From Candidatus Sulfotelmatobacter sp. (GTDB taxonomy: Bacteria; Acidobacteriota; Terriglobia; Terriglobales; Acidobacteriaceae), in assembly GCA_030041475.1 (NCBI GenBank), contig JASHNU010000092.1, positions 1-64,000 on the forward strand: 64,000 bases of DNA, given 5' to 3'. The notes beneath the pieces were generated by a model that did not search any database, was not told the origin of the DNA, and saw nothing but the letters and a program-made list of their open reading frames with translations. Below, in pieces: positions 1-64,000 of this stretch (within the stretch, counting starts at the first letter, position 1; each line of letters begins with the position of its first letter). The translations under genes were made by a program, and so were the position numbers.

Positions 1-1081
1 CGGAGAAGTAGTGCTGCTGGGCGAGAATCTCGGTGGGCGCCATCAGCGCGGCCTGGCAGCCGTTTTCGATGGCGATGATGGCCGCCTCGAAGCCGACGAT
101 GGTCTTGCCCGAGCCGACATCGCCCTGCAGCAATCGCCGCATGGGATAAGGCTTTTCCATGTCTCCGGCGATTTCTTTCAGCACCCGCTTCTGCGCCGCC
201 GTAGGATGAAAAGGCAGAATCTTCTTGATCGCTGCCCGCACTCGATCGTCCAGTTGAAAAGCGATGCCGGTTTCCGCCTTCTGCTGGCGGCGCTTCAGCT
301 CCAGGCCCAGCTCGACGAAAAACAATTCGTCGAAAATGAGACGGATGTGCGCCGGCGTGCGCGAGGACTGCAGATCGCGCAGGCTCTCGCCCGGTTCAGG
401 CCAGTGCACGTTCCACAATGCCGCGCGGGGCGAGATAAGACCCAGACGGCTGCGCACTACAGGCGGGATCGGGTCGGGGAGTTTAGGGGTCAGGCTGTCG
501 AGCGCGGTGCGAATGACGCGGCGAAACCAGCGCGGCGTCAGGCGTCCCTGCCCGGCGGATTCGTAGATCGGCACGATGCGGCCGATCTCGAGCGACTCGG
601 CAGCTTTTTTCTCGGCGGCTTGCATCCCCGGCCCAGCGCCGTTTTCGCTGCCGTCGGCGTCCCCGCCGGCCTCGCCCAGAACTTCATACTGCGGCTGGAT
701 GATCTGCAGCTCGCGGTTGCGCTGATCCTCTTCCACCTTGCCGTAGAGCGCGATCAACTGGCCGGGTTTAAATTTATCCTGCAGGTATGTGGCGTTGAAA
801 AACAGGCAGCGCAGGCGGGCGCGGCCCTGGCCCACGGTAAGCTGGAAAATGGGCATGCGGCGCGTACGGAACAGCCCGGAATTGCGCACTTCGGCGATCA
901 CTGTGGCCATTTCGCCCGGACGTAATTCGCCGATGCCGCGGGGATTCAGCCGGTCTTCATAGCGGAAAGGCAGATAATGAAGCAGGTCGGCGACGGTGTG
1001 AATGCCCTTGCCCGCCAGAATCTCGGCGATTCGCGGGCCGACTCCTTTCACGTATTGCACGGGCGTGGAGAGTTCGAGCAT
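1..1081 (-). CDS. recG: ATP-dependent DNA helicase RecG, N-terminal part (cut by window edge)
   Basis: RecG is the branch-migrating helicase that remodels Holliday junctions and stalled forks. The minus strand reads from ATG at 1081 as an open frame of 360 codons that leaves the window. The N-terminus (MLELSTPVQYVKGVGPRIAE) is the usual RecG start with the helix-hairpin-helix-like KGVGPR segment, followed by the LLHYLPFRYEDR motif of the wedge domain. Walker A, GDVGSGKT, lies at residues 320-327, followed by the AAIIAIENGCQAALMAPTEILAQQH stretch typical of RecG motifs I and Ia. The 3' half of the gene is missing only because of the window boundary. Product assignment is firm. Confidence 0.95.
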   Translation of the reverse strand, partial: MLELSTPVQYVKGVGPRIAEILAGKGIHTVADLLHYLPFRYEDRLNPRGIGELRPGEMATVIAEVRNSGLFRTRRMPIFQLTVGQGRARLRCLFFNATYLQDKFKPGQLIALYGKVEEDQRNRELQIIQPQYEVLGEAGGDADGSENGAGPGMQAAEKKAAESLEIGRIVPIYESAGQGRLTPRWFRRVIRTALDSLTPKLPDPIPPVVRSRLGLISPRAALWNVHWPEPGESLRDLQSSRTPAHIRLIFDELFFVELGLELKRRQQKAETGIAFQLDDRVRAAIKKILPFHPTAAQKRVLKEIAGDMEKPYPMRRLLQGDVGSGKTIVGFEAAIIAIENGCQAALMAPTEILAQQHYFS

Positions 1082-1092
1082 GCGGAGTGAAC

Positions 1093-1132
1093 GTCCCCAC
1101 TTCTGGCAAAACCGGTCAGAATTGGGGCACCC
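1093..1132. repeat. Palindromic REP-like element, copy A (intergenic)
   Basis: The arms CCCCACTTCTG and CAGAATTGGGG pair with one mismatch around an 11-nt spacer, followed by CACCC. Read on the minus strand it starts GGGTGCCCCA and contains GGTTTTG and AGAAGTGGGG. The same skeleton (GGTGCCCC, a stem, a loop containing GGTTCT or a close variant, AGAAGTGGG) recurs at 22447-22488 and 53150-53192. It sits 12 bases upstream of recG, between recG and a divergent small gene. No terminator T-tract is present. Confidence 0.75.
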
Positions 1133-1175
1133 AGACTTGAAATGGTAACAGCAATGATCGGAGTGAGGCAGCGCG

Positions 1176-1379
1176 GTGTCTAAACAATCCGTGGTGGTGA
1201 ATCTGGTTGAAGCGTTGCTGGCGATCGTGCTCGGGAATGTCGTGTACTTCTTGCTGGTGCCTTCCCTGCCAGCTGCGGCCCGGCATCATCGCTTCCATAC
1301 CGACCTCGGCACTTTGGTGGATTTCTGGTTCTGCCTGGTGGCCTATGGCCTGATCCGGACAGCCAGAAAGTGGCGATAG
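1176..1379 (+). CDS. Small two-helix membrane protein, unknown
   Basis: A 67-residue protein starting at GTG 1176 with a GAGTGAGG ribosome-binding sequence just upstream. Residues 7-30 form one hydrophobic helix (VNLVEALLAIVLGNVVYFLLV) and residues about 47-60 a second (LVDFWFCLVAYGLI), ending in a basic RTARKWR tail. That layout predicts an inner-membrane protein with a cytoplasmic positive end. I do not recognise a family. It is followed by two other small membrane or exported proteins on the same strand. A real gene is likely from the coherent membrane topology and the ribosome-binding site, but no function can be given. Confidence 0.55.
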   Translation: MSKQSVVVNLVEALLAIVLGNVVYFLLVPSLPAAARHHRFHTDLGTLVDFWFCLVAYGLIRTARKWR

Positions 1380-1449
1380 GCGACGTGGCCACTCCCGCCC
1401 GTGAGTGTAATCGCCTGCTTACGTCATTTGACCCACTGGGGGATAATAG

Positions 1450-1734
1450 GTGTCCGCAACCCAAATGAATCGTCTACCCGCAACGTTGCGCTATGTCTTT
1501 TTAGAAGGTATGCCGGTGTTCCAAGTCGCGTGGTATGCGGCAGTCAGCCTATTCTTGGGTTACGGGGGCTGGCTCTTGATCTTTCGAACAAGCGCAGTGG
1601 TCAGGCGGGCGCATACGACATACGGTTCCAATCTATTCCTGAAGCCTTGGTACTCACAATTGATGCGGTGCACGGGAATCTTCATTTGGCTTTTGACGGC
1701 GTTAGCAGATTACTTCTTGCTAACGCAGAAGTAA
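1450..1734 (+). CDS. Small membrane protein, unknown
   Basis: A 94-residue protein from GTG 1450. It has two hydrophobic segments, about residues 24-45 (VAWYAAVSLFLGYGGWLLIF) and 74-90 (CTGIFIWLLTALADYFLL), with a basic loop between them (RTSAVVRRAHTTYGSN). No catalytic motif or family signature is seen. It lies 70 bases after the previous small membrane protein and 129 bases before a secreted protein, so the three could be one small transcription unit. An overlapping ORF in another frame at 1401-1805 lacks membrane logic and looks like a shadow. Coding probability is moderate. Confidence 0.5.
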   Translation: MSATQMNRLPATLRYVFLEGMPVFQVAWYAAVSLFLGYGGWLLIFRTSAVVRRAHTTYGSNLFLKPWYSQLMRCTGIFIWLLTALADYFLLTQK

Positions 1735-1863
1735 TCCCATCCGCCCAGAAGGTGGTGTATGGGTCGCCTCCCGAAGCACCCCAGCGGGGGTGGTCACGCT
1801 CATGAAGCGCCAATTGACGTAACATCGCCATCACTCGCAGCGAGAGCATACGAAGAGGGAAAC

Positions 1864-2319
1864 GTGAAACGAGCCACCGTATCACTGCTGTTGCTTCTCA
1901 GCATCAGCGTCGTAGCGCAAGATTCATCCAAACCACGAATCTCACCGTTCTTCGACCGGATTGATGATGGACCAGCGTTCTTCGTAGAGTGCCGCAACAC
2001 AACCGGAGGGACTGTCTCCTCAGCCCACGTCATGTGGGCCAGTTCACTGCGTATCGACAGCGAGGTTCTGCCCGATGAGGTTCATGGTCTTCCGGGTCTC
2101 AGAACTGACATACCACCGGGAGAGGTCTGGCGCGGAATCGTAGCCCTCAGGCAATCCCAGCGCCCGTTTTACCCCGGCCCAAAGTTCGGTGCGCTCCTAC
2201 GCAGCACGCGCACTGCATTGCTGACTCAGGGGAAACACACCATTGCCGTGCAATGCGGTCATGAGTGGTCTGAAGAGTTCTCCTTCTACTGGGAAACCGA
2301 AACGCACGATCCTTTTTAA
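1864..2319 (+). CDS. Secreted protein of unknown function
   Basis: The open frame extends upstream to 1759, but the GTG at 1864 is preferred because GAGGGA lies directly upstream and the protein then begins with a classical signal peptide: MKR, the hydrophobic core TVSLLLLLSISV, and a likely cleavage after VVAQ (151 residues in total). The mature part carries two cysteines (VECRN and VQCGH), compatible with one disulfide, and a beta-rich pattern ending EFSFYWETE. No known domain is recognised. The GTG is only three bases from the purine run, so the exact start is not certain. Confidence 0.6.
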   Translation: MKRATVSLLLLLSISVVAQDSSKPRISPFFDRIDDGPAFFVECRNTTGGTVSSAHVMWASSLRIDSEVLPDEVHGLPGLRTDIPPGEVWRGIVALRQSQRPFYPGPKFGALLRSTRTALLTQGKHTIAVQCGHEWSEEFSFYWETETHDPF

Positions 2320-2424
2320 TTGGCGAAACATCGCCATTACACTCATTGACCCGGTGCCCTGGGGTCCACACGGTTACTTTAGAAACCTCGGTAACCGCTG
2401 GCGGCAATCGTACAATCGGCTGAA

Positions 2425-3912
2425 ATGCCGAAAATCGCGGTTTTGTACGACGCGGGCCAGGCCGTGCTCTCCACCTTCGACCTTGACGAGGTGTTGCAGA
2501 GAATCCTGGGCATCGCGCGCGACTTTTTTCATTTGCACAATGTGGCCGTCCTGCTGCTCGACCGGGAGGCGCAGCAATTGTGTGTCCGTTCGCAGATCGG
2601 CTGGGACCCGGGCCACGACAGGATCTGTCTGGGAGCGCACGAGGGGATCTCGGGTGCCTCGGTTGCAAAGAAGCAGCCGGTTTATGTGCCGGATGTGAGC
2701 CGCGATTCGCGCTATGTCTGCGCTGCGCAGTCGACACGATCGGAGCTGGCGATCCCACTGATGGTGCGCGACGAGGTCGTAGGTGTGCTCGACTGCCAGA
2801 GCGACCAGCTCGATTACTTCGACAACGAAACTATTGACCTTCTGACTCTGTTTTCGACCCAAGCCTCGATCGCCATCCAGAATGCGCGTCTGTACTCGCT
2901 CGAACAGGAGCGGGCGCGGCAACTGGAAGCGATCAACGCCATCGCCCAGCAGAGCACGGCCGTCACCGACCTGGAGGACCTGCTGGCGCGAACCTGCTCG
3001 ACGATTCAGCGGACCTTTGCCGTTTCGCACGTATCGTTGTTGCTTCGCGAGGAAGGCGAGTTGGTGTTGCGGGCACACGCGGGCTCCTTGACACCGTGCG
3101 TGCCTGCCGGTGGACGACTTGCCACTGATGCCGAGCCATGGTCGCGCGTTCTTGCCGGCGAGTCGCTCATTGAAAAGGATCTGAGCTCGGCTCAGGCATC
3201 CTCACGGCTCTTTGTCGAGGCCGCCTCGCGCATGAGCATTCCCTTAATCGCGTTTGGGCAGATGCTCGGAGTGCTGACGCTGCACAGCGCGCACAAGAAC
3301 TCGTTTCACGATAGCGATCTGAAGCCGCTGGAAGCCGTGGCCGACATCTGCGCCAATTCCATCCAGAATGCCCATTATGTGGAGAGAATCCGCCAGCTCT
3401 CCTATCTGGATGGGCTAACGGGGATCTTCAACCGGCGCTTCTTTGAGCTGCGCATTCTGGAGGAAATCGAGCGCGCGCGGCGCACCGAGACCGGTATGGC
3501 CGTGGTCATGGTCGACATTGACCAGTTCAAGCGTTTGAACGACGAGTTTGGCCACCTTCTGGGCGATGAAGTGCTGCGGCAGGTGTCATCCCTGTTTCAC
3601 CTGAACCTGCGCAAGATTGACGTGGTTTGCCGTTACGGAGGCGAGGAATTCGGCATCCTTTTGACGCAGACTCACGCCGAGCACGCGCTCGGCGTGGCCG
3701 AAAAACTGCGGAAGCTGGTGGAAGAATGGGAATTCCCGGGAGTGCCCCAGACCGTAACCATCAGCGTAGGAGTGGCCGCTTTCCCCGAACACGGCACTAC
3801 CCGCGACCAACTGGTGCGCGCCGCGGACAACGCACTCTATGCCGCCAAGCAATTAGGGCGCAACCGGGTCTGCCTCAATACGAGGTCGCAAGCGGCGTCC
3901 TGCGGCCGCTAA
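2425..3912 (+). CDS. GAF-GAF-GGDEF diguanylate cyclase
   Basis: A 495-residue sensor enzyme predicted to make cyclic di-GMP from two GTP. Two GAF domains occupy about residues 10-155 and 180-320 (the first contains GAHEGISGASVAKKQPVYVPD, a typical GAF core). The cyclase domain starts at YLDGLTGIFNRRFFE near residue 328, with the metal-binding D of VDIDQFKRLND and the active-site loop GGEEF near residue 407. The product-inhibition I-site RxxD is present (RKID, five residues before GGEEF), so feedback control is expected. There is no membrane segment, so this is a soluble sensor. A PilZ receptor is encoded at 40741-41271. The start ATG has no obvious ribosome-binding site. Confidence 0.92.
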   Translation: MPKIAVLYDAGQAVLSTFDLDEVLQRILGIARDFFHLHNVAVLLLDREAQQLCVRSQIGWDPGHDRICLGAHEGISGASVAKKQPVYVPDVSRDSRYVCAAQSTRSELAIPLMVRDEVVGVLDCQSDQLDYFDNETIDLLTLFSTQASIAIQNARLYSLEQERARQLEAINAIAQQSTAVTDLEDLLARTCSTIQRTFAVSHVSLLLREEGELVLRAHAGSLTPCVPAGGRLATDAEPWSRVLAGESLIEKDLSSAQASSRLFVEAASRMSIPLIAFGQMLGVLTLHSAHKNSFHDSDLKPLEAVADICANSIQNAHYVERIRQLSYLDGLTGIFNRRFFELRILEEIERARRTETGMAVVMVDIDQFKRLNDEFGHLLGDEVLRQVSSLFHLNLRKIDVVCRYGGEEFGILLTQTHAEHALGVAEKLRKLVEEWEFPGVPQTVTISVGVAAFPEHGTTRDQLVRAADNALYAAKQLGRNRVCLNTRSQAASCGR

Positions 3913-3915
3913 ACG

Positions 3916-5283
3916 TTAAATGTCCAAATAGTTTTTCTGCAGTTGCTGTTCCATCTGCTTCATCTGCTCGCGGAGTTCCCGTTCCTGCTCCCTGAGTTCC
4001 CGCCTTTGCTCTTCGGCGTTCTGGCGTGCTTCTCGCCGCTGTTCGTCTGCCTCCCGGCGCTGTTCGTCAGCTTGGCGGCGGGCTTCTTTCTGCTGCTCCT
4101 CAGCCTCTCGTCGGGCTTCCTGGCGCTCCTGTTCAGCTTCTCTGCGCTGCTTCTCCGCGTCGCGGCGTTGCTCTTCTGCCTGCTGCCGAGCCTCGCGACG
4201 CTGCTCTTCCGCTTCCTGGCGCGCCTCCCGCCGCTGTTCTTCTGCTTCGCTACGGGCTTCCTTGGAACGCTCGCAGACGGATTTGCGAATTTCCTCCACA
4301 TCCTTCCGCGCGTCGTCCGTAGCCAGCTCTATTTCGGGCCCCAGACCGGCCACTTCCCGCCGTACTTCCTCTTGTACTTGGCGCAGCTCAGCCGGAGTCG
4401 CGTCCCCCAGCAGCGGATATTCCAAGCTCTCTTCATCGAACAGTTCACCGGAATCCTTGCGCTCCGGCATGGGCAGGGCGATGGTTTGCTCCTTCTTGTC
4501 CCGCACCAGGCCCACATTCACCGAATCGCCATTGCGCGAGCGCACGGCGTGAGTGAAATCGCTTGTATCGTGGATGGTCTGGTCGTTGATCTTGACGATC
4601 ACATCCCCGGCGCGGAATCCTGCTTTTTCGGCGCGACTACCCTTGGCTACGGCGCGCACCAGAACACCATTCCCGTTCTTTACCCCGAAAAACTCTCCCA
4701 ACTGCGGTGTAATGTTCTCGACCGTCAACCCGCTACGCGGCGAGGAGGTCACCACCACCATGTTGAACGCGGGAATGTCGATCTCCGGCATCGGCGGAAT
4801 CGGCGGAATAGGTGGCATCTCGAAGTGATAATCCTTGGCCTTCGGCGAGTACGCATATTCCTTGCCCTTGTCGCCAAGCTGCACCTTTACCGTCATCGGC
4901 TGACCATCGCGGCTGAGGCCGAGGGTCACCACGCGGCCAGGCGGAGTTTCGTGGATCATCCGGCGCAGCTGGGCCGCACTGTCCACCTGTGTCCCGTTCA
5001 TAGTCAAAATAACGTCGTGCTCCTTAATGCCCGCCTTGCCGGCCGGGGCATCCTGGTCGACCATCGTGATCTCAACGCCTTTCTCTTCCTTGAGCTTAAG
5101 CGGGCCCACGCGTTCGCCGGTCACGTCGGCAATGTCCACGCCGAGATACGAGCTTGTGCCGCTGTCTTCGCTGGAGAAGACCATGGTGTGTTCCGACGGA
5201 TCGACAGACCGTGGCTGAGCGGCGTCGGAAAACGTCATCAGGAACGGGATCAACGCAAGGCTGGTCACAACGTATCTGCGCAT
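3916..5283 (-). CDS. Exported double-PDZ protein with long charged helix
   Basis: A 455-residue protein. The ATG at 5283 is chosen over the ATG at 5289 because GTGAGGAG ends six bases before it, whereas it abuts the other. The N-terminus MRRYVVTSLALIPFLMTFSDA is a signal peptide. PDZ1 spans about residues 45-137 (GVEITMVDQDAPAGKAGIKEHDVILTMNG) and PDZ2 about 185-285 (SRAEKAGFRAGDVIVKINDQ), joined by a proline-rich linker (PPIPPIPPMPEI). Residues about 310-450 are almost wholly E, R, Q and A in 7- and 11-residue units (RREARQEAEEQ), predicting a coiled coil or single charged helix. No protease triad is present, so it is an adaptor or scaffold, not a DegP enzyme. It is last in the sigma/anti-sigma operon. 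Confidence 0.85.
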   Translation of the reverse strand: MRRYVVTSLALIPFLMTFSDAAQPRSVDPSEHTMVFSSEDSGTSSYLGVDIADVTGERVGPLKLKEEKGVEITMVDQDAPAGKAGIKEHDVILTMNGTQVDSAAQLRRMIHETPPGRVVTLGLSRDGQPMTVKVQLGDKGKEYAYSPKAKDYHFEMPPIPPIPPMPEIDIPAFNMVVVTSSPRSGLTVENITPQLGEFFGVKNGNGVLVRAVAKGSRAEKAGFRAGDVIVKINDQTIHDTSDFTHAVRSRNGDSVNVGLVRDKKEQTIALPMPERKDSGELFDEESLEYPLLGDATPAELRQVQEEVRREVAGLGPEIELATDDARKDVEEIRKSVCERSKEARSEAEEQRREARQEAEEQRREARQQAEEQRRDAEKQRREAEQERQEARREAEEQQKEARRQADEQRREADEQRREARQNAEEQRRELREQERELREQMKQMEQQLQKNYLDI

Positions 5284-5332
5284 GGCCATCTCCTCACTCT
5301 GGTCACGGATCAACGAATCAGCGGCCAGTCTT

Positions 5333-6547
5333 TCACCGGTTGGCGCGCCGGAAGTTGATATCACCGGTTGTGGTGCGCACCTTCAACATGGGGCCGCCGC
5401 CGTTCAGCTTGCCCTCGGCAGTGTAGGTCTTGGGTCCATAGTCTCCGCCTTCGCTGTGGACGTGAATATCGGGAAAGTCGGAGGTGATGCGGTGTCCGTT
5501 CGCCAGATCGACGCTGGCACGCACGCTGAGCGCGACGTCCGACGCGATGTACACGGTAATGTCGCCCGCTGAAGTTTCCAGCATCGAGTCGTGGCGTTCT
5601 CCGCCGGTGCTCACCAGCTTCACAACGATTCCGCCGGCGCCGGTTTCGGCCTGAGCCGAAGGAACACCGTAGAGCTCAATACCACCCCCGCCGGTTTCGG
5701 CGTGAACATGTCCCTTGGCCGACGAGAGGCGGATGGTGCCGCCGCCCGTATCGATCTCGGCCGGACCGCCGATGTCGCCCAGATCCACACTGCCGCCGCC
5801 TGTGGAGGCCTTCACCTTTCCGTTGCAGCGGCGAACCTGAATGCTGCCGCCGCCGGTTTCGATAATCGCGCCCTGGGCGCCGTTCTGGATTTCCACGCTG
5901 CCGCCGCCGGTTTCGGCGACAACCTTGCCGTTGGCTTGGTGGACTTCGATGGAGCCGCCGCCGGTGTGCAAGCCGATATCGCCGCTCACCGTGCCCAGGT
6001 CAATCGATCCGCCGCCGGTTTCGGCATTGACGCCGCCGCCAATGTCATCGAGGTGAATGCCTCCGCCGCCGCTCTCGGCCTCCACGCGCCCGCTCACGCC
6101 CGTGGCGTCGACTTCGCCCCCGTCCGTTTCGAGCTTTACTAATGCCATTTCACGAGGTACACGGATGGAAAATTCAGAAGAGCAACGGCGCGGCTGGTGT
6201 CCCGTTTGCCATTCCGCCTCAATCCACCCGGTATCACCCTTCACGTAAGCGCTCACTTTGTAATTTTCGAACTGACGGCGCGCTTCCTGCTCGGAAGAAT
6301 TTGCATAACGGATATGAGCTGAAAAATCGATGCCCTGCTGTTGTCCGCCGCGAACGATCAACGAACCCATGTCGACTTTGACTCTCAGGTTCTTGACCCC
6401 AGCCAGCGAACCAGTGATTTCCTGGCCCCAGTCGTGGTCTTTGCGAGAGACATGTGCTTCCTGCGCCTGACCCACAGAAATAAGGGCCAGCGGCACAAGC
6501 AGGGCCGGCACTGCGGCCAGCCCAACGATTTTGATACAACGTTTCAA
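5333..6547 (-). CDS. Exported DUF4097-family beta-solenoid protein
   Basis: A 404-residue exported protein. It starts at TTG 6547, supported by GAGGTAGAGAT directly upstream; no ATG in the frame fits. Signal peptide: MKR followed by a hydrophobic stretch and VGQAQ. After a 100-residue leader domain, residues 139-300 form nine copies of an exact 18-residue unit centred on ETGGGSI, then a DUF4097-type end (ETSAGDITVYIASDV and TTTGDINFRR). Such repeats in DUF4097/DUF4098 proteins predict a right-handed beta-helix of stacked short strands with glycine-rich turns. Binding partner and role are unknown; the location between an anti-sigma factor and a PDZ protein suggests envelope surveillance. Confidence 0.85.
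   Translation of the reverse strand: MKRCIKIVGLAAVPALLVPLALISVGQAQEAHVSRKDHDWGQEITGSLAGVKNLRVKVDMGSLIVRGGQQQGIDFSAHIRYANSSEQEARRQFENYKVSAYVKGDTGWIEAEWQTGHQPRRCSSEFSIRVPREMALVKLETDGGEVDATGVSGRVEAESGGGGIHLDDIGGGVNAETGGGSIDLGTVSGDIGLHTGGGSIEVHQANGKVVAETGGGSVEIQNGAQGAIIETGGGSIQVRRCNGKVKASTGGGSVDLGDIGGPAEIDTGGGTIRLSSAKGHVHAETGGGGIELYGVPSAQAETGAGGIVVKLVSTGGERHDSMLETSAGDITVYIASDVALSVRASVDLANGHRITSDFPDIHVHSEGGDYGPKTYTAEGKLNGGGPMLKVRTTTGDINFRRANR
5648..6133 (-). repeat. 54-bp coding tandem repeat, nine copies, in the DUF4097 gene
   Basis: Residues 139-300 of the overlapping gene repeat with an 18-residue period: LETDGGEV, AESGGGGI, AETGGGSI, LHTGGGSI, AETGGGSV, IETGGGSI, ASTGGGSV, IDTGGGTI, AETGGGGI, then a degenerate AETGAGGI. 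The spacing is exactly 18 residues in the first eight intervals and 17 in the last. At DNA level the GGGS codons are strongly conserved (GCCGCCGCC on the plus strand), while the remaining codons have diverged, so the array is old rather than a fresh slippage product. Confidence 0.9.
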
Positions 6548-6601
6548 ATCTCTACCTCATTTCCTTTCCTGTTCGAGCCGCGCTGGAATATCTTTTTTTC
6601 C

Positions 6602-7549
6602 TTAATCAATCTCCGGCAACTGGGCCAGCATCGTCCGCGCTTGCGATTTGATGTATGTGCTCGAATCCTTCGCGGCCAGCGTCATCAGAACGCCGCGCAC
6701 GCTGCCATCGGCCTTCACCGGCTCGAGCATGCGCAACGCCTCGGTGCGCACTCCGGGATTCGTATCATTCACCAGCGCCCGCAGCATAGCATCGCGCACG
6801 CGCGTGTCCTGCTTGACATAGGGACCGAGCGCATCCAGCGCCTTGAAGCGTACGCCCGGATTCGAGTCATACTGCAGCGCGTAAATCAGAGCGTCGCGGA
6901 AGTGCGTGTCGTTGGGATTCTGCGTCATCAGTCCAACGGAATCCATGCGCACGCCGGAGTTGTAGTTGTTGCGCGCCGCGTACAGCAGCAGTTGCTGAAT
7001 CCGCTGGTCGTTTAGCGATCCCTGAAGTTCCTGCGTCGAAGTGGTGTTGTACTTGATTGTGACCTGGTTGCTCCCCGGCTCCTGCGTGACCGAATCAATA
7101 CCGGTGATGGAAGCATCGTTGACCGCCGCGGCTGGGGCAGGTCCTGCGGGTTGCGGCCCGTGCGAGTAGAGCTTGTAAGTGGTCCCCACTCCGCCGGCAA
7201 AACCGAGAATCAGAATCACCGAAGCGAGGGCGGGCGAGAATCGGATTTGCCTTAGCCAATTTCCCGGATCGAACGCCAGCCGGCTGAAGAAGCTGCCTTG
7301 CTTGGCCGTCTCCAGCGCTTCCTGCAGCCGCATGCGTGAAGCGGCCAGCAGATTCGGCGACGGGTCGTTCATCAATGGATTCGTCGCGCGATCCTGCTCC
7401 AGCAGTGCGTGGAAATCCTGCTCGGCTTTCAGTTCGGCGGCGCAGTCGGCGCAGCGGGCTACATGCTGCTCCAGTTCGTGGCGGGCGTCATCGGCCAGTT
7501 CGCCGTAAACGTGGAGCACGATATTTTCTCTGACCCATTCGCACTTCAT
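6602..7549 (-). CDS. Zinc-finger anti-sigma factor with HEAT repeats
   Basis: A 315-residue protein, probably the membrane anti-sigma factor of the upstream ECF sigma gene. The N-terminus has the zf-HC2 motif H-x3-C-x2-C (HVARCADC) followed by a helical sigma-binding region. One transmembrane helix lies near residue 105-125 (FSPALASVILILGFAGGVGTTY). The external part carries HEAT-like repeats in which (N/D)xNPGVR recurs (DSNPGVRFKAL and DTNPGVRTEAL), useful for protein-protein contact. Gene order sigma, anti-sigma, DUF4097, PDZ suggests that the external HEAT domain senses or docks one of the exported neighbours. This combination of ZAS domain and HEAT sensor is known in Acidobacteria-type genomes; the specific signal is unknown. 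Confidence 0.87.
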   Translation of the reverse strand: MKCEWVRENIVLHVYGELADDARHELEQHVARCADCAAELKAEQDFHALLEQDRATNPLMNDPSPNLLAASRMRLQEALETAKQGSFFSRLAFDPGNWLRQIRFSPALASVILILGFAGGVGTTYKLYSHGPQPAGPAPAAAVNDASITGIDSVTQEPGSNQVTIKYNTTSTQELQGSLNDQRIQQLLLYAARNNYNSGVRMDSVGLMTQNPNDTHFRDALIYALQYDSNPGVRFKALDALGPYVKQDTRVRDAMLRALVNDTNPGVRTEALRMLEPVKADGSVRGVLMTLAAKDSSTYIKSQARTMLAQLPEID

Positions 7550-7639
7550 ATCCGTTTCCCTTTCCGTGGCGTCATCCCGAAGCCTCGCGTTTTAACCAGC
7601 GAGGCGAGGGATCTCACGTGCAGCTACACGGTCCATGCC

Positions 7640-8353
7640 CTATCTCATGTCCGCCAGCGCCCCGCGCAATTTCTGCGTGGCGCGGAAGAGCGTATTCTTG
7701 GCGGTCTCTTCCGTGGTATGCAAAATCTCGCCCACGGTCCGGAGCTTCAATCCGTGGTAATGCTTCAACTCAAACACCATGCGCTCGCGCGGGGTCAACT
7801 TCTCGAGCGCCCCTGAAATCCGCGCGCCCAGCTGGCGCCGCATCAGATCCCGCTCCGGATTGGCCCCGGCCCGTCCATCAGCCACCTGATCGAGCAGATC
7901 GTACTCGCCGCCATCGGCGTCTTTCGCGACCGGCGCGTCCTCCTTGCGCACGTTCTTCTTGCGCAAGTGATCGAGGCATAAATTGGTCACGATCCGGTAG
8001 ATCCACGTGTAGAAGGAGCACTCGAAGCGGAAATTGCCGATGTTCTTGTACGCCTTCAGGAACGCGTCCTGGTAGACGTCCTGGGCGTCGTGCTCACTGC
8101 CGGTAAGGTGGAGTGCGAGCCGCAATACCGCCTGATCGTAATGACGGACCAGTTCCTCGAAGGCGGCAGCGTTGCCTCGCTGCGCCTCGCGGATCAGCAT
8201 CGTGTCATCGATGCGGCGGTCTTGAGTTTGTCGATCTAACCCAGCCATGCGGCCCCGCGCGGGGTCCTGGTTACTCTCGACTCTCTCACTCTTTGCCTTG
8301 GAGTGGGCCCGTTCGCCAATCGCAAGTGATACTGCCCATGCATCGGCCGGCAT
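7640..8353 (-). CDS. ECF-type RNA polymerase sigma factor
   Basis: A 237-residue sigma-70 family protein, first gene of a four-gene minus-strand cluster. Region 2 is clear: FEELVRHYDQAVLRLALHLTG, then DAQDVYQDAFLKAYKNIGNF and FYTWIYRIVTNLCLDHLRKK. Region 4 follows with LTPRERMVFELKHYHGLKLR and the recognition helix TTEETAKNTLFRATQKLR. Length and the absence of regions 1 and 3 place it in the ECF group. The first 35 residues before MAGLDRQ are polar and may not be translated; the ATG at 8248 is an alternative start. It is likely held by the neighbouring zinc anti-sigma factor and released upon envelope signals. Confidence 0.93.
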   Translation of the reverse strand: MPADAWAVSLAIGERAHSKAKSERVESNQDPARGRMAGLDRQTQDRRIDDTMLIREAQRGNAAAFEELVRHYDQAVLRLALHLTGSEHDAQDVYQDAFLKAYKNIGNFRFECSFYTWIYRIVTNLCLDHLRKKNVRKEDAPVAKDADGGEYDLLDQVADGRAGANPERDLMRRQLGARISGALEKLTPRERMVFELKHYHGLKLRTVGEILHTTEETAKNTLFRATQKLRGALADMR

Positions 8354-8783
8354 TTTCGCTTCGTGTCCTCTACGCGCCCGCTTGTTTTAACTGATAAAGC
8401 CTTGCCATATCCGGGCTTGCACAGAGATAGACGGCGAGCTCCGAGAACCGTAAGCAGAAATTATAGGCGGGTCCGGGATTTTTTGCGGGGCCTAGGTGAT
8501 TGTGGGGCCGAGATTTAGGGTGAAACAGAACACAGCGGGAGAGTGCAGAAAGCAGGGTTTGGCAGCGAAAGTGCCTCGGTTTTCGTGCGTTTGAAGCGGC
8601 CATTTGTCATCCTGAGCGGAGTCATGACATTCGCACCGCAAATGGCATGCGGAGTCGAAGGAACTCTACCTCGCCCGTCTCGCCCGATGCAACCTTCCAG
8701 CTATAGGGATCCTTCGCTTCCTCAGAATGACAATACTAGGGAAGTGCAGCCCGAACTGTGTTTCGGCCGAAAGCTTCGAATTC
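8354..8783. other. Gene-free stretch with a long dispersed palindrome
   Basis: No convincing gene lies here; a 77-codon minus-strand ORF at 8370-8603 has no ribosome-binding site or domain. From 8605 to 8732 the sequence is bounded by TGTCATCCTGA and TCAGAATGACA, inverted copies of each other, and contains GAGTCGAAGGAACTC and GGGATCCTTCGCTTCCTC. This matches the style of the other TGTCATyC(C/T)GA palindromes in this window (9274-9353, 51928-52042). Confidence 0.6.
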
Positions 8784-9239
8784 CTACGCCTCCGCCGCTT
8801 CCTTCTCGATAACCACCTTCAGATGCGCGGTCACGTCCTTGTGCAGCTTCACCGGAACCGTGAACTCGCCCAGAGTCTTCAGCGGTTCGTGCAGCTGGAT
8901 CTTGCGGCGATCGACGTTGAATCCCTTCTTTTCGAGTCCCTCGGCGACATCGCTCGACGTGACCGATCCAAACAACTGATCGTGCTCACCTGATTTACGT
9001 GTGAACGAGACCGACACGCCTTCGAATTGCTTGGCCAGTTCCTCGGCCTGCGCCTTCTCTTTGGCCGAGCGGCGCACGGCCGCGGCCTTCATCTGCGCGA
9101 TGACTGCCTTATTGCCCGCGTTGGCCTCGATGGCCAGCTTGCGGGGCAAGAGAAAATTGCGCCCGTATCCTTCGGCGACCTTCACCACGTCACCGCGTGA
9201 ACCGAGCTTCGCTACGTCTTCTTTCAGAATGACTTCCAT
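8784..9239 (-). CDS. rplI: 50S ribosomal protein L9
   Basis: A 151-residue protein, normal L9 length. The N-terminal domain begins MEVILKEDVAKLGSRGDVVKV and continues with the family signature GYGRNFLLPRKLAIEAN; a long connecting helix and the C-terminal RNA-binding domain (LFGSVTSSDVAEGLEKKGFNVDRRKI) follow. It binds 23S rRNA at the base of the L1 stalk. The ATG at 9239 is chosen because the family starts there; upstream codons to 9260 are not family-like. It closes an rpsF-rpsR-rplI cluster, separated from rpsR by a palindromic repeat that could affect readthrough. Confidence 0.97.
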   Translation of the reverse strand: MEVILKEDVAKLGSRGDVVKVAEGYGRNFLLPRKLAIEANAGNKAVIAQMKAAAVRRSAKEKAQAEELAKQFEGVSVSFTRKSGEHDQLFGSVTSSDVAEGLEKKGFNVDRRKIQLHEPLKTLGEFTVPVKLHKDVTAHLKVVIEKEAAEA

Positions 9240-9273
9240 GGTGGCTCCAGTTTCTTGCAATCTCGAATATCTT

Positions 9274-9353
9274 TGTCATTCCGAACGAAGTGAGGAATCT
9301 GCTGTTCCTCACCGCCAGCAAGAAGCAGATTCCTCGCTACGCTCGGAATGACA
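9274..9353. repeat. Long palindrome between rpsR and rplI
   Basis: The left arm begins TGTCATTCCGAACGAAGTG and reaches AGGAATCTGCT; the right arm is GCAGATTCCTC, a short gap, then GCTCGGAATGACA. The arms pair over roughly 28 positions with few mismatches, enough for a stable RNA hairpin or cruciform. It has the same end motif (TGTCATyC) as other intergenic palindromes in this window. It occupies the whole gap between two co-transcribed ribosomal protein genes. Confidence 0.8.
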
Positions 9354-9368
9354 GGGCAAGGGCAGGTC

Positions 9369-9761
9369 CTAGCTTGCCCGCCCTGCAAACGGCAGCAGCG
9401 CAATGTTGCGTGCCTGCTTGATGGCCGACGACAGCCGGTGCTGATGCGGGGCACACACGCCCGTCAGGCGCCGCGGCACGATCTTGCCGCTTTCGGCCAC
9501 GAACTGGCCGAGCAGGCGGTAGTCCTTGTAGTTGATGTCTTCGATGCGCTCGACGCAGAATTTGCAGACTTTCTTGCGCCGGAAAAACTTGCGCCCGCCT
9601 TCGCGCGGAGGCCCGCCGGGCCCACGTCCGCCGCCGAACCGCGGACGATCGCCGCCGGGACGATCTCCGCCTGATCTATCCGAAGCTGCACGTCCTTCTG
9701 GTCGCGGCCTCTCGCTCGTGGCCGCGGCCGCTTGCTCTGGTGCTTTTGTCTCGTCTGCCAT
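9369..9761 (-). CDS. rpsR: 30S ribosomal protein S18 with an extended N-terminus
   Basis: A 130-residue protein. The C-terminal 75 residues are canonical S18: [20 protein letters not shown], then [20 protein letters not shown] and [12 protein letters not shown]. Three cysteines in CKFC and GVCAPHQ suggest a zinc-binding (C+) form. The first 55 residues are a low-complexity extension rich in G, R, P and D ([20 protein letters not shown]) not present in short S18 proteins. S18 pairs with S6 on the small-subunit platform, and rpsF lies just upstream. The usual ssb gene between rpsF and rpsR is absent; a repeat fills the gap. Confidence 0.96.
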
Positions 9762-9778
9762 AATTCTCCTTCGAAATG

Positions 9779-9873
9779 AGTGGCCAGTGACCAGCTGTCA
9801 GTGGCCAGTAAAACCTGATGCCCGCAACGCGAATCTGGGCCACTGGCCACTAACCACCGGGCCACTGACCACG
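9779..9873. repeat. Inverted-repeat block made of TGGCCAGTG units, between rpsF and rpsR
   Basis: The block contains GAGTGGCCAGTGACCAG and CAGTGGCCAGTA on the left and GGCCACTGGCCACTAACC with GGGCCACTGACCAC on the right. The halves are inverted copies, so the transcript can fold into a long stem. A half unit with CACTGGCCACTGACAACTG recurs at 13131-13149 next to the tRNA-Gln gene, showing that this is a dispersed repeat, not a site unique to the ribosomal cluster. Confidence 0.7.
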
Positions 9874-9877
9874 CCCC

Positions 9878-10288
9878 TTACGCCGTTGCTGGCGCTTCCG
9901 CCGCAGGCGTGGATGCTGTCTCCGCAGCCGCCGCAGGCTGTGCGCTGACCTTCTTGCGCGCGTCGCGGAGGGCCTTGATCTTGGCCAGCCGCTTCTGTTC
10001 CTCATCAATGCGCACGGTGAGGAACTTGATCACGGGTTCAGTCACGCGCAACCGGCGCTCCAGTTCGTGAATGACCGGGCCGCCGCCCTCTACCACCATC
10101 AGGACGTAAATCCCGTCGTGAAAGCGGCGAACGGTGTAGGCCAGACGGCGCTTGCCCATCTTCTCGACCTTCACCACAGTCCCGCCCGACGTGGGCACAG
10201 AAGATTGGAGGGTCGAAATCAGCTTGTCCAAGTCCTCGTCCGTCATATCAGGACGAACGATAAACATCAGCTCATAAGTACGATTCAT
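9878..10288 (-). CDS. rpsF: 30S ribosomal protein S6
   Basis: A 136-residue S6: MNRTYELMFIVRPDMTDED is the family N-terminus, followed by the central KMGKRRLAYTVRRFHDGIYV and the terminal ERRLRVTEPVIKFLTVRID. The ATG at 10288 is preferred over the in-frame TTG at 10300 because TTTGGAG lies eight bases upstream of it. A 35-residue C-terminal tail rich in A, P, T and E extends beyond the core (AETASTPAAEAPATA), as in many bacterial S6 proteins with acidic tails. First gene of the rpsF-rpsR-rplI cluster. Confidence 0.97.
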   Translation of the reverse strand: MNRTYELMFIVRPDMTDEDLDKLISTLQSSVPTSGGTVVKVEKMGKRRLAYTVRRFHDGIYVLMVVEGGGPVIHELERRLRVTEPVIKFLTVRIDEEQKRLAKIKALRDARKKVSAQPAAAAETASTPAAEAPATA

Positions 10289-10427
10289 GCGTTTCTCCAA
10301 ACTCTTGTTGTCATCCTGAGGCGACGTGTTTGTTGTCGCCGAGGGATCTGGGCGCGCCGCGCGAATCGCCGCGCGGCTTTCATTAAGAAGCGCCGCGGTG
10401 ATCAGATCGCGCGTTTGGCGCGCTTCC

Positions 10428-11006
10428 CTATTCGTCCGGCTCTTTCCGGTTAAACCGGTTCATCGCTGCCGCTGGACCATCCTTCAAAATCACTTTCACT
10501 GCTTCTTCGGCGGTATCGAGCATGCCGTCCACCACTTCCAGATCTTGCTTTTTCATTGGCGCCAGCAAGTAGCCCGGGCCGTCAGAAACTTTGAACTCCG
10601 GCGCCACGCCAATTCTGATGCGCAGGAAATCCTGCGTACCCAGCGCCCCGATAATCGACTCGATGCCGTTATGTCCCGCCGAGCTGCGTTTCGTATGAAT
10701 GCGCAGCGTGCCCAGCGCAAAATCCAGCTCGTCCTGAATCACGATCAGGTCCGATTCCGGCTTCGCTTCATACCCGAGCACCAACTCCCGCACCGAGACG
10801 CCGCTTAGGTTCATGTATGTCTCGGGCTTGGCCAGCAGCACCATCTGATCAGCGATTACCGCCCGCGCCGTCAGCGCCCGGCACTGCCGGTTCCTCACAT
10901 CCACGCCCAGGTTGCCGGCGATGCGATCAATCGCCAGAAAGCCCAGGTTGTGCGGCGTGAACTGGTACTCGATACCGGGATTGCCGAGACCGACGATCAG
11001 TTTCAC
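10428..11006 (-). CDS. pth: Peptidyl-tRNA hydrolase
   Basis: A 192-residue enzyme that releases peptidyl-tRNA that has dropped off ribosomes. Family features are all visible: MKLIVGLGNPGIEYQFTPHNLGF with the catalytic His in PHNLG, KPETYMNLSG for substrate binding, and RSSAGHNGIESI with the second conserved His. Length equals the usual Pth. It lies between rplY (upstream on the minus strand) and rpsF, a common rplY-pth order. The gap to rpsF holds a TCATCCTGAGG-type repeat. Confidence 0.97.
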   Translation of the reverse strand: MKLIVGLGNPGIEYQFTPHNLGFLAIDRIAGNLGVDVRNRQCRALTARAVIADQMVLLAKPETYMNLSGVSVRELVLGYEAKPESDLIVIQDELDFALGTLRIHTKRSSAGHNGIESIIGALGTQDFLRIRIGVAPEFKVSDGPGYLLAPMKKQDLEVVDGMLDTAEEAVKVILKDGPAAAMNRFNRKEPDE

Positions 11007-11124
11007 GCCTTACGATCCGCCTCCGCAAAACCAAACCGTCCGCCACGGATTCTCGCGGATCATCACGGATAAAACGAATTCCTTAGATTGATCCGTGTAA
11101 ATCCGCGGCGATCCGTGGCCAGTA

Positions 11125-11850
11125 CTATTTCTTCTCTTTCTTCTCGGCCTTCTCCGGCTTTTCCGGAGCAGCCTCGGCGCCTTCTTCCTCGGTCTCCTGC
11201 TTGCCCTTCTTGATGACTTCGGGCTCGGCCGGCGCCGCCGCCGCTTCCGCCGCCGCCGCTTCAGGTGTGGGCGCAACCTCTTCCTTCACTGACGTAACGT
11301 GCGCCACGGGCTGATTCGGATCAGTTAGGAACTTCAGCTTCTCAAAATGCGGAAGGTCCGACACGCGCAGCACCTTGCCGAAAACCAGGTGGCTGATGTC
11401 GGCGTCGATGTGGCTCGGAATGTCGCCGGGCAGGCATTCGATCTCCACCTCGCGCAGCATCTGTTCCATGATGCCGCCCTGCGTTTTCACGCCCTCGGCT
11501 TCGCCCTTCAGGAAGATGGGCACGCTGACCTTCAGCACCTTGTCCATCGCAATGCGCTTCAGGTCAATGTGCAGCAGTTTGCCCTTGATGGGCTCGTACT
11601 GCCAGTCCACTATCATGGCCTTGGTGCGCTGGCCGTTGAAGGCCAGATCGAAAATCGTGTTGTGTCCGGTTTCCGAGTTCAGAATCCGCGTGACCACGCG
11701 CGGATCCACCGTGACGGAGAGGGAGTCCTTCCCCGCCCCATAAACTACGGCCGGGATTTTTCCGTCGCGGCGCACGCGGCGGGCATCGTTCTTGTTGCCC
11801 GACTCCCGCGCTTGCGCTTCCAGTAAGTTGGTTTCGAGTGCAGTTGCCAT
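11125..11850 (-). CDS. rplY: 50S ribosomal protein L25, CTC (general stress) form
   Basis: A 241-residue two-domain L25. The N-terminal 5S rRNA-binding domain (ARESGNKNDARRVRRDGKIPAVVYGAGKD) is followed by the TL5/CTC C-terminal beta domain (VSVPIFLKGEAEGVKTQGGIMEQ and ECLPGDIPSHIDADIS). A low-complexity tail of A, P and E runs, ending in KPEKAEKKEKK, extends past the fold. It binds 5S rRNA in the central protuberance. The downstream gap to pth (11007-11124) carries a copy of the GATCCGTGTAAATCCGCGG-style dispersed repeat. Start ATG 11850 fits the family. Confidence 0.95.
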   Translation of the reverse strand: MATALETNLLEAQARESGNKNDARRVRRDGKIPAVVYGAGKDSLSVTVDPRVVTRILNSETGHNTIFDLAFNGQRTKAMIVDWQYEPIKGKLLHIDLKRIAMDKVLKVSVPIFLKGEAEGVKTQGGIMEQMLREVEIECLPGDIPSHIDADISHLVFGKVLRVSDLPHFEKLKFLTDPNQPVAHVTSVKEEVAPTPEAAAAEAAAAPAEPEVIKKGKQETEEEGAEAAPEKPEKAEKKEKK

Positions 11851-11926
11851 AAATTAAGTTCCTGTCTTTTCGAAGCTGATGCGAGCCCTACGCGCGATTA
11901 TTGCGTCGCGGAAAGCGAGATGCTCC

Positions 11927-11980
11927 GCGCGGCTCGCCCAGATCCGTCGCGGCGCAAAGAACGCTGGCTCGGGATGACAA
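11927..11980. repeat. 54-bp dispersed direct repeat, copy 1
   Basis: This stretch between rplY and prs shares GCGCGGCTCGCCCA, GCGCAAAGAACGCTGGCTC and GGATGACAA with 37727-37780, in the same order and with the same spacing; about six positions differ. No coding function is apparent. The end GGATGACA is the inverse of the TGTCATCC motif that bounds other palindromes in the window, so it is probably part of the same dispersed family. Confidence 0.8.
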
Positions 11981-11988
11981 AACCTCCG

Positions 11989-13047
11989 TTACATGAACAA
12001 CTTGCTGACTGACGTTTCCTCGTGATTGGCCTGTATCGCGCGGCCAATCAATCCCGCAATCGAGAGGACGCTGATCTTGCCTCCCTTTTCCGTGCGCGCC
12101 GCGTCAGCCTCCGGCGTAAGCGGGATCGTGTTGGTGACCACTACTTGCTTGATCACCGAACTCCGGATGTTTTCAACCGCCGGGCCTGACATTACGGCGT
12201 GCGACGCACAGGCATAGACCTCGGTCGCACCGTTCTCTATCAGAGCCATGGCGGTCTTCACCAGCGTACCCGCCGTGTCGATCAGGTCGTCGATGATCAG
12301 GCACGTCCGCCCGTTCACGTCGCCGATGACGTGCATCACTTCGGCCACGTTCATCTCCACGCGCCGCTTATCCACGATGGCCAGGGCCGCGTCCACTTTC
12401 TTGGCGAAGAACCGCGCCCGCTCCACGCCACCTGCGTCCGGCGAAACCACCGTCAGATTCGGCAGCGCCAGTTTGCGGAAGTGATCCACCAGCACCGGCG
12501 AGGCGAACAAGTGATCGACCGGAATATTGAAAAAGCCCTGCAACTGCGGCGTATGCAAATCCACAATCAGCGCCCGGTTCGCACCCGCTGTGGTCAACAG
12601 ATCGGCCACAAGCTTCGACGAGATCGGGCTGCGCGGCTTGTCTTTCCTATCCTGCCGGGCATAGCCGAAGTACGGAATCACCGCCGTGATGCGCCGCGCC
12701 GAGGCACGCTTGAGCGCGTCAATCATCAGCAGCAGCTCCATCAGGTGCTCGTCCACCGGACGGCACGTCGGCTGCATCACAAAAACGTCGGCGCCGCGCA
12801 CGTTCTCCTGAATTTGGACGTAGCACTCACCATCTTTGAAGCGAATCACCTGCGCCTGCCCGCGCTGCAAGCCGAGAAAGTGGCAGACCTCATCGGCTAA
12901 TGGCTCATTGGCCGTACCGCTGAAGATCTTGAACTTGTCGTCGGCGCGCTGGCGCTGCTTGCGCTCCGGCTTTTCGTCGGTCACAGGCGGACTCTTTTTT
13001 TCAGCCTTCTCCGTCGTCTTGTCGGTCGGCGTGACTAAAGTAGCCAT
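11989..13047 (-). CDS. prs: Ribose-phosphate pyrophosphokinase (PRPP synthetase)
   Basis: A 352-residue enzyme making PRPP from ribose-5-phosphate and ATP for purine, pyrimidine, His and Trp synthesis. The core begins at KIFSGTANEPLADEVCHFLG; the catalytic flap DRKDKPRSPISSKLVADLL, the metal-binding DLHTPQLQGFFNIPVDHL, VSPDAGGVERARFFAKK and the PRPP loop LIIDDLIDTAGTLV are all present. About 38 extra residues rich in K, E, P and T precede the core, longer than the usual 315-residue enzyme. The ATG at 13047 is the only plausible start giving that extension; GTG or ATG codons nearer the core are not seen. A tRNA-Gln gene lies 109 bp upstream. Confidence 0.96.
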   Translation of the reverse strand: MATLVTPTDKTTEKAEKKSPPVTDEKPERKQRQRADDKFKIFSGTANEPLADEVCHFLGLQRGQAQVIRFKDGECYVQIQENVRGADVFVMQPTCRPVDEHLMELLLMIDALKRASARRITAVIPYFGYARQDRKDKPRSPISSKLVADLLTTAGANRALIVDLHTPQLQGFFNIPVDHLFASPVLVDHFRKLALPNLTVVSPDAGGVERARFFAKKVDAALAIVDKRRVEMNVAEVMHVIGDVNGRTCLIIDDLIDTAGTLVKTAMALIENGATEVYACASHAVMSGPAVENIRSSVIKQVVVTNTIPLTPEADAARTEKGGKISVLSIAGLIGRAIQANHEETSVSKLFM

Positions 13048-13155
13048 GGTTTTTCTCTGGGCTCCTGGCCTTCAGTTTTACCGTTCTCTTGCAGAACCTC
13101 GGTTGCCGTCGATTTGACTGGCAACCTGGGCACTGGCCACTGACAACTGATTTTC

Positions 13156-13229
13156 TGGCTGGGCCGCTAGGATTCGAACCTAGACAAAGTGCTCCAAAGG
13201 CACTTGACCTACCATTAGTCGACGGCCCA
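13156..13229 (-). tRNA. tRNA-Gln (anticodon TTG)
   Basis: On the minus strand the acceptor arms TGGGCCG and CGGCCCA pair perfectly, followed by discriminator G and an encoded CCA. The anticodon stem AGTGC/GCACT encloses the loop CTTTGGA, giving anticodon TTG (reads CAA). The T arm contains GGTTCGAATCC. All four arms can be drawn, total 74 nt with CCA. It lies between ispE and prs. Confidence 0.97.
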
Positions 13230-13316
13230 GTGCAATTTGCCAATTCCGATTGTCGAATGTCGATTTGGCTGGCACGACTAGTTTATCGCGCCAGACAAAA
13301 TGAGCAATCAGAAATC

Positions 13317-14330
13317 TCAGCCGACAACCCGCGACCAGTACTGCCGCCGCGTCAGGGTAGCCGTCGCTTGCGCCGCCCACCCCTGCTTCCGCAGCTTCGC
13401 AGCCGCCCGCTCGGCCGCCTCACGTGAGGCGAACAGGCCGTAGAGCGCCGACCCGGAGCCCGACAACGACGCATATTTCGCGCCCGCGTGCTCCAGCGCA
13501 CGCTTCCCATCACGCAGCTCGGGAAATTCAGGAAAGACGACTTGTTCGAAGTCGTTTTCGATCCCAGCCCGGACAAGCTCGAGAAGCGGATTCTCGGCCC
13601 GGCCCCCTCGTTTCAAGAAATCAGAAGGAGCACTGGAGTGAAGCTCGCTCAGCCACGCCGACAACCCGCGGCCAAGCTTATTCATTTTATCGGAGGCGGC
13701 GGGGACCGTCAATTTCGGCTCGAACGGCGAGGAGGTTCGAGTCGAGAAAGCCTTCAACCCCTGCATCCGGTCCCACTCCGCAAACGCCTTCGGAGTGGAC
13801 ACTCTGACCTCTGGCGTCACGACCACGCAGGCAATCGGCGGCAAATCCGGCAGTGGATAGACCTGCTCTCCCCGACCGACGCCTAGCACCTTTCCCCCCA
13901 CCAGAAACAGGGGCAGGTCCGACCCAACTTCCGCCGCAATCTTCAGCCTCTCGGTCGCTGGCAGGCGCTTCCTCAGCGCCCGTTCCAGTCCCAGAAGCGC
14001 GGCCACGGCGTTCGCCGAAGCCCCACCGAGACCACCTTGCACCGGGAGCCGCTTCTCGATCTCGATCGCCACTCTCGACGTCATCTGCAACGCCGCCAGA
14101 ACCTTCTCGACGATTCGGGAGCAGGTGTTCGACTCGTCCCTGGGCACGCGCGGATCGTCACATCGTATCTCGATTCCCCTGCCGCGCGCCGCGCTAATCC
14201 GGATCACATCGTGCAACCCGATCGTCTGATAGACGGTCAACAGCTCGTGGAAACCATCGGCCCTCGGCGGGCCAATGTACAGGCCGAGATTGATCTTCGC
14301 GAAGGAGCGAGCAACCGCAGTCGTGGTCAT
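13317..14330 (-). CDS. ispE: 4-diphosphocytidyl-2-C-methyl-D-erythritol kinase
   Basis: A 337-residue GHMP kinase of the MEP isoprenoid pathway, phosphorylating the 2-OH of CDP-methylerythritol. The N-terminus RSFAKINLGLYIGPPRADGFHEL is the IspE signature, the ATP-binding GHMP motif reads LPVQGGLGGASANAVAALLG, and the C-terminal GAKYASLSGSGSALYGLF is the third conserved motif. It is slightly longer than E. coli IspE (283) through an insertion around residues 220-250 (GLSAWLSELHSSAPSDFLKR) and a C-terminal tail. Start ATG 14330 is chosen over the upstream TTG; no good ribosome-binding site is visible. The partner genes ispD and ispF lie 5 kb away. Confidence 0.95.
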   Translation of the reverse strand: MTTTAVARSFAKINLGLYIGPPRADGFHELLTVYQTIGLHDVIRISAARGRGIEIRCDDPRVPRDESNTCSRIVEKVLAALQMTSRVAIEIEKRLPVQGGLGGASANAVAALLGLERALRKRLPATERLKIAAEVGSDLPLFLVGGKVLGVGRGEQVYPLPDLPPIACVVVTPEVRVSTPKAFAEWDRMQGLKAFSTRTSSPFEPKLTVPAASDKMNKLGRGLSAWLSELHSSAPSDFLKRGGRAENPLLELVRAGIENDFEQVVFPEFPELRDGKRALEHAGAKYASLSGSGSALYGLFASREAAERAAAKLRKQGWAAQATATLTRRQYWSRVVG

Positions 14331-14409
14331 GAGCAACGGAGGGATGATTGTACGGTCTGCCGCACAAATTTACGACGCCAACGCCAGTTCTCAATTAAGC
14401 TAGCTGGCC

Positions 14410-14799
14410 ATGCGGCACTTCGATCCTATGGAGCTTCCGCCCTTCGCAAAGGATGTTGGCGTTTTGCTGCTTTCGGCAGCCGCAGCAGCTTGGGCCTGGT
14501 TCCGAACGCGCCACGCCCACTCCTGGCCTTCTGCGCAAGGAACCATCGTGGGCGCCCGGGTGCAATCGAACTCGGAGTCTCCCATCCTGCCTTGGGCCGC
14601 GAGTCTCACATACACGTACGTGGTGAACGGAGAATACTATTCTGGATTCCATCGTATGAGAGCCCGCAGCAAGCGCCTCGCCGAGGCCAGACTCGAGGGC
14701 TGGAAGGGCCGCATGGTGGTGGTACGATATGCGCCCGACAAGCACGACGTTTCTGCCCTGCTGAAATCCGACCAGCCAGGCGGCCAGCTGGGAAACTAG
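14410..14799 (+). CDS. DUF3592-like single-pass membrane protein
   Basis: A 129-residue protein with one N-terminal hydrophobic helix (DVGVLLLSAAAAAWAWF) followed by the pattern HSWPSAQGTIVGARVQSN, YTYVVNGEYYSGF and VVRYAPDKHDVSALL. That series matches DUF3592: W-P-x2-G-T-I, then Y-x-Y-x-V-x-G-x2-Y, then V-x-Y-x-P. Function of the family is unknown. The protein is divergent from ispE with 79 bases between the starts. Just after the stop, GTGCCAT and ATGGCAC (14802-14833) form an inverted repeat that may terminate transcription. Confidence 0.7.
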   Translation: MRHFDPMELPPFAKDVGVLLLSAAAAAWAWFRTRHAHSWPSAQGTIVGARVQSNSESPILPWAASLTYTYVVNGEYYSGFHRMRARSKRLAEARLEGWKGRMVVVRYAPDKHDVSALLKSDQPGGQLGN

Positions 14800-15144
14800 T
14801 GCCATGGCCCTATAGCTAAGTCGGAATGGCACTCGTATGACCTCAGTAATCTGGACTGCTTACCCTCCTGAGAGCACCCTAATCTTGTGATTTCAATCAC
14901 AGACCCTCGCGCTTCCTTCCTCCAGACAGGCGCGACGGCTTCCCCGTTGAAAGCACCGAGCTAAGGCAAAAAAGCAAGGCCTGCAAACACAAGTGCTGCC
15001 CCGAAATGACTTCTGGCCCTCTGCAGCGCTTTCCCGCAAGTAGGGATGTAAGTCAGTGCGCGCGGGAGCAAGCAATACGGAGAATCTCGTGCTCGGGCAC
15101 GTGCAAAATCGGCCAAGCTGCCGCACCGCCCGGAGCACAGTGGG
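14800..15144. other. Gene-free leader region with inverted repeats
   Basis: Nothing here codes convincingly. It begins with the GTGCCAT / ATGGCAC inverted repeat after the DUF3592 gene and carries the perfect dyad TGTGATTTCAATCACA at 14886-14901. The remainder up to the GTG at 15145 is non-repetitive and could be a leader for the following gene. I checked it for known riboswitch cores (cyclic di-GMP type I, cobalamin) and did not find a convincing match. Confidence 0.5.
14886..14901. promoter_or_regulatory. Perfect CRP/FNR-type operator dyad
   Basis: The sequence TGTGATTTCAATCACA is a complete 16-bp palindrome and matches the CRP consensus TGTGA-N6-TCACA with no mismatch. CRP/FNR-family regulators recognise this class of site. 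It is in the intergenic region 244 bases before the secreted cupredoxin-like gene. No CRP-family regulator gene lies in the window. Confidence 0.6.
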
Positions 15145-15960
15145 GTGAGTATGCGCCGAGCAGCTTCGAGCTTTTTGATCTTCCTCTTCGCGGCAATAAC
15201 CGCGGCGTTCGGGCAAAACGACTATAGGGTCATTACTGTCACCGACGGGGGAACGATTTCAGGCACCGTCAAGTGGTCAGGGACGGTTCCCCGCAGCCTG
15301 GAATACCCCATCACCAAGGACCCGCAGATTTGCGACCCTGACTCGAAAAAAACGGCCGACCTGGAGCGCCTGATCGTCGGCCCACAGGGCGGCGTTGCCA
15401 ACACGATCGTCTATCTCAAGAACATCACCAGCGGGAAGGCCATGGACCTGCCCGAGCAGCGCCGGCACCTGGACCAGAAGCACTGCCGCTACGTTCCGCA
15501 CATTCTGCTGGTTCCGGAGAACGCGACTCTGAGCATGCAGAGTTCCGACGCCACGCTGCACACCATCCACATGGACGGCGCGGCTTCGTTCAACCTGCCA
15601 TTTCCCTTTACCGACCGCGTGACGACGCGCACCATGTCCACGCCCGGCTTGGTTCATCTGCGCTGCAACGGCGGTCACGTCTGGATGAACGCGGAAATGA
15701 TGGTCGTTCCGCACCCCTACTACGCCGTCACGGACGAGAGCGGACGCTTCGAGTTCACCGACGTTCCGCCCGGAACCTATCAGATCGTGGCCTGGCACGA
15801 AGGCTGGAACCTGCTCGGCAAAGAGCACGCCTACGACGTTCTGACGGAGCATAGTGTGGAACGGCCGCTGTTTTCCGAGCCGCGGACTTGGGAAAAATCC
15901 GTCACCGTGGGCGGAAATCAGGCGAGCACAGTAAACTTTGTGATTTCGAACGCGAAGTAG
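15145..15960 (+). CDS. Secreted protein with cupredoxin-like and carboxypeptidase-regulatory-like parts
   Basis: A 271-residue exported protein. GTG 15145 is used, with GGAG nine bases upstream; ATG 15151 is an alternative. Signal peptide: MRRAASSFLIFLFAAITAAFGQ. The middle resembles plastocyanin-like domains of this type: CRYVPHILLVPENATLSMQSSD, then LHTIHMDG and VHLRCNGGHVWMNAEMMVV, with His, Cys, His and Met spaced like a blue-copper site. The C-terminal part (PYYAVTDESGRFEFTDVPPGTYQIVAWHEGW) is a carboxypeptidase-regulatory-like beta domain. Related proteins are often annotated as methylamine-utilization-like or cytochrome-associated. It may bind copper; the actual role is unknown. Confidence 0.75.
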   Translation: MSMRRAASSFLIFLFAAITAAFGQNDYRVITVTDGGTISGTVKWSGTVPRSLEYPITKDPQICDPDSKKTADLERLIVGPQGGVANTIVYLKNITSGKAMDLPEQRRHLDQKHCRYVPHILLVPENATLSMQSSDATLHTIHMDGAASFNLPFPFTDRVTTRTMSTPGLVHLRCNGGHVWMNAEMMVVPHPYYAVTDESGRFEFTDVPPGTYQIVAWHEGWNLLGKEHAYDVLTEHSVERPLFSEPRTWEKSVTVGGNQASTVNFVISNAK

Positions 15961-16081
15961 ATTCACAAAACTACACCGGAGGGCGCCCGCCTCTGGCCGC
16001 TCTTGCCGGACGTGGGGATTCTGACCAGACCCAGGGTCTGATCCGCGTTGATCGCCGTGAATCCGTGGCGAGAGAAGTTTG

Positions 16082-16816
16082 TTACCGCCGCTTGTACAGC
16101 ACGGCAAACTCGAATCCAGCGTTCGGTGGAAAGAGTTCCGCCACTTTGCGCAGCCGCTCGGCCAGCGCCGACGGCGCGAGCAATGGATAATCTCGCTCTC
16201 GCAAGTCGTAGTAATCCACGTCAAGATACAACGACAGCAGGTAAATCGAGATCGTGTCGGAAAACGTGGCTTCCAGATATTCATTCTTGAAGCGCTCGCG
16301 GTCCGGCTCGTCCGAGGTAGCCAGTTTGCGCGCTTCCCAGGCGTCGAGCGAAGTTTCCCCCCGCACGCCGGCCTCGACCTGACTCCAAGCCAACTCGGCA
16401 AACTCCCGCGAGACCCCCGCACGCTCCACCAGCGCGTGGCCCACGTTGATGTAGAACTCGAAGGCCACCGAGAACTTGTCGTCCATGAGCCGGGTCGAAA
16501 TGAAAACGCACTGCGAATCGCCCAGGTTCAGGTTGCGATGGCAAACGGCATTGTCGCTGAGCGCGACGTCGTAGCGCTCGGCGATCAGCGTGTCCTCGCC
16601 CTGGCTCACGGTCAGCGGAACAAAGTAATAGGCCTTGCGCTCGAGAGCGGCGGCGATCCGCGTGGGCACGGCCGCAACCATGCGCTCCAGGTCGAACGAG
16701 TTCACCGCGGTCTCGCCCGCCGTGGCATAACAGATTCCATTGGGCGCCTGGGAAACGGGCGTACGCCGCACGACTTCCGCGGGGCTCCGCGTGATTGCTG
16801 AGGCTGCCTGCGACAT
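16082..16816 (-). CDS. Conserved-looking cytosolic protein, unknown
   Basis: A 244-residue protein from ATG 16816 (the open frame extends six codons further to an alternative start). It has no signal peptide or membrane segment. The sequence is a balanced globular one with acidic and aromatic content, including ALERKAYYFVPLTVSQGED, NAVCHRNLNLGDSQCVFI and SLYLDVDYYDLRERDYPLL. I recognise no domain. The upstream gene is divergent. Codon usage and the lack of a better frame support a real gene. Confidence 0.65.
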   Translation of the reverse strand: MSQAASAITRSPAEVVRRTPVSQAPNGICYATAGETAVNSFDLERMVAAVPTRIAAALERKAYYFVPLTVSQGEDTLIAERYDVALSDNAVCHRNLNLGDSQCVFISTRLMDDKFSVAFEFYINVGHALVERAGVSREFAELAWSQVEAGVRGETSLDAWEARKLATSDEPDRERFKNEYLEATFSDTISIYLLSLYLDVDYYDLRERDYPLLAPSALAERLRKVAELFPPNAGFEFAVLYKRR

Positions 16817-16898
16817 GCTCTGTCTTTTATACACCAGCCGGCGTTGGTTGCTGCGTCTTTAGGAACCCGAGAAACTGCGATGGTGTTAGGGTAGAAGC

Positions 16899-17189
16899 AT
16901 GCCCGCGACGAAGGCTCCGCGCTGGTACGGCATTCCGCTGCGCGTGGCCGTGCTCACGTTCCTCGGGACGCTGATCTCGTTTGCCGTAACTCTATTCCTG
17001 GCAATCCTGGGGACGGTGATCGTGGCGGCGCTGCGCGGCGTGCACCCCGACATGCGCGTTGCCTACCGGCACATCGCCCTGCCCGTGGCGCTCGTTGCCG
17101 GCAGCATCATTTTCGTGCTCGCACTGGTGATGGAGATCCGCCACCACCGGCAGATCAAGACGCTCTCAGCGATCGAGAGGATGGGGTAA
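16899..17189 (+). CDS. Small two-helix membrane protein
   Basis: A 96-residue protein with two hydrophobic helices, about residues 14-42 (RVAVLTFLGTLISFAVTLFLAILG) and 58-80 (HIALPVALVAGSIIFVLALVM), and a basic C-terminus (EIRHHRQIKTLSAIERMG). No family recognised. The stop is 17 bases before the start of the amidotransferase-like hydrolase, so the two are probably co-transcribed. Confidence 0.6.
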   Translation: MPATKAPRWYGIPLRVAVLTFLGTLISFAVTLFLAILGTVIVAALRGVHPDMRVAYRHIALPVALVAGSIIFVLALVMEIRHHRQIKTLSAIERMG

Positions 17190-17206
17190 CCCGCTACAAT
17201 CAATTC

Positions 17207-17983
17207 ATGCCGCCGCGCATTGCCATCCCCATGCCGCACTCCACCGACCGCGAGTACGGCGAGCGGGCCATTCCGCAATATGAGCGCGCGGTGGAACTCG
17301 CCGGCGGCGAACCGGTGCAGATTCCGCTCGATCGGAGCCCGGCGGACGTGAAGAAACTGATTGAACGCTGCGACGGCGTGCTCCTTCCCGGCAGCAACGC
17401 CGATGTCGATCCGGCGCGGTTTCATGCCGTAATCTCGCCCCACGCCGCCGCCGCTGATCTGCGCCGCGAGGCCGTTGACGATCTTCTGCTCGACGACGCC
17501 TACGCCCACGGCAAGCCAGTGCTGGGCATCTGCTACGGCCTGCAGAGTTTGAACATTTACCGCAAAGGATCGCTGATCCAGCACATCCCGGATTTCCTGC
17601 CCGAGGCAACGCGCAACAAGGTGAATCACGAAGCGGGAAAGAAAGTGGCAGTCGCGCATACGGTGGAGATCGATCAGCACTCAAAGCTGGCCAGCATCGT
17701 GGGATTGAATGGCCGCGGTCTGGCGTCCGAGGTCCGATGTTCGCTCCCGGTGAACTCATCCCATCACCAGTCCGCCGACGTGATCGGCGCGGGCCTGCGC
17801 ATCGTGGCCCGCTGCCCGGACGACGGCATCATCGAAGCCGTGGAAGGCACATCGCCCGATCATTTCGTCCTGGCCGTGCAATGGCACCCGGAGCGATCGG
17901 TCGACGACGATGAACCCTCAGGCGCCATTTTCCGCGCGCTGATCGAGGCGGCAGCAGGAACTGCGCCGACCTCTCGGAAGTAA
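17207..17983 (+). CDS. Class I glutamine amidotransferase-like gamma-glutamyl hydrolase (peptidase C26 / PuuD type)
   Basis: A 258-residue enzyme of the C26 family, whose members hydrolyse gamma-glutamyl bonds such as gamma-glutamyl-GABA. Visible features: the substrate region GVLLPGSNADVDPARF (PGG-like loop with S in place of one G), the nucleophile elbow PVLGICYGLQSLN with catalytic Cys, and the His-Glu pair in LAVQWHPERS. Length fits PuuD (254). It lies just after a small membrane protein. No polyamine gene is nearby, so the natural gamma-glutamyl substrate is open. Start ATG 17207. Confidence 0.85.
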   Translation: MPPRIAIPMPHSTDREYGERAIPQYERAVELAGGEPVQIPLDRSPADVKKLIERCDGVLLPGSNADVDPARFHAVISPHAAAADLRREAVDDLLLDDAYAHGKPVLGICYGLQSLNIYRKGSLIQHIPDFLPEATRNKVNHEAGKKVAVAHTVEIDQHSKLASIVGLNGRGLASEVRCSLPVNSSHHQSADVIGAGLRIVARCPDDGIIEAVEGTSPDHFVLAVQWHPERSVDDDEPSGAIFRALIEAAAGTAPTSRK

Positions 17984-18041
17984 AGTCGGGGCGATATTGT
18001 CGAGGCCCACGGATTCCGTCCCTAAAACATCAGAACTGCTG

Positions 18042-18881
18042 TCAGTGCTTGACTGGCGGGTTTTCTGCAGCGATCCATGATTTCACCTTGGCCAGCTTTC
18101 GCGGCGAGGACTCCACCGGAGGGTAGCAGTACAGAACCAGTGATGGCTGCTGCTTGCAATAGGCGATCACTTTGGCACGCAGCCGTACAGAAAGGGGCAA
18201 CGCGCTCGGACAATTCACCGATCCGTAATTGGCGAGCACTGGACCTTTGGTCGGCTCACCGAAGAGAACGTCGACGACGCTGATTTCGACCTTGCGCGGG
18301 ACCGCGACTGTACAAACGGGAGGCCCTTTCGGCTGAATCCTGTCGACTTCCCCTTCGAAAATAAGGTCGCGGCTCGCCTTGAGCGGTCTTGCCTTCCGGA
18401 TCGCCTGCATGAACTGGGTCCACACCGCTTGGTCCTCTTCTCGCCGCGCCTCCACCACCCACGCGCGGAGGGTTTGCAGTCGTTCGGTTGTCAATGGCAC
18501 CGGTTCGAAGCAATTGTGTTGATGGTGGCAGTACAGGATGATTTGCGAGTGAAGGGTGAACGGAGGCGAGGGCAATGGCTGGCGGGTGCAATTCGGATAG
18601 CCGTATTGGAAAGAATCTTCCGAAAGATCGCCCAGCAAAAGCTCAGAAACAGAGAAATCGACAATCTGATTGACGGCTTCCTTACAGACTTCCTGGTACA
18701 CCGGGCCCAGCGCGCTGACCTCGCCAACGAAGAGCAGCGGATTCGTGTATGGACGTGCTCTTACATCTCCCCTGAGATACTCGCCGATGTTCTGAAAAAC
18801 ACGTTCGCTCTGATCCTGTGCTTGCAGGCTGCTGCAGAAGGCCAGGTACAAGGCGATGAAGCAGAAAACTGCGCGTCTCAC
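18042..18881 (-). CDS. Secreted protein with an internal duplication, translationally coupled to ispF
   Basis: A 279-residue exported protein of unknown function. The open frame extends far upstream into ispF, but the GTG at 18881 is taken as start because it overlaps the ispF stop as GTGA and gives a good signal peptide (MRRAVFCFIALYLAFCSSLQAQ). The mature part consists of two similar halves: FVGEVSALGP with QIILYCHHQHNCFEP and LRAWVVEAR in the first, FEGEVDRIQP with KVIAYCKQQPSLVLYCYP and VKSWIAAEN in the second. Each half also has a conserved (P/V)NC. The repeated V-G/E-x-V plus cysteines resembles netrin/TIMP-like beta-barrel modules; this is only a suggestion. Confidence 0.7.
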   Translation of the reverse strand: MRRAVFCFIALYLAFCSSLQAQDQSERVFQNIGEYLRGDVRARPYTNPLLFVGEVSALGPVYQEVCKEAVNQIVDFSVSELLLGDLSEDSFQYGYPNCTRQPLPSPPFTLHSQIILYCHHQHNCFEPVPLTTERLQTLRAWVVEARREEDQAVWTQFMQAIRKARPLKASRDLIFEGEVDRIQPKGPPVCTVAVPRKVEISVVDVLFGEPTKGPVLANYGSVNCPSALPLSVRLRAKVIAYCKQQPSLVLYCYPPVESSPRKLAKVKSWIAAENPPVKH

Positions 18882-19420
18882 GTTCGCGATCTGCGCTTTC
18901 TCGCCTCTTGGCGATTCTTCCGAGTTTTCCCTATTTCCAGCAGCACCACAACATGCGCGATGGCTGCGTTTTCCAAATTCAATCCCTCCGGAGTTTTCGC
19001 CTTTACTCCCACGCAATCGCCGACGACGCCGAGCAACTCCGCCACGCGCGCACGAATCTCGGCTGTGTGCGGACCAATCTTCGGCGCGGCCAGAATCAAA
19101 CTGGCGTCCACATTCGCCACGGCGTAACCGGCGTCCCGCACGCGTTTCAACGCCTCGCGCAGAAAGATCACCGAATCGGCACCCTTCCATTTCGGATCGG
19201 AAGGCGGAAACAGCGCGCCAATGTCAGGAGCCGCAATTGCGCCCAGGAGCGCGTCGGTGATGGCGTGCAACAGCACGTCGCCGTCGGAGTGTCCGCCAAG
19301 GCCTTTGTCGTGCGCAAGCGTAACGCCTCCGATTTTCAGCGGAATGCCCGGGCGGAATTCGTGAGAGTCGAAGCCGTAACCGATGCGGGTCTTAGGTCGT
19401 GGGTCTTGGGTCTTAGGCAT
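18878..19420 (-). CDS. ispF: 2-C-methyl-D-erythritol 2,4-cyclodiphosphate synthase
   Basis: A 180-residue enzyme of the MEP pathway, cyclising CDP-ME 2-phosphate. Signature motifs: RIGYGFDSHEFRPGIPL with the zinc ligands D and H (DSH), GHSDGDVLLHAITDALLGA with the second zinc His, the loop DIGALFPPSDPKWKGADS, and KAKTPEGLN near the C-terminus. The homotrimer core of about 157 residues is complete; the last 20 residues are basic (KTRKNRQEARKRRSRT). ispD ends eight bases before its start, and a secreted-protein gene overlaps its stop by four bases. Confidence 0.97.
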   Translation of the reverse strand: MPKTQDPRPKTRIGYGFDSHEFRPGIPLKIGGVTLAHDKGLGGHSDGDVLLHAITDALLGAIAAPDIGALFPPSDPKWKGADSVIFLREALKRVRDAGYAVANVDASLILAAPKIGPHTAEIRARVAELLGVVGDCVGVKAKTPEGLNLENAAIAHVVVLLEIGKTRKNRQEARKRRSRT

Positions 19421-19428
19421 GAATGTAA

Positions 19429-20211
19429 TTAGTGCCGCCGCGCAGATTCGACACTGGCTTGCAGATAAAACTCCGCCAGTTCCATATCGCCGGGACTCGT
19501 GATCTTGATGTTCCGCGGTGAGCCCATCACCACAGCGACCTCGTGGCCGGAGCGCTCGGCCAGAGAAGCCTCGTCGGTGCCCATGAAGCCGTCGGCCGCG
19601 GCCTCGTCGAAGGCCTTCTTGATCACGCTGTAGCGGAATCCCTGGGGCGTCTGCGCCAGCACGATGCTGGCGCGGGGAATCGTGGCCTTGATAATCGCGC
19701 CTTCCGCCGTCCGCTCCACCTGCTTTACAGTATCCACGGCCGGCAAACCCGCGATGGCCGCTCCGTACTTCTTCGCAGCCTCGATCACACCATGAATGAT
19801 CTCCGGAGTCACCAACGGGCGCACGGCATCGTGCACCAGCACGATGTCATCGGGCGCGGCTGTGATCGCGTTCAACGCATGTTCGACCGACTGCTGGCGG
19901 TGCTCGCCGCCCACCACCAGTTCGATTTTCTTCTTCCCCAAGTCCTTGGATTCCTTCTTCAACTGCCCGCGGAAGCCTTCGATCTCGTTTTCGCGCAGTG
20001 CAATCCAGATCTCGCTGACTTCGTCTAATCCGGCAAACTTTCGCAGCGTGTGAGTGAGAATCGGCGTCCCCGCGAGTTCGGTGAACTGCTTGGAGGCGTG
20101 CGGCTTCACTTTCGCGTCTTTTCCGGGAACGGCGCCGGGAACCGGGCCGCCGGGCATGGAAGCCATGCGCGTCCCCAGACCCGCAGCCGGAATGATCACA
20201 ACAACCTTCAT
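19429..20211 (-). CDS. ispD: 2-C-methyl-D-erythritol 4-phosphate cytidylyltransferase
   Basis: A 260-residue nucleotidyltransferase that couples CTP to methylerythritol phosphate. The P-loop-like VVIIPAAGLGTRM is followed by a ten-residue insertion relative to shorter IspD proteins (MPGGPVPGAVPGKDAK), then KQFTELAGTPILTHTLRKF, the HDAVRPLVTPEII signature, PAVDTVKQV and the C-terminal GSPRNIKITSPGDMELAEF. Forms a pair with ispF on the minus strand; a YacL-like PIN-TRAM gene is upstream, the arrangement also found around ispD in Bacillus (yacL-ispD-ispF). Confidence 0.96.
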   Translation of the reverse strand: MKVVVIIPAAGLGTRMASMPGGPVPGAVPGKDAKVKPHASKQFTELAGTPILTHTLRKFAGLDEVSEIWIALRENEIEGFRGQLKKESKDLGKKKIELVVGGEHRQQSVEHALNAITAAPDDIVLVHDAVRPLVTPEIIHGVIEAAKKYGAAIAGLPAVDTVKQVERTAEGAIIKATIPRASIVLAQTPQGFRYSVIKKAFDEAAADGFMGTDEASLAERSGHEVAVVMGSPRNIKITSPGDMELAEFYLQASVESARRH

Positions 20212-20554
20212 GGCGGGCTGTAAGTATACGGGCGGGAAGTAGAGAGTTCAAATGCGCAGAGTTTGCGGCCCGCAGTTCGACGGCAGCCTGAACGGATCGC
20301 GCGCGAAGACACTCCGCCGAGATCTGAATCCCAAATGCCCGTTTCTGGATCACTTCCGGATTGCCGACAAATACTTCCAGCAGGAGTCACATACGTTTTG
20401 CACAAGGCAGAGATCGACTGGAAAATCGCGGTCATCATCCTGCACGACCCGCACTAATTCGCGCCGCGCGGCAGTAGTTCCAGCTGACGGGCAAACCAGA
20501 GATTTATGTGCGACGGTGTGCAAACCTGCCTCAGCCCATTTACAGGGTCTAAGC
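20212..20554. other. Gene-free stretch between the PIN-TRAM gene and ispD
   Basis: About 340 bases with several short overlapping ORFs in different frames, none with a ribosome-binding site, membrane pattern or known domain. No obvious terminator, palindrome or tRNA is seen. Possibly the leader of the ispD-ispF unit. Confidence 0.4.
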
Positions 20555-21646
20555 TCAGGGTTTCGTCTCGACTCCCGCACTGGAAGCGGTGGAAGGGGCG
20601 CTGGTCGCGGCGACGGGCACAGGCTGAGGGGCCACAGGCATCGCTTGCCTTGAGTAAGCCGCACGCTCATCCCACTTGCCGAAGATCATTTTTCCGGCCG
20701 TGGTCTGCAGTACAGACGTCACCGAAACATCAATTGTCTTGCCGATCATTTTGCGCGCATTGTCGACCACCACCATCGTCCCGTCATCCAGATAAGCCAC
20801 ACCCTGGTTGTACTCCTTGCCTTCCTTCAGGATAAACACGCGCATGGCTTCGCCCGGCAGCACGATCGGCTTCAGTGAATTCGCCAGTTCGTTGATGTTC
20901 AGCACTTCCACGCCCTGCAGCTGCGCGACCTTGTTCAGGTTGAAGTCGTTGGTGATGATCTTGCCCTCATACATTTTGGCCAACTCGATCAGCTTCAGGT
21001 CGACTTCGCGGATAGCGGGAAAGTCGTCTTCCACGATCTGAATCTGCAGGTTGGCGACTTTCTGCAGGCGCTGCAGAATGTCGAGCCCGCGCCGGCCGCG
21101 GTTGCGCTTGAGCGAATCGGCGGAGTCGGCCACCAGCTGCAGTTCGCGCAACACGAACTGCGGGGTCACGATGATGCCATCGAGAAATCCTGTCTCGGCG
21201 ATATCGGCAATGCGCCCGTCGATGATGACCGAGGTGTCGAGAATCTTGTAGCTTTTCTTACCCTGTTTCTCGCCGCCGAAAATTCCGCCCAGTGCTGCCA
21301 GATTCAGCAGGTCCCCTTTGTTGGCGCCGACGATCAGGCCAACGTAGGCCATCAGCAGCATGACCATGATCTGCAGGAAGCTCTGGGTGTTTCCCTGAGG
21401 CACGCTGCTGCGAATGACAAGGGCAAACAGGTAAGCGCCGCAGATGCCGAGAATGCTGCCGATGGCGGAGCCGATCAGCCGTTTCAGGCTGACCGTGCGC
21501 AGCTTCCATTCAAAGAGGACGATCGCAAACCCGATCCCCGCGCCCAGGCCCGCGTCCCAGACACGCGGCAGGCCGAAGGGTTCGATGACGAAGCACGTAA
21601 CCGCAACGACGACAATAAAAAGAAGACGTACAAGAATGATATCCAC
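20555..21646 (-). CDS. Membrane PIN-TRAM domain protein, YacL family
   Basis: A 363-residue protein. GTG 21646 is taken as the start because a strong GGGGAGGT sits six bases upstream; the in-frame ATG at 21691 lacks this. Four hydrophobic helices cover about residues 1-125 (including ILVRLLFIVVVAVTCFVI and SFLQIMVMLLMAYVGLIVGA). A PIN nuclease domain follows (YKILDTSVIIDGRIADI with the first acidic pair, then VDLKLIELAKMYEGKIITNDFNL) and a TRAM domain (EYNQGVAYLDDGTMVVVDNARKMIG). The acidic PIN residues needed for nuclease activity are kept. Homologues are membrane-bound RNase-like proteins of uncertain role; upstream of ispD as in Firmicutes. Confidence 0.88.
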   Translation of the reverse strand: MDIILVRLLFIVVVAVTCFVIEPFGLPRVWDAGLGAGIGFAIVLFEWKLRTVSLKRLIGSAIGSILGICGAYLFALVIRSSVPQGNTQSFLQIMVMLLMAYVGLIVGANKGDLLNLAALGGIFGGEKQGKKSYKILDTSVIIDGRIADIAETGFLDGIIVTPQFVLRELQLVADSADSLKRNRGRRGLDILQRLQKVANLQIQIVEDDFPAIREVDLKLIELAKMYEGKIITNDFNLNKVAQLQGVEVLNINELANSLKPIVLPGEAMRVFILKEGKEYNQGVAYLDDGTMVVVDNARKMIGKTIDVSVTSVLQTTAGKMIFGKWDERAAYSRQAMPVAPQPVPVAATSAPSTASSAGVETKP

Positions 21647-22009
21647 GGCTGACCTCCCCGGATGCAGCAAAGCGACAACTTGCCGCGTCATGCACCCGTG
21701 CCGTCTCCACGCCGCCCCGGGCGAGGCCGGCCTTGCGCATGCGGGGCGCGATGAATAAAGGGGGAATAAACTAAGCGCCCCGTCCCGGCCGGGCTGGGGC
21801 TTGGCCGGGCGGATCAGTAATTCACGCCATGAGTATATACCCGCCGGTTAGCCGCGGCGAAAGAATCCGGACGACACGAATCAGTCGCTACTTTCGCCGT
21901 CGGGTCTTCGAGTGAAGAATGCAACCTGGTGGCAAGAATTTGCAGAGCGGGACCACGACGGGGCTCCTCGATAGGCTGGGCGCGGAGTCTTCCTGCTAAA
22001 CTTTTCGCG

Positions 22010-23047
22010 ATGAAAGCGCTGGTCATTACTCGTGTCGCGGGTCCTGAGTCGCTTGAAGTCCAGGATGTTCCCGAGCCGCAACTAAAAGCCGGACAGACCA
22101 TGGTCCGGGTGGCCGTCGGCGGTCTGAATTTCGCCGACTTCATGACCACAAAAGGCGGATATCCCGGGACGCCCCCGCCGCCGCTGGTCGCCGGACGCGA
22201 GTTTTCTGGCGTCGAAGAAAGCACCGGACGCCGCGTGATGGGATACGCGCAGTGGGCCGCTTTCGCCGAGAAGATCGCAGCCCATTCACACATGACTTGG
22301 CCAGTCCCAGAGCACTGGACCGACGAGCAGGCCGCCGCTTTCCCGGTCAACTTCTTCACGGCCTACCTCGGCTACTGGCAGGCGGGAATGACGGCTGTCG
22401 CTGTTCAACCGCCCATGTGGGGAGGCGCGCCGATACCACAGCGGACGGGTGCCCCGCTTCTCGCCGGTTCTGCGAGAAGTGGGTATTCTCCTCGCGTCCT
22501 CATTCATGCCGTCGCCGGAGGCGTAGGCACAGCGGCGGTGCAGATCGGCCACATTCTGGGCGTGGAAATGTATGGGACCTCTTCTTCCGATGAAAAGCTG
22601 GCGCGGGTGAAAGAACTCGGCCTCCAGCACGGCATCAACTACAAGCGGCATGAATACGAGGAAGTCGTGAAGAACTTGACGCGCGGCGAAGGCGTGGACG
22701 CGGTGTTTGAAATGCTCGGCGGAGAGCACACGGCTCGCAGCCTGCGGTGTCTGCGCGACTTTGGCCGCGTCATTCAGTACGGCACAGCCACCGGCAAGGC
22801 CCCGCAACTCGATCTGCGCGCCATGTACGCGAAGTCGGCAAGCGTACAGGGATTGTGGCTGACATACCTCTCGCAGAAGCCGGAAATTATGGGACCAGCG
22901 TGGCAGCAACTCTCCGCCTGGATCGCACAGAAGAAACTGACACCGCAGATCGGCGCAGTATTCTCCCTCGAGCGCGCGATTGAAGCCTACAAGCTGCTCG
23001 AAGAGGGCAAGAACTATGGGAAAGTCGTGATCAGGATTTCATCTTAG
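22010..23047 (+). CDS. Zinc-independent quinone reductase / alcohol dehydrogenase-family oxidoreductase with a palindromic insertion
   Basis: A 345-residue MDR-superfamily protein of the quinone oxidoreductase type. Start at ATG 22010 (MKALVITRVAGPESLEVQDV). GroES-like N-terminal domain: PPLVAGREFSGVEE, then the Rossmann motif AGGVGTAAVQIGHILG binding NADPH. The catalytic zinc ligands of alcohol dehydrogenases are absent. Between the two domains, where relatives have a short (x)PGDRVLIHA, this protein has about 28 extra residues (AVQPPMWGGAPIPQRTG then GAPLLAGSARSGYS), which coincides with a palindromic repeat in the DNA. The reading frame is intact, so the gene is probably functional. Confidence 0.85.
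   Translation: MKALVITRVAGPESLEVQDVPEPQLKAGQTMVRVAVGGLNFADFMTTKGGYPGTPPPPLVAGREFSGVEESTGRRVMGYAQWAAFAEKIAAHSHMTWPVPEHWTDEQAAAFPVNFFTAYLGYWQAGMTAVAVQPPMWGGAPIPQRTGAPLLAGSARSGYSPRVLIHAVAGGVGTAAVQIGHILGVEMYGTSSSDEKLARVKELGLQHGINYKRHEYEEVVKNLTRGEGVDAVFEMLGGEHTARSLRCLRDFGRVIQYGTATGKAPQLDLRAMYAKSASVQGLWLTYLSQKPEIMGPAWQQLSAWIAQKKLTPQIGAVFSLERAIEAYKLLEEGKNYGKVVIRISS
22447..22488 (+). repeat. Palindromic REP-like element, copy B, in-frame inside the reductase gene
   Basis: Arms CCCGCTTCTCGC (22453-22464) and GCGAGAAGTGGG (22472-22483) pair over 12 positions (one G-U) around the 7-nt loop CGGTTCT. Preceded by GGGTGC and followed by TATTC. It is translated as GAPLLAGSARSGYS, residues 147-160 of the host protein. 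The same orientation and frame are used by copy C in the ABC-F gene. Confidence 0.85.
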
Positions 23048-23076
23048 CAGCGCAAGTGGAACCTCATTCGTACACG

Positions 23077-23511
23077 TCAGTTTGTCCCATCCTCGAACAC
23101 CCACTTGTGGCTGATCAGGAAATTCGCCAGCGAGCAGAGCGCGATCGCGTTGGCGAGCAGGTAGTTCATGTGTCCCTGCCCAACCATCATTTTCATGAGC
23201 GCCACATTGCCCACGAGGGAAACAGCGCCATTGCTGAGGTTGAATCGCCACAGGCGCGGCCATGAACCAAGCAGCCGTGACGGCCGGTTCTGCAGCGGAC
23301 TGAACCGATCCGCCCATGTGAACTGTTCGTGCCAGACGAAGTTGTGCACCACAGTGAACTCGACTGCGAGAGCCGTGGCAACGAGATAGGGCAGTCCGCA
23401 CACACTCTTCAGCACGAAAAGCAGGGCGAACTGCACGGCAACGCCGATTCCGCCAACAACATGGAACCGGAACCAGCGAATCAGAGCGGAGGGCGGTGGC
23501 GCCGCGATCAT
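23077..23511 (-). CDS. GtrA-family membrane protein
   Basis: A 144-residue protein of the GtrA family, small four-helix membrane proteins linked to transfer of lipid-linked sugars across the membrane. Start ATG 23511 has AAAGGA upstream and lies two bases after the stop of the CDP-alcohol phosphotransferase gene. Helices: FHVVGGIGVAVQFALLFVLK, LPYLVATALAVEFTVVHNFVWH with the typical NFxW, LSNGAVSLVGNVALMKM and YLLANAIALCSLANFLISHKWVF. The open frame upstream to 24141 is a shadow of the neighbouring gene. Its tight pairing suggests both act in one lipid or glycolipid pathway. Confidence 0.88.
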   Translation of the reverse strand: MIAAPPPSALIRWFRFHVVGGIGVAVQFALLFVLKSVCGLPYLVATALAVEFTVVHNFVWHEQFTWADRFSPLQNRPSRLLGSWPRLWRFNLSNGAVSLVGNVALMKMMVGQGHMNYLLANAIALCSLANFLISHKWVFEDGTN

Positions 23512-23513
23512 AG

Positions 23514-24254
23514 TCAGATCCTTTCTTCGCGATACAGCCGCAATGTGTTCCGCGCAGTAAACGCCACCAGCATCAGAGTCATGCCGGCAAGGCCGACCGC
23601 ACCGCCGACGTCGAACAAGCGGTAGTCGCTCCCGAACAACCGTACCGCAGGCCGCCAGAGCAGCGCGATGTTCCCGACAGCCAACAGAATTCGCAGCTCG
23701 GTCGGACCAAAACGCCAGAACGACAGGCGGAATTCGCCCAGCGCGTGCGTGGCGAGATACGACTGGATGGAAAGCATAAGAAACGCAACCAGCAGCCCAA
23801 CCGCGATCCATGGATGCATGAATCCGGAAAGCGCCAGCCCGCCCATCAGTGCCAGGGCGCCAAAGCTGTCGACCATGTGATCCACATAGAAGCCGTAACG
23901 CAGACGCAGGCGCTGCCGCGCGCGCGCCAGAGTGCCGTCGAGCGAATCGCCCAGCCAGTTGAGAGCAAGGCAGACGATCACGCCGAGCAGCGCGAACCGA
24001 TTCTGCGCGGCCAGGGCGTAACACGCTCCCGCTCCGATCTGCGCCACCAGCCCCAGGACTGTCAGATGATCGGGGCCGATCCATTCGGGAGTCCGTGCGG
24101 CCAGCCACAACAAGGCGCGCTTCTCCGCCGCCGCGACCCAACTCTCCTGTACCCGCAGCATGTCCGGGAAAGGCCGCCTGCGCCGCATCTCGAGCAGGAC
24201 GCGCGGGTTGACCTGCTCGCAGTATTCAGTCATGACTCTGGAACCGGTTGCCAT
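23514..24254 (-). CDS. CDP-alcohol phosphatidyltransferase-family enzyme
   Basis: A 246-residue integral membrane enzyme that transfers a phospho-alcohol from a CDP-linked donor. ATG 24254 is preferred because GGAGGAAGAA precedes it; the longer frame to 24266 would start inside that ribosome-binding site. The family signature D-x2-D-G-x2-A-R-x8-G-x3-D-x3-D is complete (GDSLDGTLARARQRL then YGFYVDHMVD). About six hydrophobic helices surround it. Acceptor and product lipid cannot be read from sequence; the partner GtrA gene suggests an exported or sugar-linked lipid. Residues 1-55 form a long cytosolic leader (MRRRRPFPDML). Confidence 0.88.
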   Translation of the reverse strand: MATGSRVMTEYCEQVNPRVLLEMRRRRPFPDMLRVQESWVAAAEKRALLWLAARTPEWIGPDHLTVLGLVAQIGAGACYALAAQNRFALLGVIVCLALNWLGDSLDGTLARARQRLRLRYGFYVDHMVDSFGALALMGGLALSGFMHPWIAVGLLVAFLMLSIQSYLATHALGEFRLSFWRFGPTELRILLAVGNIALLWRPAVRLFGSDYRLFDVGGAVGLAGMTLMLVAFTARNTLRLYREERI

Positions 24255-24560
24255 TTCTTCCTCCAAGGATCTCTTGCCTCATGGTCTGTCGAGAATCACT
24301 TTCGCGCCGACTGTGACGCGCGGGCAATGCACCCCGCCTCAATGTGCCGTCAAACGTAGATCAATCTGTAAGTAGATGGAAAAGAACAACTTGCCCCCAT
24401 TAGTCAATGGAACTCCGAGAACAATCCCGCAGCATTTTCGCGTGGGCGAACAGCCTCCCTGTTTCTCCAAACTGCCCCGGGACATCTAACAAGTGAGAAG
24501 CAAATCTGCTTTCGGGACATGGCTGCAGTCGGCCTGCGGCCGGCAAGGAGGTATCCCATC
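24255..24560. other. Divergent intergenic region with no gene
   Basis: About 306 bases between the divergent CDP-alcohol phosphotransferase and VWFA genes. No ORF with a ribosome-binding site, and no dispersed palindrome. It must hold both promoters; none is clear enough to place. Its right end contains AAGGAGGT, the ribosome-binding site of the VWFA gene. Confidence 0.5.
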
Positions 24561-25511
24561 ATGAAGACATTGCGCTTTATCGCCACTGCACTACTTGGCG
24601 GAATCTGTGCCTTCGGAGCATCACTCGCGGGGGCTCAGCAGGCTCCGGCGCCGGAGGGCACTCCCGCGCACCTGGTCGTCACCGTCGAAGCTCACAAAGG
24701 TGCAAGCATGCCGCTCATTAATCGCGAGGACGTTATGGTGCTCGAAGGGCACAATCGCGACAGGGGCATCGACTGGGTTCCGGCCCAAGGCGATCGCGCG
24801 GCATTGGAATTGTTTGTCTTTATCGATGACAGCTCGCTCAGCGATCTGGGCACGCAACTGAACGACATCCGCAAGTTTATCGAGGCCCAGCCGCCTTCCA
24901 CCAAAATTGGCGTGGCTTACATGCGGAATGGAACGGCACTGATTGCGCAGGATCTGACCACCGATCATGCTTTAGCAGCAAAGGCCCTAAGGTTGCCCAT
25001 AGGTTATGGCGGCGCTGAAGCCAGCCCCTACTTCGCACTGAGCGATCTGGTCAAGCATCACTGGCCCGCCAGCAATGAGCGCCGTGCGGTCCTGATGGTC
25101 ACCGATGGCATCGATCGCTATTACGGTGCGGGCGACCTGCTGGATCCGTATCTGGACGCGGCAATAGACGATGCCCTGCGCGCCGAGGTCATGGTTTCGG
25201 CCATCTATAATCCCGACGCCGGACACTTCGGACACAGCTACTGGCAGACGTATTGGGGACAGATCTATCTCTCGCACCTGGCGGACGAAACCGGCGGCGA
25301 AGGGTATTACATCGGCTTCAATGGCCCCGCAGTGGCGTTCGCTCCGTACTTGGATGACGAGGCGAACCGGCTGACGCATCAGTATTTGCTCACATTTATG
25401 CCTCAGCCGCAGAAGAAGGCAGGATGGCAGCGGGTGCGAGTCACGACGGAAGTGCCGAACGTAGACTTGGTGTCGGCTGGCAAGATTTACGTTTCGGGAG
25501 GACCAAAATAG
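24561..25511 (+). CDS. Secreted VWFA-related domain protein
   Basis: A 316-residue exported protein. ATG 24561 has a near-perfect AAGGAGGT eight bases upstream. Signal peptide MKTLRFIATALLGGICAFGASLAGAQ. The VWFA fold is visible: LELFVFIDDSSLSDLGTQLNDIRKFI corresponds to the first strand and a MIDAS-like D-x-S-x-S position (DDSSLS), IGVAYMRNG and VLMVTDGIDRY to the core strands. Such VWFA-related proteins are numerous in Acidobacteria. The partial MIDAS suggests metal-dependent binding of an extracellular ligand. Partner unknown; single gene between a divergent lipid gene and murJ. Confidence 0.82.
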   Translation: MKTLRFIATALLGGICAFGASLAGAQQAPAPEGTPAHLVVTVEAHKGASMPLINREDVMVLEGHNRDRGIDWVPAQGDRAALELFVFIDDSSLSDLGTQLNDIRKFIEAQPPSTKIGVAYMRNGTALIAQDLTTDHALAAKALRLPIGYGGAEASPYFALSDLVKHHWPASNERRAVLMVTDGIDRYYGAGDLLDPYLDAAIDDALRAEVMVSAIYNPDAGHFGHSYWQTYWGQIYLSHLADETGGEGYYIGFNGPAVAFAPYLDDEANRLTHQYLLTFMPQPQKKAGWQRVRVTTEVPNVDLVSAGKIYVSGGPK

Positions 25512-25667
25512 TGGTGCAGAAATAGAGCGCCGAAAACAGCGCAGAAGTGGCCCGTAGCAATAAAATCGGCAGTGCGTTTCTGAGGACACTGCCTCCGCAG
25601 TGGACCTTGTTCGGTCAACACTGGCCCGTTGAGATTCCGATAAGATTGGATTGCCGATCGGGTCTCA

Positions 25668-27305
25668 ATGACAAAATTCTTGCGATTTTTCCGCCCCTCG
25701 CATCAGCACACCGCATTTTCCGCCACTGTGCTGCTGATGGGGACGGTGATGCTGTCGCGCGTCATCGGGTACGCTCGCGAGGCCTACATCGCCTTCGCCT
25801 TCGGCGCGGGAGCACAGACCGACGCCTATGTAGCGGCATTCACGCTGCCCGATTTCCTCAATTACATCGTGGCCGGCGGCGCGGCTTCGATCACCTTCAT
25901 TTCGATCTATACGCGGTTTCTGGCCGAAAAGCGCAACGCCGACGCCGAGAAAACTTTCTCCATCATCATCACGGTCATGACCGCCGTGATGATTGTGGGC
26001 ACGATTCTCACTGAAATTTACGCGCCTGAGTTTGTGCGCTGGTTCGTCAAGGGATTTTCCCCGCAACAGATCGAACTGTGCATCTTCCTGACGCGAGTTC
26101 TCCTGCCAGCGCAAATCTTTTTTTATGTCGGCGGGGTAGTTTCGGCGGTGCTCTTGTCGCACCGGCTGTTTTTGTTTCCTGCCTGCGGGCCGCTGATCTA
26201 CAACGTGTTCATCATTCTGGGCGGAGTCGTGGGCGGCCGGCATTTTGGCATTGCCTCGCTCGCCTATGGAGCGCTGGCGGGGAGCATCGCTGGTCCTTTT
26301 CTGGCCAGCGTGATCGGCGCAGCACGGATTGGCACCGGCTACAGAGTGTCGTTTGACGTAACCAATCCGGCGTTTCGCGAGTGGGTGAGGTTGTCCCTGC
26401 CGCTGATGATCGGCGTGTCACTGGTCACAGCGGACGACTGGATTCTCCGCCACTACGCCGCGAGCGGCGTGGGCGACATTGCACGGCTCAACTATGCCAA
26501 GCGCTTATTCGCCGTGCCCATCGCAGTGCTAGGGCAGGCCACCGGGCAGGCGTCGTTGCCATTCTTTGCTCGTTTGTTCAGCGAGAAGCGAGTGAAGGAG
26601 TTCGCCGACACGGTGAACGATTCCGTCTACCGTGTCACCGCCGCGTCGTTTCTGGCCACCGGATGGATGATGGCCGCATCGCTGCCGTTGATCGATCTGG
26701 TGTATCGTCGCGGAAAATTTCTGTTCGCCGACGCGCAGACCACCGCGATTTATTTCTTCTGGTTTTCACTTTCCCTGGCGCTGTGGTCGGCGCAGGGACT
26801 CTACGCGCGCGCGTTCTACGCCGCCGGCAACACATTGACGCCGATGGCCGCAGTGACCATCATTACAGCCGCGTCACTTCCCGTGTATTCATTTCTGTTT
26901 CACACCTTCGGAGTGGTCGGGCTGGCCTGGGCCTCAGATATCGGCATCGGAGCGAATTTGTTCGCGCTGGCCTGGCTCCTGCATCGCAAAGGAGTCGTCC
27001 CGCTTAACGGGTTGCGCCGGAAAGAACTGGGAAAATCCGCGCTGGTTGCGGTCGTGGCGGCGGCGATCAGCTTTGAAGTCGCGAAGATAGTCCCTTTGCC
27101 GACTGGTTCCGCGAAAGGAAGCCGTGCCGCCGACCTGATGCAACTCACGCTGGTTACGCTGACCTGGGCGGCGGCAGTGGCGGCCGGCCTATGGCTGCTG
27201 CGCTCCGACTTGCCGGGGGAACTGCGGCGGCGCAAGGGCGCCGTGTATCCAGCCGTGGCGCAGGGCGAAAGCCGGGAGATCCTGGGATCCGGAAGAGAGC
27301 CGTAG
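25668..27305 (+). CDS. murJ: Lipid II flippase MurJ (MviN)
   Basis: A 545-residue MOP-superfamily transporter with about 14 membrane helices that moves lipid II to the periplasmic side for peptidoglycan synthesis. The N-terminus has the MurJ hallmark: VMLSRVIGYAREAYIAFAFGAGAQTDAYVAAFTLPDFLNYIVAGGAASITF (arginine in LSRxxGxxR and the D of TDAY are conserved positions). Further family segments: AKRLFAVPIAVLGQATGQASLPFFARL and YARAFYAAGNTLTPM. Length is usual. Start ATG 25668. It stands alone; a cysteine dioxygenase gene follows 84 bases later. Confidence 0.93.
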   Translation: MTKFLRFFRPSHQHTAFSATVLLMGTVMLSRVIGYAREAYIAFAFGAGAQTDAYVAAFTLPDFLNYIVAGGAASITFISIYTRFLAEKRNADAEKTFSIIITVMTAVMIVGTILTEIYAPEFVRWFVKGFSPQQIELCIFLTRVLLPAQIFFYVGGVVSAVLLSHRLFLFPACGPLIYNVFIILGGVVGGRHFGIASLAYGALAGSIAGPFLASVIGAARIGTGYRVSFDVTNPAFREWVRLSLPLMIGVSLVTADDWILRHYAASGVGDIARLNYAKRLFAVPIAVLGQATGQASLPFFARLFSEKRVKEFADTVNDSVYRVTAASFLATGWMMAASLPLIDLVYRRGKFLFADAQTTAIYFFWFSLSLALWSAQGLYARAFYAAGNTLTPMAAVTIITAASLPVYSFLFHTFGVVGLAWASDIGIGANLFALAWLLHRKGVVPLNGLRRKELGKSALVAVVAAAISFEVAKIVPLPTGSAKGSRAADLMQLTLVTLTWAAAVAAGLWLLRSDLPGELRRRKGAVYPAVAQGESREILGSGREP

Positions 27306-27389
27306 GAGCAAAATCTTGCAAGGTGCACGGAGACATCCCGAGCAACCGCTGGCTTTATCGGCTGCGTTATACTCATGCCCGGAGCACAC

Positions 27390-27986
27390 ATGATCACAGC
27401 TGCCAAACCAGTTCCCATTCAAAAGCTTGTGGAAGAACTGCGGCAGTTTCCGGAATCGATCTTCGATCAGACCGAGCCTTTGCGGAAATTTCTGGAAGAC
27501 ACACCGGTCGAGGCCGACTCTCTCGCTCCCTACCTGACCTGGGATGGCCAGCACTACACGCGCAACCTGATCGACCGCACGCCGCTCTACGAACTGATGG
27601 CCATCTGTTGGGAAACCGGTCAAGCAAGTTCCGTGCACAACCATCGCGACCAGAATTGCTGGATGGCCGTCCCGATCGGGCGCCTGCTGGTCGAAAATTT
27701 CCATCTCGTTCACCAGGACTTGCAGGCCGGGCTCTGCCGGCTCGAGCCGCTCAACATCGTCGAGATGAACCCGGCTCACCCCTGCGCGGTCGACCCCGCC
27801 GATCCGGTGCATCGCGTGCTGAATCCCCGCGAGTTCAACCAGCGTGCCGTGAGCCTGCACCTCTATTCGCGTCCCTTCGACAGTTGCGTGGTGTACTCGC
27901 CCGAGCAAGACACGTGCGGCGAAATTCAGCTCCATTTCAACACCATGTTTGGGAAGACTACGTTCGGGAAGAATGCGGGAAACTAA
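27390..27986 (+). CDS. Cysteine dioxygenase type I-like cupin
   Basis: A 198-residue cupin predicted to oxidise cysteine to cysteine sulfinate with iron and O2. ATG 27390 is preferred to ATG 27375 since CCGGAGCACAC gives a ribosome-binding site six bases upstream. Iron ligands: two His in SVHNHRDQNCWMAV (HNH, with a Cys three residues further that may be the site of a Cys-Tyr type link) and a third His in VHRVLNP. The C-terminal VSLHLYSRPFDSCVVY is also typical of CDO (Tyr pair). The size fits bacterial CDO. The downstream lipoprotein gene starts six bases after the stop. Confidence 0.82.
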   Translation: MITAAKPVPIQKLVEELRQFPESIFDQTEPLRKFLEDTPVEADSLAPYLTWDGQHYTRNLIDRTPLYELMAICWETGQASSVHNHRDQNCWMAVPIGRLLVENFHLVHQDLQAGLCRLEPLNIVEMNPAHPCAVDPADPVHRVLNPREFNQRAVSLHLYSRPFDSCVVYSPEQDTCGEIQLHFNTMFGKTTFGKNAGN

Positions 27987-27992
27987 CGCCCA

Positions 27993-28496
27993 ATGGTTCA
28001 GCACCGACATCTTGTGATTTGGTGGCTGTTGTTGGCGGGTGTGGCGTGCACCAAGCAAGAACAGCAGCAACCTGCGCCGGAGACGCCGCTCCCTTATGAG
28101 CGCGCAGCTCCTTCGCCGGTCGGCACAACTCAGAACGTTCTACAGAAAACGTTCTCGCTTCAACGCTCGGCGGAATTTGAGTTTGAAGTTCCTGCCCACG
28201 CCGCCATGCCACACCTGCATGGAATCTTCGAGTCTTTCGTCGGCCAGGTGCACGGTGCCTCTGATGACAGCGCAAACATTGACTTCCTAATCATCAACGA
28301 GGATCAGCACGACGATTTCGCACGCAACGGCTCGAGTGACACAATGTTCTCCGTGGAGGCTTCGCACAATCAGGCAGTCAATTTCGATCTGCCCGCGTCG
28401 CTGAATCGAAAGGCGAAGTACTACCTGGTGTTCCGGAATCCGGAGGGAAACAAGAGCAGTAAGGTCGTCGAAGCCAACTTTCGGGTGGATTATTAG
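27993..28496 (+). CDS. Putative small lipoprotein
   Basis: A 167-residue protein with an N-terminal hydrophobic stretch ending in GVACTKQ (HLVIWWLLLAGVACT). The Cys with a preceding small-residue run resembles a lipobox, though position -3 is G rather than L, so lipidation is likely but not sure. The mature part is polar and beta-like (YYLVFRNPEGNKSSKVVEANFRV at the end). No known domain. Six bases after the cysteine dioxygenase stop, so probably in the same transcript. Confidence 0.65.
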   Translation: MVQHRHLVIWWLLLAGVACTKQEQQQPAPETPLPYERAAPSPVGTTQNVLQKTFSLQRSAEFEFEVPAHAAMPHLHGIFESFVGQVHGASDDSANIDFLIINEDQHDDFARNGSSDTMFSVEASHNQAVNFDLPASLNRKAKYYLVFRNPEGNKSSKVVEANFRVDY

Positions 28497-28582
28497 GCGC
28501 ATTATTGAGGGCTGATCCTGCTGCTACACTAAGCGGGTTGGCCCAGCGAAAAAAATCATCGAAGTCCGCAGCCCGCGCGGCC

Positions 28583-31372
28583 ATGCCGCCGAGTCCACCG
28601 TTGCAACCTTCTTTAGACTCCAGCCGCTCACCTGGCAAATCGGCACCTGACGCCCCCGGCCGCATCTTCCTGATGGACACCATGTCGTTCATCTTCCGCG
28701 CGTATCACGCGATGGCGCGGCAGAGGCCCATGTCGACCAAGAGCGGCCTGCCAACGGCGGCGATCTATGTTTTCGTCAACATGCTGCGCAAGCTGCGCGA
28801 CGATTTTGCCCCGGAATATCTGGCCGCCGTGTTCGACGTCGCCGGGCCCACATTCCGCGACCAGCAGTCCGAGGCCGTCGCCACCGTCCGCAAGTTCGAC
28901 ATCAAGACGCAGACTTTCACCGAAGTCGAATACAAGGGATACAAGGCCAACCGCAGCGCTATGCCCGACGATCTGGCGCAGCAGGTTCCTTACATTCGAC
29001 GGGCGCTCGAGGCGTACCGGATTCCGATTCTCGAAGCCACGGGCTTCGAAGCCGACGACGTCATCGGCACTTTGGCCCGCAAAGCGGCTGCGGCGGCGCA
29101 TCCGGTCTATGTCGTCTCCAGCGATAAGGACATGATGCAGCTGGTGAATGACCGCGTGCACATTCTGAATCCGCCGAAGGACAACCTGATCTGCGATGCC
29201 GCCAAGGTGGAGGAAATTCTCGGCGTTCCTCCTGAGCGCGTAGTCGACGTGATGGCGCTGCGCGGCGATGCCATCGACAACATCCCCGGCGCGCCGGGAA
29301 TCGGCGATAAGGGCTCGGTCGAGATCATCAAGCGATTCGGCACCGTCGAGGCGGCACTTGAACACGCGGCCGAAGTGGAGAGAAAAACCTACCGCGAATC
29401 ACTACAGAACAACCGCGACACAATTTTGTTCTCGAAGAGCATGGCGACGATCGACACGGCAGTTCCGCTCGACCTCGACGTCGACTCCATGCGCGTGGGC
29501 GAGCCTGACGTGGATGCCCTTCGGGCGCTGTTTACCGAACTCGAATTCACTTCCCTGCTGAAGGAATTACTGCCCGTGATCGAAATCGCCGAGGCCCATT
29601 ACACCCAAGCGAAGTCGGCTGCCGACGTGGAAATCGTCGTGAAGGCGCTTGCCCCCGGAAGCGCGCTTGCCGTTGTGGTCGAGCATGTGGAATCCGAATT
29701 TGAGCGGGAAGACGCGCCAGAAGAAGAAAGAGATGAAGATGAGCCGGAGCGGCAGCTTTTTCTGGTCGAAGCTCCAGTTCCCACCTCCGTGGCGCAGCGC
29801 GTCGCCATTTCGGCCGGGGCCGGTTCGGCCACGATCGTAAAACTCGATTCCGAATCAGCCGGCGAAAAGCTCCGATTTGTTCTGACGTGCACCAACGTGC
29901 CCAAAGCTGTCCATGACTACAAGGCAGCGATGCATGCTCTTCGCCCGCTTGGAATCTGCCTCGAAAATGTGCAGCACGACCCCATGCTGTACTCCTACCT
30001 GCTCGATCCAACCTATTCGTCGCACGGCCTGGCGGAGGTCGCGCTGCGTCGTTTCAATCTGAAGCTCGCGGGCGGCCTGGCGGAAGCTGCGGATATCACT
30101 GGGCGGCTGGCGGGCGCGTTGCGCGATGAGGTCGACCAGGCCGGGCTCGCCAAGCTCTACGAGGAAATCGATCTGCCGCTCGTGCCGGTGCTCACGCGGA
30201 TGGAAGCTGCGGGCGTAAAGATCGACAATGCGGCATTGGCGCACATGTCGGTCGAACTCGAGCGTGAGATCGTCGCCAAGGCCAAAGAAATTTACGACGC
30301 CGCGGGAATGGAATTCAATGTCGGTTCACCGAAACAGCTGGGCGACGTTCTTTTCAACCGCATGAACCTGCCCAAGCCAGTGAAATACGGCAAGGGACGT
30401 ACGATTTCGACCGCGGTTGATGTGCTGGAAGAATTAGCCGAGGATTATCCCATCGCGCGCATGGTGCTCGACTACCGCCAGCTCACCAAGCTCAAATCCA
30501 CCTATGTCGACGCTCTGCCGGCACTGATCAATCCTGCCACCGGACGCTTGCACACGACTTTTGATCAGACGGGCACGGCCACGGGGCGGCTTTCGTCGGC
30601 CAATCCGAATCTGCAGAATATTCCGATTCGCACCGAACTGGGGCGCGGCATTCGCGCCGCGTTTATCGCCGAGCCAGGCCACGTGCTGCTGACCGCCGAC
30701 TATTCGCAGATCGAGCTGCGCCTGCTGGCGCACTTCTCGCGCGATCCTCTGCTGGTGGAAGCCTATCGGCGCGGCGACGACATTCACACGCTGACTGCCT
30801 CGCAGGTGTTCGGCGTGCCTCCGCTCATGGTCACGCCTGAGCATCGCCGCCAGGCCAAGGTGGTGAATTTCGGCATCGTCTATGGACTGTCGGCGTTTGG
30901 ACTCTCGCAGCAACTGGGTATCGAAACCGGCGAGGCCAAGCAGTTCATCGCCAACTACTTTGAAAAGTACAAGGGCGTGCGGGCGTTCATCGACAGGACG
31001 CTTGAGGAAGCACGACGCGAACTGAAAGTGCGCACACTCTTCGGGCGCGTACGGCCTATTCCCGACATCAATAGCAAAAACGTCAACCAGCGCGGATTCG
31101 CGGAGCGCACGGCGGTCAATACGCCGCTGCAGGGCACGGCCGCCGACCTGATCAAAATCGCCATGATCCAGATCGACACAGCCATACGCCGGAGGGGATT
31201 GAAATCGCGCATGACGCTGCAGGTGCACGACGAACTCGTCTTCGAAGTGCCCGAGAACGAAGTCGAAACGATGCAACTGATGGTTCGCGAGCACATGGAA
31301 AAAGCGCACGCGCTGGCCGTGCCACTGCAGGTGGACATGGGCGTGGGAAAGAACTGGAGAGATCTGCAGTAG
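28583..31372 (+). CDS. polA: DNA polymerase I with inactivated proofreading domain
   Basis: A 929-residue Pol I (a longer in-frame TTG start at 28505 exists; ATG 28583 is preferred but not proven). The 5' nuclease domain is complete (RIFLMDTMSFIFRAYHAM, GFEADDVIGTLARKA, VVSSDKDMMQLVN). In the middle region the 3'-5' exonuclease is degenerate: the expected D-x-E pair is replaced by VVVEHVESEF with a lysine/acid-rich insert (EREDAPEEERDEDEPER). The polymerase domain has motif A LTADYSQIELRLLAHFSRDP, motif B RRQAKVVNFGIVYGLSAFGL and motif C QVHDELVFEVP. It fills gaps in repair and removes Okazaki primers; proofreading is predicted absent, as in Taq-type Pol I. Confidence 0.95.
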   Translation: MPPSPPLQPSLDSSRSPGKSAPDAPGRIFLMDTMSFIFRAYHAMARQRPMSTKSGLPTAAIYVFVNMLRKLRDDFAPEYLAAVFDVAGPTFRDQQSEAVATVRKFDIKTQTFTEVEYKGYKANRSAMPDDLAQQVPYIRRALEAYRIPILEATGFEADDVIGTLARKAAAAAHPVYVVSSDKDMMQLVNDRVHILNPPKDNLICDAAKVEEILGVPPERVVDVMALRGDAIDNIPGAPGIGDKGSVEIIKRFGTVEAALEHAAEVERKTYRESLQNNRDTILFSKSMATIDTAVPLDLDVDSMRVGEPDVDALRALFTELEFTSLLKELLPVIEIAEAHYTQAKSAADVEIVVKALAPGSALAVVVEHVESEFEREDAPEEERDEDEPERQLFLVEAPVPTSVAQRVAISAGAGSATIVKLDSESAGEKLRFVLTCTNVPKAVHDYKAAMHALRPLGICLENVQHDPMLYSYLLDPTYSSHGLAEVALRRFNLKLAGGLAEAADITGRLAGALRDEVDQAGLAKLYEEIDLPLVPVLTRMEAAGVKIDNAALAHMSVELEREIVAKAKEIYDAAGMEFNVGSPKQLGDVLFNRMNLPKPVKYGKGRTISTAVDVLEELAEDYPIARMVLDYRQLTKLKSTYVDALPALINPATGRLHTTFDQTGTATGRLSSANPNLQNIPIRTELGRGIRAAFIAEPGHVLLTADYSQIELRLLAHFSRDPLLVEAYRRGDDIHTLTASQVFGVPPLMVTPEHRRQAKVVNFGIVYGLSAFGLSQQLGIETGEAKQFIANYFEKYKGVRAFIDRTLEEARRELKVRTLFGRVRPIPDINSKNVNQRGFAERTAVNTPLQGTAADLIKIAMIQIDTAIRRRGLKSRMTLQVHDELVFEVPENEVETMQLMVREHMEKAHALAVPLQVDMGVGKNWRDLQ

Positions 31373-31381
31373 CGCGTGCAG

Positions 31382-31421
31382 GGACAGCCGCCGTCGGCTG
31401 TCCGGTCGAGCGAAGCTCGAC
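31382..31421. repeat. Tandem hairpins after polA, part of a dispersed repeat
   Basis: GGACAGCCG and CGGCTGTCC (31382-31390, 31395-31403) make a perfect 9-bp stem with loop CCGT; the adjacent GTCGAGC-GAA-GCTCGAC is a second stem. The block lies nine bases after the polA stop and may end its transcript, but no T-run follows. A related arrangement, with CGGACAGCC and GGCGGCTGTCCC around GACGCGCTTCGC, lies at 46916-46979 upstream of cofH. Confidence 0.65.
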
Positions 31422-31507
31422 GGCTCTCAGCGGCGGATTCCTGCCGTTTCTGGTGTAGAATCGTTACGAAAACCCCTTCCGCTTCTCTACGCGGAGTCCT
31501 CCCCAGT

Positions 31508-31584
31508 CGGGACGTGGCGCAGCCTGGTAGCGCACTTGCTTGGGGTGCAAGGGGTCGCGAGTTCAAATCTCGCCGTCCCGACCA
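31508..31584 (+). tRNA. tRNA-Pro (anticodon GGG)
   Basis: Acceptor arms CGGGACG and CGTCCCG pair fully, followed by discriminator A and encoded CCA. Anticodon stem CTTGC/GCAAG with loop TTGGGGT gives anticodon GGG (reads CCC). D arm GCGCAGCCTGGTAGCGC and T arm with GTTCAAATC are normal. Total 77 nt with CCA. Located after polA on the plus strand. Confidence 0.97.
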
Positions 31585-32004
31585 TTCTCCTTCAGCGAGG
31601 TTCGAAATGAAGGAGATCCTTTGCTTCGCTCAGGATTTCGGCTGGCGCCTCCGCTCAGCTCACACAACGGTTCAGGTTCTGCGCGTGGGAGATCCCTCGC
31701 TTTGCTCGGGACTTCGGCGCGCGGCTCGGACGCCGCGCAAACGCCTCAGGTTCAAATCTCGCCGTCCCGACCAATTATCCTTTGAATGCACGCCGCCCGC
31801 CCGCCGGCTAGATACGACTGCTGTCCCAGAATGTGAATCACCGGCCCGCGCGGAATCTGGGAAAGCGACTCCTTGCCCCGTTCTTGAACAGGCGGCAAAA
31901 CTGGAAGGTCGATAGATAAATTTGATCCGTTCCATCCAATAAAGAGCGGCTGTCGTTATCTGTTTTCATGCTCTAATTCGACCAAGTAGGGCAGGAGGCA
32001 GCCT
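31585..32004. other. Gene-free stretch with duplicated tRNA-Pro 3' end
   Basis: No gene; overlapping ORFs in two frames at 31376-31915 cross the tRNA and have no features. Between 31600 and 31730 the sequence holds GGAGATCCTTTGCTTCGCTC and GGAGATCCCTCGCTTTGC, both of the dispersed GGATC-CTTCGCTC repeat style. At 31750-31773 the last 24 bases of tRNA-Pro including CCA are repeated exactly. The remainder up to the EF-hand gene contains only its ribosome-binding sequence, GCAGGAGGCAG. Confidence 0.7.
31750..31773 (+). repeat. Exact 24-bp duplicate of the tRNA-Pro 3' end
   Basis: Bases 31750-31773 equal 31561-31584, i.e. the T-arm from GTTCAAATC through the acceptor CGTCCCG to ACCA. The bases before and after differ. 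The copies are 189 bp apart. A duplicated tRNA 3' end is what site-specific integrases leave as att sites, but the intervening 165 bp carry no gene. Confidence 0.85.
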
Positions 32005-32307
32005 ATGACACGAAGGAATCTCTCCCTCGCATTGCTCGTCGTGACCGCTCTGGGGGCCGGTTTCGCGCAGAAAGGCGTTTCAAAGCAGCCGGACAAGAAC
32101 GTCATGGCCGTCGAGAGCGTCAAGCAATTGCTACTGGTCATGGATACGGACAAGAGCGGCAAGATATCGAAGGCGCAATGGATGGCGTTCATGGAAGCCG
32201 AATTCGACAGGCTCGACCTTGAAAAGAAGGGCGAGGTTGATCAGGCGGCAATCCGGCAGTCAACAGGGTACGTCAAGCAGGCCCGTTCCGCAGACCTAGG
32301 GCGGTAA
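32005..32307 (+). CDS. Small exported EF-hand-like protein
   Basis: A 100-residue protein with signal peptide (MTRRNLSLALLVVTALGAGFAQ) and a GCAGGAGGCAG ribosome-binding site. The calcium-loop-like segment DTDKSGKISKAQW fits D-x-D-x-S-G-x-I-x3, with Q at the last ligand position where E is usual. A second loop-like segment, DLEKKGEVDQAAI, is degenerate. So one weak calcium-binding loop at best. Role unknown; related small EF-hand exported proteins occur singly in Acidobacteria. Confidence 0.7.
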   Translation: MTRRNLSLALLVVTALGAGFAQKGVSKQPDKNVMAVESVKQLLLVMDTDKSGKISKAQWMAFMEAEFDRLDLEKKGEVDQAAIRQSTGYVKQARSADLGR

Positions 32308-32504
32308 CGACTGGCCGCAGTTCTTTACGGGACGTCGCTCCTTCCGGCCATCTGCTGACGATGAGATCTTCACCATAAAACAATCCTGCGGGTCTCGGGC
32401 ATTGATGTTCGCCGAGGAAATTCGGGCGGAGTTGCCCCCGCCCGGTTTTGGGTTTGTGGCAGCTGTCACAGGCCAGAGCGGTGCCCGCGCGCCAAGTTTA
32501 AAGT

Positions 32505-32822
32505 TTAGCTAGCCTTTTCTCGCGGGTGCACGTGCATGTGAACAATGACGTGGCCATTTCCGTTAGGGATGTTCGTAGTGTACGACCATCCGCTCGGGGG
32601 GCTCTGCTCGTCGGCCGCGGTCACGACGTTAGAGTTGTCCGGCAACGGACCGGTCGCCGGTCCAGTAAAGTTGCAGGGGCTTGGGGTGAACCAGGGATTC
32701 CCGTCCGGCATAGTCTGCGCGGTGACAGTGATGGAGCCCGTAACATTGGTTCCCCACGCGAACTCCTCACCTTGGTTGATCGACCCCGTGCCGGATCCCA
32801 GCATGATTGTTGGTATTGGCAT
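32505..32822 (-). CDS. Small beta-rich protein next to the kinase gene, unknown
   Basis: A 105-residue protein with AAAAGGAG six bases before ATG 32822. It is rich in G, T, S, P and N with alternating hydrophobic residues (GSITVTAQTMPDG, GWSYTTNIPNGNGHV), suggesting a beta-sandwich, and ends in the His-rich HVIVHMHVHP. No signal peptide is visible. No known domain. It lies 60 bases downstream of the Ser/Thr kinase gene, in the same direction, with a small hairpin (GGTC-AATAA-GACC) between. The C-terminal His cluster could bind metal; inference only. Confidence 0.6.
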   Translation of the reverse strand: MPIPTIMLGSGTGSINQGEEFAWGTNVTGSITVTAQTMPDGNPWFTPSPCNFTGPATGPLPDNSNVVTAADEQSPPSGWSYTTNIPNGNGHVIVHMHVHPREKAS

Positions 32823-32882
32823 AGTGAACTCCTTTTCGCCGGTCTTATTGACCGTGTGAATTTTCTTTAATTGTGGTGAATC

Positions 32883-35513
32883 TCAGTTTTGGTGCATTAG
32901 GGCCTGATAGCGGGGGTTGTCGTGCAGGTTATCCAGTTCCGGAGTCTTGCTCACCGTTGACTTCGAGTACCCCGCGGTCAGAGCCTTACTCAACCATTCC
33001 AAAGCGGCCCCGGTTTCGCGCAACTGGTTGTACACCAGGGCTGCCTGGAAAAGCAACTCCTTGTCCTTGCGGTTGCCCACCATGGCTTTGTCCAGATAGT
33101 CGAGGGCGCGGGTGCGATTGTCGAGCATGGCCCAGTAGGTCGCTAAGTCGATCAGGACGTTGGTGTCGCGGGGGTTCACTTTGAGCTGCTGCTCGGCCAT
33201 GGAGATGGCTTTCTGGTAGGGCTCCGTAGCCGCCGGTTTGTTGCCGCCATAATAATAGGCTTCGCCCAGGTTGCCCCATGTCTGGTAGTTGCTGTCGTCC
33301 AGCTTCAGGGCTGCCTGAATGTTGCGCGCCACAAGGTCAAACTTGCGCAGACGCAGATAGGCTTCGGCCAGGTTCTGGTAAGCCTCGTAGGATGGCCGAA
33401 TGGCGATGGATCCCTCCAGGGCCTGAGTCGCCTCTTCCTCTTTGCCTTCATACAGCAACACTGCCCCCAGGTTGCTGTAATCGCCATAATCGTTGGGCCG
33501 GAGCGATGCGGCCTTCTCGAACATGGCCTGCGCTTTGTCGTACTCGGCCTCGCCGAAATAAAAAACACCGAGCGCGCTGTAATTCCGCGAGTAGTCGGGA
33601 CGAAGGCTGATGGCGCGCTTGTAAGTGTCCTCGGCTTTGTCGAGCTGATTGAGATTCTGGTAGGCATCGGCGAGACGGCGATAGGCCTGATCGTTCACGG
33701 GGTCGAGCTGAACCGCTTGCGTAAACTCTTGCGCGGCTTTCTCAAATTGCCCCGTACCGTTTTCGATCGTACCCAGGCACATGTGGCCTTCTGCGCCCGC
33801 GTTGCCCAGTTCGATCGCTTTGGCGCAGGCTTGCTGCGCCTGCTCGATCCAACTCTTTTGCTTCGTCAGGTCATAGAAGAACCAGTAGGTCTCACCCAGC
33901 CCGGCTTCAGCCGGACCGTAATTCGGATCCAGCTTGAGCCCCTGTTTGAACATGATCTCGGCGCTGGTCAACGCGTCTCGTTGATGCTGAGACTGAAGAT
34001 AGCCTATGCCCTGGAGAAAGTACTGATAGGCTTCAGGCACAGTGGTGGCGTGGGCGGCGAGGGCTTGCCGCTCTTCCGAGCGCAAGGAAACATTGAGGGC
34101 GCGGGCGATGCCGCTGGTCAGCTTGTCTTCAATCGTAAATAGATCGGACACCGGAGCGGTGATGGAATCTCCGGCGATGTTCTTGCCGCTCCTGGCGTCG
34201 GTCAGACTGTAGGAGGCGCGCAGCAGATCATTGGCCTGCTCCAGCGACACGGCGAGGCCGAGATTCGCGCCCAGTTCTTTTGCGGCATCGGCGAGCGTGG
34301 TGATTTTCTTGTCTTCGAGCGTGCGGGCTGGAACGACTTCCAGATCATGACTGGCGCTCAATTGGGAAAGCTTGGCGGCCACGTCTTCCAGCAGTCCTTT
34401 GCCAAATGCCGTTAGTTTGGGATCGCCTTCGACGGCGGCGAGCGGCAGAAGGGCGATGCTGTTTCGCGCGGCGGCTGGGGCGGTGGGTTGCGGAACTTGC
34501 GTGGTGACGACCTGAGTGGCCAGGCGGCGCAGGATTCTCGGACCCCATACTGCTGCAGCTACCAGCAAAACCACCCCTAACGCACCCAGCGCAAGGCGCA
34601 ACTTTCTTTGCGGAGACCACACCGCCGCCCTACGCACGGTCTTGAGCGTTTTGCCTGCCTCGAAGTCCTTCTTCAGTTCAAGCAAATCGCGATGGATTTC
34701 TGCAGCGGTCTGGTAGCGCATCTCGCGGTTTTTCACCAGACACTTGTCAATAATTTCCTGCAGGCGCTGTGGCAGGCCGGGCGCCGATTCGTTCAGCGAC
34801 ATGGGAGCCTGGCCCAGGAGAGCGTGCACGGTCACGGCCCAGGTGGGGCCGGAGAACGCCTGCTTCCCTGTAGCCATCTCATAAAGCAGAACGCCGAAAG
34901 AGAAGAGGTCGGTGCGCGCGTCGAGGGACTCGCCACGCGCTTGTTCGGGCGACATGTAGGCGACCGTGCCGATCGTCGAGCCGCTGTGGGTGAGGGGGCC
35001 GGTGACGGAGAGGGTGGGTTCTTCGGAGCTGGAGAGGTCGGGACCGGTGAGTTTGGCCAGTCCGAAGTCGAGAATTTTTGCCTGCTCGGTGGTGGTGATG
35101 AAAACGTTGGCGGGCTTGATGTCACGATGAATGATGCCCTTGGTATGTGCGGCCTGGAGGGCGTCGATAATCTGCAGCGCCCAGGCGAAGAGCGTTCCGA
35201 GCGGAACGGGCCTATTGCCGATGCGAACCTGCAGGGTGGCCCCGTGCAGCAATTGCATGACGATGAAGGGACGGCCCTGGTCTTCGTCGATCTCGAAGAT
35301 GGTGCAGATGTGGGGATGATCGAGCGCAGAGGCAGCCCGGGCTTCGCGCTTGAAGCGCTCCAGCGCACGCGGATCGCGAATGGCGTTGTCGGGAAGAAAT
35401 TTCAGCGCGACCATGCGGCCGAGGCGGATGTCCTCAGCCCTGTAGACCACGCCCATGCCGCCCGCACCGAGTTTCTCGAGAATGCGATAGTGCGAGACAA
35501 TCTGATCGGTCAT
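32883..35513 (-). CDS. Membrane Ser/Thr protein kinase with TolB-like and TPR extracytoplasmic part
   Basis: An 876-residue receptor-type kinase. ATG 35513 fits the family start (MTDQIVSHYRILEKLGAGGMGVVYRAEDIRLGRMVALK). Kinase motifs: glycine loop GAGGMG, VALK lysine, HRDIKPANVF with catalytic Asp, DFGLAKL and APE-like SPEQARGE. A transmembrane helix follows (LALGALGVVLLVAAAVW near residue 310), then a TolB-N/adenylate-cyclase-type segment (SIALLPLAAVEGDPKLTAFGKGLLEDVAAKL) and about eight TPR units (PNYGPAEAGLGETYW, PVNDQAYRRLADAYQNL, PDYSRNYSALGVFYFG). Architecture is common in Acidobacteria. Probable role: sensing and phosphorylating cytosolic targets; substrates unknown. Confidence 0.92.
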   Translation of the reverse strand: MTDQIVSHYRILEKLGAGGMGVVYRAEDIRLGRMVALKFLPDNAIRDPRALERFKREARAASALDHPHICTIFEIDEDQGRPFIVMQLLHGATLQVRIGNRPVPLGTLFAWALQIIDALQAAHTKGIIHRDIKPANVFITTTEQAKILDFGLAKLTGPDLSSSEEPTLSVTGPLTHSGSTIGTVAYMSPEQARGESLDARTDLFSFGVLLYEMATGKQAFSGPTWAVTVHALLGQAPMSLNESAPGLPQRLQEIIDKCLVKNREMRYQTAAEIHRDLLELKKDFEAGKTLKTVRRAAVWSPQRKLRLALGALGVVLLVAAAVWGPRILRRLATQVVTTQVPQPTAPAAARNSIALLPLAAVEGDPKLTAFGKGLLEDVAAKLSQLSASHDLEVVPARTLEDKKITTLADAAKELGANLGLAVSLEQANDLLRASYSLTDARSGKNIAGDSITAPVSDLFTIEDKLTSGIARALNVSLRSEERQALAAHATTVPEAYQYFLQGIGYLQSQHQRDALTSAEIMFKQGLKLDPNYGPAEAGLGETYWFFYDLTKQKSWIEQAQQACAKAIELGNAGAEGHMCLGTIENGTGQFEKAAQEFTQAVQLDPVNDQAYRRLADAYQNLNQLDKAEDTYKRAISLRPDYSRNYSALGVFYFGEAEYDKAQAMFEKAASLRPNDYGDYSNLGAVLLYEGKEEEATQALEGSIAIRPSYEAYQNLAEAYLRLRKFDLVARNIQAALKLDDSNYQTWGNLGEAYYYGGNKPAATEPYQKAISMAEQQLKVNPRDTNVLIDLATYWAMLDNRTRALDYLDKAMVGNRKDKELLFQAALVYNQLRETGAALEWLSKALTAGYSKSTVSKTPELDNLHDNPRYQALMHQN

Positions 35514-35695
35514 TGGCGCGCAAACTCCAGCAAGCCCCAATAGGCGGCATGGTACTCAGTTCATCAGAAGGGCGCAATACCCCAAACGTTCCACGCTCAC
35601 CACCCCGCAGAAAGGCGTTATCCCTGCAGCAGCGGTGAGATAATCGTGGCCAGTCGCTCTTCGACGCCATTGTTTTCTCAAATTGTTTTCTCAAT

Positions 35696-36142
35696 ATGAA
35701 GCGGCACGTGCTGATCTACGGGTTAGTGGGTGGCGTCCTGATCACTCTGCTGAAGTGGAGCGAATACCGCTTCCTAGTCATTGCACATTCCATTGAAATC
35801 TACGGCGGACTGATCGCGGCGACCTTTGCCGTTCTTGGCATCTGGCTGGGCCTTAAGCTCACAGGAAGCCGGCAGACGATTGTTGTGAAGGAGATCCCGG
35901 TTCCTGCCGGGGAACCGTTCATCCCGGACGAGAGAAAACGAGAGGACCTCCATATCACCCGCCGCGAGCTCGAGATCCTTGAACTGATCGCCCAAGGCAT
36001 GAGCAACCGCGAGATCGCCGAGAAGCTTTTTGTGAGCGAGAACACGGTTAAGACCCATTCCAGCCGTGTTTTCGACAAACTCGGGGCCAGACGAAGGACG
36101 CAAGCAGTGCAGCTCGGCAAAGAATTCGGCCTGCTTCCCTGA
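35696..36142 (+). CDS. Membrane-anchored LuxR-type response regulator
   Basis: A 148-residue protein with two N-terminal membrane helices (HVLIYGLVGGVLITLLKW and IEIYGGLIAATFAVLGIWLGL) and a C-terminal LuxR/GerE helix-turn-helix: ITRRELEILELIAQGMSNREIAEKLFVSENTVKTHSSRVFDKLGARRRTQAV. No receiver domain or ligand-binding domain. A DNA-binding domain tethered to the membrane resembles the LuxR-DUF4199 linked regulators; the DUF4199 gene is at 37088. Divergent from the kinase gene with 182 bases between the starts. It may control the two following genes. Confidence 0.88.
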   Translation: MKRHVLIYGLVGGVLITLLKWSEYRFLVIAHSIEIYGGLIAATFAVLGIWLGLKLTGSRQTIVVKEIPVPAGEPFIPDERKREDLHITRRELEILELIAQGMSNREIAEKLFVSENTVKTHSSRVFDKLGARRRTQAVQLGKEFGLLP

Positions 36143-36291
36143 TCTCTGCTCGCACGGCTGCTACGCGCACGAAAGCCTGCTCACCCAAAGGATGATTTTT
36201 CTCGCCCCAGCGAAAATCACCCGAAAGAATGACGACAAAGGCCCCGCCTGATGCGGTATTTTCAGTCCGCGTTTCGGAAAGGAAACGAAAT

Positions 36292-37050
36292 ATGACTGCG
36301 ATGAATGGGAGCAAGGGCTTGTTCGGTGTCCTGTCAATCGGTGTCTTGTTGAGCGGCATCCTGGCAACATTGGTGCCGGCGATCTTTGTTCTGGCAATCT
36401 TTGTTCTGGCCATCGGTGTTGTGCCGAATAGTGCGGCCGTTCGAGGAGACGCCCAGGAACTTCCCAAGGTGTATGACGCCTCCATGCCGCGCGAGCGTCA
36501 GATTGCACTGGCCGAGAGCGCAGCCCCGGCGGAGGTCTCAAGCAAGGCGACAATTTATATTCTTGGCCCGAAAGGTCATGAGAAAGCGCGCGAAGGCACG
36601 AACGGCTTTAGCTGCTTTGTTGGGCGCCATTTCGTCAAGCCCACGGAAACGACGGTCGAGCCGGCATGCTTCGACAACGAAGGAAGCCGCACGCTTTTGC
36701 CCATTTACCTGCACAGTGAAGAGCTGCGCTCAAGCGGCAAGTCCGAGGCAGAGATCAAGGCAGACGTCGCCGACGGGTATAAGGATGGCCGCTACAAATA
36801 TCCGAGCAAGCCGGGATTCCTCTATATGATGTCGAGCCAGAACCGTTTGGGCCCCACTCCTGACAATGGCTCGGCTAGTTTTCCGCCCCACTTGATGTTT
36901 TACGCGCCCTACATGACAACGAAAGACATAGGGTTTGACTCGCAGCCGCAGCTGGATTATCTGGGCATGACGCATCCCGGAGCGGGGGATAATTTAATTG
37001 TTGTTCTCCCAAAGACAGCAACGCCGCCGGCGAGCGCGGCTGGACGCTGA
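36292..37050 (+). CDS. Exported or membrane-anchored protein, unknown
   Basis: A 252-residue protein. ATG 36292 has AAAGGA upstream; the frame opens earlier at 36229 without such a site. A long hydrophobic N-terminus (GVLSIGVLLSGILATLVPAIFVLAIFVLAIGVV) may be an anchor or signal. The rest is soluble with FSCFVGRHFVKPTETTVEPACFD, a Cys pair, and a C-terminal half reading PPHLMFYAPYMTTKDIGFD. No recognised domain. Between the LuxR regulator and the DUF4199 gene, and likely part of the same module. Confidence 0.7.
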   Translation: MTAMNGSKGLFGVLSIGVLLSGILATLVPAIFVLAIFVLAIGVVPNSAAVRGDAQELPKVYDASMPRERQIALAESAAPAEVSSKATIYILGPKGHEKAREGTNGFSCFVGRHFVKPTETTVEPACFDNEGSRTLLPIYLHSEELRSSGKSEAEIKADVADGYKDGRYKYPSKPGFLYMMSSQNRLGPTPDNGSASFPPHLMFYAPYMTTKDIGFDSQPQLDYLGMTHPGAGDNLIVVLPKTATPPASAAGR

Positions 37051-37087
37051 GGGCGCAAAGGGCGACATCTAGGAAAGAGACACGTAT

Positions 37088-37651
37088 ATGAGAGATATCT
37101 CCATGAAGAAGACCGTACTCACCTTCGGTCTGATTTCTGGCGCGTTTTCCTCGCTGATGATGATCGCGACCGTGCCGGTCGCGCACAGGCTCGGCATTGA
37201 CCAGGCTGAATTCATCGGCTACACGACTATTGTGCTGTCGTTTTTGCTAGTGTTCTTCGGCATCCGCTCCTACCGCGACAACATCTGCGACGGCCGGATC
37301 ACCTTCTTGAAAGGATTCGCCGTCGGTATCTGCATCACTGTAATTTCTTGCATCTGCTATGTCGTGACGTGGGAAGTTCTCTATTACAACTTCCTGCCTG
37401 ATTTCTGGGACAGGTACGGCGCTCACTTGGTGGAGAAGCTCAAAGCCTCGGGCGCGAGCCCTGCAGCCATCCAGGCGAAACTTCAGGAGGTGGCAAAATA
37501 CAAGGAGCTATACAAGAACCCATTGGTCAATGCAGCCCTGACATTCATCGAGCCGTTCCCGATTGGGCTGGTAATAACGCTGATTTCGGCGGCGATCCTG
37601 CGGAAGAAGCCGCAATCACAGACTGCACAGTCACCGGTGCAGGCGGCGTGA
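37088..37651 (+). CDS. DUF4199-domain membrane protein
   Basis: A 187-residue protein with four predicted membrane helices (FGLISGAFSSLMMIATVP, FIGYTTIVLSFLLVFFGI, FLKGFAVGICITVISCICYVV and FIEPFPIGLVITLISAAIL). The FFGIRSYRDNICDGRITFLKGFAVG segment is the DUF4199 core. DUF4199 proteins are frequent partners of LuxR or two-component genes. Start ATG 37088 (ATG 37103 possible). Between helices 3 and 4 lies a polar helical loop rich in A, K and E. Confidence 0.8.
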   Translation: MRDISMKKTVLTFGLISGAFSSLMMIATVPVAHRLGIDQAEFIGYTTIVLSFLLVFFGIRSYRDNICDGRITFLKGFAVGICITVISCICYVVTWEVLYYNFLPDFWDRYGAHLVEKLKASGASPAAIQAKLQEVAKYKELYKNPLVNAALTFIEPFPIGLVITLISAAILRKKPQSQTAQSPVQAA

Positions 37652-37726
37652 CTTGAGAGCGTTGGTGGGGTGTTTAGGGTAGCGAGCCAAACGCGCGTTT
37701 ACTGCGGCGCAAGTGCGCGGCGCACT

Positions 37727-37780
37727 GCGCGGCTCGCCCAAATCCTTCACTGCGCAAAGAACGCTGGCTCAGGATGACAA
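37727..37780. repeat. 54-bp dispersed direct repeat, copy 2
   Basis: Aligns with 11927-11980 over its whole length: GCGCGGCTCGCCCA, then GCGCAAAGAACGCTGGCTC and GGATGACAA, with about six substitutions. It sits between the convergent DUF4199 and CpaE-like genes. Confidence 0.8.
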
Positions 37781-37792
37781 AGCAAACCGGCA

Positions 37793-39049
37793 CTATTGTC
37801 CGGCCCTGACAGCGGAAAGATTCAGCCGACCCGGCATCTTCTTGCGCTCGCCTTCCTGGGCATAGATCAGATCAGGGCCGCCGTCGGTCGAGGCGTCAGC
37901 TAATGCCGCGGCCAGAGCGCGATACGACCGGCTAATCTCCGGTCCCTCCTGCAGCACCACGGGCGTGCCGTGGTCGATCGCGGGTGAAACCGAGTGAAAT
38001 GCGTTGGGAACCTTCCACAAGACCTTGCAGTTGGTAGCGTGCAGTACATCCTCGTCGGTAAAGCCGGGAATTTTCTTGTAGCGATTCATCACCATGCGCA
38101 GGCGATCGCGTCCGGTACCCTCTTCGAGGAACGCGTGAATGCGGCCGGCGCTCCACAGCGAGACGACGTCGGTCTGGGCGACCACGAGCACCGCGTTGGA
38201 GAGATCGGAGAGCAGGCGCGTAGTGGCGTCGAGGCGGCTGGAGGCGTCTACGACAACAAAGCGGTAATGATTCACCAGCAGGTCAAACAGGCGGGCGAGT
38301 TCGCCCGGCGTGGGCTCGGCGGGATAAGGCTGCTCCGGCCCGGCCAGAACGTGCAGGCCCTCCTTGGTCAGAGTCATCAGGCCATCGAGCAGCGAGACAT
38401 CCATGCGGTGCAGGTTCTGCAGGGCGTCCAGTACGCCGAACTGAGGGCGCAGGTTCAGGTGCAGAGATGCATGGCCGATCGGCGCGAAATCCACCAGCAC
38501 GACGTCGCCATGAGCCTGCTGCAGAGCGAGCGCAGTGTTGACCGCCGCAGTGGTGCAGCCAGCGCCACCCTTCGCGCTCAGAAAAGTGAACACGCGGGCC
38601 TTGCCGGCAGCTCCCGGCGTGCGGGTGCGCGTGGAGGTGAAACGAGTAAGCGCTTCCAGCAGCCCGTCTGATCCGGCCGAATGATCGAGGTATTCGCCGG
38701 CGCCGGCGCGCATGCTGGCTACGATGGCGGTCGGCTGCGTCATGGGGCCGTTGGCGAAAATCGCAATCTGTTGAGTCGTAGCGCGGATCAATTCGATGGC
38801 GCGTATGGCGCGCTGCGGCTCTTTGGAAATGTCGACGATGGCGACTTCCGCGCGCGACTCCTGCAGCTGTCGCAGCACAGAGTCGGTGGGGCTGACGGGG
38901 AAGCCGATGTGGGCGAACACCTTCTGCCCCAGCTTGGTCGCTTCCAGCCGACTTTGCAGCGCGGATAAGTGTTCCGGGTCCTCGGTCAGGAGGGCGACGG
39001 CGATCCCATGCATAGCGCGGTTCTCGCTGATTTCTCTCGGTGTTTGCAT
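37793..39049 (-). CDS. CpaE-like MinD/ParA-family ATPase with receiver-like N-terminus
   Basis: A 418-residue protein with an N-terminal CheY-like domain lacking the phospho-Asp pattern of active receivers (VALLTEDPEHLSALQSRLEA, VAIVDISKE, IAIFANGPMT) and a C-terminal MinD-type ATPase. The deviant Walker A is KGGAGCTTAAVN, followed by VVLVDFAPIGHA and YRFVVVDASSRLD. CpaE proteins localise pilus (Flp/Tad) assembly factors. No cpa/tad pilus genes are nearby. ATG 39049 is used; the ATG at 39013 (MHGIAVALL) is a plausible alternative. It is divergent or isolated from both neighbours. Confidence 0.82.
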   Translation of the reverse strand: MQTPREISENRAMHGIAVALLTEDPEHLSALQSRLEATKLGQKVFAHIGFPVSPTDSVLRQLQESRAEVAIVDISKEPQRAIRAIELIRATTQQIAIFANGPMTQPTAIVASMRAGAGEYLDHSAGSDGLLEALTRFTSTRTRTPGAAGKARVFTFLSAKGGAGCTTAAVNTALALQQAHGDVVLVDFAPIGHASLHLNLRPQFGVLDALQNLHRMDVSLLDGLMTLTKEGLHVLAGPEQPYPAEPTPGELARLFDLLVNHYRFVVVDASSRLDATTRLLSDLSNAVLVVAQTDVVSLWSAGRIHAFLEEGTGRDRLRMVMNRYKKIPGFTDEDVLHATNCKVLWKVPNAFHSVSPAIDHGTPVVLQEGPEISRSYRALAAALADASTDGGPDLIYAQEGERKKMPGRLNLSAVRAGQ

Positions 39050-39366
39050 GTTAGAAAGAGATCGCACCCCCGCCAAGTGACCTAGGTAATCGATCGCTCG
39101 TGGCACCGGTGTTACCTGCTGCGAAGGCTCAGGGCACACCACAGAAAGGTGGAGGCTGGGGGAGTGCACAACGCAGAAAAACCAGTGCCTGTAATGCAAA
39201 CGATTCTATGTCATCCGTCTGAGGTTGAAAAGGCACAAAGGTGGAATGCGAGCAGGTTTTTTGTGGACTAGTCCGAAACTAACCCGGGGGCGTAGAAGCC
39301 GCCCTCGCTCACGCTTGATTGAACCTCAAGGAGAGAGTTTGTGTGTTACGCAAAAAGGAACAACGG
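39050..39366. other. Gene-free stretch
   Basis: About 317 bases between the CpaE-like start and the stop of the beta-propeller lipoprotein gene on the same strand. A plus-strand 72-codon ORF (39225-39443) overlaps the lipoprotein gene and has no supporting feature. No clear promoter, terminator or repeat was found. Confidence 0.45.
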
Positions 39367-40557
39367 CTATGGTGGCGGAATCTGGACCAAGGTCAGGAGC
39401 ACTCCCTCGCTCGCAGCAAAGGGAGAACCGGATAAAGGAGTGAGCACGCCGCTGGTGGAATCGATGCTAAAGGCTTGAATGCCCGTGGGGCTGGCGACGT
39501 AAAGATACTGTCCGAGGTAATACGGGGAGTCAATGGCCATCGAAAAGCCCACAATGGCGAAAGGAGAATCAGAAAGCGGAGTGAGCGCGCCGCTGCTCGA
39601 ATCAACGCTATAGGCGGACATGTTGCGGTTATTGCCGAACATGCCTTCGTTGAGCACGTAGAGGAATCCGTTGGGGGACTCGTTGGCGAAGACGATCGCG
39701 GTGGGGTTCGTTCCGGCGGGGACAGGGGAATTCGGAACGAGGGTGAGCCCTCCGGTGGTGCTCAATATAGAAAATGCGGCGATCTGGTTGGTTTGAGACA
39801 GCGTGGTATAGACAAAGAGGCCGGTATAGACGATGCCATAAGGCAGAGTGTTGGTTTCACCCGGAATAGTAAACGGAGAATTGGGTACCTCGGTTAGCGC
39901 TCCCGTGGAACCGATGCTGAAGGCAATGACGCCGCCCGAGTCGGCATCGGGAGCGTAGAGAAACTCGCCGGAGGGATCGGCTGCGAGAGAGATGCTGCTT
40001 CCGGAGGGAAAAGGAGATCCTGCAATGGGCGAGGGCACGCCGGTTGAGCTTACGGTAAACGCGTCGACCGCGGCGATGTCGGCGGCATAGAGCAAGCTGC
40101 TGTTCGGCGGCGAGGCCAGGCCAGCAGGAGCGGTAAGGGTTCCGGTGGAGAAGGGAGAGCCCTGGAGCGCGGTCAGCGCCCCGGTGGTCTGGTTGATGGA
40201 GTAGCCGTACAGGCGCGATTGGGAACCGTCGGAGGCAAACAGGAACTGATTGTTCACGGCAGTGAGACCGGCAGTCGAGGAGGGACCCGGCACGGAGCCG
40301 ATTGTGGTAAGCGCTCCGCTGTTGCGATCAATGCCGAAGGCCAGAATCTGCCCCGTCAGGCTGTAGGCGTAGAGGAACTCGGGGCCAGGCATGACGGGGC
40401 ATGCGGCGGTGCCTTGGCCGCAGGTGCAGGTGGTGCTACTGCTGCTGGGGAGGTTGCAAACGATCGGCGTCGCGCTGCTGCCGCAGGAGGTTACCGCTAA
40501 GGCAAGCGCAACCACGACGAAGAGCTTTTCGGGAGTGTGGAGCAGGTTGATCAGCAT
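39367..40557 (-). CDS. Lactonase-like beta-propeller lipoprotein
   Basis: A 396-residue protein. ATG 40557 has GTGGAGAAG upstream; its lipobox is VTSC (LFVVVALALAVTSCGSS), giving a lipid-anchored protein. The rest consists of seven or so blade-like repeats with the pattern SGAL-T-x-(I/L/V)-x-SPF: SGALTTIGSVPGP, TGALTALQGSPF, TGALTEVPNSPF, SGALTPLSDSPF, SGVLTPLSGSPF. This is the lactonase/6-phosphogluconolactonase-type propeller, widespread in Acidobacteria, where lactonase activity is not shown. A periplasmic or surface binding role is likely. Confidence 0.85.
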   Translation of the reverse strand: MLINLLHTPEKLFVVVALALAVTSCGSSATPIVCNLPSSSSTTCTCGQGTAACPVMPGPEFLYAYSLTGQILAFGIDRNSGALTTIGSVPGPSSTAGLTAVNNQFLFASDGSQSRLYGYSINQTTGALTALQGSPFSTGTLTAPAGLASPPNSSLLYAADIAAVDAFTVSSTGVPSPIAGSPFPSGSSISLAADPSGEFLYAPDADSGGVIAFSIGSTGALTEVPNSPFTIPGETNTLPYGIVYTGLFVYTTLSQTNQIAAFSILSTTGGLTLVPNSPVPAGTNPTAIVFANESPNGFLYVLNEGMFGNNRNMSAYSVDSSSGALTPLSDSPFAIVGFSMAIDSPYYLGQYLYVASPTGIQAFSIDSTSGVLTPLSGSPFAASEGVLLTLVQIPPP

Positions 40558-40740
40558 GAGCTTCTCCACTCGATGAGGATGGTGGTCGCCGAGGGGCAGG
40601 CGAGATTGCCCTATGGGACACTCTCTAATGCGTCACAACCCCGAACAAGTTAGAAAGTTTCCCGCAATAGAGTAGAAAGAACACAGCAGGAAACCGCGCG
40701 GCCGTGCTGGCTAGAAAGGACCGACAAACCCGGACTCCAG

Positions 40741-41271
40741 TTAACCCACGACGGGGCGGCCGGCAGAGACAGCGACGGGCTCGTCTTCATCCTGGTGGCG
40801 ATGCAGAGCCGAGACGCGGGCGTAGGTCGGCGAAAACTCCGCGCTTTCAGGCAGGTACTCGTAGCCCTCGAAGCGCACGGCGACTCCGATCTTCGTCTGG
40901 GCCTGCGTCTGGGCCTGCGTCTGGGCCTGTGTTTGAGGTTGCGTGTCGACATTGCGGGCGGCAGGGCTCGCCGCCTCTTCCACCGAGGTCGCCGGCTTTA
41001 CGATCCGCAGAATGCGTCCGCGGCAGCGCACCAGCATGTTCTCGCCCAGCGTAATTTCCGAAGGCATGCAAAGCGTGAGCTCAATCTCAGCGCCTTCCTG
41101 TAGAGCAGCATCCGTGAGGAAGAAGACGCCACGAGAGCTTACGTCCTGGGTAAAGCCCAAGCCGTCGGTCGCAGTTGAAATCTGGCGCAGCGAGAGCGGA
41201 AGCAGATAAGGAAAACGTTGTCCGACGCGGCGTTCCACTCGAACTGGAGGCGCGGTCATAAGTTGTGACAC
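40741..41271 (-). CDS. PilZ-domain protein with QT-repeat insert
   Basis: A 176-residue protein with a PilZ-type cyclic di-GMP-binding motif: RRVGQR (RxxxR) and DVSSRGVFF (D-x-S-x2-G), then an acidic/Ala segment, a QAQTQAQTQAQT run, and a last strand set IGVAVRFEGYEYL. A single domain, no membrane segment. PilZ proteins relay cyclic di-GMP levels to motility or export. The run of Gln-Thr is encoded by repeated CTGGGC-style codons and may vary in length. Start GTG 41271 or ATG 41259 cannot be decided from the weak ribosome-binding sites. Confidence 0.82.
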   Translation of the reverse strand: MSQLMTAPPVRVERRVGQRFPYLLPLSLRQISTATDGLGFTQDVSSRGVFFLTDAALQEGAEIELTLCMPSEITLGENMLVRCRGRILRIVKPATSVEEAASPAARNVDTQPQTQAQTQAQTQAQTKIGVAVRFEGYEYLPESAEFSPTYARVSALHRHQDEDEPVAVSAGRPVVG

Positions 41272-41539
41272 ATCCTTCGCCCAGTGGCCAGAGAGCGTAC
41301 GCGCTAATGTATCTTACCGCGCTCGCGATGAGAAGTTGCAAGTTAGTTACAGCAGCGGAATTTCCCAACTTGGTCATTCGCATGTACTTGATGAGAAGGA
41401 TTACGCAATCGGACTACGCCTGCTTCGCACCGTCTGTGGAAAACTCGGCTCGCGGGCCGCAAGGTGCTCCAGTCTGTGCGTGGCGAGCTGACGATATACT
41501 GTCGGTACGCCGCGTCGTGGCGGCAACCGCAAGCGAGTC

Positions 41540-42931
41540 GTGGCCGAAGCGAAGAATTCCATCCAGGAAGCTGCCGCCATCGCAGCAGCGGATAAGCGCA
41601 AACTGCGCTGGCAGGATGCTGGACTGGCGCTGCGCCATCGTAATTTCCAGCTTTTTTTCAGCGGACAACTGATCTCTCTCATCGGCACGTGGATGCAGAC
41701 CGTGGCCCAGTCGTGGCTGGTGTACCGGCTGACCGGGTCGGGCTTGCTGCTGGGTTCGGTGGGATTCGCCAGCCAGATTCCGGTGTTTCTGGTGGCGCCG
41801 ATCGGCGGCATCACCGCAGATCGCATGAACCGCCAGCGCGTGGTGATCGCCACCCAAACGATTTCTATGGTGCTGGCATTCATCCTGGCCGCGCTGACAC
41901 TTACGCACACCGTGCAGGTGTGGCACATTTTCGTGCTGGCCGCGTCGCTGGGCGTGGTGAATGCGTTCGATATCCCCGGGCGGCAGGCGTTTCTGGTGGA
42001 TATGGTGGGCAAAGAAGACTTGATGAACGCCATCGCGCTGAATTCATCGATGTTCAACGGGGCGCGCGTGATCGGGCCGGCCGTCGCGGGCGTGCTGGTG
42101 GCAAGGCTGGGCGAGGGCTGGTGTTTCTTTGCCAACGGAGTGAGTTACATCGCTGTCATTGTGGGACTCCTGCTGATGAATGTGCACAGTCCGGCACGTG
42201 CGATTGGAGCTTCGCCATTCGAACACGTTGTGGAAGGATTTCGATTCGTGAACGACACGGCACCGATCCGGGCGCTGCTCATGTTGCTGGGGGTGGTCAG
42301 TGCGACCGGCATGCCGTACGTGGTCCTGATGCCGATCTTTGCCGACGAGATTCTGCACAAAGGCGGACAGGGGCTGGCGTCGCTGATCGGATCGCATGAT
42401 CTAGGCGCGGTGCGGCTCGGAATCTTGATGGGCGCCGCGGGCGTCGGCGCGTTGCTGGGCGCATTGACGCTCGCAGTCCGCACGGGAGTAAAAGGGCTGG
42501 CCCGGTGGGTAGCGGCGTGCTGCGCCGGGTTTGGCGTAAGTCTCATCCTGTTTTCCGCTTCGCGATCGTTCTGGCTGTCGGTGGCGCTGCTGTTGCCGGT
42601 GGGATATTTCATCATGCTGCAGATGGCGTCTTCGAACACGCTGATCCAGGTGATGGTGCCGGATGCGCTGCGCGGGCGCGTGATGGCCGTTTACTCAATG
42701 ATGTTCATGGGCCTCGCGCCGCTGGGCTCGCTGATGGGCGGAGCGCTGGCGGACCGGCTGGGCGCGCCGTTGACGGTGGCGATGGGCGGCCTTGCTTCCG
42801 TCGCAGGAGCGGTGTGGTTTGGCATGCATCTGCCAAAGATTCGCATCGAGGCGAGAAAGTTGATTTTGGCGCAACAAATGGCCGGAGGCGAGCCGGCGGA
42901 GGAAATCCGCTCTCCGCTGGCGAGGGAGTAG
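41540..42931 (+). CDS. MFS transporter, MFS_3 / EntS type
   Basis: A 463-residue twelve-helix transporter starting at GTG 41540. The family hallmark LALRHRNFQLFFSGQLISLIGTWMQTVAQSWLVYRLTGS begins the protein, followed by GGITADRMNRQRVVIATQ (the loop 2-3 MFS motif) and NAIALNSSMFNGARVIGPAVAGVL. Proteins of this type export small molecules such as siderophores or drugs. No siderophore biosynthesis genes are adjacent. It is a single gene between the PilZ gene and a repeat-rich gap. Confidence 0.87.
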   Translation: MAEAKNSIQEAAAIAAADKRKLRWQDAGLALRHRNFQLFFSGQLISLIGTWMQTVAQSWLVYRLTGSGLLLGSVGFASQIPVFLVAPIGGITADRMNRQRVVIATQTISMVLAFILAALTLTHTVQVWHIFVLAASLGVVNAFDIPGRQAFLVDMVGKEDLMNAIALNSSMFNGARVIGPAVAGVLVARLGEGWCFFANGVSYIAVIVGLLLMNVHSPARAIGASPFEHVVEGFRFVNDTAPIRALLMLLGVVSATGMPYVVLMPIFADEILHKGGQGLASLIGSHDLGAVRLGILMGAAGVGALLGALTLAVRTGVKGLARWVAACCAGFGVSLILFSASRSFWLSVALLLPVGYFIMLQMASSNTLIQVMVPDALRGRVMAVYSMMFMGLAPLGSLMGGALADRLGAPLTVAMGGLASVAGAVWFGMHLPKIRIEARKLILAQQMAGGEPAEEIRSPLARE

Positions 42932-42970
42932 CGGGTGGCCCATCCTTCCCGGTTTAGGACCGGGGTTGCT

Positions 42971-43072
42971 CCACCCTTGTCTCCGCGCACTTTGCGGAGA
43001 CAAGGTGGGACTACGATACGAGCCGATGAAGCCGAAGCCCACCCTCCCGCACAGAACGTGGGAAGGGTGGGG
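42971..43072. repeat. Two consecutive REP-like hairpins, copies D1 and D2
   Basis: D1: CCACCCTTGTCTCCGC (42971-42986), loop GCACTTT, GCGGAGACAAGGTGG (42994-43008), a 15-bp stem with one bulge. D2: CCCACCCTCCCGC (43038-43050), loop ACAGAAC, GTGGGAAGGGTGGGG (43058-43072). Both loops are 7 nt, as in copies B and C; stems differ in sequence but keep pairing. They lie between convergent genes. Additional fragments ending AGTGGGGCAAC continue to about 43130. Confidence 0.8.
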
Positions 43073-43164
43073 CAACTACATTCGAGATCCTGACCGCAAT
43101 GGATGGGCCAGCCCCCGAAGAGTGGGGCAACGGCGATTCCAAATTCGGAAAGGCCGCGCCACCG

Positions 43165-44757
43165 TCACTGGCAGCTGGTGAACTTAAACGCGATGATCCG
43201 CGTCGACCACTGCGTCGTTCCGCTGGCTGCTGAAGAATAGTATTCGTTGCTGTACCAGAACGTGCAGTCGTCGGAAGGATCGACCGCCATGATGGAGTGA
43301 TCGCCCCACTCGCCTCCGGCGGAGCTGCCCTCGTAGCCTGTGCCGACGATCACGGTCTCGACAGTTTCCATCGTGTTCAGTGGATCGGTCGCCAGCCGTC
43401 CCGTGAACATGATTCCGGGATCGATCTTTGGACCTGCATTGCTGAATCCGAGCGCGATGTTGCCGGCCTGGTCCATGTTGGCTGAGCCCATCCAGAAGTT
43501 GTCGTGCAAACCCGGCGTCAGGCTGCCTTGCTGAGCCACAGCAGGACTGGTACTTGGATTCGTGATGTCGAACCACTGCTCGGTCATGGCATTGCTGCCG
43601 GCGATGGCATCATTGACGACCAGGTGCTCGGTTCCATCCGAAGTCTGGCGCCACGCCAGGGGAACCATCAGGCGATCGCTGCGGGAATTGAGAAAGCCCT
43701 CCGGCTCGGGGACTACCTCACGCCCCTCCGAAAAGGCGTTCACGGCCACCGCGGTCGGACCGCTGAAAGTGGAGTTTTGGGGAGTGAAGAAATCGACGTG
43801 GAAGCTCCACAGGTTCAGCGCGCTGTGCACACCTGCAGTGCCAGCGGCAATGTCGAGGAAAAACTCCGGCTCTCCCGTGGCAGGTTGAGTTCCACCCGCG
43901 ATGTCGGCCGGAAGCATTAACGAATCGGTAGAGGCGGACTTGGAAAAGCACTGCATCGGGGCCGGCTGCGCGCCGGTCAACATCGACGTCCGATCAAGCG
44001 CACAGGCTCGGGGGCCGAGATACGCGGGCTTGGGGCTGATCATGTTGAAACCCATGTAGTAGGCGTCAGTCCAAATGCCCAGCTTGGGATAGTCCCAGAT
44101 GGGGTTCTGGTTTCCGGTCTCCGCAACCTCGTACAGGTAGTACGACCCGGTGGGATCGGAGGTGGTCGAAACAGCGAGGCATAGCCAGTATGCTCCCTGC
44201 GTTGGGACAAATATGGGAAGGGCAAGGACCCATTGACCCGCAGCCTTGTCGTACCGGATGTCGAAGTCGTCGCCCGAGCCTGGGGTGCTGCAGGCACCAT
44301 TCCCGAATCCGGTCCAGGGCAACGTGAGCGGATCGGGCCCTTCGACTACGCTCAGGTCGCTCTTGTTGTAGATGGTGAACACATTGTCGACGGTCTGCAT
44401 CACGTATTGTTCGCTCACTGCCATGTCAGTGTCGGGCACGTCTTCGTAGGCTGACGATCCGTTGTTATCGTTGCCGTCGCAATTCAGAACGATGGTGAAG
44501 TTGCCAACAGTTCCTCCGGAAGAGCAAGGCGTAACGGTCGCGGACTGCGAGGACGAGCTTCGCAAAAAAGATTGGCGGAAAGAAGACCGGCTAAGAGAAG
44601 ATCGCCCGAGAGGCGCTGCGGTTCCGGACAAAACCCGCAAAGGCAGCGACTCCTGCGGGCCGATCATGGGGTAAAGCGATGGAGGTTCGCTCTGCGCGCA
44701 GACTGCGGCGCAGAGGATCGTGCACAAGAACGCGAGAACTGCAAAGCAAGCCTTCAA
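43165..44757 (-). CDS. Large secreted protein, probably propeller-like, unknown
   Basis: A 530-residue exported protein. It starts at TTG 44757 (no ATG fits), with signal peptide KACFAVLAFLCTILCAAVCAQ. After a Ser-rich linker the mature part shows repeated short strands and turns such as DIRYDKAAGQWVLALPIF, YWLCLAVSTTSDPTGSYYLYEV, PKLGIWTDAYYMGFN and TGYEGSSAGGEWGDHSIMAVDP, consistent with a multi-bladed propeller. Four or more cysteines are present. The family is common in Acidobacteria but has no known activity. Single gene downstream of the REP cluster and upstream of the F420 cluster, same strand as it but 113 bases after npdG. Confidence 0.7.
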   Translation of the reverse strand: MKACFAVLAFLCTILCAAVCAQSEPPSLYPMIGPQESLPLRVLSGTAAPLGRSSLSRSSFRQSFLRSSSSQSATVTPCSSGGTVGNFTIVLNCDGNDNNGSSAYEDVPDTDMAVSEQYVMQTVDNVFTIYNKSDLSVVEGPDPLTLPWTGFGNGACSTPGSGDDFDIRYDKAAGQWVLALPIFVPTQGAYWLCLAVSTTSDPTGSYYLYEVAETGNQNPIWDYPKLGIWTDAYYMGFNMISPKPAYLGPRACALDRTSMLTGAQPAPMQCFSKSASTDSLMLPADIAGGTQPATGEPEFFLDIAAGTAGVHSALNLWSFHVDFFTPQNSTFSGPTAVAVNAFSEGREVVPEPEGFLNSRSDRLMVPLAWRQTSDGTEHLVVNDAIAGSNAMTEQWFDITNPSTSPAVAQQGSLTPGLHDNFWMGSANMDQAGNIALGFSNAGPKIDPGIMFTGRLATDPLNTMETVETVIVGTGYEGSSAGGEWGDHSIMAVDPSDDCTFWYSNEYYSSAASGTTQWSTRIIAFKFTSCQ

Positions 44758-44870
44758 GTTCCGCTCGCGTGAAGAAATGAATTGGTTCGAGATTTAGATC
44801 GGCTCAAAGATAGTAGCCGAACCGGCGCAGAAATCAACGCCCTTCGAACTCAAGTTTTCCACAGCAGAGG

Positions 44871-45590
44871 CTATCGATAAGCCGCCGGGGGCAAGCCGGT
44901 GATACGGATGCCAGCGTGGCCTTTATGGCGGATGTTGAGGCCGATCAGTAACGCCGTGATTTGTTCGACGATCCGTGCATTTTCCAGTCTGCCGCCGTCG
45001 ATGGCGCGGACGCCGGGAATTTTGGCTGCCAGTTCGCGGGTAAGTTGTGCCGCGTCCGGATCGTCGCTGCAAACGATCACGTCGCAGTCGAGCGGCGCGT
45101 CGCCGCTGCGTCCGATGTTATTGAGAAGATCTGCGGACACATTGTGGAACGCCGCGACCACACTCACTTCCTCGGGGACGAGTTCGGCGGCTTGCTGCGC
45201 CGCCGACCCTTGCCAGACGCCGAGCGTGCGCGAGGCGCGTCCGCCCAGGCTGGCAGCGAGCGGAACCGTGGCGTCGATCAGGATGCTGCCCTCGGTCATG
45301 GCGGGCTTCAACTGTTTGAGCAGGGCAGCCTGGCCTTCAAACGGAACGGTCAGCACGAGGATGTCAGCGGCGGCACAGGCGGCGCTGTTCTCCATGCCGG
45401 ATACGTTCGCCTGGTTTCCTACCTTCAGTTGGATCGCCGCTGCCGCCAGTTGCGCGCGTTGCTCGTCGCGCGAACCGATGATGATGGTTTCCCCCGCGCG
45501 CGCCCAGCGCAGGGCCAGTCCCATGCCGGCCGGGCCGGTGCCCCCTATGATCGCGATGGGGCGAATAGGGACGGCAGAATTCGAGTTCAT
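44871..45590 (-). CDS. npdG: F420-dependent NADP reductase (8-hydroxy-5-deazaflavin:NADPH oxidoreductase)
   Basis: A 239-residue enzyme that exchanges hydride between F420 and NADP. The NADP-binding motif is IAIIGGTGPAGMGLALRWARAGETIIIGSRDEQRA (GxGxxG variant GGTGPAG, with SRD for the 2'-phosphate), then AADILVLTVPFEGQAALLKQL and VSVVAAFHNVSADLL. It overlaps the cofH stop by four bases (ATGA), so it is translationally coupled to F420 synthesis and is the end of the cluster. It implies that F420 in this organism is linked to the NADPH pool. Confidence 0.9.
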   Translation of the reverse strand: MNSNSAVPIRPIAIIGGTGPAGMGLALRWARAGETIIIGSRDEQRAQLAAAAIQLKVGNQANVSGMENSAACAAADILVLTVPFEGQAALLKQLKPAMTEGSILIDATVPLAASLGGRASRTLGVWQGSAAQQAAELVPEEVSVVAAFHNVSADLLNNIGRSGDAPLDCDVIVCSDDPDAAQLTRELAAKIPGVRAIDGGRLENARIVEQITALLIGLNIRHKGHAGIRITGLPPAAYR

Positions 45591-46822
45591 GCGAACTCGG
45601 CCTCGAGGGTTTCCACGGTGAATTCAGCTTCGTTGAACGGAAGCTTGATCTGGATACGCGAATAAGTCGTGTTGCGCTCAGCTGGGATGCGGCCGATCTC
45701 AAGAATCAGCGACTGAAATTCTTCCGGGCTGGTGTACTGGCCGGCCGTGGCCCCGGCTTCGCGCGAGATGTTCTCCTCCATCAGTGTGCCGCCGTAATCA
45801 TTGGCCCCGGCGTGCAGGCAAAGTTGCGAAAGGCGTCGGTTCAGCTTGACCCACGACACCTGAATGTTGCTGATCGAACCGGCGAGCAGGACTCGCGCCA
45901 GCGCGTGAACTTTCAAGTGTTCAGCCAGCGTGGGGCCGCTGCGCGCCAGTCCCTGATGAAAGAGCAGCGTGTTCTGATGCACGAAGCCCAGCGGTACGAA
46001 CTCGGTAAAGCCTCCGGTTTCGCTTTGAATGTCGCGCAGGAGCCGCATCTGGCGCGCCCAGTGTGCTGGAGTCTCGGCATGGCCGTACATCATCGTCGAA
46101 GTCGTGCGAATGCCGCAGCGATGCGCCGTGCGGATGACCTCGATCCACTGCGCGGTGGAAAGTTTGTTTGCCGAAAGAATGTGGCGGACTTCGTCGTCGA
46201 GAATTTCGGCAGCGGTGCCGGGGAGGGTGCCGAGGCCGTTGTCGCGCAGCATCGAGAGATAGTCGGCAAGATGCATGCCGGTCAGCTCGACGCCGTAGAC
46301 GATTTCCATCGGCGAAAAGGCGTGAATATGCATGCGCGGAACGGCCGACTTGATCGCGCGCAGAATATCGCGATAGTAGAACTTGTCGAGATCGCGGGGC
46401 AGACCGCCCTGAATGCAAACTTCGGTGGCGCCGAGCCGCCAGGCTTCGCGGGCCTTTTCAGCCATGTCTTCGAGCGAGTGAAAGTAGGCATCGGATTCGC
46501 GCGGTCCTCGGCTGAAGGCGCAGAACTTGCATCCCACAAAACAAATGTTGGTGAAGTTGATATTGCGGTTGACGACGTAGGTAACGATGTTACCCACCAG
46601 CTCCGCGCGAAGAATGTTGGCTGCGACCAGCAGGCCTAGGAGGTCGTCGCCTTCGGCGTTGGCCAACGCGTAGGATCCTTCGAGAGATAGGCTTGCGCCG
46701 TCTTGCGATTCGAGAACTCGCTCGAGAGATGCGCGCAACGCCGGAGTCATGCGCGGAGCAATGTCGACCCAGTTGAGCGTGGGGAAGGACTCAAGTTCGG
46801 CGATAGCAACTTGGCGAAGCAC
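45587..46822 (-). CDS. cofH: FO synthase subunit 2 (5-amino-6-(D-ribitylamino)uracil-tyrosine synthase)
   Basis: A 411-residue radical SAM enzyme that joins tyrosine to 5-amino-6-ribitylaminouracil in FO synthesis. Start GTG 46822 is preferred (CACGGAG six bases upstream) over the longer frame to 46897. The cluster motif C-x3-C-x2-C is CFVGCKFC; further CofH segments are GATEVCIQGGLPRDLDKFYY, HAFSPMEIVYG, TTSTMMYGHAETPAHWARQMRLLRDIQ and GANDYGGTLMEENISREAGA. It is separate from CofG, in contrast to the fused FbiC of Actinobacteria. It overlaps npdG by four bases. Confidence 0.94.
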   Translation of the reverse strand: MLRQVAIAELESFPTLNWVDIAPRMTPALRASLERVLESQDGASLSLEGSYALANAEGDDLLGLLVAANILRAELVGNIVTYVVNRNINFTNICFVGCKFCAFSRGPRESDAYFHSLEDMAEKAREAWRLGATEVCIQGGLPRDLDKFYYRDILRAIKSAVPRMHIHAFSPMEIVYGVELTGMHLADYLSMLRDNGLGTLPGTAAEILDDEVRHILSANKLSTAQWIEVIRTAHRCGIRTTSTMMYGHAETPAHWARQMRLLRDIQSETGGFTEFVPLGFVHQNTLLFHQGLARSGPTLAEHLKVHALARVLLAGSISNIQVSWVKLNRRLSQLCLHAGANDYGGTLMEENISREAGATAGQYTSPEEFQSLILEIGRIPAERNTTYSRIQIKLPFNEAEFTVETLEAEFA

Positions 46823-46989
46823 CGGTTCTCCGTGACGAGAATTTGATTCTATGCGGTTTTGATTCGGTTGTCTTGCCGGTGGAGGGGCAAAGCGCAAACC
46901 GGGTCGAGCGCGCGACCGGACAGCCCCTTCGACGCGCTTCGCTTGCTCAGGGCCAGGCTAAGTGCGGCGGCTGTCCCTACATAAATCTC

Positions 46990-47775
46990 TTAGCGAAATA
47001 AGTCACTCGCTGCAGGGCGGAGCAGTTCGCGAACGCCACCGGCGCCCGAATCGTAGCGAAATCCGCGAATTACGCACGCGGGTGTGCGTTCGAGTTTGCC
47101 GCATACCAGTCCCGCAGCGCAGGCCAGTTCATCGGCCACAGCCTCCACACTTGCTTTCAGTCTGTAGCCATGAGGATCGCGCCGGCCGCGGTCGTCGCGT
47201 AACGGCCTGATTCCGGCGATGCCGATAGCGAATTCGGCCAGGCCCTCGCGCCACGGACGTCCGAAACTGTCGGTAATGATGACCGGGATGGAAAGGCCGG
47301 TCCGTTTCTTCACGTCGCGGCGCAGGTTGGCGGCGGAGCGGTCGGGATTTTCGGGAAGTAATACGGCGTGGCGGCCCCCATCCACATTGGAGACGTCGAT
47401 GCCGCTGTTGGCGCAAAGGAAACCGTGATGCGTTTCGGTGATCAGCACGCCGTTCTTGCGGCGGATGACGGTGCGACTCTCGCGTAGAGCCAGTTCAATC
47501 ACCCGCGGATCGAGCGCGTATTGTTTCGCCCAAGCCACAGACTCCTCTGATGGCAAAATCGTCGCCAGGTCAACAAGTCGGCCTTCTGCCTTCGAAACAA
47601 CCTTGTGCTTCACGACCAAGATGTCACCGGATTGAAGCCGTAACCGGCGCCTGCGGAGAACTGCGAGCAGTTTGTCCGCGATGGAGTCGCCGGGAAGAAT
47701 TTCGCCGGAGAGTGGAAGGGGGATGACGCGGAGTTCGGACGAGGAACGGGAACGGCGACTTGATGGAGCTTTCAT
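46990..47775 (-). CDS. cofE: Coenzyme F420-0:L-glutamate ligase, single-domain
   Basis: A 261-residue GTP-dependent ligase that adds glutamates to F420-0. Typical CofE features: VIPLPLSGEILPGDSIADKLL, GDILVVKHKVVSKAEGRLVDL, NGVLITETHHGFLCANSGIDVSNVDG (metal site) and IITDSFGRPWREGLAEFAIGIAG. The length fits CofE alone; the C-terminal nitroreductase-like domain found in mycobacterial FbiB is absent. In the cluster it follows cofC by 79 bases. Residues 1-15 are a basic Ser/Arg-rich leader (KAPSSRRSRSSS). Confidence 0.93.
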   Translation of the reverse strand: MKAPSSRRSRSSSELRVIPLPLSGEILPGDSIADKLLAVLRRRRLRLQSGDILVVKHKVVSKAEGRLVDLATILPSEESVAWAKQYALDPRVIELALRESRTVIRRKNGVLITETHHGFLCANSGIDVSNVDGGRHAVLLPENPDRSAANLRRDVKKRTGLSIPVIITDSFGRPWREGLAEFAIGIAGIRPLRDDRGRRDPHGYRLKASVEAVADELACAAGLVCGKLERTPACVIRGFRYDSGAGGVRELLRPAASDLFR

Positions 47776-47854
47776 AGGCGCGGAAAGCGAAAGAATTCAG
47801 CGGCTAAAGCCGCAGGTTTTATCTTAGGGGATCGATCGGAGCGCTGGAAGCGCT

Positions 47855-48541
47855 CTACCCCAGCATGCCAAAATCGGGCTTGCTGGGGACCCCGGCGCTG
47901 CGCCACCCAAAATCGCGGGCGAGCTGTTGAGCGCGGGTTTCGCCGGGCAGAGAGAGCAATTGTTGCAGGTCGGAAGGATTGTCCACGTCGACGGCAATCC
48001 CCGGCAGTTGCAGCACAACGCAAGGCTTGCCCGTCGCTTGTGCGACGGCATGATGCGGCTTAAAGCTGTCGTTGCCAAAACGCAGCGAGAAAAGACCGGC
48101 CGGGCGGCGGAAAGCGGCATTCGTGCCGCGCCCGTCGGCAGCTGGGACCAACACACTCCCTTCCACGGGTGCCTGCTTCAGGATTTCGTCGAGTTCCCAG
48201 GCTTGAATCAGAGGAATATCGGCGGGGATCACCAGCGTGCTCTCGGCTCCACGCTCGACGCAAACTCGCGTGGCCATCCCGATGGCGCCGGTTTCGCCGG
48301 GATTATCAGGGTCGGGGATGATTTCAAATCCGTACGTGTTGGCGAGCTTCACCGCGTAAGGATCGCTGGTGACGACTGCCACCTGTGGTCGCTGCTTCCA
48401 GCCACGCAAAGTCTCGAGAACGTCTTCGAGCATCGCCTGAGCCAATGCCGTGCGCGCGGGCTGGTCTAGGACCGCGGCCAGGCGTTGCTTGGCGGAAGCC
48501 AGGTTCTTGACAGGAACCAGAATTACCGGAGATAAGCTCAC
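47855..48541 (-). CDS. cofC: 2-phospho-L-lactate (or PEP/3-PG) guanylyltransferase
   Basis: A 228-residue nucleotidyltransferase activating the side-chain acid with GTP for CofD. Family landmarks: ILVPVKNLASAKQRLA (nucleotide loop), VVTSDPYAVKLANTYG, LVIPADIPLIQAWELDEIL (metal-binding Asp) and GTNAAF. Which acid is used (2-phospholactate, phosphoenolpyruvate or 3-phosphoglycerate) cannot be decided by eye. It overlaps the cofD stop by four bases, ATGA, and is coupled to it. Confidence 0.92.
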   Translation of the reverse strand: MSLSPVILVPVKNLASAKQRLAAVLDQPARTALAQAMLEDVLETLRGWKQRPQVAVVTSDPYAVKLANTYGFEIIPDPDNPGETGAIGMATRVCVERGAESTLVIPADIPLIQAWELDEILKQAPVEGSVLVPAADGRGTNAAFRRPAGLFSLRFGNDSFKPHHAVAQATGKPCVVLQLPGIAVDVDNPSDLQQLLSLPGETRAQQLARDFGWRSAGVPSKPDFGMLG

Positions 48542-49554
48542 GGCTCGCGTTCCAGGCGCCGGAAAGCGCCCGCGGCGGGTTCTTCCTTCAACGAGCCCGC
48601 TTTCGGCAGATCCTCTTTCAGCAGGCCGCCGACCACGAGCGACAGAACCTCACGCGCCAGCGCAGCCTTGTCGTCGGCGTTGCGCATGATGGTTTGGGTG
48701 CACTGTACGCGCAGTCCCTTCTGGCGCAAAACTTCGGCGGCGCGGGCGTCGCGCGTGTCGCAAACGAGAAGATCGAGAAAATCCTCGTACACTTGCGCCA
48801 CGCCGGCGATCGAACACGGCAGTCCCTGCGCAGCCATCAGGATTCCAGCGGGGCCTGCGACGGGAGCATTCCCGACAATTGGGCTGACCGCGGCGATTTT
48901 TCCCTTCGCCCGCAGCAGGGCATCGCGAATCCCGGGCACGGCCAGAATGGGGCCAATGCTGGTGACAGGATTGCTCGGGGCGATGATGACAGCGTCGGCG
49001 GAAGTGATGGCATCGATGACGCCCGGAGCAGGCTCGGCATCGCTGGCTCCGGCGAAGCGTACGGACCGCACCGGATCCTGATACCACCGCTGCACGAAAT
49101 ATTCCTCGAAGCTCAACTCGCCCACGTTCGGCGTCTCGATACGCGTTTCCACGCGCGAGTTGCTCATGGGCAGAACGCGCGCCTTCACTCCCAGTTTGCT
49201 GGAGACGACCGCAGTGGCTTCCGAGAGCGTCTTGCCTTCGGCCAGCAGGCGCGAACGCAGCAGGTGCATGGCCAGGTCACGGTCGCCGGTATGAAACCAG
49301 GTGGGTTCGCCCAGCTGTCCCATGGCCTGCAGGCAAAGAAAGGTGTCGCCTTTGACGCCCCATCCGCGCTCGCGGCTCAACATGCCGGAGAGAACGTATG
49401 TGATCGAATCAATGTCCGGTGAAACATAGAGCCCCCACCAGAGCAGGTCGTCGCCGGTGTTGACAACAATGGTGATTTCTTCGGCGGGCATCACCTGGCG
49501 CAGGCCGTCGACGAACTTCGCCCCGCCGGTGCCACCGCTCAGAACGCAAATCAT
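48538..49554 (-). CDS. cofD: 2-phospho-L-lactate transferase
   Basis: A 338-residue enzyme that transfers the activated lactyl or enolpyruvyl phosphate group to FO. The N-terminus MICVLSGGTGGAKFVDGLRQ and the following VNTGDDLLWWGLYVSPDIDSITYVLSG with the metal-binding Asp pair are diagnostic, as is ITSADAVIIAPSNPVTSIGPILAVPGIRDAL. Second gene of the cluster, 13 bases after cofG. Confidence 0.95.
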   Translation of the reverse strand: MICVLSGGTGGAKFVDGLRQVMPAEEITIVVNTGDDLLWWGLYVSPDIDSITYVLSGMLSRERGWGVKGDTFLCLQAMGQLGEPTWFHTGDRDLAMHLLRSRLLAEGKTLSEATAVVSSKLGVKARVLPMSNSRVETRIETPNVGELSFEEYFVQRWYQDPVRSVRFAGASDAEPAPGVIDAITSADAVIIAPSNPVTSIGPILAVPGIRDALLRAKGKIAAVSPIVGNAPVAGPAGILMAAQGLPCSIAGVAQVYEDFLDLLVCDTRDARAAEVLRQKGLRVQCTQTIMRNADDKAALAREVLSLVVGGLLKEDLPKAGSLKEEPAAGAFRRLEREP

Positions 49555-49567
49555 TTTGCGTTCCTCC

Positions 49568-50815
49568 TCATGCCGCCCTCACCAATCTTGCCATACCGTG
49601 ATCATCCGCCGTGGCGCGCAGTTTCTCTGACAGTAGGCCGGGCTTCGATATGAGCGCAGGCAGAAACTCCGGATACACCGGCAGACGCTGGCTCAGAGTG
49701 CATCCCCGCGCCTCGGTGCGCAGGCGAAGCTGCTCCAGGTGAGGCCAGGGCTTTTCTGGATTGATGTAGTCCGGCGTCAGCGGCGAAATTCCTCCCCAAT
49801 CATTGATGCCCGCATCCAGCAACTCCTCATAGTATGGCGCTGAGAGATTGGGTGGAGCCTGAATATTGACCTCAGGGAGTAACAAGCGAGCTACCGCCAC
49901 AGTGCGCAGCATCTCGCCATGCGAGGGCTCAGGCCAGTGCGCCATGGGGATCGCGGGCTTGACGCGAAAGTTCTGCACGATCACTTCCTGGATGTGGCCG
50001 TAGCGGTCATTCATATCGCGCAGGGCCAGGAGCGTATCGACGCGGTCCTCGCGCGACTCGCCAATGCCAATCAGCAGGCCGGTCGTGAACGGGACGCGCT
50101 GCTTGCCGGCGTCTTCAATCGTGCGCAGGCGCTTGGCGGGGACTTTATCGGGAGCATTGTCGTGCGCCGCGCCAGGAGCGAGCAGGGATTCGTTCGTGGT
50201 TTCAAGCATCAGTCCCATGCTGGGGGAGACGGCGGCTAGGCGGGCAATCCACTCGGCGCTGAGCAAGCCGGGATTGGGATGTGGCAGCAGGTTGGTCTCG
50301 CGCAGTACGAGTTCGCACATGGCTTCGAGATAATGCAGCGTAGATTTGTAGCCGAGATGGCGGAGCGTGTCGCGCATTTCGGGGAAGAGCAGTTCAGGTT
50401 TGTCGCCCAGACTGAAGAGAGCTTCCGTGCATCCGAGTTTTTCGCCGGCGCGGGCGACGGCGAGGACTTCGTCGGGCGACATCGTGTGCGCGCCGGGGTC
50501 GCCGGAATTGCGGCGAAAAGTGCAGTATCCGCAGTAATCGCGGCAAAGGTTGGTCAGCGGGATGAAGACCTTCCGCGAATAGGTGATGACGCCGGGCTTG
50601 AAGCGCTCTTTGGCAGCGCGGGCGGCGGCGAGAAGTTCAGCAAGATCTGCGTCGGAGCAGCGGATGAGCGTTAGAGCTGCTTCGCGAGAAATGCGAACGC
50701 CGGATCGAATGTCGTTAAGCGCAGACGCAGGAGTGCAGCTTAGGGCAGGAGTGCGCAGCGCGCGGTCTTCTGCCTGCGTACGTATTTTTGCGGGCGTGCT
50801 CCAGGTCAGGGACAC
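49568..50815 (-). CDS. cofG: FO synthase subunit 1 (7,8-didemethyl-8-hydroxy-5-deazariboflavin synthase)
   Basis: A 415-residue radical SAM enzyme forming the deazaflavin ring of F420. GTG 50815 is preferred: CGAGGCAGT precedes it and longer frames up to 51277 run into the divergent gene. The cluster motif C-x3-C-x2-C is CRDYCGYC, followed by TFRRNSGDPGAHTMSPDEVLAVA and GCTEALFSLGDKPE, LHYLEAMCELVLRETNLLPHPNPGLL, and the C-terminal GINDWGGISPLTPDYINPEKPWP. First gene of the F420 cluster, divergent from a flavin reductase-like gene with 54 bases between the starts. Confidence 0.93.
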   Translation of the reverse strand: MSLTWSTPAKIRTQAEDRALRTPALSCTPASALNDIRSGVRISREAALTLIRCSDADLAELLAAARAAKERFKPGVITYSRKVFIPLTNLCRDYCGYCTFRRNSGDPGAHTMSPDEVLAVARAGEKLGCTEALFSLGDKPELLFPEMRDTLRHLGYKSTLHYLEAMCELVLRETNLLPHPNPGLLSAEWIARLAAVSPSMGLMLETTNESLLAPGAAHDNAPDKVPAKRLRTIEDAGKQRVPFTTGLLIGIGESREDRVDTLLALRDMNDRYGHIQEVIVQNFRVKPAIPMAHWPEPSHGEMLRTVAVARLLLPEVNIQAPPNLSAPYYEELLDAGINDWGGISPLTPDYINPEKPWPHLEQLRLRTEARGCTLSQRLPVYPEFLPALISKPGLLSEKLRATADDHGMARLVRAA

Positions 50816-50869
50816 ACTGCCTCGAATATACAACGGCAGCCCGTGGTAATGTAGGCGGGCGGTTGCACT

Positions 50870-51382
50870 ATGAGCCTGAATCCGGCCGATTTTCGCAAGG
50901 CGATGGGCTGCTTCGCCACAGGCGTGACGATTATTACGGTCGATTTGGGCGACGGGAGCCATCATGGGGTTCATGGAATGACCGCGAATGCGTTCGCTTC
51001 GGTATCGCTCGAACCGCCGCTGGTGCTGGTTTGCGTCGATCGCCAGGCGAGCACGCATGCGCATCTGCATGCCAAGAAGCGTTTCGGGGTCAACGTACTG
51101 TCGGAAGATCAGCGGGCGATTTCCGAGTACTACGCGCGCGCCGACCGCACCGACACCGACGCCGAATCCGTGGCCGGCGCCCGCTTTGATCGAACGCACC
51201 ATGGAACTCCCGTGCTGCGCGGGGCACTGGCCTATCTCGAGTGCCGGTTGCGTTCGACGGAAGAAGCGGGAGATCATACGATTTTTATTGCCGAGGTCGA
51301 AGATGTGCTGGTGCGCGAGGGCGAGCCGTTAGTCTTCCATCGAGGGCAGTATCGGAAGGTAGGGGCAGGCGTAGACAAGTAG
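50870..51382 (+). CDS. Flavin reductase-like FMN-binding split-barrel protein
   Basis: A 170-residue protein of the flavin reductase-like (PF01613-type) family. Signature: [69 protein letters not shown] and [30 protein letters not shown]-like segments. It binds FMN and often partners a monooxygenase. Because it shares its start region with the F420 gene cofG, a link to deazaflavin metabolism is possible, but it is a different fold from the FbiB nitroreductase domain. No monooxygenase gene is next to it. Confidence 0.85.
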
Positions 51383-51465
51383 GCCTGAGCGCTAGATCGA
51401 CGCGTCACTTTGGCGGCCTTCAAACATCCAATAAAGGCATAAGTAAACAGGAAAATGGAGCGACT

Positions 51466-51873
51466 ATGGTCGAAAAGACAGCAGAAAAAGTTACGAAATC
51501 AGAAGGCGAGTGGAAGAAGCAGCTCACGCCCGAACAATATCACGTGACGCGCGAGGCAGGCACAGAGTGTGCTTTCACCGGGGCGTACTGGGACAATCAC
51601 GAGCCGGGGATGTATCACTGCGTCTGCTGTGGAGCGCCGCTGTTCAGCTCGCAGACGAAATTCGATTCCGGGACGGGCTGGCCGAGTTTCAATCAGCCGG
51701 TGGAGGGCGGAGGCATGACCGAACATCGGGACAGGAAGTATGGCATGGTTCGCACTGAGGTGCGTTGTGCCAAGTGCGATGCGCATCTGGGGCATGTATT
51801 TGAGGATGGTCCGGCGCCGACGGGCCTGCGCTATTGCATGAATTCGGCTGCGCTGGATTTCCGTAAGAAGTGA
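51466..51873 (+). CDS. msrB: Peptide-methionine (R)-S-oxide reductase MsrB
   Basis: A 135-residue enzyme reducing methionine-R-sulfoxide in proteins. ATG 51466 has TGGAGCGACT upstream; the frame opens earlier but that part is the tail of the flavin reductase in another frame. Conserved parts: [41 protein letters not shown] with first zinc pair [48 protein letters not shown] containing the second zinc pair CAKC and the catalytic Cys in RYCMNS. A complete, single-domain MsrB without a signal peptide, so cytosolic. Confidence 0.96.
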
Positions 51874-51927
51874 CCTCAGGGGCTAAAGCCCCGAGGGCTC
51901 CCATTGGCCTATCCGCGTCTTCGATGT

Positions 51928-52042
51928 GTCATCCCGAGCGCAGCCGTCTTTCAGGCGGAGTGAGGGACCTCGCGTGGACTGCCACCGCGCTGCGCGCGAG
52001 ATCCCTCGGCCCGCTGGTTCAAGCGCGGGCCAGCGGGATGAC
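51928..52042. repeat. Dispersed palindrome with GTCATCCC ends
   Basis: Left end GTCATCCCGAG and right end CGGGATGAC are inverted copies; internal segments TCTTTCAGGCGG and GAGATCCCTCGGCC echo the GAGATCCCTCG motif seen in other intergenic repeats. It lies between msrB and the terminator of msrB. Confidence 0.65.
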
Positions 52043-52065
52043 GCCGCGAGCGCCACGAAAAAGCC

Positions 52066-52089
52066 AAGGGCACGCGCGAGCGTGCCCTT
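52066..52089. terminator. Bidirectional rho-independent terminator
   Basis: AAGGGCACGC (52066-52075) and GCGTGCCCTT (52080-52089) form a perfect 10-bp stem with loop GCGA. TTTCTTG follows on the plus strand and GGCTTTTTCG on the minus strand, so both msrB (plus) and the bactofilin gene (minus) can end here. The two genes are convergent across this site. Confidence 0.85.
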
Positions 52090-52119
52090 TCTTGTATCAA
52101 CGTCGGGGTGCGACCAAAA

Positions 52120-52629
52120 TTATGCGTTGGCGGTTGCTGCCATCGCCTTGGGAGCCTCGACCGGCTTGGGCTGGGCCTGCGGCTGCGTTTGAGGCTGCGC
52201 CTGATGATGCGGCTTGCCTTCGGCGCGAACCTGGATTCCGCCCTTCAGTGCGGCGCCATCTTCCACGCTGATGCGCACCGTGGAAATGTCTCCCTGCACC
52301 GAGCCTTCGCTGCGGATATCGACGCGGTCACTGCATTCAATGTTACCGTTCACCTTGCCCATGACCACGACTTCGCGCGCCTGGATGCTGGCATCGACTT
52401 TGCCGTTGCGGCCAATGGTGACGCGGCTCTCGGGCATGGTGATCTTGCCTTCGATCCGGCCATCAATGTAGAGCGCTTCGGAGCCGCTGATTTCGCCCTT
52501 GATCACCAGCGTGCGGCCGATCGTGGCCTGGTCTACGGGTGCGGTCACGGTCTTGACGGGGTTGTAAGCGTTGGGGTTGGAAGCCGGTGAGCCGGACTTC
52601 AGGAAAGAGTTATCCGACGACTGGAGCAT
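52120..52629 (-). CDS. Bactofilin-family cytoskeletal protein
   Basis: A 169-residue protein. The bactofilin core (a right-handed beta-helix that polymerises without nucleotide) is at about residues 36-125: IGRTLVIKGEISGSEALYIDGRIEGKITMPESRVTIGRNGKVDASIQAREVVVMGKVNGNIECSDRVDIRSEGSVQGDISTVRISVEDGAALKGGIQV. Tails: N-terminal polar leader and C-terminal PQTQPQAQPKP run. Bactofilins help shape, pilus or stalk placement. Upstream is the ABC-F gene (52844, same strand). Confidence 0.92.
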   Translation of the reverse strand: MLQSSDNSFLKSGSPASNPNAYNPVKTVTAPVDQATIGRTLVIKGEISGSEALYIDGRIEGKITMPESRVTIGRNGKVDASIQAREVVVMGKVNGNIECSDRVDIRSEGSVQGDISTVRISVEDGAALKGGIQVRAEGKPHHQAQPQTQPQAQPKPVEAPKAMAATANA

Positions 52630-52843
52630 GCGACCATCCTTGGGTTCCCGCGGGCGTCGCGCTGGCTGGCGCCGTTGGCGCGGTGACTGGAATTTTTCGG
52701 CCTTCGGCAGTTCGTGGCCTTCTGGCCAATTCGACTATCGCACAGGGGTAAGTTTTCCCTTAGATTACGGAAGAACGTGCCCATGCGGTCGTGGTGGAAT
52801 TGGCGGCGGAATTGGCTCCGTGGTGACCGTCGAGAGGCTCTGG

Positions 52844-54943
52844 CTATTCGGCGGTCTGCAGCGTCTCGGACAGCTCTTCCCACTCGGCGATCAAGCTGGC
52901 GTGGCTGGACTTCTGCTGGTCCAGTTGTTGCGACTGGCGCTGGCTCTGGTCGGCGCTGACAAAATTCTGCAGCTCGGTTTCAAGGTGCGCGATCGCCGCC
53001 TCGGCGCGGTTGATCTCTTCCTCGAGTTGGTGGATGCGGTCCTGCATCTGCTTGCGCTTGATGGGATTCAGGCGCTTCTTCGGAGCCTCAGTCTGAATCG
53101 GATGGGAGCCGTTGCCGTTCGCCGATGGACTGTTCCCGTCAGCGGCGTCGAAACCCCCACTTCTGCCAGAATCGGGCAGAAGTGGGGCACCCGATTTCGC
53201 GGCAGAGGCGACAGTGACACTCTTCTCACCGACGAGTTCCATCCCGGGCACGTCCTCCAACGTCGGCGCAACGTGCTGTCCTCCCTCTTTGCGCCACAGA
53301 TAGTTTTCGTAATTGCCGGGGAAGATTTCGACTTTGCCGCCGCCGATCTCGAACACGCGCGTGGCCAGCCGGTCGATAAAATAGCGGTCGTGCGAAACAA
53401 ACACGACGGTGCCGGTGTATTCCATGAGCGCGTTGAGGAGCACGTCTTTGGCACGCATGTCGAGGTGATTCGTGGGCTCGTCGAGCAGCAGAAAATTTGC
53501 CGGATGCAGCAGCATGCGCAGCAGGGCATAGCGGCCGCGCTCTCCGCCGGAAAGGACGCCGATCTTCTTGAAGACGTCGTCTTCGGAGAACAGAAAACAG
53601 CCGAGCAGGCCGCGCAGTTCGGTCTCGGTGGAGCGCGGCGAGACCGCCCGGAGATCGTCGAGAATGCGCGCGTCGGGATCGAGTTCCTTGTATTGATCCT
53701 GCGCGAAGTAGTCGGCCTGCACGTTGTGACCGAGGCGGAACTCGCCGTGCGTGAGCGGCTCGCTGCCAGCGAGCAGCTTGATCAACGTGGACTTGCCGGC
53801 TCCATTCACGCCGACCAGAGCGATGCGGTCTCCGCGCTCGATCAGGAAACTGACGTTTTCAAAAACCGTCTTTCCTGAGGACCGCTTGGCCGCTTGTTCC
53901 TGGCCATCCCCGTTTCGGCCCGTCGAAGGGCGCGGCGGGTACGTTTTGGCGACGTCGAAAAATTCCGCCACGATCCTTCCGCTCGCTTTTGGCTGCGGGA
54001 ACTTGAAGTGAATCGTTTTCTCCTCCGGCGGAACCTCGATCCGCTCCATGCGCTCGAGTTCCTTGATGCGGCTCTGCACCTGCTTGGCCTTTGTCGCCTG
54101 ATAACGGAAGCGGTTGATGAAGACTTCCAGTTGCTCGATGCGCTCGCGCTGATTCCGATAAGCGGCTTGTAGTTGTTCGTTGCGCTGCGTCTTCTGGGCG
54201 AGAAATTTGTCGTAGTTGCCGGTGTAAAACCAGAGCTTTTTGTTCCAGATTTCGGCGATCTTCGAGACCGTCACGTCGAGAAAGTAGCGATCGTGCGAGA
54301 TCAGGACGAATGCATTCGGGTAGTTCTGCAAATACTCTTCCAGCCAGTTGCGCGCTTCGAGATCGAGATGGTTCGTCGGCTCGTCGAGCAGCAGCAGATT
54401 CGGCTTTTGCAGAAGCAGCTTTGCGAGCGCAAGCCGCATCTGCCATCCGCCGGAGAATTCATCGGTCTGCCGATGCCAGTCTCCTTTGGTGAAACCCAGG
54501 CCCATCAGGACTCGTCCCACTTCGGCTTCAATCGAATATCCGTCGCGAGTGCGGAATTCGTGCTCCAGGACGTGGTAGCGGTCGGCCACGGCTTCGTACT
54601 CGGCGCTGGTGTGGTCGAGTTCGGCCATGCTGTGCGTCAGCGATTCCAATTCCTTCTCCATGGCCCGCAGATCGTCGAAAACCGACATGCACTCGGCAAA
54701 AACCGTGCGGCCGGAGAGCGTCAGACCGTCCTGGGGCAGGTATCCGGCCGAAATTCCTTTGGCTTTGGTGAGCTCGCCGTAGTCGAGTGTGTCGAGCCCG
54801 GCCAGAATCTTCATGATCGTGGACTTGCCGGTGCCGTTCGCGCCGACCAAGCCGACGCGATCCTGGGCCGTGATGAGCCAGTCCGCGTTTTCAAACAGAA
54901 GTTTGTGGCCGAATCGTTTTCCGGCGCCAGAGAGCTGAAGCAT
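52844..54943 (-). CDS. ABC-F family ATPase (Uup-like) with in-frame palindromic insert
   Basis: A 699-residue protein with two ABC domains and no membrane part, as in ABC-F translation or ribosome-associated factors. First: Walker A GANGTGKST, signature FSGGWQMRLALAKLLLQKPN, Walker B LLLLDEPTNHLD. Second: Walker A GVNGAGKST, signature LSGGERGRYALLRMLLHP, Walker B FLLLDEPTNHLD. The linker between them has a longer run than usual (RPSTGRNGDGQEQAAKRSS). The C-terminal region (residues 560-699) has a coiled-coil tail beginning KKRLNPIKRKQMQDR and, before it, a spacer containing GAPLLPDSGRSGGF at residues 585-598 that coincides with a palindromic repeat. Likely a functional gene. Confidence 0.92.
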   Translation of the reverse strand: MLQLSGAGKRFGHKLLFENADWLITAQDRVGLVGANGTGKSTIMKILAGLDTLDYGELTKAKGISAGYLPQDGLTLSGRTVFAECMSVFDDLRAMEKELESLTHSMAELDHTSAEYEAVADRYHVLEHEFRTRDGYSIEAEVGRVLMGLGFTKGDWHRQTDEFSGGWQMRLALAKLLLQKPNLLLLDEPTNHLDLEARNWLEEYLQNYPNAFVLISHDRYFLDVTVSKIAEIWNKKLWFYTGNYDKFLAQKTQRNEQLQAAYRNQRERIEQLEVFINRFRYQATKAKQVQSRIKELERMERIEVPPEEKTIHFKFPQPKASGRIVAEFFDVAKTYPPRPSTGRNGDGQEQAAKRSSGKTVFENVSFLIERGDRIALVGVNGAGKSTLIKLLAGSEPLTHGEFRLGHNVQADYFAQDQYKELDPDARILDDLRAVSPRSTETELRGLLGCFLFSEDDVFKKIGVLSGGERGRYALLRMLLHPANFLLLDEPTNHLDMRAKDVLLNALMEYTGTVVFVSHDRYFIDRLATRVFEIGGGKVEIFPGNYENYLWRKEGGQHVAPTLEDVPGMELVGEKSVTVASAAKSGAPLLPDSGRSGGFDAADGNSPSANGNGSHPIQTEAPKKRLNPIKRKQMQDRIHQLEEEINRAEAAIAHLETELQNFVSADQSQRQSQQLDQQKSSHASLIAEWEELSETLQTAE
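53150..53192 (-). repeat. Palindromic REP-like element, copy C, in-frame inside the ABC-F gene
   Basis: Arms CCCCACTTCTGCC (53155-53167) and GGCAGAAGTGGGG (53175-53187) form a perfect 13-bp stem with loop AGAATCG. Read in the gene direction (minus strand) it gives GGTGCCCCACTTCTG, loop CGATTCT, then CAGAAGTGGGG: the same skeleton as copy B. It is translated as GAPLLPDSGRSGGF. Start and frame match copy B exactly. Confidence 0.88.
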
Positions 54944-55120
54944 GTTCGTTCAAATCGGGGCTGGAATTATCGTAACAGGGTGAGAGGCAGGGGTCAGGAG
55001 ACAAAGGGGCGCCTGGAGCTTAACGGCGCGTAACCCTCGGGGACATTCGATAGAATCGACCGGACTGCTCATCGATCTTGCTCTAAACAGGGTGACTGAG
55101 AAATCTTATGAGGAGGCAAC

Positions 55121-55303
55121 GTGGAGTTCGTAATGTTTGAAGACGTAGACGGCATGGAAGTCTTTGTCAACCCCGAACGGGTCATCTGGGTCAGGGAATA
55201 TCCCAACCAAACCACCGTCATCAGTTGCGGACACGAGGATAAGTTTGCTGTTCGCCTGGCTCCGGCTCATGCCGTCGCCGCCTTGGGAAAAGCCGTTCGC
55301 TGA
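55121..55303 (+). CDS. Small protein resembling FlbD-type swarming/flagellar proteins
   Basis: A 60-residue protein. GTG 55121 has TGAGGAGGCAAC upstream, a near-perfect ribosome-binding site. The sequence FEDVDGMEVFVNPERVIWVREYPNQTTVISCGHEDKFAV follows the FlbD pattern (N-terminal L-x-G-x-E/F-x-x-N-x-x-x-I, then T-x-I-x-x-x-x-(K/E)). Members of that family are short and of uncertain role. No flagellar gene is near, so a general role is possible. Divergent from the Nudix gene in a tail-to-tail arrangement. Confidence 0.65.
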   Translation: MEFVMFEDVDGMEVFVNPERVIWVREYPNQTTVISCGHEDKFAVRLAPAHAVAALGKAVR

Positions 55304-55365
55304 ACCAACGGTGCCCTCGAACCTTTTCGCGAAAACTTTTGCGGATATGCGGCTGGAACCACAAT

Positions 55366-55917
55366 CTACGGCCAGACCGCTTCGGCGATGGGATCTTTCG
55401 GTGAGGCCATTACGCGGGCGTTGCGGGCTCCGGGGTACGATCCCCAGAGCTCGCTATGGAACTGGATGCGTTCGAGCGCGCGGTCGATCACGGCTTCGAG
55501 TTCGTGGAAGTACTTCACCTCGCGTCCCTTGGCCAGGCGGCGCTTGGCGTCGTCCGGGCTGACCCAGGTCGGTTTGCGGTTGCCCTCGTCGGGCTTGCGC
55601 ATCTGGTGGACTTCCATCAGGAAGGCCTTGACCACGAATTCCTGCACTCCGCCCGGCTGCCAGAACACACCCTTGGAATGCAGATAGAGAGTGAAGTGAC
55701 GCGGCTCGATGGTGCCGATGGCTCCGGCTTCCTCGGCGGCTTCGCGCTCAGCGGCCTGGCTGTGCGAAAGCCGCGGGTCGGTTGAGCCTTTGGGAAACGT
55801 CCACTTGTTGCCGCCGTTGGTGTTGACCAGGAGGAACTCAATCGCATTGCCGCGCCGGCGATAGCAGATCGCCGCCACCTGCAGCGGCAACGATTTGGCA
55901 ACGCGGGCTGAGCCCAT
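55366..55917 (-). CDS. Nudix hydrolase with altered Nudix box
   Basis: A 183-residue Nudix-fold protein. Core: LQVAAICYRRRGNAIEFLLVNTNGGNKWTFPKGSTDPRLSHSQAAEREAAEEAGAIG. The REAAEEAG part with the two catalytic Glu and the G of the Nudix box are kept, but the Glu normally six residues after the starting Gly is Leu (GSTDPRL), so one conserved position of the box differs. C-terminal part has VSPDDAKRRLAKGREVKYFHELEAV. Substrate cannot be predicted; NUDT3-like diphosphoinositol or Ap4A hydrolases use similar cores. Convergent with the small FlbD-like gene. Confidence 0.88.
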   Translation of the reverse strand: MGSARVAKSLPLQVAAICYRRRGNAIEFLLVNTNGGNKWTFPKGSTDPRLSHSQAAEREAAEEAGAIGTIEPRHFTLYLHSKGVFWQPGGVQEFVVKAFLMEVHQMRKPDEGNRKPTWVSPDDAKRRLAKGREVKYFHELEAVIDRALERIQFHSELWGSYPGARNARVMASPKDPIAEAVWP

Positions 55918-56161
55918 GGAACCGGCCTCCTGTCTCTATTTAGATTACAAGCAAGATATTTCAGGAGTATTAAAGTGCAACAAAAAATGTGCACCCTGGC
56001 GGTTACCAAAGGATTACGTCCCGTTTCGGGATTGGCCGGATGTTACGGTTTTTGCAGTATTTTCGCGGTTATTGAGCCTGTAGGGGCCGCTGGGCCTCCA
56101 TCGCTACTTCGAGGCCGCCACGTTTCGCCTTACCGGCATATAAAAAGAAATCTCGTCGAAT

Positions 56162-56656
56162 CTACCAGTCTCCCCAGTGTGACACCGACATCTGCTGAAA
56201 CTTCATCTGCCAGGCGACGCTCTTCTTTATCCAAACCGTGCTGAAGTGCTGATAGCGCGGCGGAGGCCCCTGGTCTTCCTCCGGCGGCACACGCAGAACC
56301 ACGTCGTAGGTAACGATGACCACGTCCTCACCTGCAGGTAAAACCTTCATGTTGTAAGGCAGGATGTCGAATCCCGGATCCGACCGCGCGTCAATCATTT
56401 CTTGCCGGTCGTGCAGCTGGCCGTCAGAGTCCACGAAGGAAAAGTCATCGGCGAGCGTGCGCTGGAAGAACGCGATGTCGCCTTTCTTCGCGGCCCGAAT
56501 GAAGGTGTTCTCCAAGGCGGTAAAAGTCTGATTAAGCTGGGTCTGCTCGGGATGGTTCTGCTCCGGCCGGCTGGTGGGTTTGGGAGAAGTAGCGCCTTGT
56601 GCGTACGCAGCAGGAAGAGCGCAAAGCAAGATGCAAATCGCGAGAGCGCATTTCAT
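56162..56656 (-). CDS. Exported SnoaL-like / NTF2-fold protein
   Basis: A 164-residue protein with signal peptide MKCALAICILLCALPAAYAQ and a proline-rich linker. The rest, FTALENTFIRAAKKGDIAFFQRTLADDFSFVDSDGQLHDRQEMIDAR, then VTYDVVLRVPPE and YQHFSTVWIKKSVAWQMKFQQMS, matches the DUF4440/SnoaL-like fold (alpha-beta cone). Such exported copies are frequent in Acidobacteria; the ligand is unknown. Located downstream of hisS and convergent or tandem with the Nudix gene on the same strand, separated by 244 bases. Confidence 0.8.
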   Translation of the reverse strand: MKCALAICILLCALPAAYAQGATSPKPTSRPEQNHPEQTQLNQTFTALENTFIRAAKKGDIAFFQRTLADDFSFVDSDGQLHDRQEMIDARSDPGFDILPYNMKVLPAGEDVVIVTYDVVLRVPPEEDQGPPPRYQHFSTVWIKKSVAWQMKFQQMSVSHWGDW

Positions 56657-56704
56657 GGCAGTTCCTCGATAGTGAACCGAAGATAGTAAATGTATCGGGG
56701 CAAC

Positions 56705-58096
56705 TCAGCCGTTCTTAATCTTCTGCGCCAACTCACCGCGCGCCACGGAAATCTGCTCGCCCGTAGCCAGATTCTTCAGCGTGAAGGCGCCGGCGTTCAC
56801 TTCGTTTTCCCCGACGATCAGAATGTATTTCGCCCCGGCACGGGTCGCGGCTTCGAACGATTTCTTCAGCCGGAAATTTTCGTCGCCCAACTCCACGACA
56901 AGATCGTGCCGCCGCAACTCCCGCGCCAGCCGCGCTGCTTCGCCATTCGTACCGGCGCCTAGAGGAGCGACATAGACGTCTGGCTTGCGCACGACACTCT
57001 CCGCGGGAGTCTTTTCCTGCAGCGAAAGGATGAGCCGGTCTTCGCCGATGGCAAATCCGATTCCCGGAGCAGGAGGGCCTCCAAGCGCCTCCGACAGGCC
57101 ATCGTAACGCCCGCCGCCCAGAATGGCGTTCTGTGCGCCGAGCGCTCCGTGCGTAAACTCGAAGGCCGTGCGCGTGTAGTAGTCGAGCCCGCGAACAAGA
57201 CGGTCGTTTTCTGAAAATCGAACTCCTACCTTGGTGAGTATTTCTTTGACCGCGGCAAAGTGCTCGCGGCATGGCTCGTCGAGAAACTGGCTGATACGCG
57301 GCAGAGTAGCGATGATCGGCTGATCCTCGGGTACCTTGCAGTCGAATACACGCAGCGGATTAGTGACGGCGCGCCGCTGGCAGTCGGCGCACATTTTGTC
57401 CTTCACCGGCTCGAGCGCGTTGCGCAGCGCCTCGTTGAATTTGGCGCGATCGTTGGCGCAGCCTACCGAGTTCAACTCCAGATTCCAGTCCGTGATGCCG
57501 AGACGGTCGAGCAGCGTGGCCAGCATCTCGAGCACTTCGCCGTCGCGCGCGGGCGAGTCGCTGCCTGACGAAGGCGGGCCGATCACTTCGGCGTTGATCT
57601 GATAGAACTGCCGGTATCGGCCTTTTTGCGGACGCTCGCGGCGAAACATCGGTCCGATCAGAAAGAGCTTGTTGAGGCCACGATCTCCGAGCTTGTGCTC
57701 AATGTAGGCGCGCACAATGCCGGCCGTGGCTTCGGGGCGAAGGGTGAGGGATTGCGCTTTCCCCTTGTCCGTCTCTATTTGTGCTTGTTGGGATGAAAGA
57801 TATTCAAGCGTTTTCTCATGCGAACCGCCGACCTTTTCGCGAACGTCCTCGAGCAACTCCAACGCCCAATCGCTGAACAGTCGGGCCTGGTCGTGCCACG
57901 TGTACATCTCCTTCGCGACGATATCCGTCTCTTCGCCCACGCCGCGCGCGAACAATTCCGTGGCCTCGAAAATCGGAGTACGGATTTCCTGGAAGTTGTA
58001 GGCGCGGAACACGTCGCGCACCGCGGCTTCAACGAAATTCCACAGCGCCGTGTCGGGCGGCAACAGATCGCGCGTACCTCGGATGGCTTTAATCAT
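56705..58096 (-). CDS. hisS: Histidyl-tRNA synthetase
   Basis: A 463-residue class II aminoacyl-tRNA synthetase. ATG 58096 gives the standard start MIKAIRGTRDLLPPDT; the frame opens 18 codons earlier without family similarity. Motif 1 is at FEATELFARGVGEETDIVAKEMYTW, motif 2 LTLRPEATAGIVRAYIEHK then GPMFRRERPQKGRYRQFYQINAE, motif 3 GFAIGEDRLILSL, and the HisA-type signature LVRGLDYYTRTAFEF. The C-terminal anticodon domain ends with VNAGAFTLKNLATGEQ. There is a small insertion (PPSSGSDSPARD) between motif 2 and the conserved E-x-L. Function certain. Confidence 0.97.
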   Translation of the reverse strand: MIKAIRGTRDLLPPDTALWNFVEAAVRDVFRAYNFQEIRTPIFEATELFARGVGEETDIVAKEMYTWHDQARLFSDWALELLEDVREKVGGSHEKTLEYLSSQQAQIETDKGKAQSLTLRPEATAGIVRAYIEHKLGDRGLNKLFLIGPMFRRERPQKGRYRQFYQINAEVIGPPSSGSDSPARDGEVLEMLATLLDRLGITDWNLELNSVGCANDRAKFNEALRNALEPVKDKMCADCQRRAVTNPLRVFDCKVPEDQPIIATLPRISQFLDEPCREHFAAVKEILTKVGVRFSENDRLVRGLDYYTRTAFEFTHGALGAQNAILGGGRYDGLSEALGGPPAPGIGFAIGEDRLILSLQEKTPAESVVRKPDVYVAPLGAGTNGEAARLARELRRHDLVVELGDENFRLKKSFEAATRAGAKYILIVGENEVNAGAFTLKNLATGEQISVARGELAQKIKNG

Positions 58097-58166
58097 TGCT
58101 AGTTGTGAGTCCTGAGTCCCGAGTCCTGATTTAAGAGACAACCCGCTCACGACTCGCGGCTCGGAG

Positions 58167-58679
58167 CTATCTCTCCCTCAAATACTCCTCCGTATACCCG
58201 AGATAGTTCCTGGCATAGCGCATGATCATCTCGTCTTCGCCCTTTTCCAGCTTGCGGCGAAACTTGCCCGGAGAGCCCATCCACAGCGACCCGGGCTCGA
58301 CCACGGTCTTCTCTGGAATCAGCGTTCCCGCGGCGATGATCGACCCGGCACCGATTTTCGCGCCGTTCAGAATCACAGATCCCATGCCGATCAGGCAGCG
58401 GTCTTCCACCATGCAGCCATGGAGAGTAACCGAATGGCCTACAGTCACGAACTCGCCGACATAGACGCCATACAGCTGCTTCATGCCGTGCAGCACGCTG
58501 CAGTCCTGCACGTTGGAGTGCGCGCCGATGCGAATCTCGTGCACGTCGCCGCGCAAGACGGCGTTCATCCACACGGAAGCGTGCTCGCCGAGAACCACGT
58601 CACCGATGATCCGCGCCGACTCGTCGACATAGCAACTAGCCGGAATCACCGGCTTCATACCCTTGAAGGATCGAATCAT
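58167..58679 (-). CDS. Gamma-carbonic anhydrase-family hexapeptide-repeat protein
   Basis: A 170-residue left-handed beta-helix protein. ATG 58679 is used (the frame opens to 58922, but that part is a basic leader unlike the family). Repeated hexapeptides: ARIIGDVVLGEHASVWMNAVLRGD, SNVQDCSVLHG, FVTVGHSVTLHGCMVEDRCLIGMGSVILNGAKIGAGSIIAAGTLIPEK. The three zinc-binding His of gamma carbonic anhydrases correspond to QDCSVLH, VGH and LHG here. Such YrdA/PaaY-type proteins often have weak carbonic-anhydrase activity. Its role is uncertain; located between hisS and the Oar-like gene. Confidence 0.87.
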   Translation of the reverse strand: MIRSFKGMKPVIPASCYVDESARIIGDVVLGEHASVWMNAVLRGDVHEIRIGAHSNVQDCSVLHGMKQLYGVYVGEFVTVGHSVTLHGCMVEDRCLIGMGSVILNGAKIGAGSIIAAGTLIPEKTVVEPGSLWMGSPGKFRRKLEKGEDEMIMRYARNYLGYTEEYLRER

Positions 58680-59166
58680 TTTATGAAAACCGCTACAGGT
58701 CTTTGCCTTAGAATGCTTTCGTTTTGCCTTCCGACTTGCGGCGCGCTTAACACCGCCACGCGTTATCACCCTGGCAATGTCGACCTGGCCTGTCCGCGGA
58801 GCCTTATCCTCAAAACCGCTAGAGGGCATTGACTTGAGACGCCTTGATTTTGCCTTTCCTCGTGCGACCAGTTGTTTTCGAAAGGAAATTGAAAATACCA
58901 CGAGGGGCGATGGTTTTCCCAATCCGGGAACTCTCCCAAAAAAGTTTTGTCCCGATCACTGAAGTGAAATTACCCACAATGCTATACCGAGATTGGTCTC
59001 TCACAATTCGGCGGAAAAGCTTTCCGGCCGCGCATTCCTAGGTCTTGCATGCCAAGGCTGCGCCCTCCGGCACGTCTCCGCTGGCCTCAGCCGCGCCCGG
59101 TTAGCGCGTGCCGGGCCGTCCCTTCCGAGTTTATCTCGCGATCTCGTTCGCACTCAGGGGCGACTT
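58680..59166. other. Gene-free stretch upstream of the Oar-like receptor
   Basis: About 490 bases. The upstream extension of the Oar-like frame (58993-59166) reads Cys, Arg and Ser-rich and is not likely protein. CCTCGTG (58858-58864) and CACGAGG (58899-58905) form an inverted repeat with a 34-base loop holding TTTTCGAAAGG and ATTGAAAA. No further gene or riboswitch is recognised. The promoter of the receptor is presumably here. Confidence 0.5.
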
Positions 59167-62100
59167 ATGGTTTCGGCACGCAGTCTTTCTCTTTCCGCAC
59201 TATCAGTTTTTCTTCTGATGACTCTCACCGCTCTTCCGCTTCACACGCAAGATTCCGCCACGGGCTCATTCCGCGGCACTGTCGTCGATTCAACCGGAAG
59301 CCGCGTTCCGCAGGCGTCGATCGTCGTCGTCAGCACCTCCACCGGCGCGCGGCACTCTGCCTCGAGCGACGCTGAAGGCCGCTTCGCGATGGAACTGCCT
59401 CCCGGCGATTATTCTGCGCGCGCAGTGGCGAAAGGCATGTCGCCACAGGTTACGCCGCAACTGCATGTGGATGTTGGCGGCATCACCGAGCTCGAATTCC
59501 GGCTATCGATCGCCGGCGCCCAGGAGCATGTCACAGTCTCCGCCGAGCCTGCCCTGGTCGAGACCCAGCCCAGCGCCGTTTCCACGCTGCTCGACGAACG
59601 CGCTTTGAACGATTTCCCTCTGAACGGCCGCCGCTTCTCCGATCTCGCTCTGTTCTCGCCCGGTGTGACCCAGGACCCGCGTAGCCTGAATTCCTCCACC
59701 AACGGCGATCTCTCTTTCGGCGGCCTTCGCGGATTCCAGAATGCTTTTTTGGTCGATGGCGGCGACTACAACAATGCCTTCTTCGCCCAGGCCACGGGAC
59801 GTTATCGAGCTCCGTACGTTCTTTCGACCGACACCGTGCAGGAGTTCCGCGTGTCTTCGAACTCCTACGGCGCCGAACAGGGACGCTCGGGCGGCGCGGT
59901 CGTCAACGTGGTGACCAAGTCGGGGTCGAATCATTTCCATGGAACGTCGTTTTATTATCTGCGCGACAGTTCGTTCGGCGCGGCCGACCCGTTCCTCGCC
60001 TTCAAGCCGCACAACCGCCAGCAACAGGCGGGAGGCACGATCGGCGGCCCGCTCCGGCGCAACAAGATTTTCTTCTTCGCCGGATTCGACCAGCACATTT
60101 TCCACGCGCCCAATGTGGTGGAATTTCTGAACGGCAGCTCCAAGGTGGTGCCGCAACCCGGGACCGGCCCGTACACGCCTGGTGATTACGAGACTTCCGA
60201 TCAGGATCTGGTCTTCGCCGCCGCCGCTCAACTCACTTCGCTCGCCGGAGAATATCCTTCGGCGCAAATCGGCAACACGGGCTTCGGAAAGCTCGACATC
60301 AATCTCACGCCGCGCCATCAGCTGACGCTGCGCGTCAATACGACGCGCTACTGGGGATCGAACAATGTTTTTCTCGACCCCGCCAGCCCCGTCACCTACG
60401 ACTCCATTAGCGACAACGGCGAGGAAACGGTCGCGACCGAAACCGCGAATCTGTCGCTGACCAGCGGCCTGTCAGCACACTGGATTAATCACCTGCGCGC
60501 GCAGTTCTCGCGCGACCTGCAACAGTCTTTCAGCAACACGAGCGACGTGCTGGTGAAGATTCCCAACATTCTCGACGGTATGGGCCGCTCCGACCTGCTT
60601 CCGCGCCAGACCCGTGAGCACCGCCTCCAACTCGCCGAAACCGTTAGCTTCGACGGCCATCGCAATTCGTGGAAGTTCGGCGGCGATGGCCTCCTGTCGT
60701 GGATCTATGACTTTTTCCCCAGCCAGCAGAGCGGAGAATTCCTCTTCTATCCCATCAAAGTCGATCCGTTCACCTTCGAGCCAATGGAGGCTGGACTCGA
60801 GCTCACGCCGCTGCGCGCCTACGCGCACGAAGTTCCGCATTACTATTTGCAGAATTTTGGCAGCGCCGCGTCCCATCCCGACACCAAAGAATATGCGGCT
60901 TTTGTGCAAGACACGATCCGCCTGACGGATCATCTCGCGGTGAATCTGGGTGCGCGCTGGGACTTGCAAACCTTTACGACCGCGGGGCTGGTGTCGAATC
61001 CGCTTTTCCCACCGTCAGGCAAGGTTCCTTTTCAGCCTTATAACTTCGCCCCGCGGGCCGGTCTGGCGTATTCCTTCGGCAATGTTCGCCCGCTCGTTCT
61101 CCGCGCGGGATATGGCATCTTCTACGTGCGCATCCCGCAGATCTACAACTCAGCGGTCGAGACTGAGAATGGCATCACGGACACGCAGATTTTTCTCAAC
61201 AACACGAACTATTACGATCACCAGGTCTTCCCGGCCTATCCCAATCCGCTGGTGAGTTGCCCGCAGACCGCCGCAAGCTGCCTGCCGCCCGCGGGATTCA
61301 TGCAGGGCGTGTCGAACGAAGTCTCCGCGTTCGCTTCGAATTTTGTGACGCCGCGCGTACAGCAGGGCAGCGTGACGCTCGAAAAGGAAGTCGCGGGCCA
61401 CACCACCGTGGCTCTCTCGTATCTCACCGTCCACGGCGAGCACCTCATTCGCGCTCTGGATGTGAATCTGCCGCCGCCTCTTGCCGTTTCCTATCCCATC
61501 TTCGACTCGACCGGTTCCATCTTTCAGGGTGGATACTACACGGTCGATTCCTTCGCGACGTGGCAGTTCACGCAATCGCTGACCTGTCCTTTCCCGCCCT
61601 GCATCAATCCGCTGGGACGGCCGATCGCGCAACTTGGCGCGATTGACGAATTTCAGAGCGCCGCTTCGAGCTACTACAACGGAGGCACGCTGTCGATCAA
61701 CCGGCGCGTGTCGCGCGGAACCTATCTGCGCCTCTCCTACACCTACGCGCGAGCCATTGACGACGGCCAGGACGCGCTCGTCGCGGGCCAGCCCGCCACC
61801 GTGCAGAATTCCTATGATCCCGCGGCGGAGCGGGGACCCAGCACAACGGACCAGCGCCATCGTTTCGTCGGCGCCCTTTCCGTTGAGCCGCGGCCATTTC
61901 ACCGCGGCCATGAACTTGCCGGCCGCTTCCTGAACGACTGGAGGCTTTCAACCGTCGTCAATTACGGCAGCGGGCGACCCGTCACCGCAACCGTCGATGG
62001 CGATCCCAATCAGGACGGCAACGACCTGAACGACCGTCTCCCCGGCTACAGCCGCAACGGGTTTACCGGGCCGGACTACGCCACTGCCGATCTTCGCCTT

Positions 62101-62358
62101 ACCAGACTAGTCCGCATTACCGAACGCTGCCGGCTGCACTTCACGGCGGAGTCATTCAACCTCTTCAATCGCGATAACCAGCGCGTTACCATCACCTCGA
62201 ACGGGCTGGTGGCGCCGGCGAGCACGTTTGTGCAGAGCAATGTGACGGCCGGGATCGCACCCTATCCCGGCTGTTACACCCTGCCTAATAACTTCATGAA
62301 GCCAAACGCGGCCTTCGCCCCGCGGCAAATCCAGCTGGGGTTAAAGCTCGTTTACTAA
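59167..62358 (+). CDS. Oar-like TonB-dependent receptor-type outer-membrane protein
   Basis: A 1,063-residue protein. ATG 59167 is used: the signal peptide MVSARSLSLSALSVFLLMTLTALPLHTQ follows, and the ribosome-binding region AGGGGCGACTT precedes it. Residues 28-110 form a carboxypeptidase-regulatory-like domain (SFRGTVVDSTGSRVPQASIVVVSTSTG, DAEGRFAMELPPGDYSARAVAKG). A plug-like region follows (PLNGRRFSDLALFSPGV, GGLRGFQNAFLVDGGDYNN), then a long run of beta-barrel segments ending FAPRQIQLGLKLVY with an aromatic C-terminus. Such proteins form outer-membrane pores or binding barrels in Acidobacteria; substrate unknown, with carbohydrate or peptide uptake suspected. It stands alone, without an adjacent SusD-like gene. 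Confidence 0.9.
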   Translation: MVSARSLSLSALSVFLLMTLTALPLHTQDSATGSFRGTVVDSTGSRVPQASIVVVSTSTGARHSASSDAEGRFAMELPPGDYSARAVAKGMSPQVTPQLHVDVGGITELEFRLSIAGAQEHVTVSAEPALVETQPSAVSTLLDERALNDFPLNGRRFSDLALFSPGVTQDPRSLNSSTNGDLSFGGLRGFQNAFLVDGGDYNNAFFAQATGRYRAPYVLSTDTVQEFRVSSNSYGAEQGRSGGAVVNVVTKSGSNHFHGTSFYYLRDSSFGAADPFLAFKPHNRQQQAGGTIGGPLRRNKIFFFAGFDQHIFHAPNVVEFLNGSSKVVPQPGTGPYTPGDYETSDQDLVFAAAAQLTSLAGEYPSAQIGNTGFGKLDINLTPRHQLTLRVNTTRYWGSNNVFLDPASPVTYDSISDNGEETVATETANLSLTSGLSAHWINHLRAQFSRDLQQSFSNTSDVLVKIPNILDGMGRSDLLPRQTREHRLQLAETVSFDGHRNSWKFGGDGLLSWIYDFFPSQQSGEFLFYPIKVDPFTFEPMEAGLELTPLRAYAHEVPHYYLQNFGSAASHPDTKEYAAFVQDTIRLTDHLAVNLGARWDLQTFTTAGLVSNPLFPPSGKVPFQPYNFAPRAGLAYSFGNVRPLVLRAGYGIFYVRIPQIYNSAVETENGITDTQIFLNNTNYYDHQVFPAYPNPLVSCPQTAASCLPPAGFMQGVSNEVSAFASNFVTPRVQQGSVTLEKEVAGHTTVALSYLTVHGEHLIRALDVNLPPPLAVSYPIFDSTGSIFQGGYYTVDSFATWQFTQSLTCPFPPCINPLGRPIAQLGAIDEFQSAASSYYNGGTLSINRRVSRGTYLRLSYTYARAIDDGQDALVAGQPATVQNSYDPAAERGPSTTDQRHRFVGALSVEPRPFHRGHELAGRFLNDWRLSTVVNYGSGRPVTATVDGDPNQDGNDLNDRLPGYSRNGFTGPDYATADLRLTRLVRITERCRLHFTAESFNLFNRDNQRVTITSNGLVAPASTFVQSNVTAGIAPYPGCYTLPNNFMKPNAAFAPRQIQLGLKLVY

Positions 62359-62463
62359 CGGGGAAGCGCGGTCTCAAAATGAGTCCTAAATCTATGTGCG
62401 GATGGGTTAGTCCTGCTTAGGTCACAGGGTCAGGAATTTCCACGCTCTCCCCCTGACTTGCCC

Positions 62464-62491
62464 TTGACTTGGAGTCGAATCCTTGTAATAA
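62464..62491 (+). promoter_or_regulatory. Sigma-70-type promoter of rpsU
   Basis: TTGACT at 62464-62469 and TAATAA at 62486-62491 are separated by 16 bases. They lie 40 bases before the rpsU start, with GGGTTTGGGGGTG between. Hexamers close to the TTGACA/TATAAT consensus make this the clearest promoter in the window. Confidence 0.6.
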
Positions 62492-62530
62492 CTATTCGGT
62501 CCCACAGGACGGGTTTGGGGGTGTGTCAGT

Positions 62531-62728
62531 TTGGCAGAAGTAAGACTTCAAGAGGGTGAGTCCCTCGAGAATGCTCTGCGCCGCTTCAAGCGTAAGGTGC
62601 AACAGGAAGACATTATCAAGGAGGTCAAGCGCCACTCCTTCTACCTGAAGCCCGGCGAGAAGAAGCGCGTGAAGGCAGCTTTGGCGCGCAAGCGGGCGCG
62701 CAAGAAGACGCGCAAGGAGCAGGACTAA
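62531..62728 (+). CDS. rpsU: 30S ribosomal protein S21
   Basis: A 65-residue S21 starting at TTG 62531 (no ATG is in frame), translated as MAEVRLQEGESLENALRRFK. The basic C-terminal half, KPGEKKRVKAALARKRARKKTRKEQ, is typical. S21 sits near the anti-Shine-Dalgarno of 16S rRNA; in some phyla rpsU uses unusual starts. A hairpin follows the stop. Confidence 0.93.
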   Translation: MAEVRLQEGESLENALRRFKRKVQQEDIIKEVKRHSFYLKPGEKKRVKAALARKRARKKTRKEQD

Positions 62729-62736
62729 GTGAAACA

Positions 62737-62762
62737 GGAGCCGCCTCATCCGGGGCGGCTCC
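62737..62762 (+). terminator. Probable rpsU transcript-end hairpin
   Basis: GGAGCCGCC (62737-62745) and GGCGGCTCC (62754-62762) form a perfect 9-bp GC-rich stem with loop TCATCCGG, eight bases after the rpsU stop. No T-run follows, so it is either a rho-assisted end or a 3' stability hairpin. A second hairpin, CCACGTTC-ATTCCAC-GAACGTGG (62845-62867, 7-nt loop), lies further down. Confidence 0.5.
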
Positions 62763-62990
62763 GCTCAATCTGGCCCCCACCAAGTTGAGGTGCTTCACGG
62801 CAGTCATAATTCATATCCCGGCATAAAAGCACGAGAGTTTTTGCCCACGTTCATTCCACGAACGTGGAGGGCCGAGTCCAAGGGGCGGTACCGAGGGGGG
62901 AGAAGTTCAAAACCCTGTTTTTTCTCCGACCACCGCAGTTCTTTCCCCGCGGGTGGGCGCGCGGAAACGGGCTGAAGGGAGCCATCCTCA

Positions 62991-63308
62991 ATGGAGTTTC
63001 AGGACAAGGTGCTGAAGTGTATTGACTGCGGGAACGACTTTGTTTTCACCGCCGGGGAGCAGCTGTTCTTTCACGACAAGCAATTCAAGAACGAGCCCAA
63101 GCGCTGCAAGGCCTGCAAGACCAAGCGTGTCGCCGTACTCGGCGCACCACCCGCGCAGGGGCAAACGCACCGTTACACGAAAGTGGAAACCCAGGCCGTT
63201 TGCTCGGGATGCGGAAAGCAGACGACGGTTCCATTTCGTCCCACCCAGGGCCGCCCGGTTTTCTGCCGCGAGTGTTTTCAGTCGCGCCGAACGGCTGCCT
63301 CCGCCTGA
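62991..63308 (+). CDS. Double zinc-ribbon protein
   Basis: A 105-residue cytosolic protein with two C-x2-C pairs in each half: CIDCGNDFVF with CKACKTKR, then CSGCGKQTTVPF with CRECFQSRR. This is the zinc-ribbon arrangement of proteins annotated as CxxC-x(n)-CxxC type zinc-binding, which often have cold-shock or RNA-related neighbours. The first half resembles trace-domain zf-trcl with a FHDKQFKNEPKRC stretch. Located between rpsU and mtaB. Function unknown. Confidence 0.85.
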   Translation: MEFQDKVLKCIDCGNDFVFTAGEQLFFHDKQFKNEPKRCKACKTKRVAVLGAPPAQGQTHRYTKVETQAVCSGCGKQTTVPFRPTQGRPVFCRECFQSRRTAASA

Positions 63309-63410
63309 TTTCACCCTTACCGCCCGCAAGTCCGGACCGTAAGTCCGGACAGGCTGCGGCGGAAGTGTGCGATACCGTAGTGCGTTAACATATTGCGTTA
63401 ATATGGAAGC

Positions 63411-64000
63411 GTGCCGGGCTACTATGTAGAAAACTTCGGCTGCCGCGCCACACAGGCGGACGGTGCAGCTCTGGAGCGCCAATTCGAAGAGCTCGGCCTC
63501 GATCGCGCGGCGACTCCTACGCAGGCTGCCATCGTGGTCCTGAACACCTGCACGGTCACAGCCGCGGCCGATCAGGACGCGCGTGCGGCCATCCGCCGCA
63601 TGCAGCGCCAGAATCCCGAAGCTCAGATCGTGGTTACCGGCTGCTACGCGCAGCGCGCTCCGGAAGAAGTTGCCACGCTGCCCGGCGTGGCTTTCGTCAT
63701 CGGCAACTCGCACAAGCACAGGCTAGCCAAGATCGCGCTGGCCAGCGACGCGTCATCAGAGGCGGTGCCTGCTGCGTCGACTGCGGCATTCATTCCCTTG
63801 GCTGGGCTGAGCAAGCAGCCCAGGACCGACGACCAGCGACCGATTTTCGTTTCCGACATTTTCGCGCACACCGAACTGCTCGCCGCACCGGTATTCGACG
63901 CCGCCGGCTTTTCTCAGGAAAGCGAGCGCACACGCCCCAACCTGAAAGTTCAGGACGGATGCGACAATCGCTGTTCTTTCTGTGTGATTCCGTTCGTGCG
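63411..64000 (+). CDS. mtaB: Radical SAM tRNA methylthiotransferase, MtaB/MiaB type (cut by window edge)
   Basis: The frame from GTG 63411 stays open to the window end (196 codons). The N-terminal MTTase domain has its three Cys: ENFGCRATQADG, VLNTCTVTAAAD and VVTGCYAQRAP. A long linker precedes the radical SAM cluster motif C-x3-C-x2-C (CDNRCSFC), with LKVQDGCDN in front. The pattern is closer to MtaB (threonylcarbamoyladenosine methylthiotransferase) than to MiaB through the linker length and ENFGCR start, but MiaB cannot be excluded. GGAAG precedes the GTG closely. The C-terminal TRAM part lies outside the window. Confidence 0.85.
   Translation, partial: MPGYYVENFGCRATQADGAALERQFEELGLDRAATPTQAAIVVLNTCTVTAAADQDARAAIRRMQRQNPEAQIVVTGCYAQRAPEEVATLPGVAFVIGNSHKHRLAKIALASDASSEAVPAASTAAFIPLAGLSKQPRTDDQRPIFVSDIFAHTELLAAPVFDAAGFSQESERTRPNLKVQDGCDNRCSFCVIPFV

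Follow-up and report, generated by a model that had tools for sequence, protein, structure and literature searches.

The window, a stretch of 64,000 nucleotides from a Candidatus Sulfotelmatobacter genome, carries the chromosomal F420 operon of an acidobacterium resembling Sulfotelmatobacter, from whose genes F420 production is predicted, and the unsaturated precursor of the cofactor may be reduced by an FDOR-B protein (TIGR03618) encoded elsewhere in the same genome. In the proposed route, FO would be made by CofG and CofH, and a CofC of unusual pocket ('E-type') would couple a three-carbon phospho-acid, most likely phosphoenolpyruvate (PEP), to GTP. CofD would pass the activated phospho-acid to FO, CofE would append the glutamates, and NpdG with NADPH would give the reduced cofactor. 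FDOR-B would reduce the enolpyruvyl double bond with deazaflavin hydride from NpdG; the cofactor would thus help to complete its own precursor, and F420 bootstrapping would be required. FDOR-B is proposed for this step because no nitroreductase-type dehydro-F420-0 reductase was found in the genome. We infer PEP as the substrate, FDOR-B as the reductase and F420H2 as the donor from sequence, and the probability of the whole scheme, a PEP route finished by FDOR-B using F420H2, is put at about one in three. It is more doubtful that Acidobacteriota in general possess a distinct, partly autocatalytic F420 maturation, in which E-type CofC is combined with FDOR-B as a non-nitroreductase 'CofX' and NpdG-reduced deazaflavin saturates dehydro-F420-0.

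In organisms that have neither FbiB nor FbiE, the enzyme completing F420 is a published open question (PMC6450877, excerpt). The absence of PF00881 matches from the genome, combined with an FDOR-B gene that accompanies the pathway almost one to one in the sampled family and in one relative comes right after cofE, opens this question to tests with a small number of purified proteins. Besides, E-type CofC is a sequence marker for uncharacterised F420 pathways and could help engineered F420 production. Among the matches listed in a search of mainly non-subscription literature, by titles and abstract openings, no report was found on acidobacterial F420 maturation, on an FDOR-B dehydro-F420-0 reductase or on SagB and F420, and no biochemistry was found for acidobacterial enzymes of this F420 set.

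The layout described by the first-pass annotation was borne out: cofG-cofD-cofC-cofE-cofH-npdG are six collinear genes of the minus strand at 44871-50815, all past their NCBIfam equivalog cut-offs (Table 1), with overlaps of four bases between cofD and cofC (48538-48541) and between cofH and npdG (45587-45590). CofG and CofH are two separate genes, each matched by its own model, and CofE (261 aa) has F420_ligase as its sole domain, as had also been stated. The NCBIfam models thus find genes for FO synthesis, activation, transfer and glutamylation in the window genome. The GTG at 50815 is one among several in-frame starts available to cofG, and cofH could alternatively begin at the GTG at 46822. 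The arrangement is ordinary and not due to chance, since 30 of 40 loci from CofD-positive genomes of the same family have the full order; the remaining 10 show a partial order, several of them at contig ends.

Table 1. Features of the F420 locus (window positions) and of the FDOR-B gene on another contig of the same genome.
Feature	Assigned role	Position	Strand	Basis
cofG	FO synthase subunit (radical SAM)	49568..50815	-	TIGR03550 447.3 bits, cut-off 213.35
cofD	phospho-acid transferase to FO	48538..49554	-	TIGR01819 336.6 bits, cut-off 257.45
cofC	guanylyltransferase activating three-carbon phospho-acid	47855..48541	-	TIGR03552 153.4 bits, cut-off 105
Codons of CofC E83-T84		48290..48295	-	alignments; coordinates derived from cofC start
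Codon of CofC Gly156	3-PG diagnostic Ser162 position	48074..48076	-	alignment; PMC8764529 (excerpt)
cofE	F420-0:L-glutamate ligase, single domain	46990..47775	-	TIGR01916 250.6 bits, cut-off 180.65; PF01996 only
cofH	FO synthase subunit (radical SAM)	45587..46897	-	TIGR03551 491.5 bits, cut-off 374.1
npdG	NADPH-dependent F420 reductase	44871..45590	-	TIGR01915 235.7 bits, cut-off 149.8
fre	divergent flavin reductase	50870..51382	+	PF01613 154.8 bits
FDOR-B gene	FDOR-B protein, own genome	G000:C33:72862-73260		TIGR03618 123 bits, cut-off 79.05

In archaea and some bacteria the reduction of dehydro-F420-0 has been left to an unknown 'CofX' (Bashiri 2019, PMC6450877, excerpt). The mycobacterial FbiC/FbiD/FbiA/FbiB system builds F420 through the same chemistry out of FO, a phospho-acid and glutamate (same source), whereas the window has separate CofG and CofH instead of FbiC, a CofE without the C-terminal PF00881 domain of FbiB, and Glu in CofC in place of Leu92. 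That a reductase of FbiB or FbiE type is absent from the cof locus had already been noticed, and a separate FbiB-type nitroreductase elsewhere in the genome had been named as the finding that would overturn the earlier reading. No such protein was found, because PF00881 (nitroreductase) gives no match anywhere in the assembly (99.6% complete) at E<=0.001, and all 14 control genomes gave matches; a stand-alone FbiE is likewise not found at this threshold. The family sample comprises 42 CofD-positive genomes, that is, above the TIGR01819 cut-off, and 58 CofD-negative ones. Weaker CofD matches (G060, G031, G070, G095, G054) were not scored as positive, though G060 has cofG, and G077, without CofD match and scored negative, yet carries cofG at a contig end. 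Thirteen of the 42 CofD-positive genomes, including that of the window, are without a PF00881 match. As a universal candidate any PF00881 protein was rejected, being present in 29/42 CofD-positive and 50/58 CofD-negative genomes. The first-pass annotation weighed no candidates outside the nitroreductases for this step, neither fre, which it also left unlisted, nor the genome-encoded FDOR-B protein.

The best candidate for the dehydro-F420-0 reductase is, from sequence data, the FDOR-B protein, which may nevertheless be only a core F420 user. FDOR-B occurs in 41 of the 42 CofD-positive and in 2 of the 58 CofD-negative family genomes (Fisher p 1.8e-24, phylogeny not corrected for; weaker paralogues excluded, such as that of G071 at E 3e-11), although co-occurrence cannot separate a maturase from a user because any core F420-dependent enzyme would track the F420 genes. 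The two CofD-negative carriers are G077, with cofG beside fre at the contig end, and G065, which is 84% complete. FDOR-B was not found in G053 (cof-positive, 91% complete) or in G060, which has cofG and a partial cofD. The LLM protein TIGR03842, a presumed F420 user, is present in only 22/42 CofD-positive genomes. In the phylum sample, FDOR-B is found in 23 of 27 CofC-positive genomes outside family f47 (in G306 at 41% identity only) and was not found in the other 4, nor in any of the 12 f47 genomes, which have an LN-type CofC. The window genome encodes a second TIGR03618 protein above the cut-off, so more than one paralogue has to be weighed. The PDB sequence closest to its FDOR-B is 3f7e (E 3.1e-23), which is MSMEG_3380, an FDOR-B1 (PMC8498797, excerpt). 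Its TIGR03618 score places it with the F420-dependent PPOX proteins (Rv1155, MSMEG_3380), yet here FDOR-B follows CofD nearly one for one across the sampled family. Table 1 of the same 2021 review gives Actinobacteria and Chloroflexi for the FDOR distribution. The review also reports that C=C reduction in tetracycline biosynthesis is carried out by FDOR-B members.

It is rather unlikely that FDOR-B merely uses F420 and that dehydro-F420-0 is reduced by some other enzyme outside those tested. The members of known function put F420H2 on other substrates (PMC8498797, excerpt), and in the window genome the gene is unlinked to the cof genes; its neighbours are homoserine dehydrogenase-, SAM hydrolase- and nucleoside phosphorylase-like genes, as named from sequence reading. 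Nor is FDOR-B nearby in most of the cof loci sampled: of the 149 loci searched, taken from cof or PF01613 regions (L062-L101, L113-L201, L232-L251), 10 have it no more than about 8 kb from a cof gene. Against this, it adjoins cof genes directly in two genomes: in G292 (L248) it starts 10 nt past the cofE stop, and in G075 (L085) it shares 32 nt with npdG, in the same orientation. It is also present in all six CofD-positive genomes that have no match for PF00881, for fre of at least about 143 bits or for c11, a tandem SagB-type nitroreductase; among these, G004 still shows PF01613 at 132.4 bits, below the fre cut. A possible but doubtful alternative is that CofC and CofD use 2-phospho-L-lactate (2-PL) as in methanogens, so that a reductase is needless and FDOR-B is a widespread F420 user only. 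This would account for the 13 CofD-positive genomes without PF00881, and it agrees with the closer match of the window CofD to 3c3d, a 2-phospho-L-lactate transferase (E 2.6e-77, 263.3 bits), than to the next PDB match, the phosphoenolpyruvate transferase 6uvx (E 3.6e-51, 177.4 bits). Among PDB chains the window CofD is thus closest to that of Methanosarcina mazei (species from PMC7253369, excerpt); separate CofG and CofH and a single-domain CofE are common to methanogens and the window, while the CofC pocket is Glu-Thr instead of Leu-Asn and npdG lies inside the operon. CofC assays do not discriminate PEP from 2-PL, and CofD filters the product (PMC8764529, excerpt). However, the enzyme producing 2-PL is not known (PMC6450877, excerpt), redox genes linked to cof are recurrent (FDOR-B, fre, c11), and the window CofD shares 45.2% identity (87% of the protein covered) with that of Thermomicrobium roseum, for which dehydro-F420 reduction has been reported (PMC8498797, excerpt). 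T. roseum has a stand-alone FbiE and, as in the window, adjacent cofD and cofC; a nitroreductase family gene lies near its cofC (TIGR03553 163.4 bits, below the cut-off of 249.55), and none was found in the window genome.

The window CofC has the metal-binding Asp triad (D108, D185, D187) and the features of a CofC/FbiD guanylyltransferase, and its AF2 model (mean pLDDT 90.2) is best matched by 7p97 (Z 28.8, rmsd 1.5 over 195 residues), 6bwh (Z 26.2) and 2i5e (Z 25.2). 7p97, the enzyme of Mycetohabitans, is the best PDB match by sequence, too. A 3-phosphoglycerate (3-PG) route giving 3PG-F420, as in Mycetohabitans, was one of the options offered by the earlier reading; it would make a reductase unnecessary and the likeness to 7p97 speaks for it, but it is hardly credible and was rejected, given that the diagnostic Ser/Thr is replaced by Gly156 in the window CofC. 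Ser162 (Ser/Thr) of the Mycetohabitans rhizoxinica enzyme marks 3-PG enzymes, and its mutants, except that to Thr, mainly turned over 2-PL and, less, PEP (PMC8764529, excerpt). Gly is found in every acidobacterial CofC with a residue at this column: 37 of 38 family rows (one gap), 64/64 named-genome rows and 20/20 rows elsewhere in the phylum. The other peculiarity is E83-T84, at the position of L92-N93 of the M. tuberculosis (Mtb) FbiD and M91-A92 of Mycetohabitans. Most acidobacterial CofC carry Glu or Gln where characterised CofC/FbiD have Leu or Met, and L, M, I or Y stands at the Mtb L92 position in 11/11 reference CofC (3 PDB chains and 8 plasmid loci). The reference pockets were assigned visually in the gapless register G-x-x-x-A; the automatic alignment misplaced Mtb and M. 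mazei in this loop and omitted Leisingera. The plasmid loci come from 10 plasmid records, sampled out of the 39 that match CofD; 8 of the 10 yielded a CofC. For the phylum, 20 of 32 CofC-positive genomes outside family f1 were taken with flanks. Outside f47, CofC was read in all of the 27 CofC-positive genomes but G321 and G145; G239 has His and G168 and G013 have Gln at the E-type position. All 12 CofC read in f47 are LN-type, which counts as one contrast and not twelve because they belong to one lineage.

A very unlikely reading of this motif is that E-type CofC uses another saturated three-carbon phospho-acid, for instance 2-phosphoglycerate bound through Glu83 and Arg138, and that a new F420 side chain results. 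Glu or Gln occupies the PEP-contacting L92 position in 38/38 family CofC and in 64/64 named acidobacterial rows, the latter retrieved by a motif that favours these residues, and Arg138 is present in 37 of 38 family rows (one gap). The motif counts of L113-L176 are biased because these loci were retrieved by the motif itself, with [GS][EQ]T... and D[IV]PL... as patterns; no such bias affects the family set, which was gathered through CofD matches, or the phylum set, gathered with TIGR03552. On the other hand, Arg138 occurs in only 4/20 rows elsewhere in the phylum, acceptance by CofD would be required as well, and the E-type change may be structural, because a helix begins at residue 83 in the AF2 model.

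Two further redox genes, fre and c11, are linked to cof genes, and neither is universal. The fre start lies 54 bp from the cofG start at 50815, in divergent orientation. It is quite unlikely that fre reduces dehydro-F420-0, directly or by supplying FMNH2, although it is the sole PF01613 match of the window genome (E<=0.001) and adjoins cofG. In the family sample, fre of at least about 143 bits occurs in 25/42 CofD-positive versus 2/58 CofD-negative genomes. This cut was chosen after seeing which matches adjoin cof genes; lower PF01613 matches (65/100 genomes at E<=0.001) were excluded, and scores of 141.9 and 141.3 fall just below it, coming from the long G025 and G091 frames (664 and 584 aa; both genomes CofD-positive). 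Its absence above the cut from 17/42 CofD-positive genomes led to its rejection as a universal candidate. Of the 78 loci with enough flank, 52 have fre within 1.5 kb of cofG, in two arrangements (43 divergent, 9 co-directional before cofG); it is farther away in 5 and missing from 21. This count sets aside 12 loci with less than 1.2 kb of flank and 7 without cofG, as well as 7 more that were matched by way of cofH and likewise lack cofG in the stretch (L080, L125, L130, L137, L142, L144, L151), and the two locus sets share genomes (e.g. L077 = L116, L090 = L149, L063 = L174). The co-directional group is, however, a separate clade on a long branch, G005 has fre with neither CofD nor an adjoining cof gene, and in several genomes fre is lined up with luciferase-like oxidoreductase and coxMSL-like genes, which would suit the partner role of a flavin reductase. 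Regarding c11, it was rejected as a universal candidate, being present in 19/42 CofD-positive family genomes and not found in that of the window; this count takes in fragments or partial matches (G003, G073, G076, G071, G086), omits distant matches in G040, G099 and G050, and includes a fragment in G003, which was scored as PF00881-free. It comes after npdG in G082, a genome of the same genus, where it is a rival to FDOR-B from the NTR superfamily; in locus L245 it follows cofE on the same strand, and in L244 it stands on the opposite strand, tail to tail with cofE.

The six genes cofG, cofD, cofC, cofE, cofH and npdG lie in a row in the window, cofD/cofC and cofH/npdG overlapping by four bases each, and the profile search placed every one of them above its NCBIfam equivalog cut-off. 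This bears out the collinear order and the overlaps reported in the first-pass annotation, and each of the six proteins belongs to its Cof/NpdG family. CofE consists of one PF01996 domain according to the Pfam search, so that the earlier reading of an enzyme lacking a nitroreductase domain also holds. CofC is 84% identical to that of the closest named relatives (metagenome-assembled genomes labelled Candidatus Sulfotelmatobacter), from which the organism is probably an acidobacterium close to that group. Among 100 sampled genomes of the window's family, 42 encode CofD above the TIGR01819 cut-off (CofD-positive genomes hereafter); loci were fetched from 40 of the 41 that remain when the window's own genome is set aside. 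The full order of the window is present in 30 of these 40 loci and part of it in the other ten. The cluster is ordinary, therefore, not unusual. Elsewhere in the phylum, 20 loci taken from other families show different gene orders, for instance npdG-cofD-cofC-cofE.

Directly downstream of npdG in the window there is an open reading frame of 530 aa, whose start looks like a signal peptide when read by eye and which has no Pfam match at E≤0.001. Genes resembling an OpuC-type ABC transporter trio, named from reading their sequences (e.g. L073, L092, L100), form clusters found in 21, 20 and 19 of the 40 family loci and almost always come straight after npdG; none were seen at the window cof locus. 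In another family member (G036, locus L078) one open frame of 602 aa spans CofD, and CofC sequence is present there with no separate cofC frame. This looks like a CofD-CofC fusion, which would fit the idea of channelling from CofC to CofD put forward in PMC8764529.

Coordinates of the features discussed, in the window and in fetched loci of related genomes
Feature	Location	Coordinates	Orientation	Match
cofG-cofD-cofC-cofE-cofH-npdG	window	44871-50815	minus strand	
530-aa open reading frame	window	43165-44757	minus strand	
fre (flavin reductase)	window	50870-51382	divergent from cofG	PF01613
msrB	window	beyond fre, on the side away from cofG		profile match
FDOR-B	window genome, G000:C33	72862-73260	apart from cof genes	
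c11 nitroreductase	L116	11737-13314		
c11 nitroreductase	L077	3954-5531		
c11 nitroreductase, further loci	L115, L117, L118, L125, L236, L238, L244, L245			
CofD-spanning 602-aa frame	L078 (G036)	5791-7596	turned orientation	

The earlier remark that the locus lacks a dehydro-F420-0 reductase can be extended to the whole assembly (4.63 Mb, 99.56% complete), in which PF00881, the family of the known reductases FbiB and FbiE, gave no match at E≤0.001, the same search having found matches in 14 of 14 control genomes. As far as the assembly goes, the known reductase class is missing from the window genome. A PF00881 match is likewise lacking in 13 of the 42 CofD-positive family genomes, the window's own included, versus 8 of the 58 CofD-negative ones, and nitroreductases thus do not track the F420 genes in this family. 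In T. roseum a nitroreductase lies beside cofC; a search of 149 fetched loci at E 1e-6 turned up no relative of it.

Which phospho-acid is used by CofC was approached through its pocket residues. PMC8764529 describes Ser162 of the M. rhizoxinica enzyme as diagnostic for 3-phosphoglycerate (3-PG). The aligned residue is Gly156 in the window CofC, and glycine occupies that column in every acidobacterial CofC row having a residue there (37 of 38 family rows, with one gap; 64/64; 20/20). The 3-PG option raised in the first-pass annotation is therefore unlikely, judging from the alignment. The locus belongs neither to the FbiB or FbiE pathways nor to the Mycetohabitans-type 3-PG pathway, because the nitroreductase features that define the former and the CofC residue that defines the latter were looked for and were not there.

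At the position of L92 of the M. tuberculosis FbiD, listed among the PEP-contacting residues in the same paper, the window CofC has Glu83. Glu or Gln is found there in 38/38 family rows (36 Glu, 2 Gln) and, outside the family, in 16 of the 20 phylum rows (Glu in 15, Gln in one; the other four have Leu in three and His in one), a pattern that we call E-type; the reference CofC sequences, taken from PDB and plasmids, have Leu, Met, Ile or Tyr in 11/11, in gapless register. Family members carry Thr or Ser at position 84, and Arg138 is kept in 37 of 38 family rows (one gap) versus 4 of 20 elsewhere in the phylum. In the AF2 model of CofC (pLDDT 90.2), whose nearest structures are solved CofC/FbiD enzymes, residue 83 starts a helix, so the substitution may be structural in role. 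In four loci (L177-L180; three alphaproteobacterial CofC and one Rokubacterial) His-Thr stands at the E-type position (GHT).

The concrete candidate proposed for the gap, which is real, is FDOR-B, a 132-aa protein of the F420-dependent PPOX class (TIGR03618), first noticed next to cof genes in relatives that lack fre. It is present in 41 of 42 CofD-positive family genomes versus 2 of 58 CofD-negative ones, although Fisher p-values for such co-occurrences overstate the evidence since the counted genomes share ancestry. The CofD-positive exception (G053) is 91% complete; the two CofD-negative carriers are G077, in which cofG adjoins fre at a contig end, and G065, 84% complete. FDOR-B was not found in G060, which has cofG and a partial cofD. 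The window genome encodes a second TIGR03618 protein above the cut-off, at C46. In ten loci in all FDOR-B is near cof genes, up to about 8 kb off: it begins 10 nt after cofE in L248, and in L085 it shares 32 nt with npdG, both genes being on one strand. In the phylum sample it occurs in 23 of 39 CofC-positive genomes versus 2 of 258 others. All 12 CofC-positive genomes of one family, f47, have another pocket class of CofC (LN-type) and no FDOR-B, which is a single lineage comparison and not 12 independent ones; outside f47 the count is 23 of 27, G306 having it only at 41% identity. In three f47 loci (L235, L239, L251) the LN-type cofC precedes a frame with matches to CofG as well as to CofH, and in L235 and L239 npdG-cofE-cofD lie ahead of cofC, as in some proteobacterial plasmid loci; these loci were possibly acquired by transfer.

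The most likely route would be as follows: CofG/CofH produce FO, the E-type CofC activates PEP, CofD carries out the transfer, CofE performs the glutamylation, NpdG keeps the deazaflavin reduced, and FDOR-B, we infer, removes the double bond using the hydride of this NpdG-reduced deazaflavin. The last step is proposed because FDOR-B is near-universal, is cof-linked in some relatives and belongs to a group with members known to reduce a C=C bond when tetracycline is made (PMC8498797), and because the other tested candidates are absent in six CofD-positive genomes. The main rival is a route from 2-phospholactate (2-PL) without any reduction. According to PMC8764529, CofC assays cannot tell PEP from 2-PL, and CofD acts as a filter for the intermediates. 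What speaks for PEP is c11, a 525-aa tandem SagB-type nitroreductase (TIGR03605) from the superfamily that carries out dehydro-F420-0 reduction in other organisms: it directly follows npdG in the cof operon of the same-genus G082, whose CofD is 85% identical to that of the window, and in other relatives, and directly precedes FDOR-B on the same strand in two further loci (L236, L238). On the other hand, c11 was not found in the window genome, nor was any remnant within the window. In L245 it also comes directly after cofE, in the same direction, and in L244 the two genes stand tail to tail. It is nearly confined to cof-bearing genomes of the family (19 of 42 CofD-positive versus 1 of 58 CofD-negative) and is a possible NTR-type dehydro-F420-0 reductase of other acidobacteria. 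FDOR-B is a concrete candidate for an enzyme left unknown in the literature (PMC6450877).

Other genes also accompany F420 synthesis. The LLM enzyme TIGR03842 occurs in 22 of the 42 CofD-positive genomes, with one copy in the window genome. The fre product is 90% identical to its closest named relatives (family Candidatus Korobacteraceae), and at about 143 bits or more it is found in 25 of 42 CofD-positive versus 2 of 58 CofD-negative genomes. In 52 of 78 loci no more than 1.5 kb separates it from cofG; 43 of these show the divergent arrangement and nine the co-directional one, and the co-directional genes form a separate clade. In several genomes fre stands in one row with a luciferase-like oxidoreductase, which follows it in L187 and L190, and coxMSL-like genes. 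Two membrane proteins and coxM-coxS-coxL-like genes, named by sequence reading, were seen in this region of L184, L185, L187 and L190, directly after fre in the case of the coxMSL-like genes of L184; such a row could perhaps represent a molybdenum hydroxylase pathway linked to F420 or to flavin.
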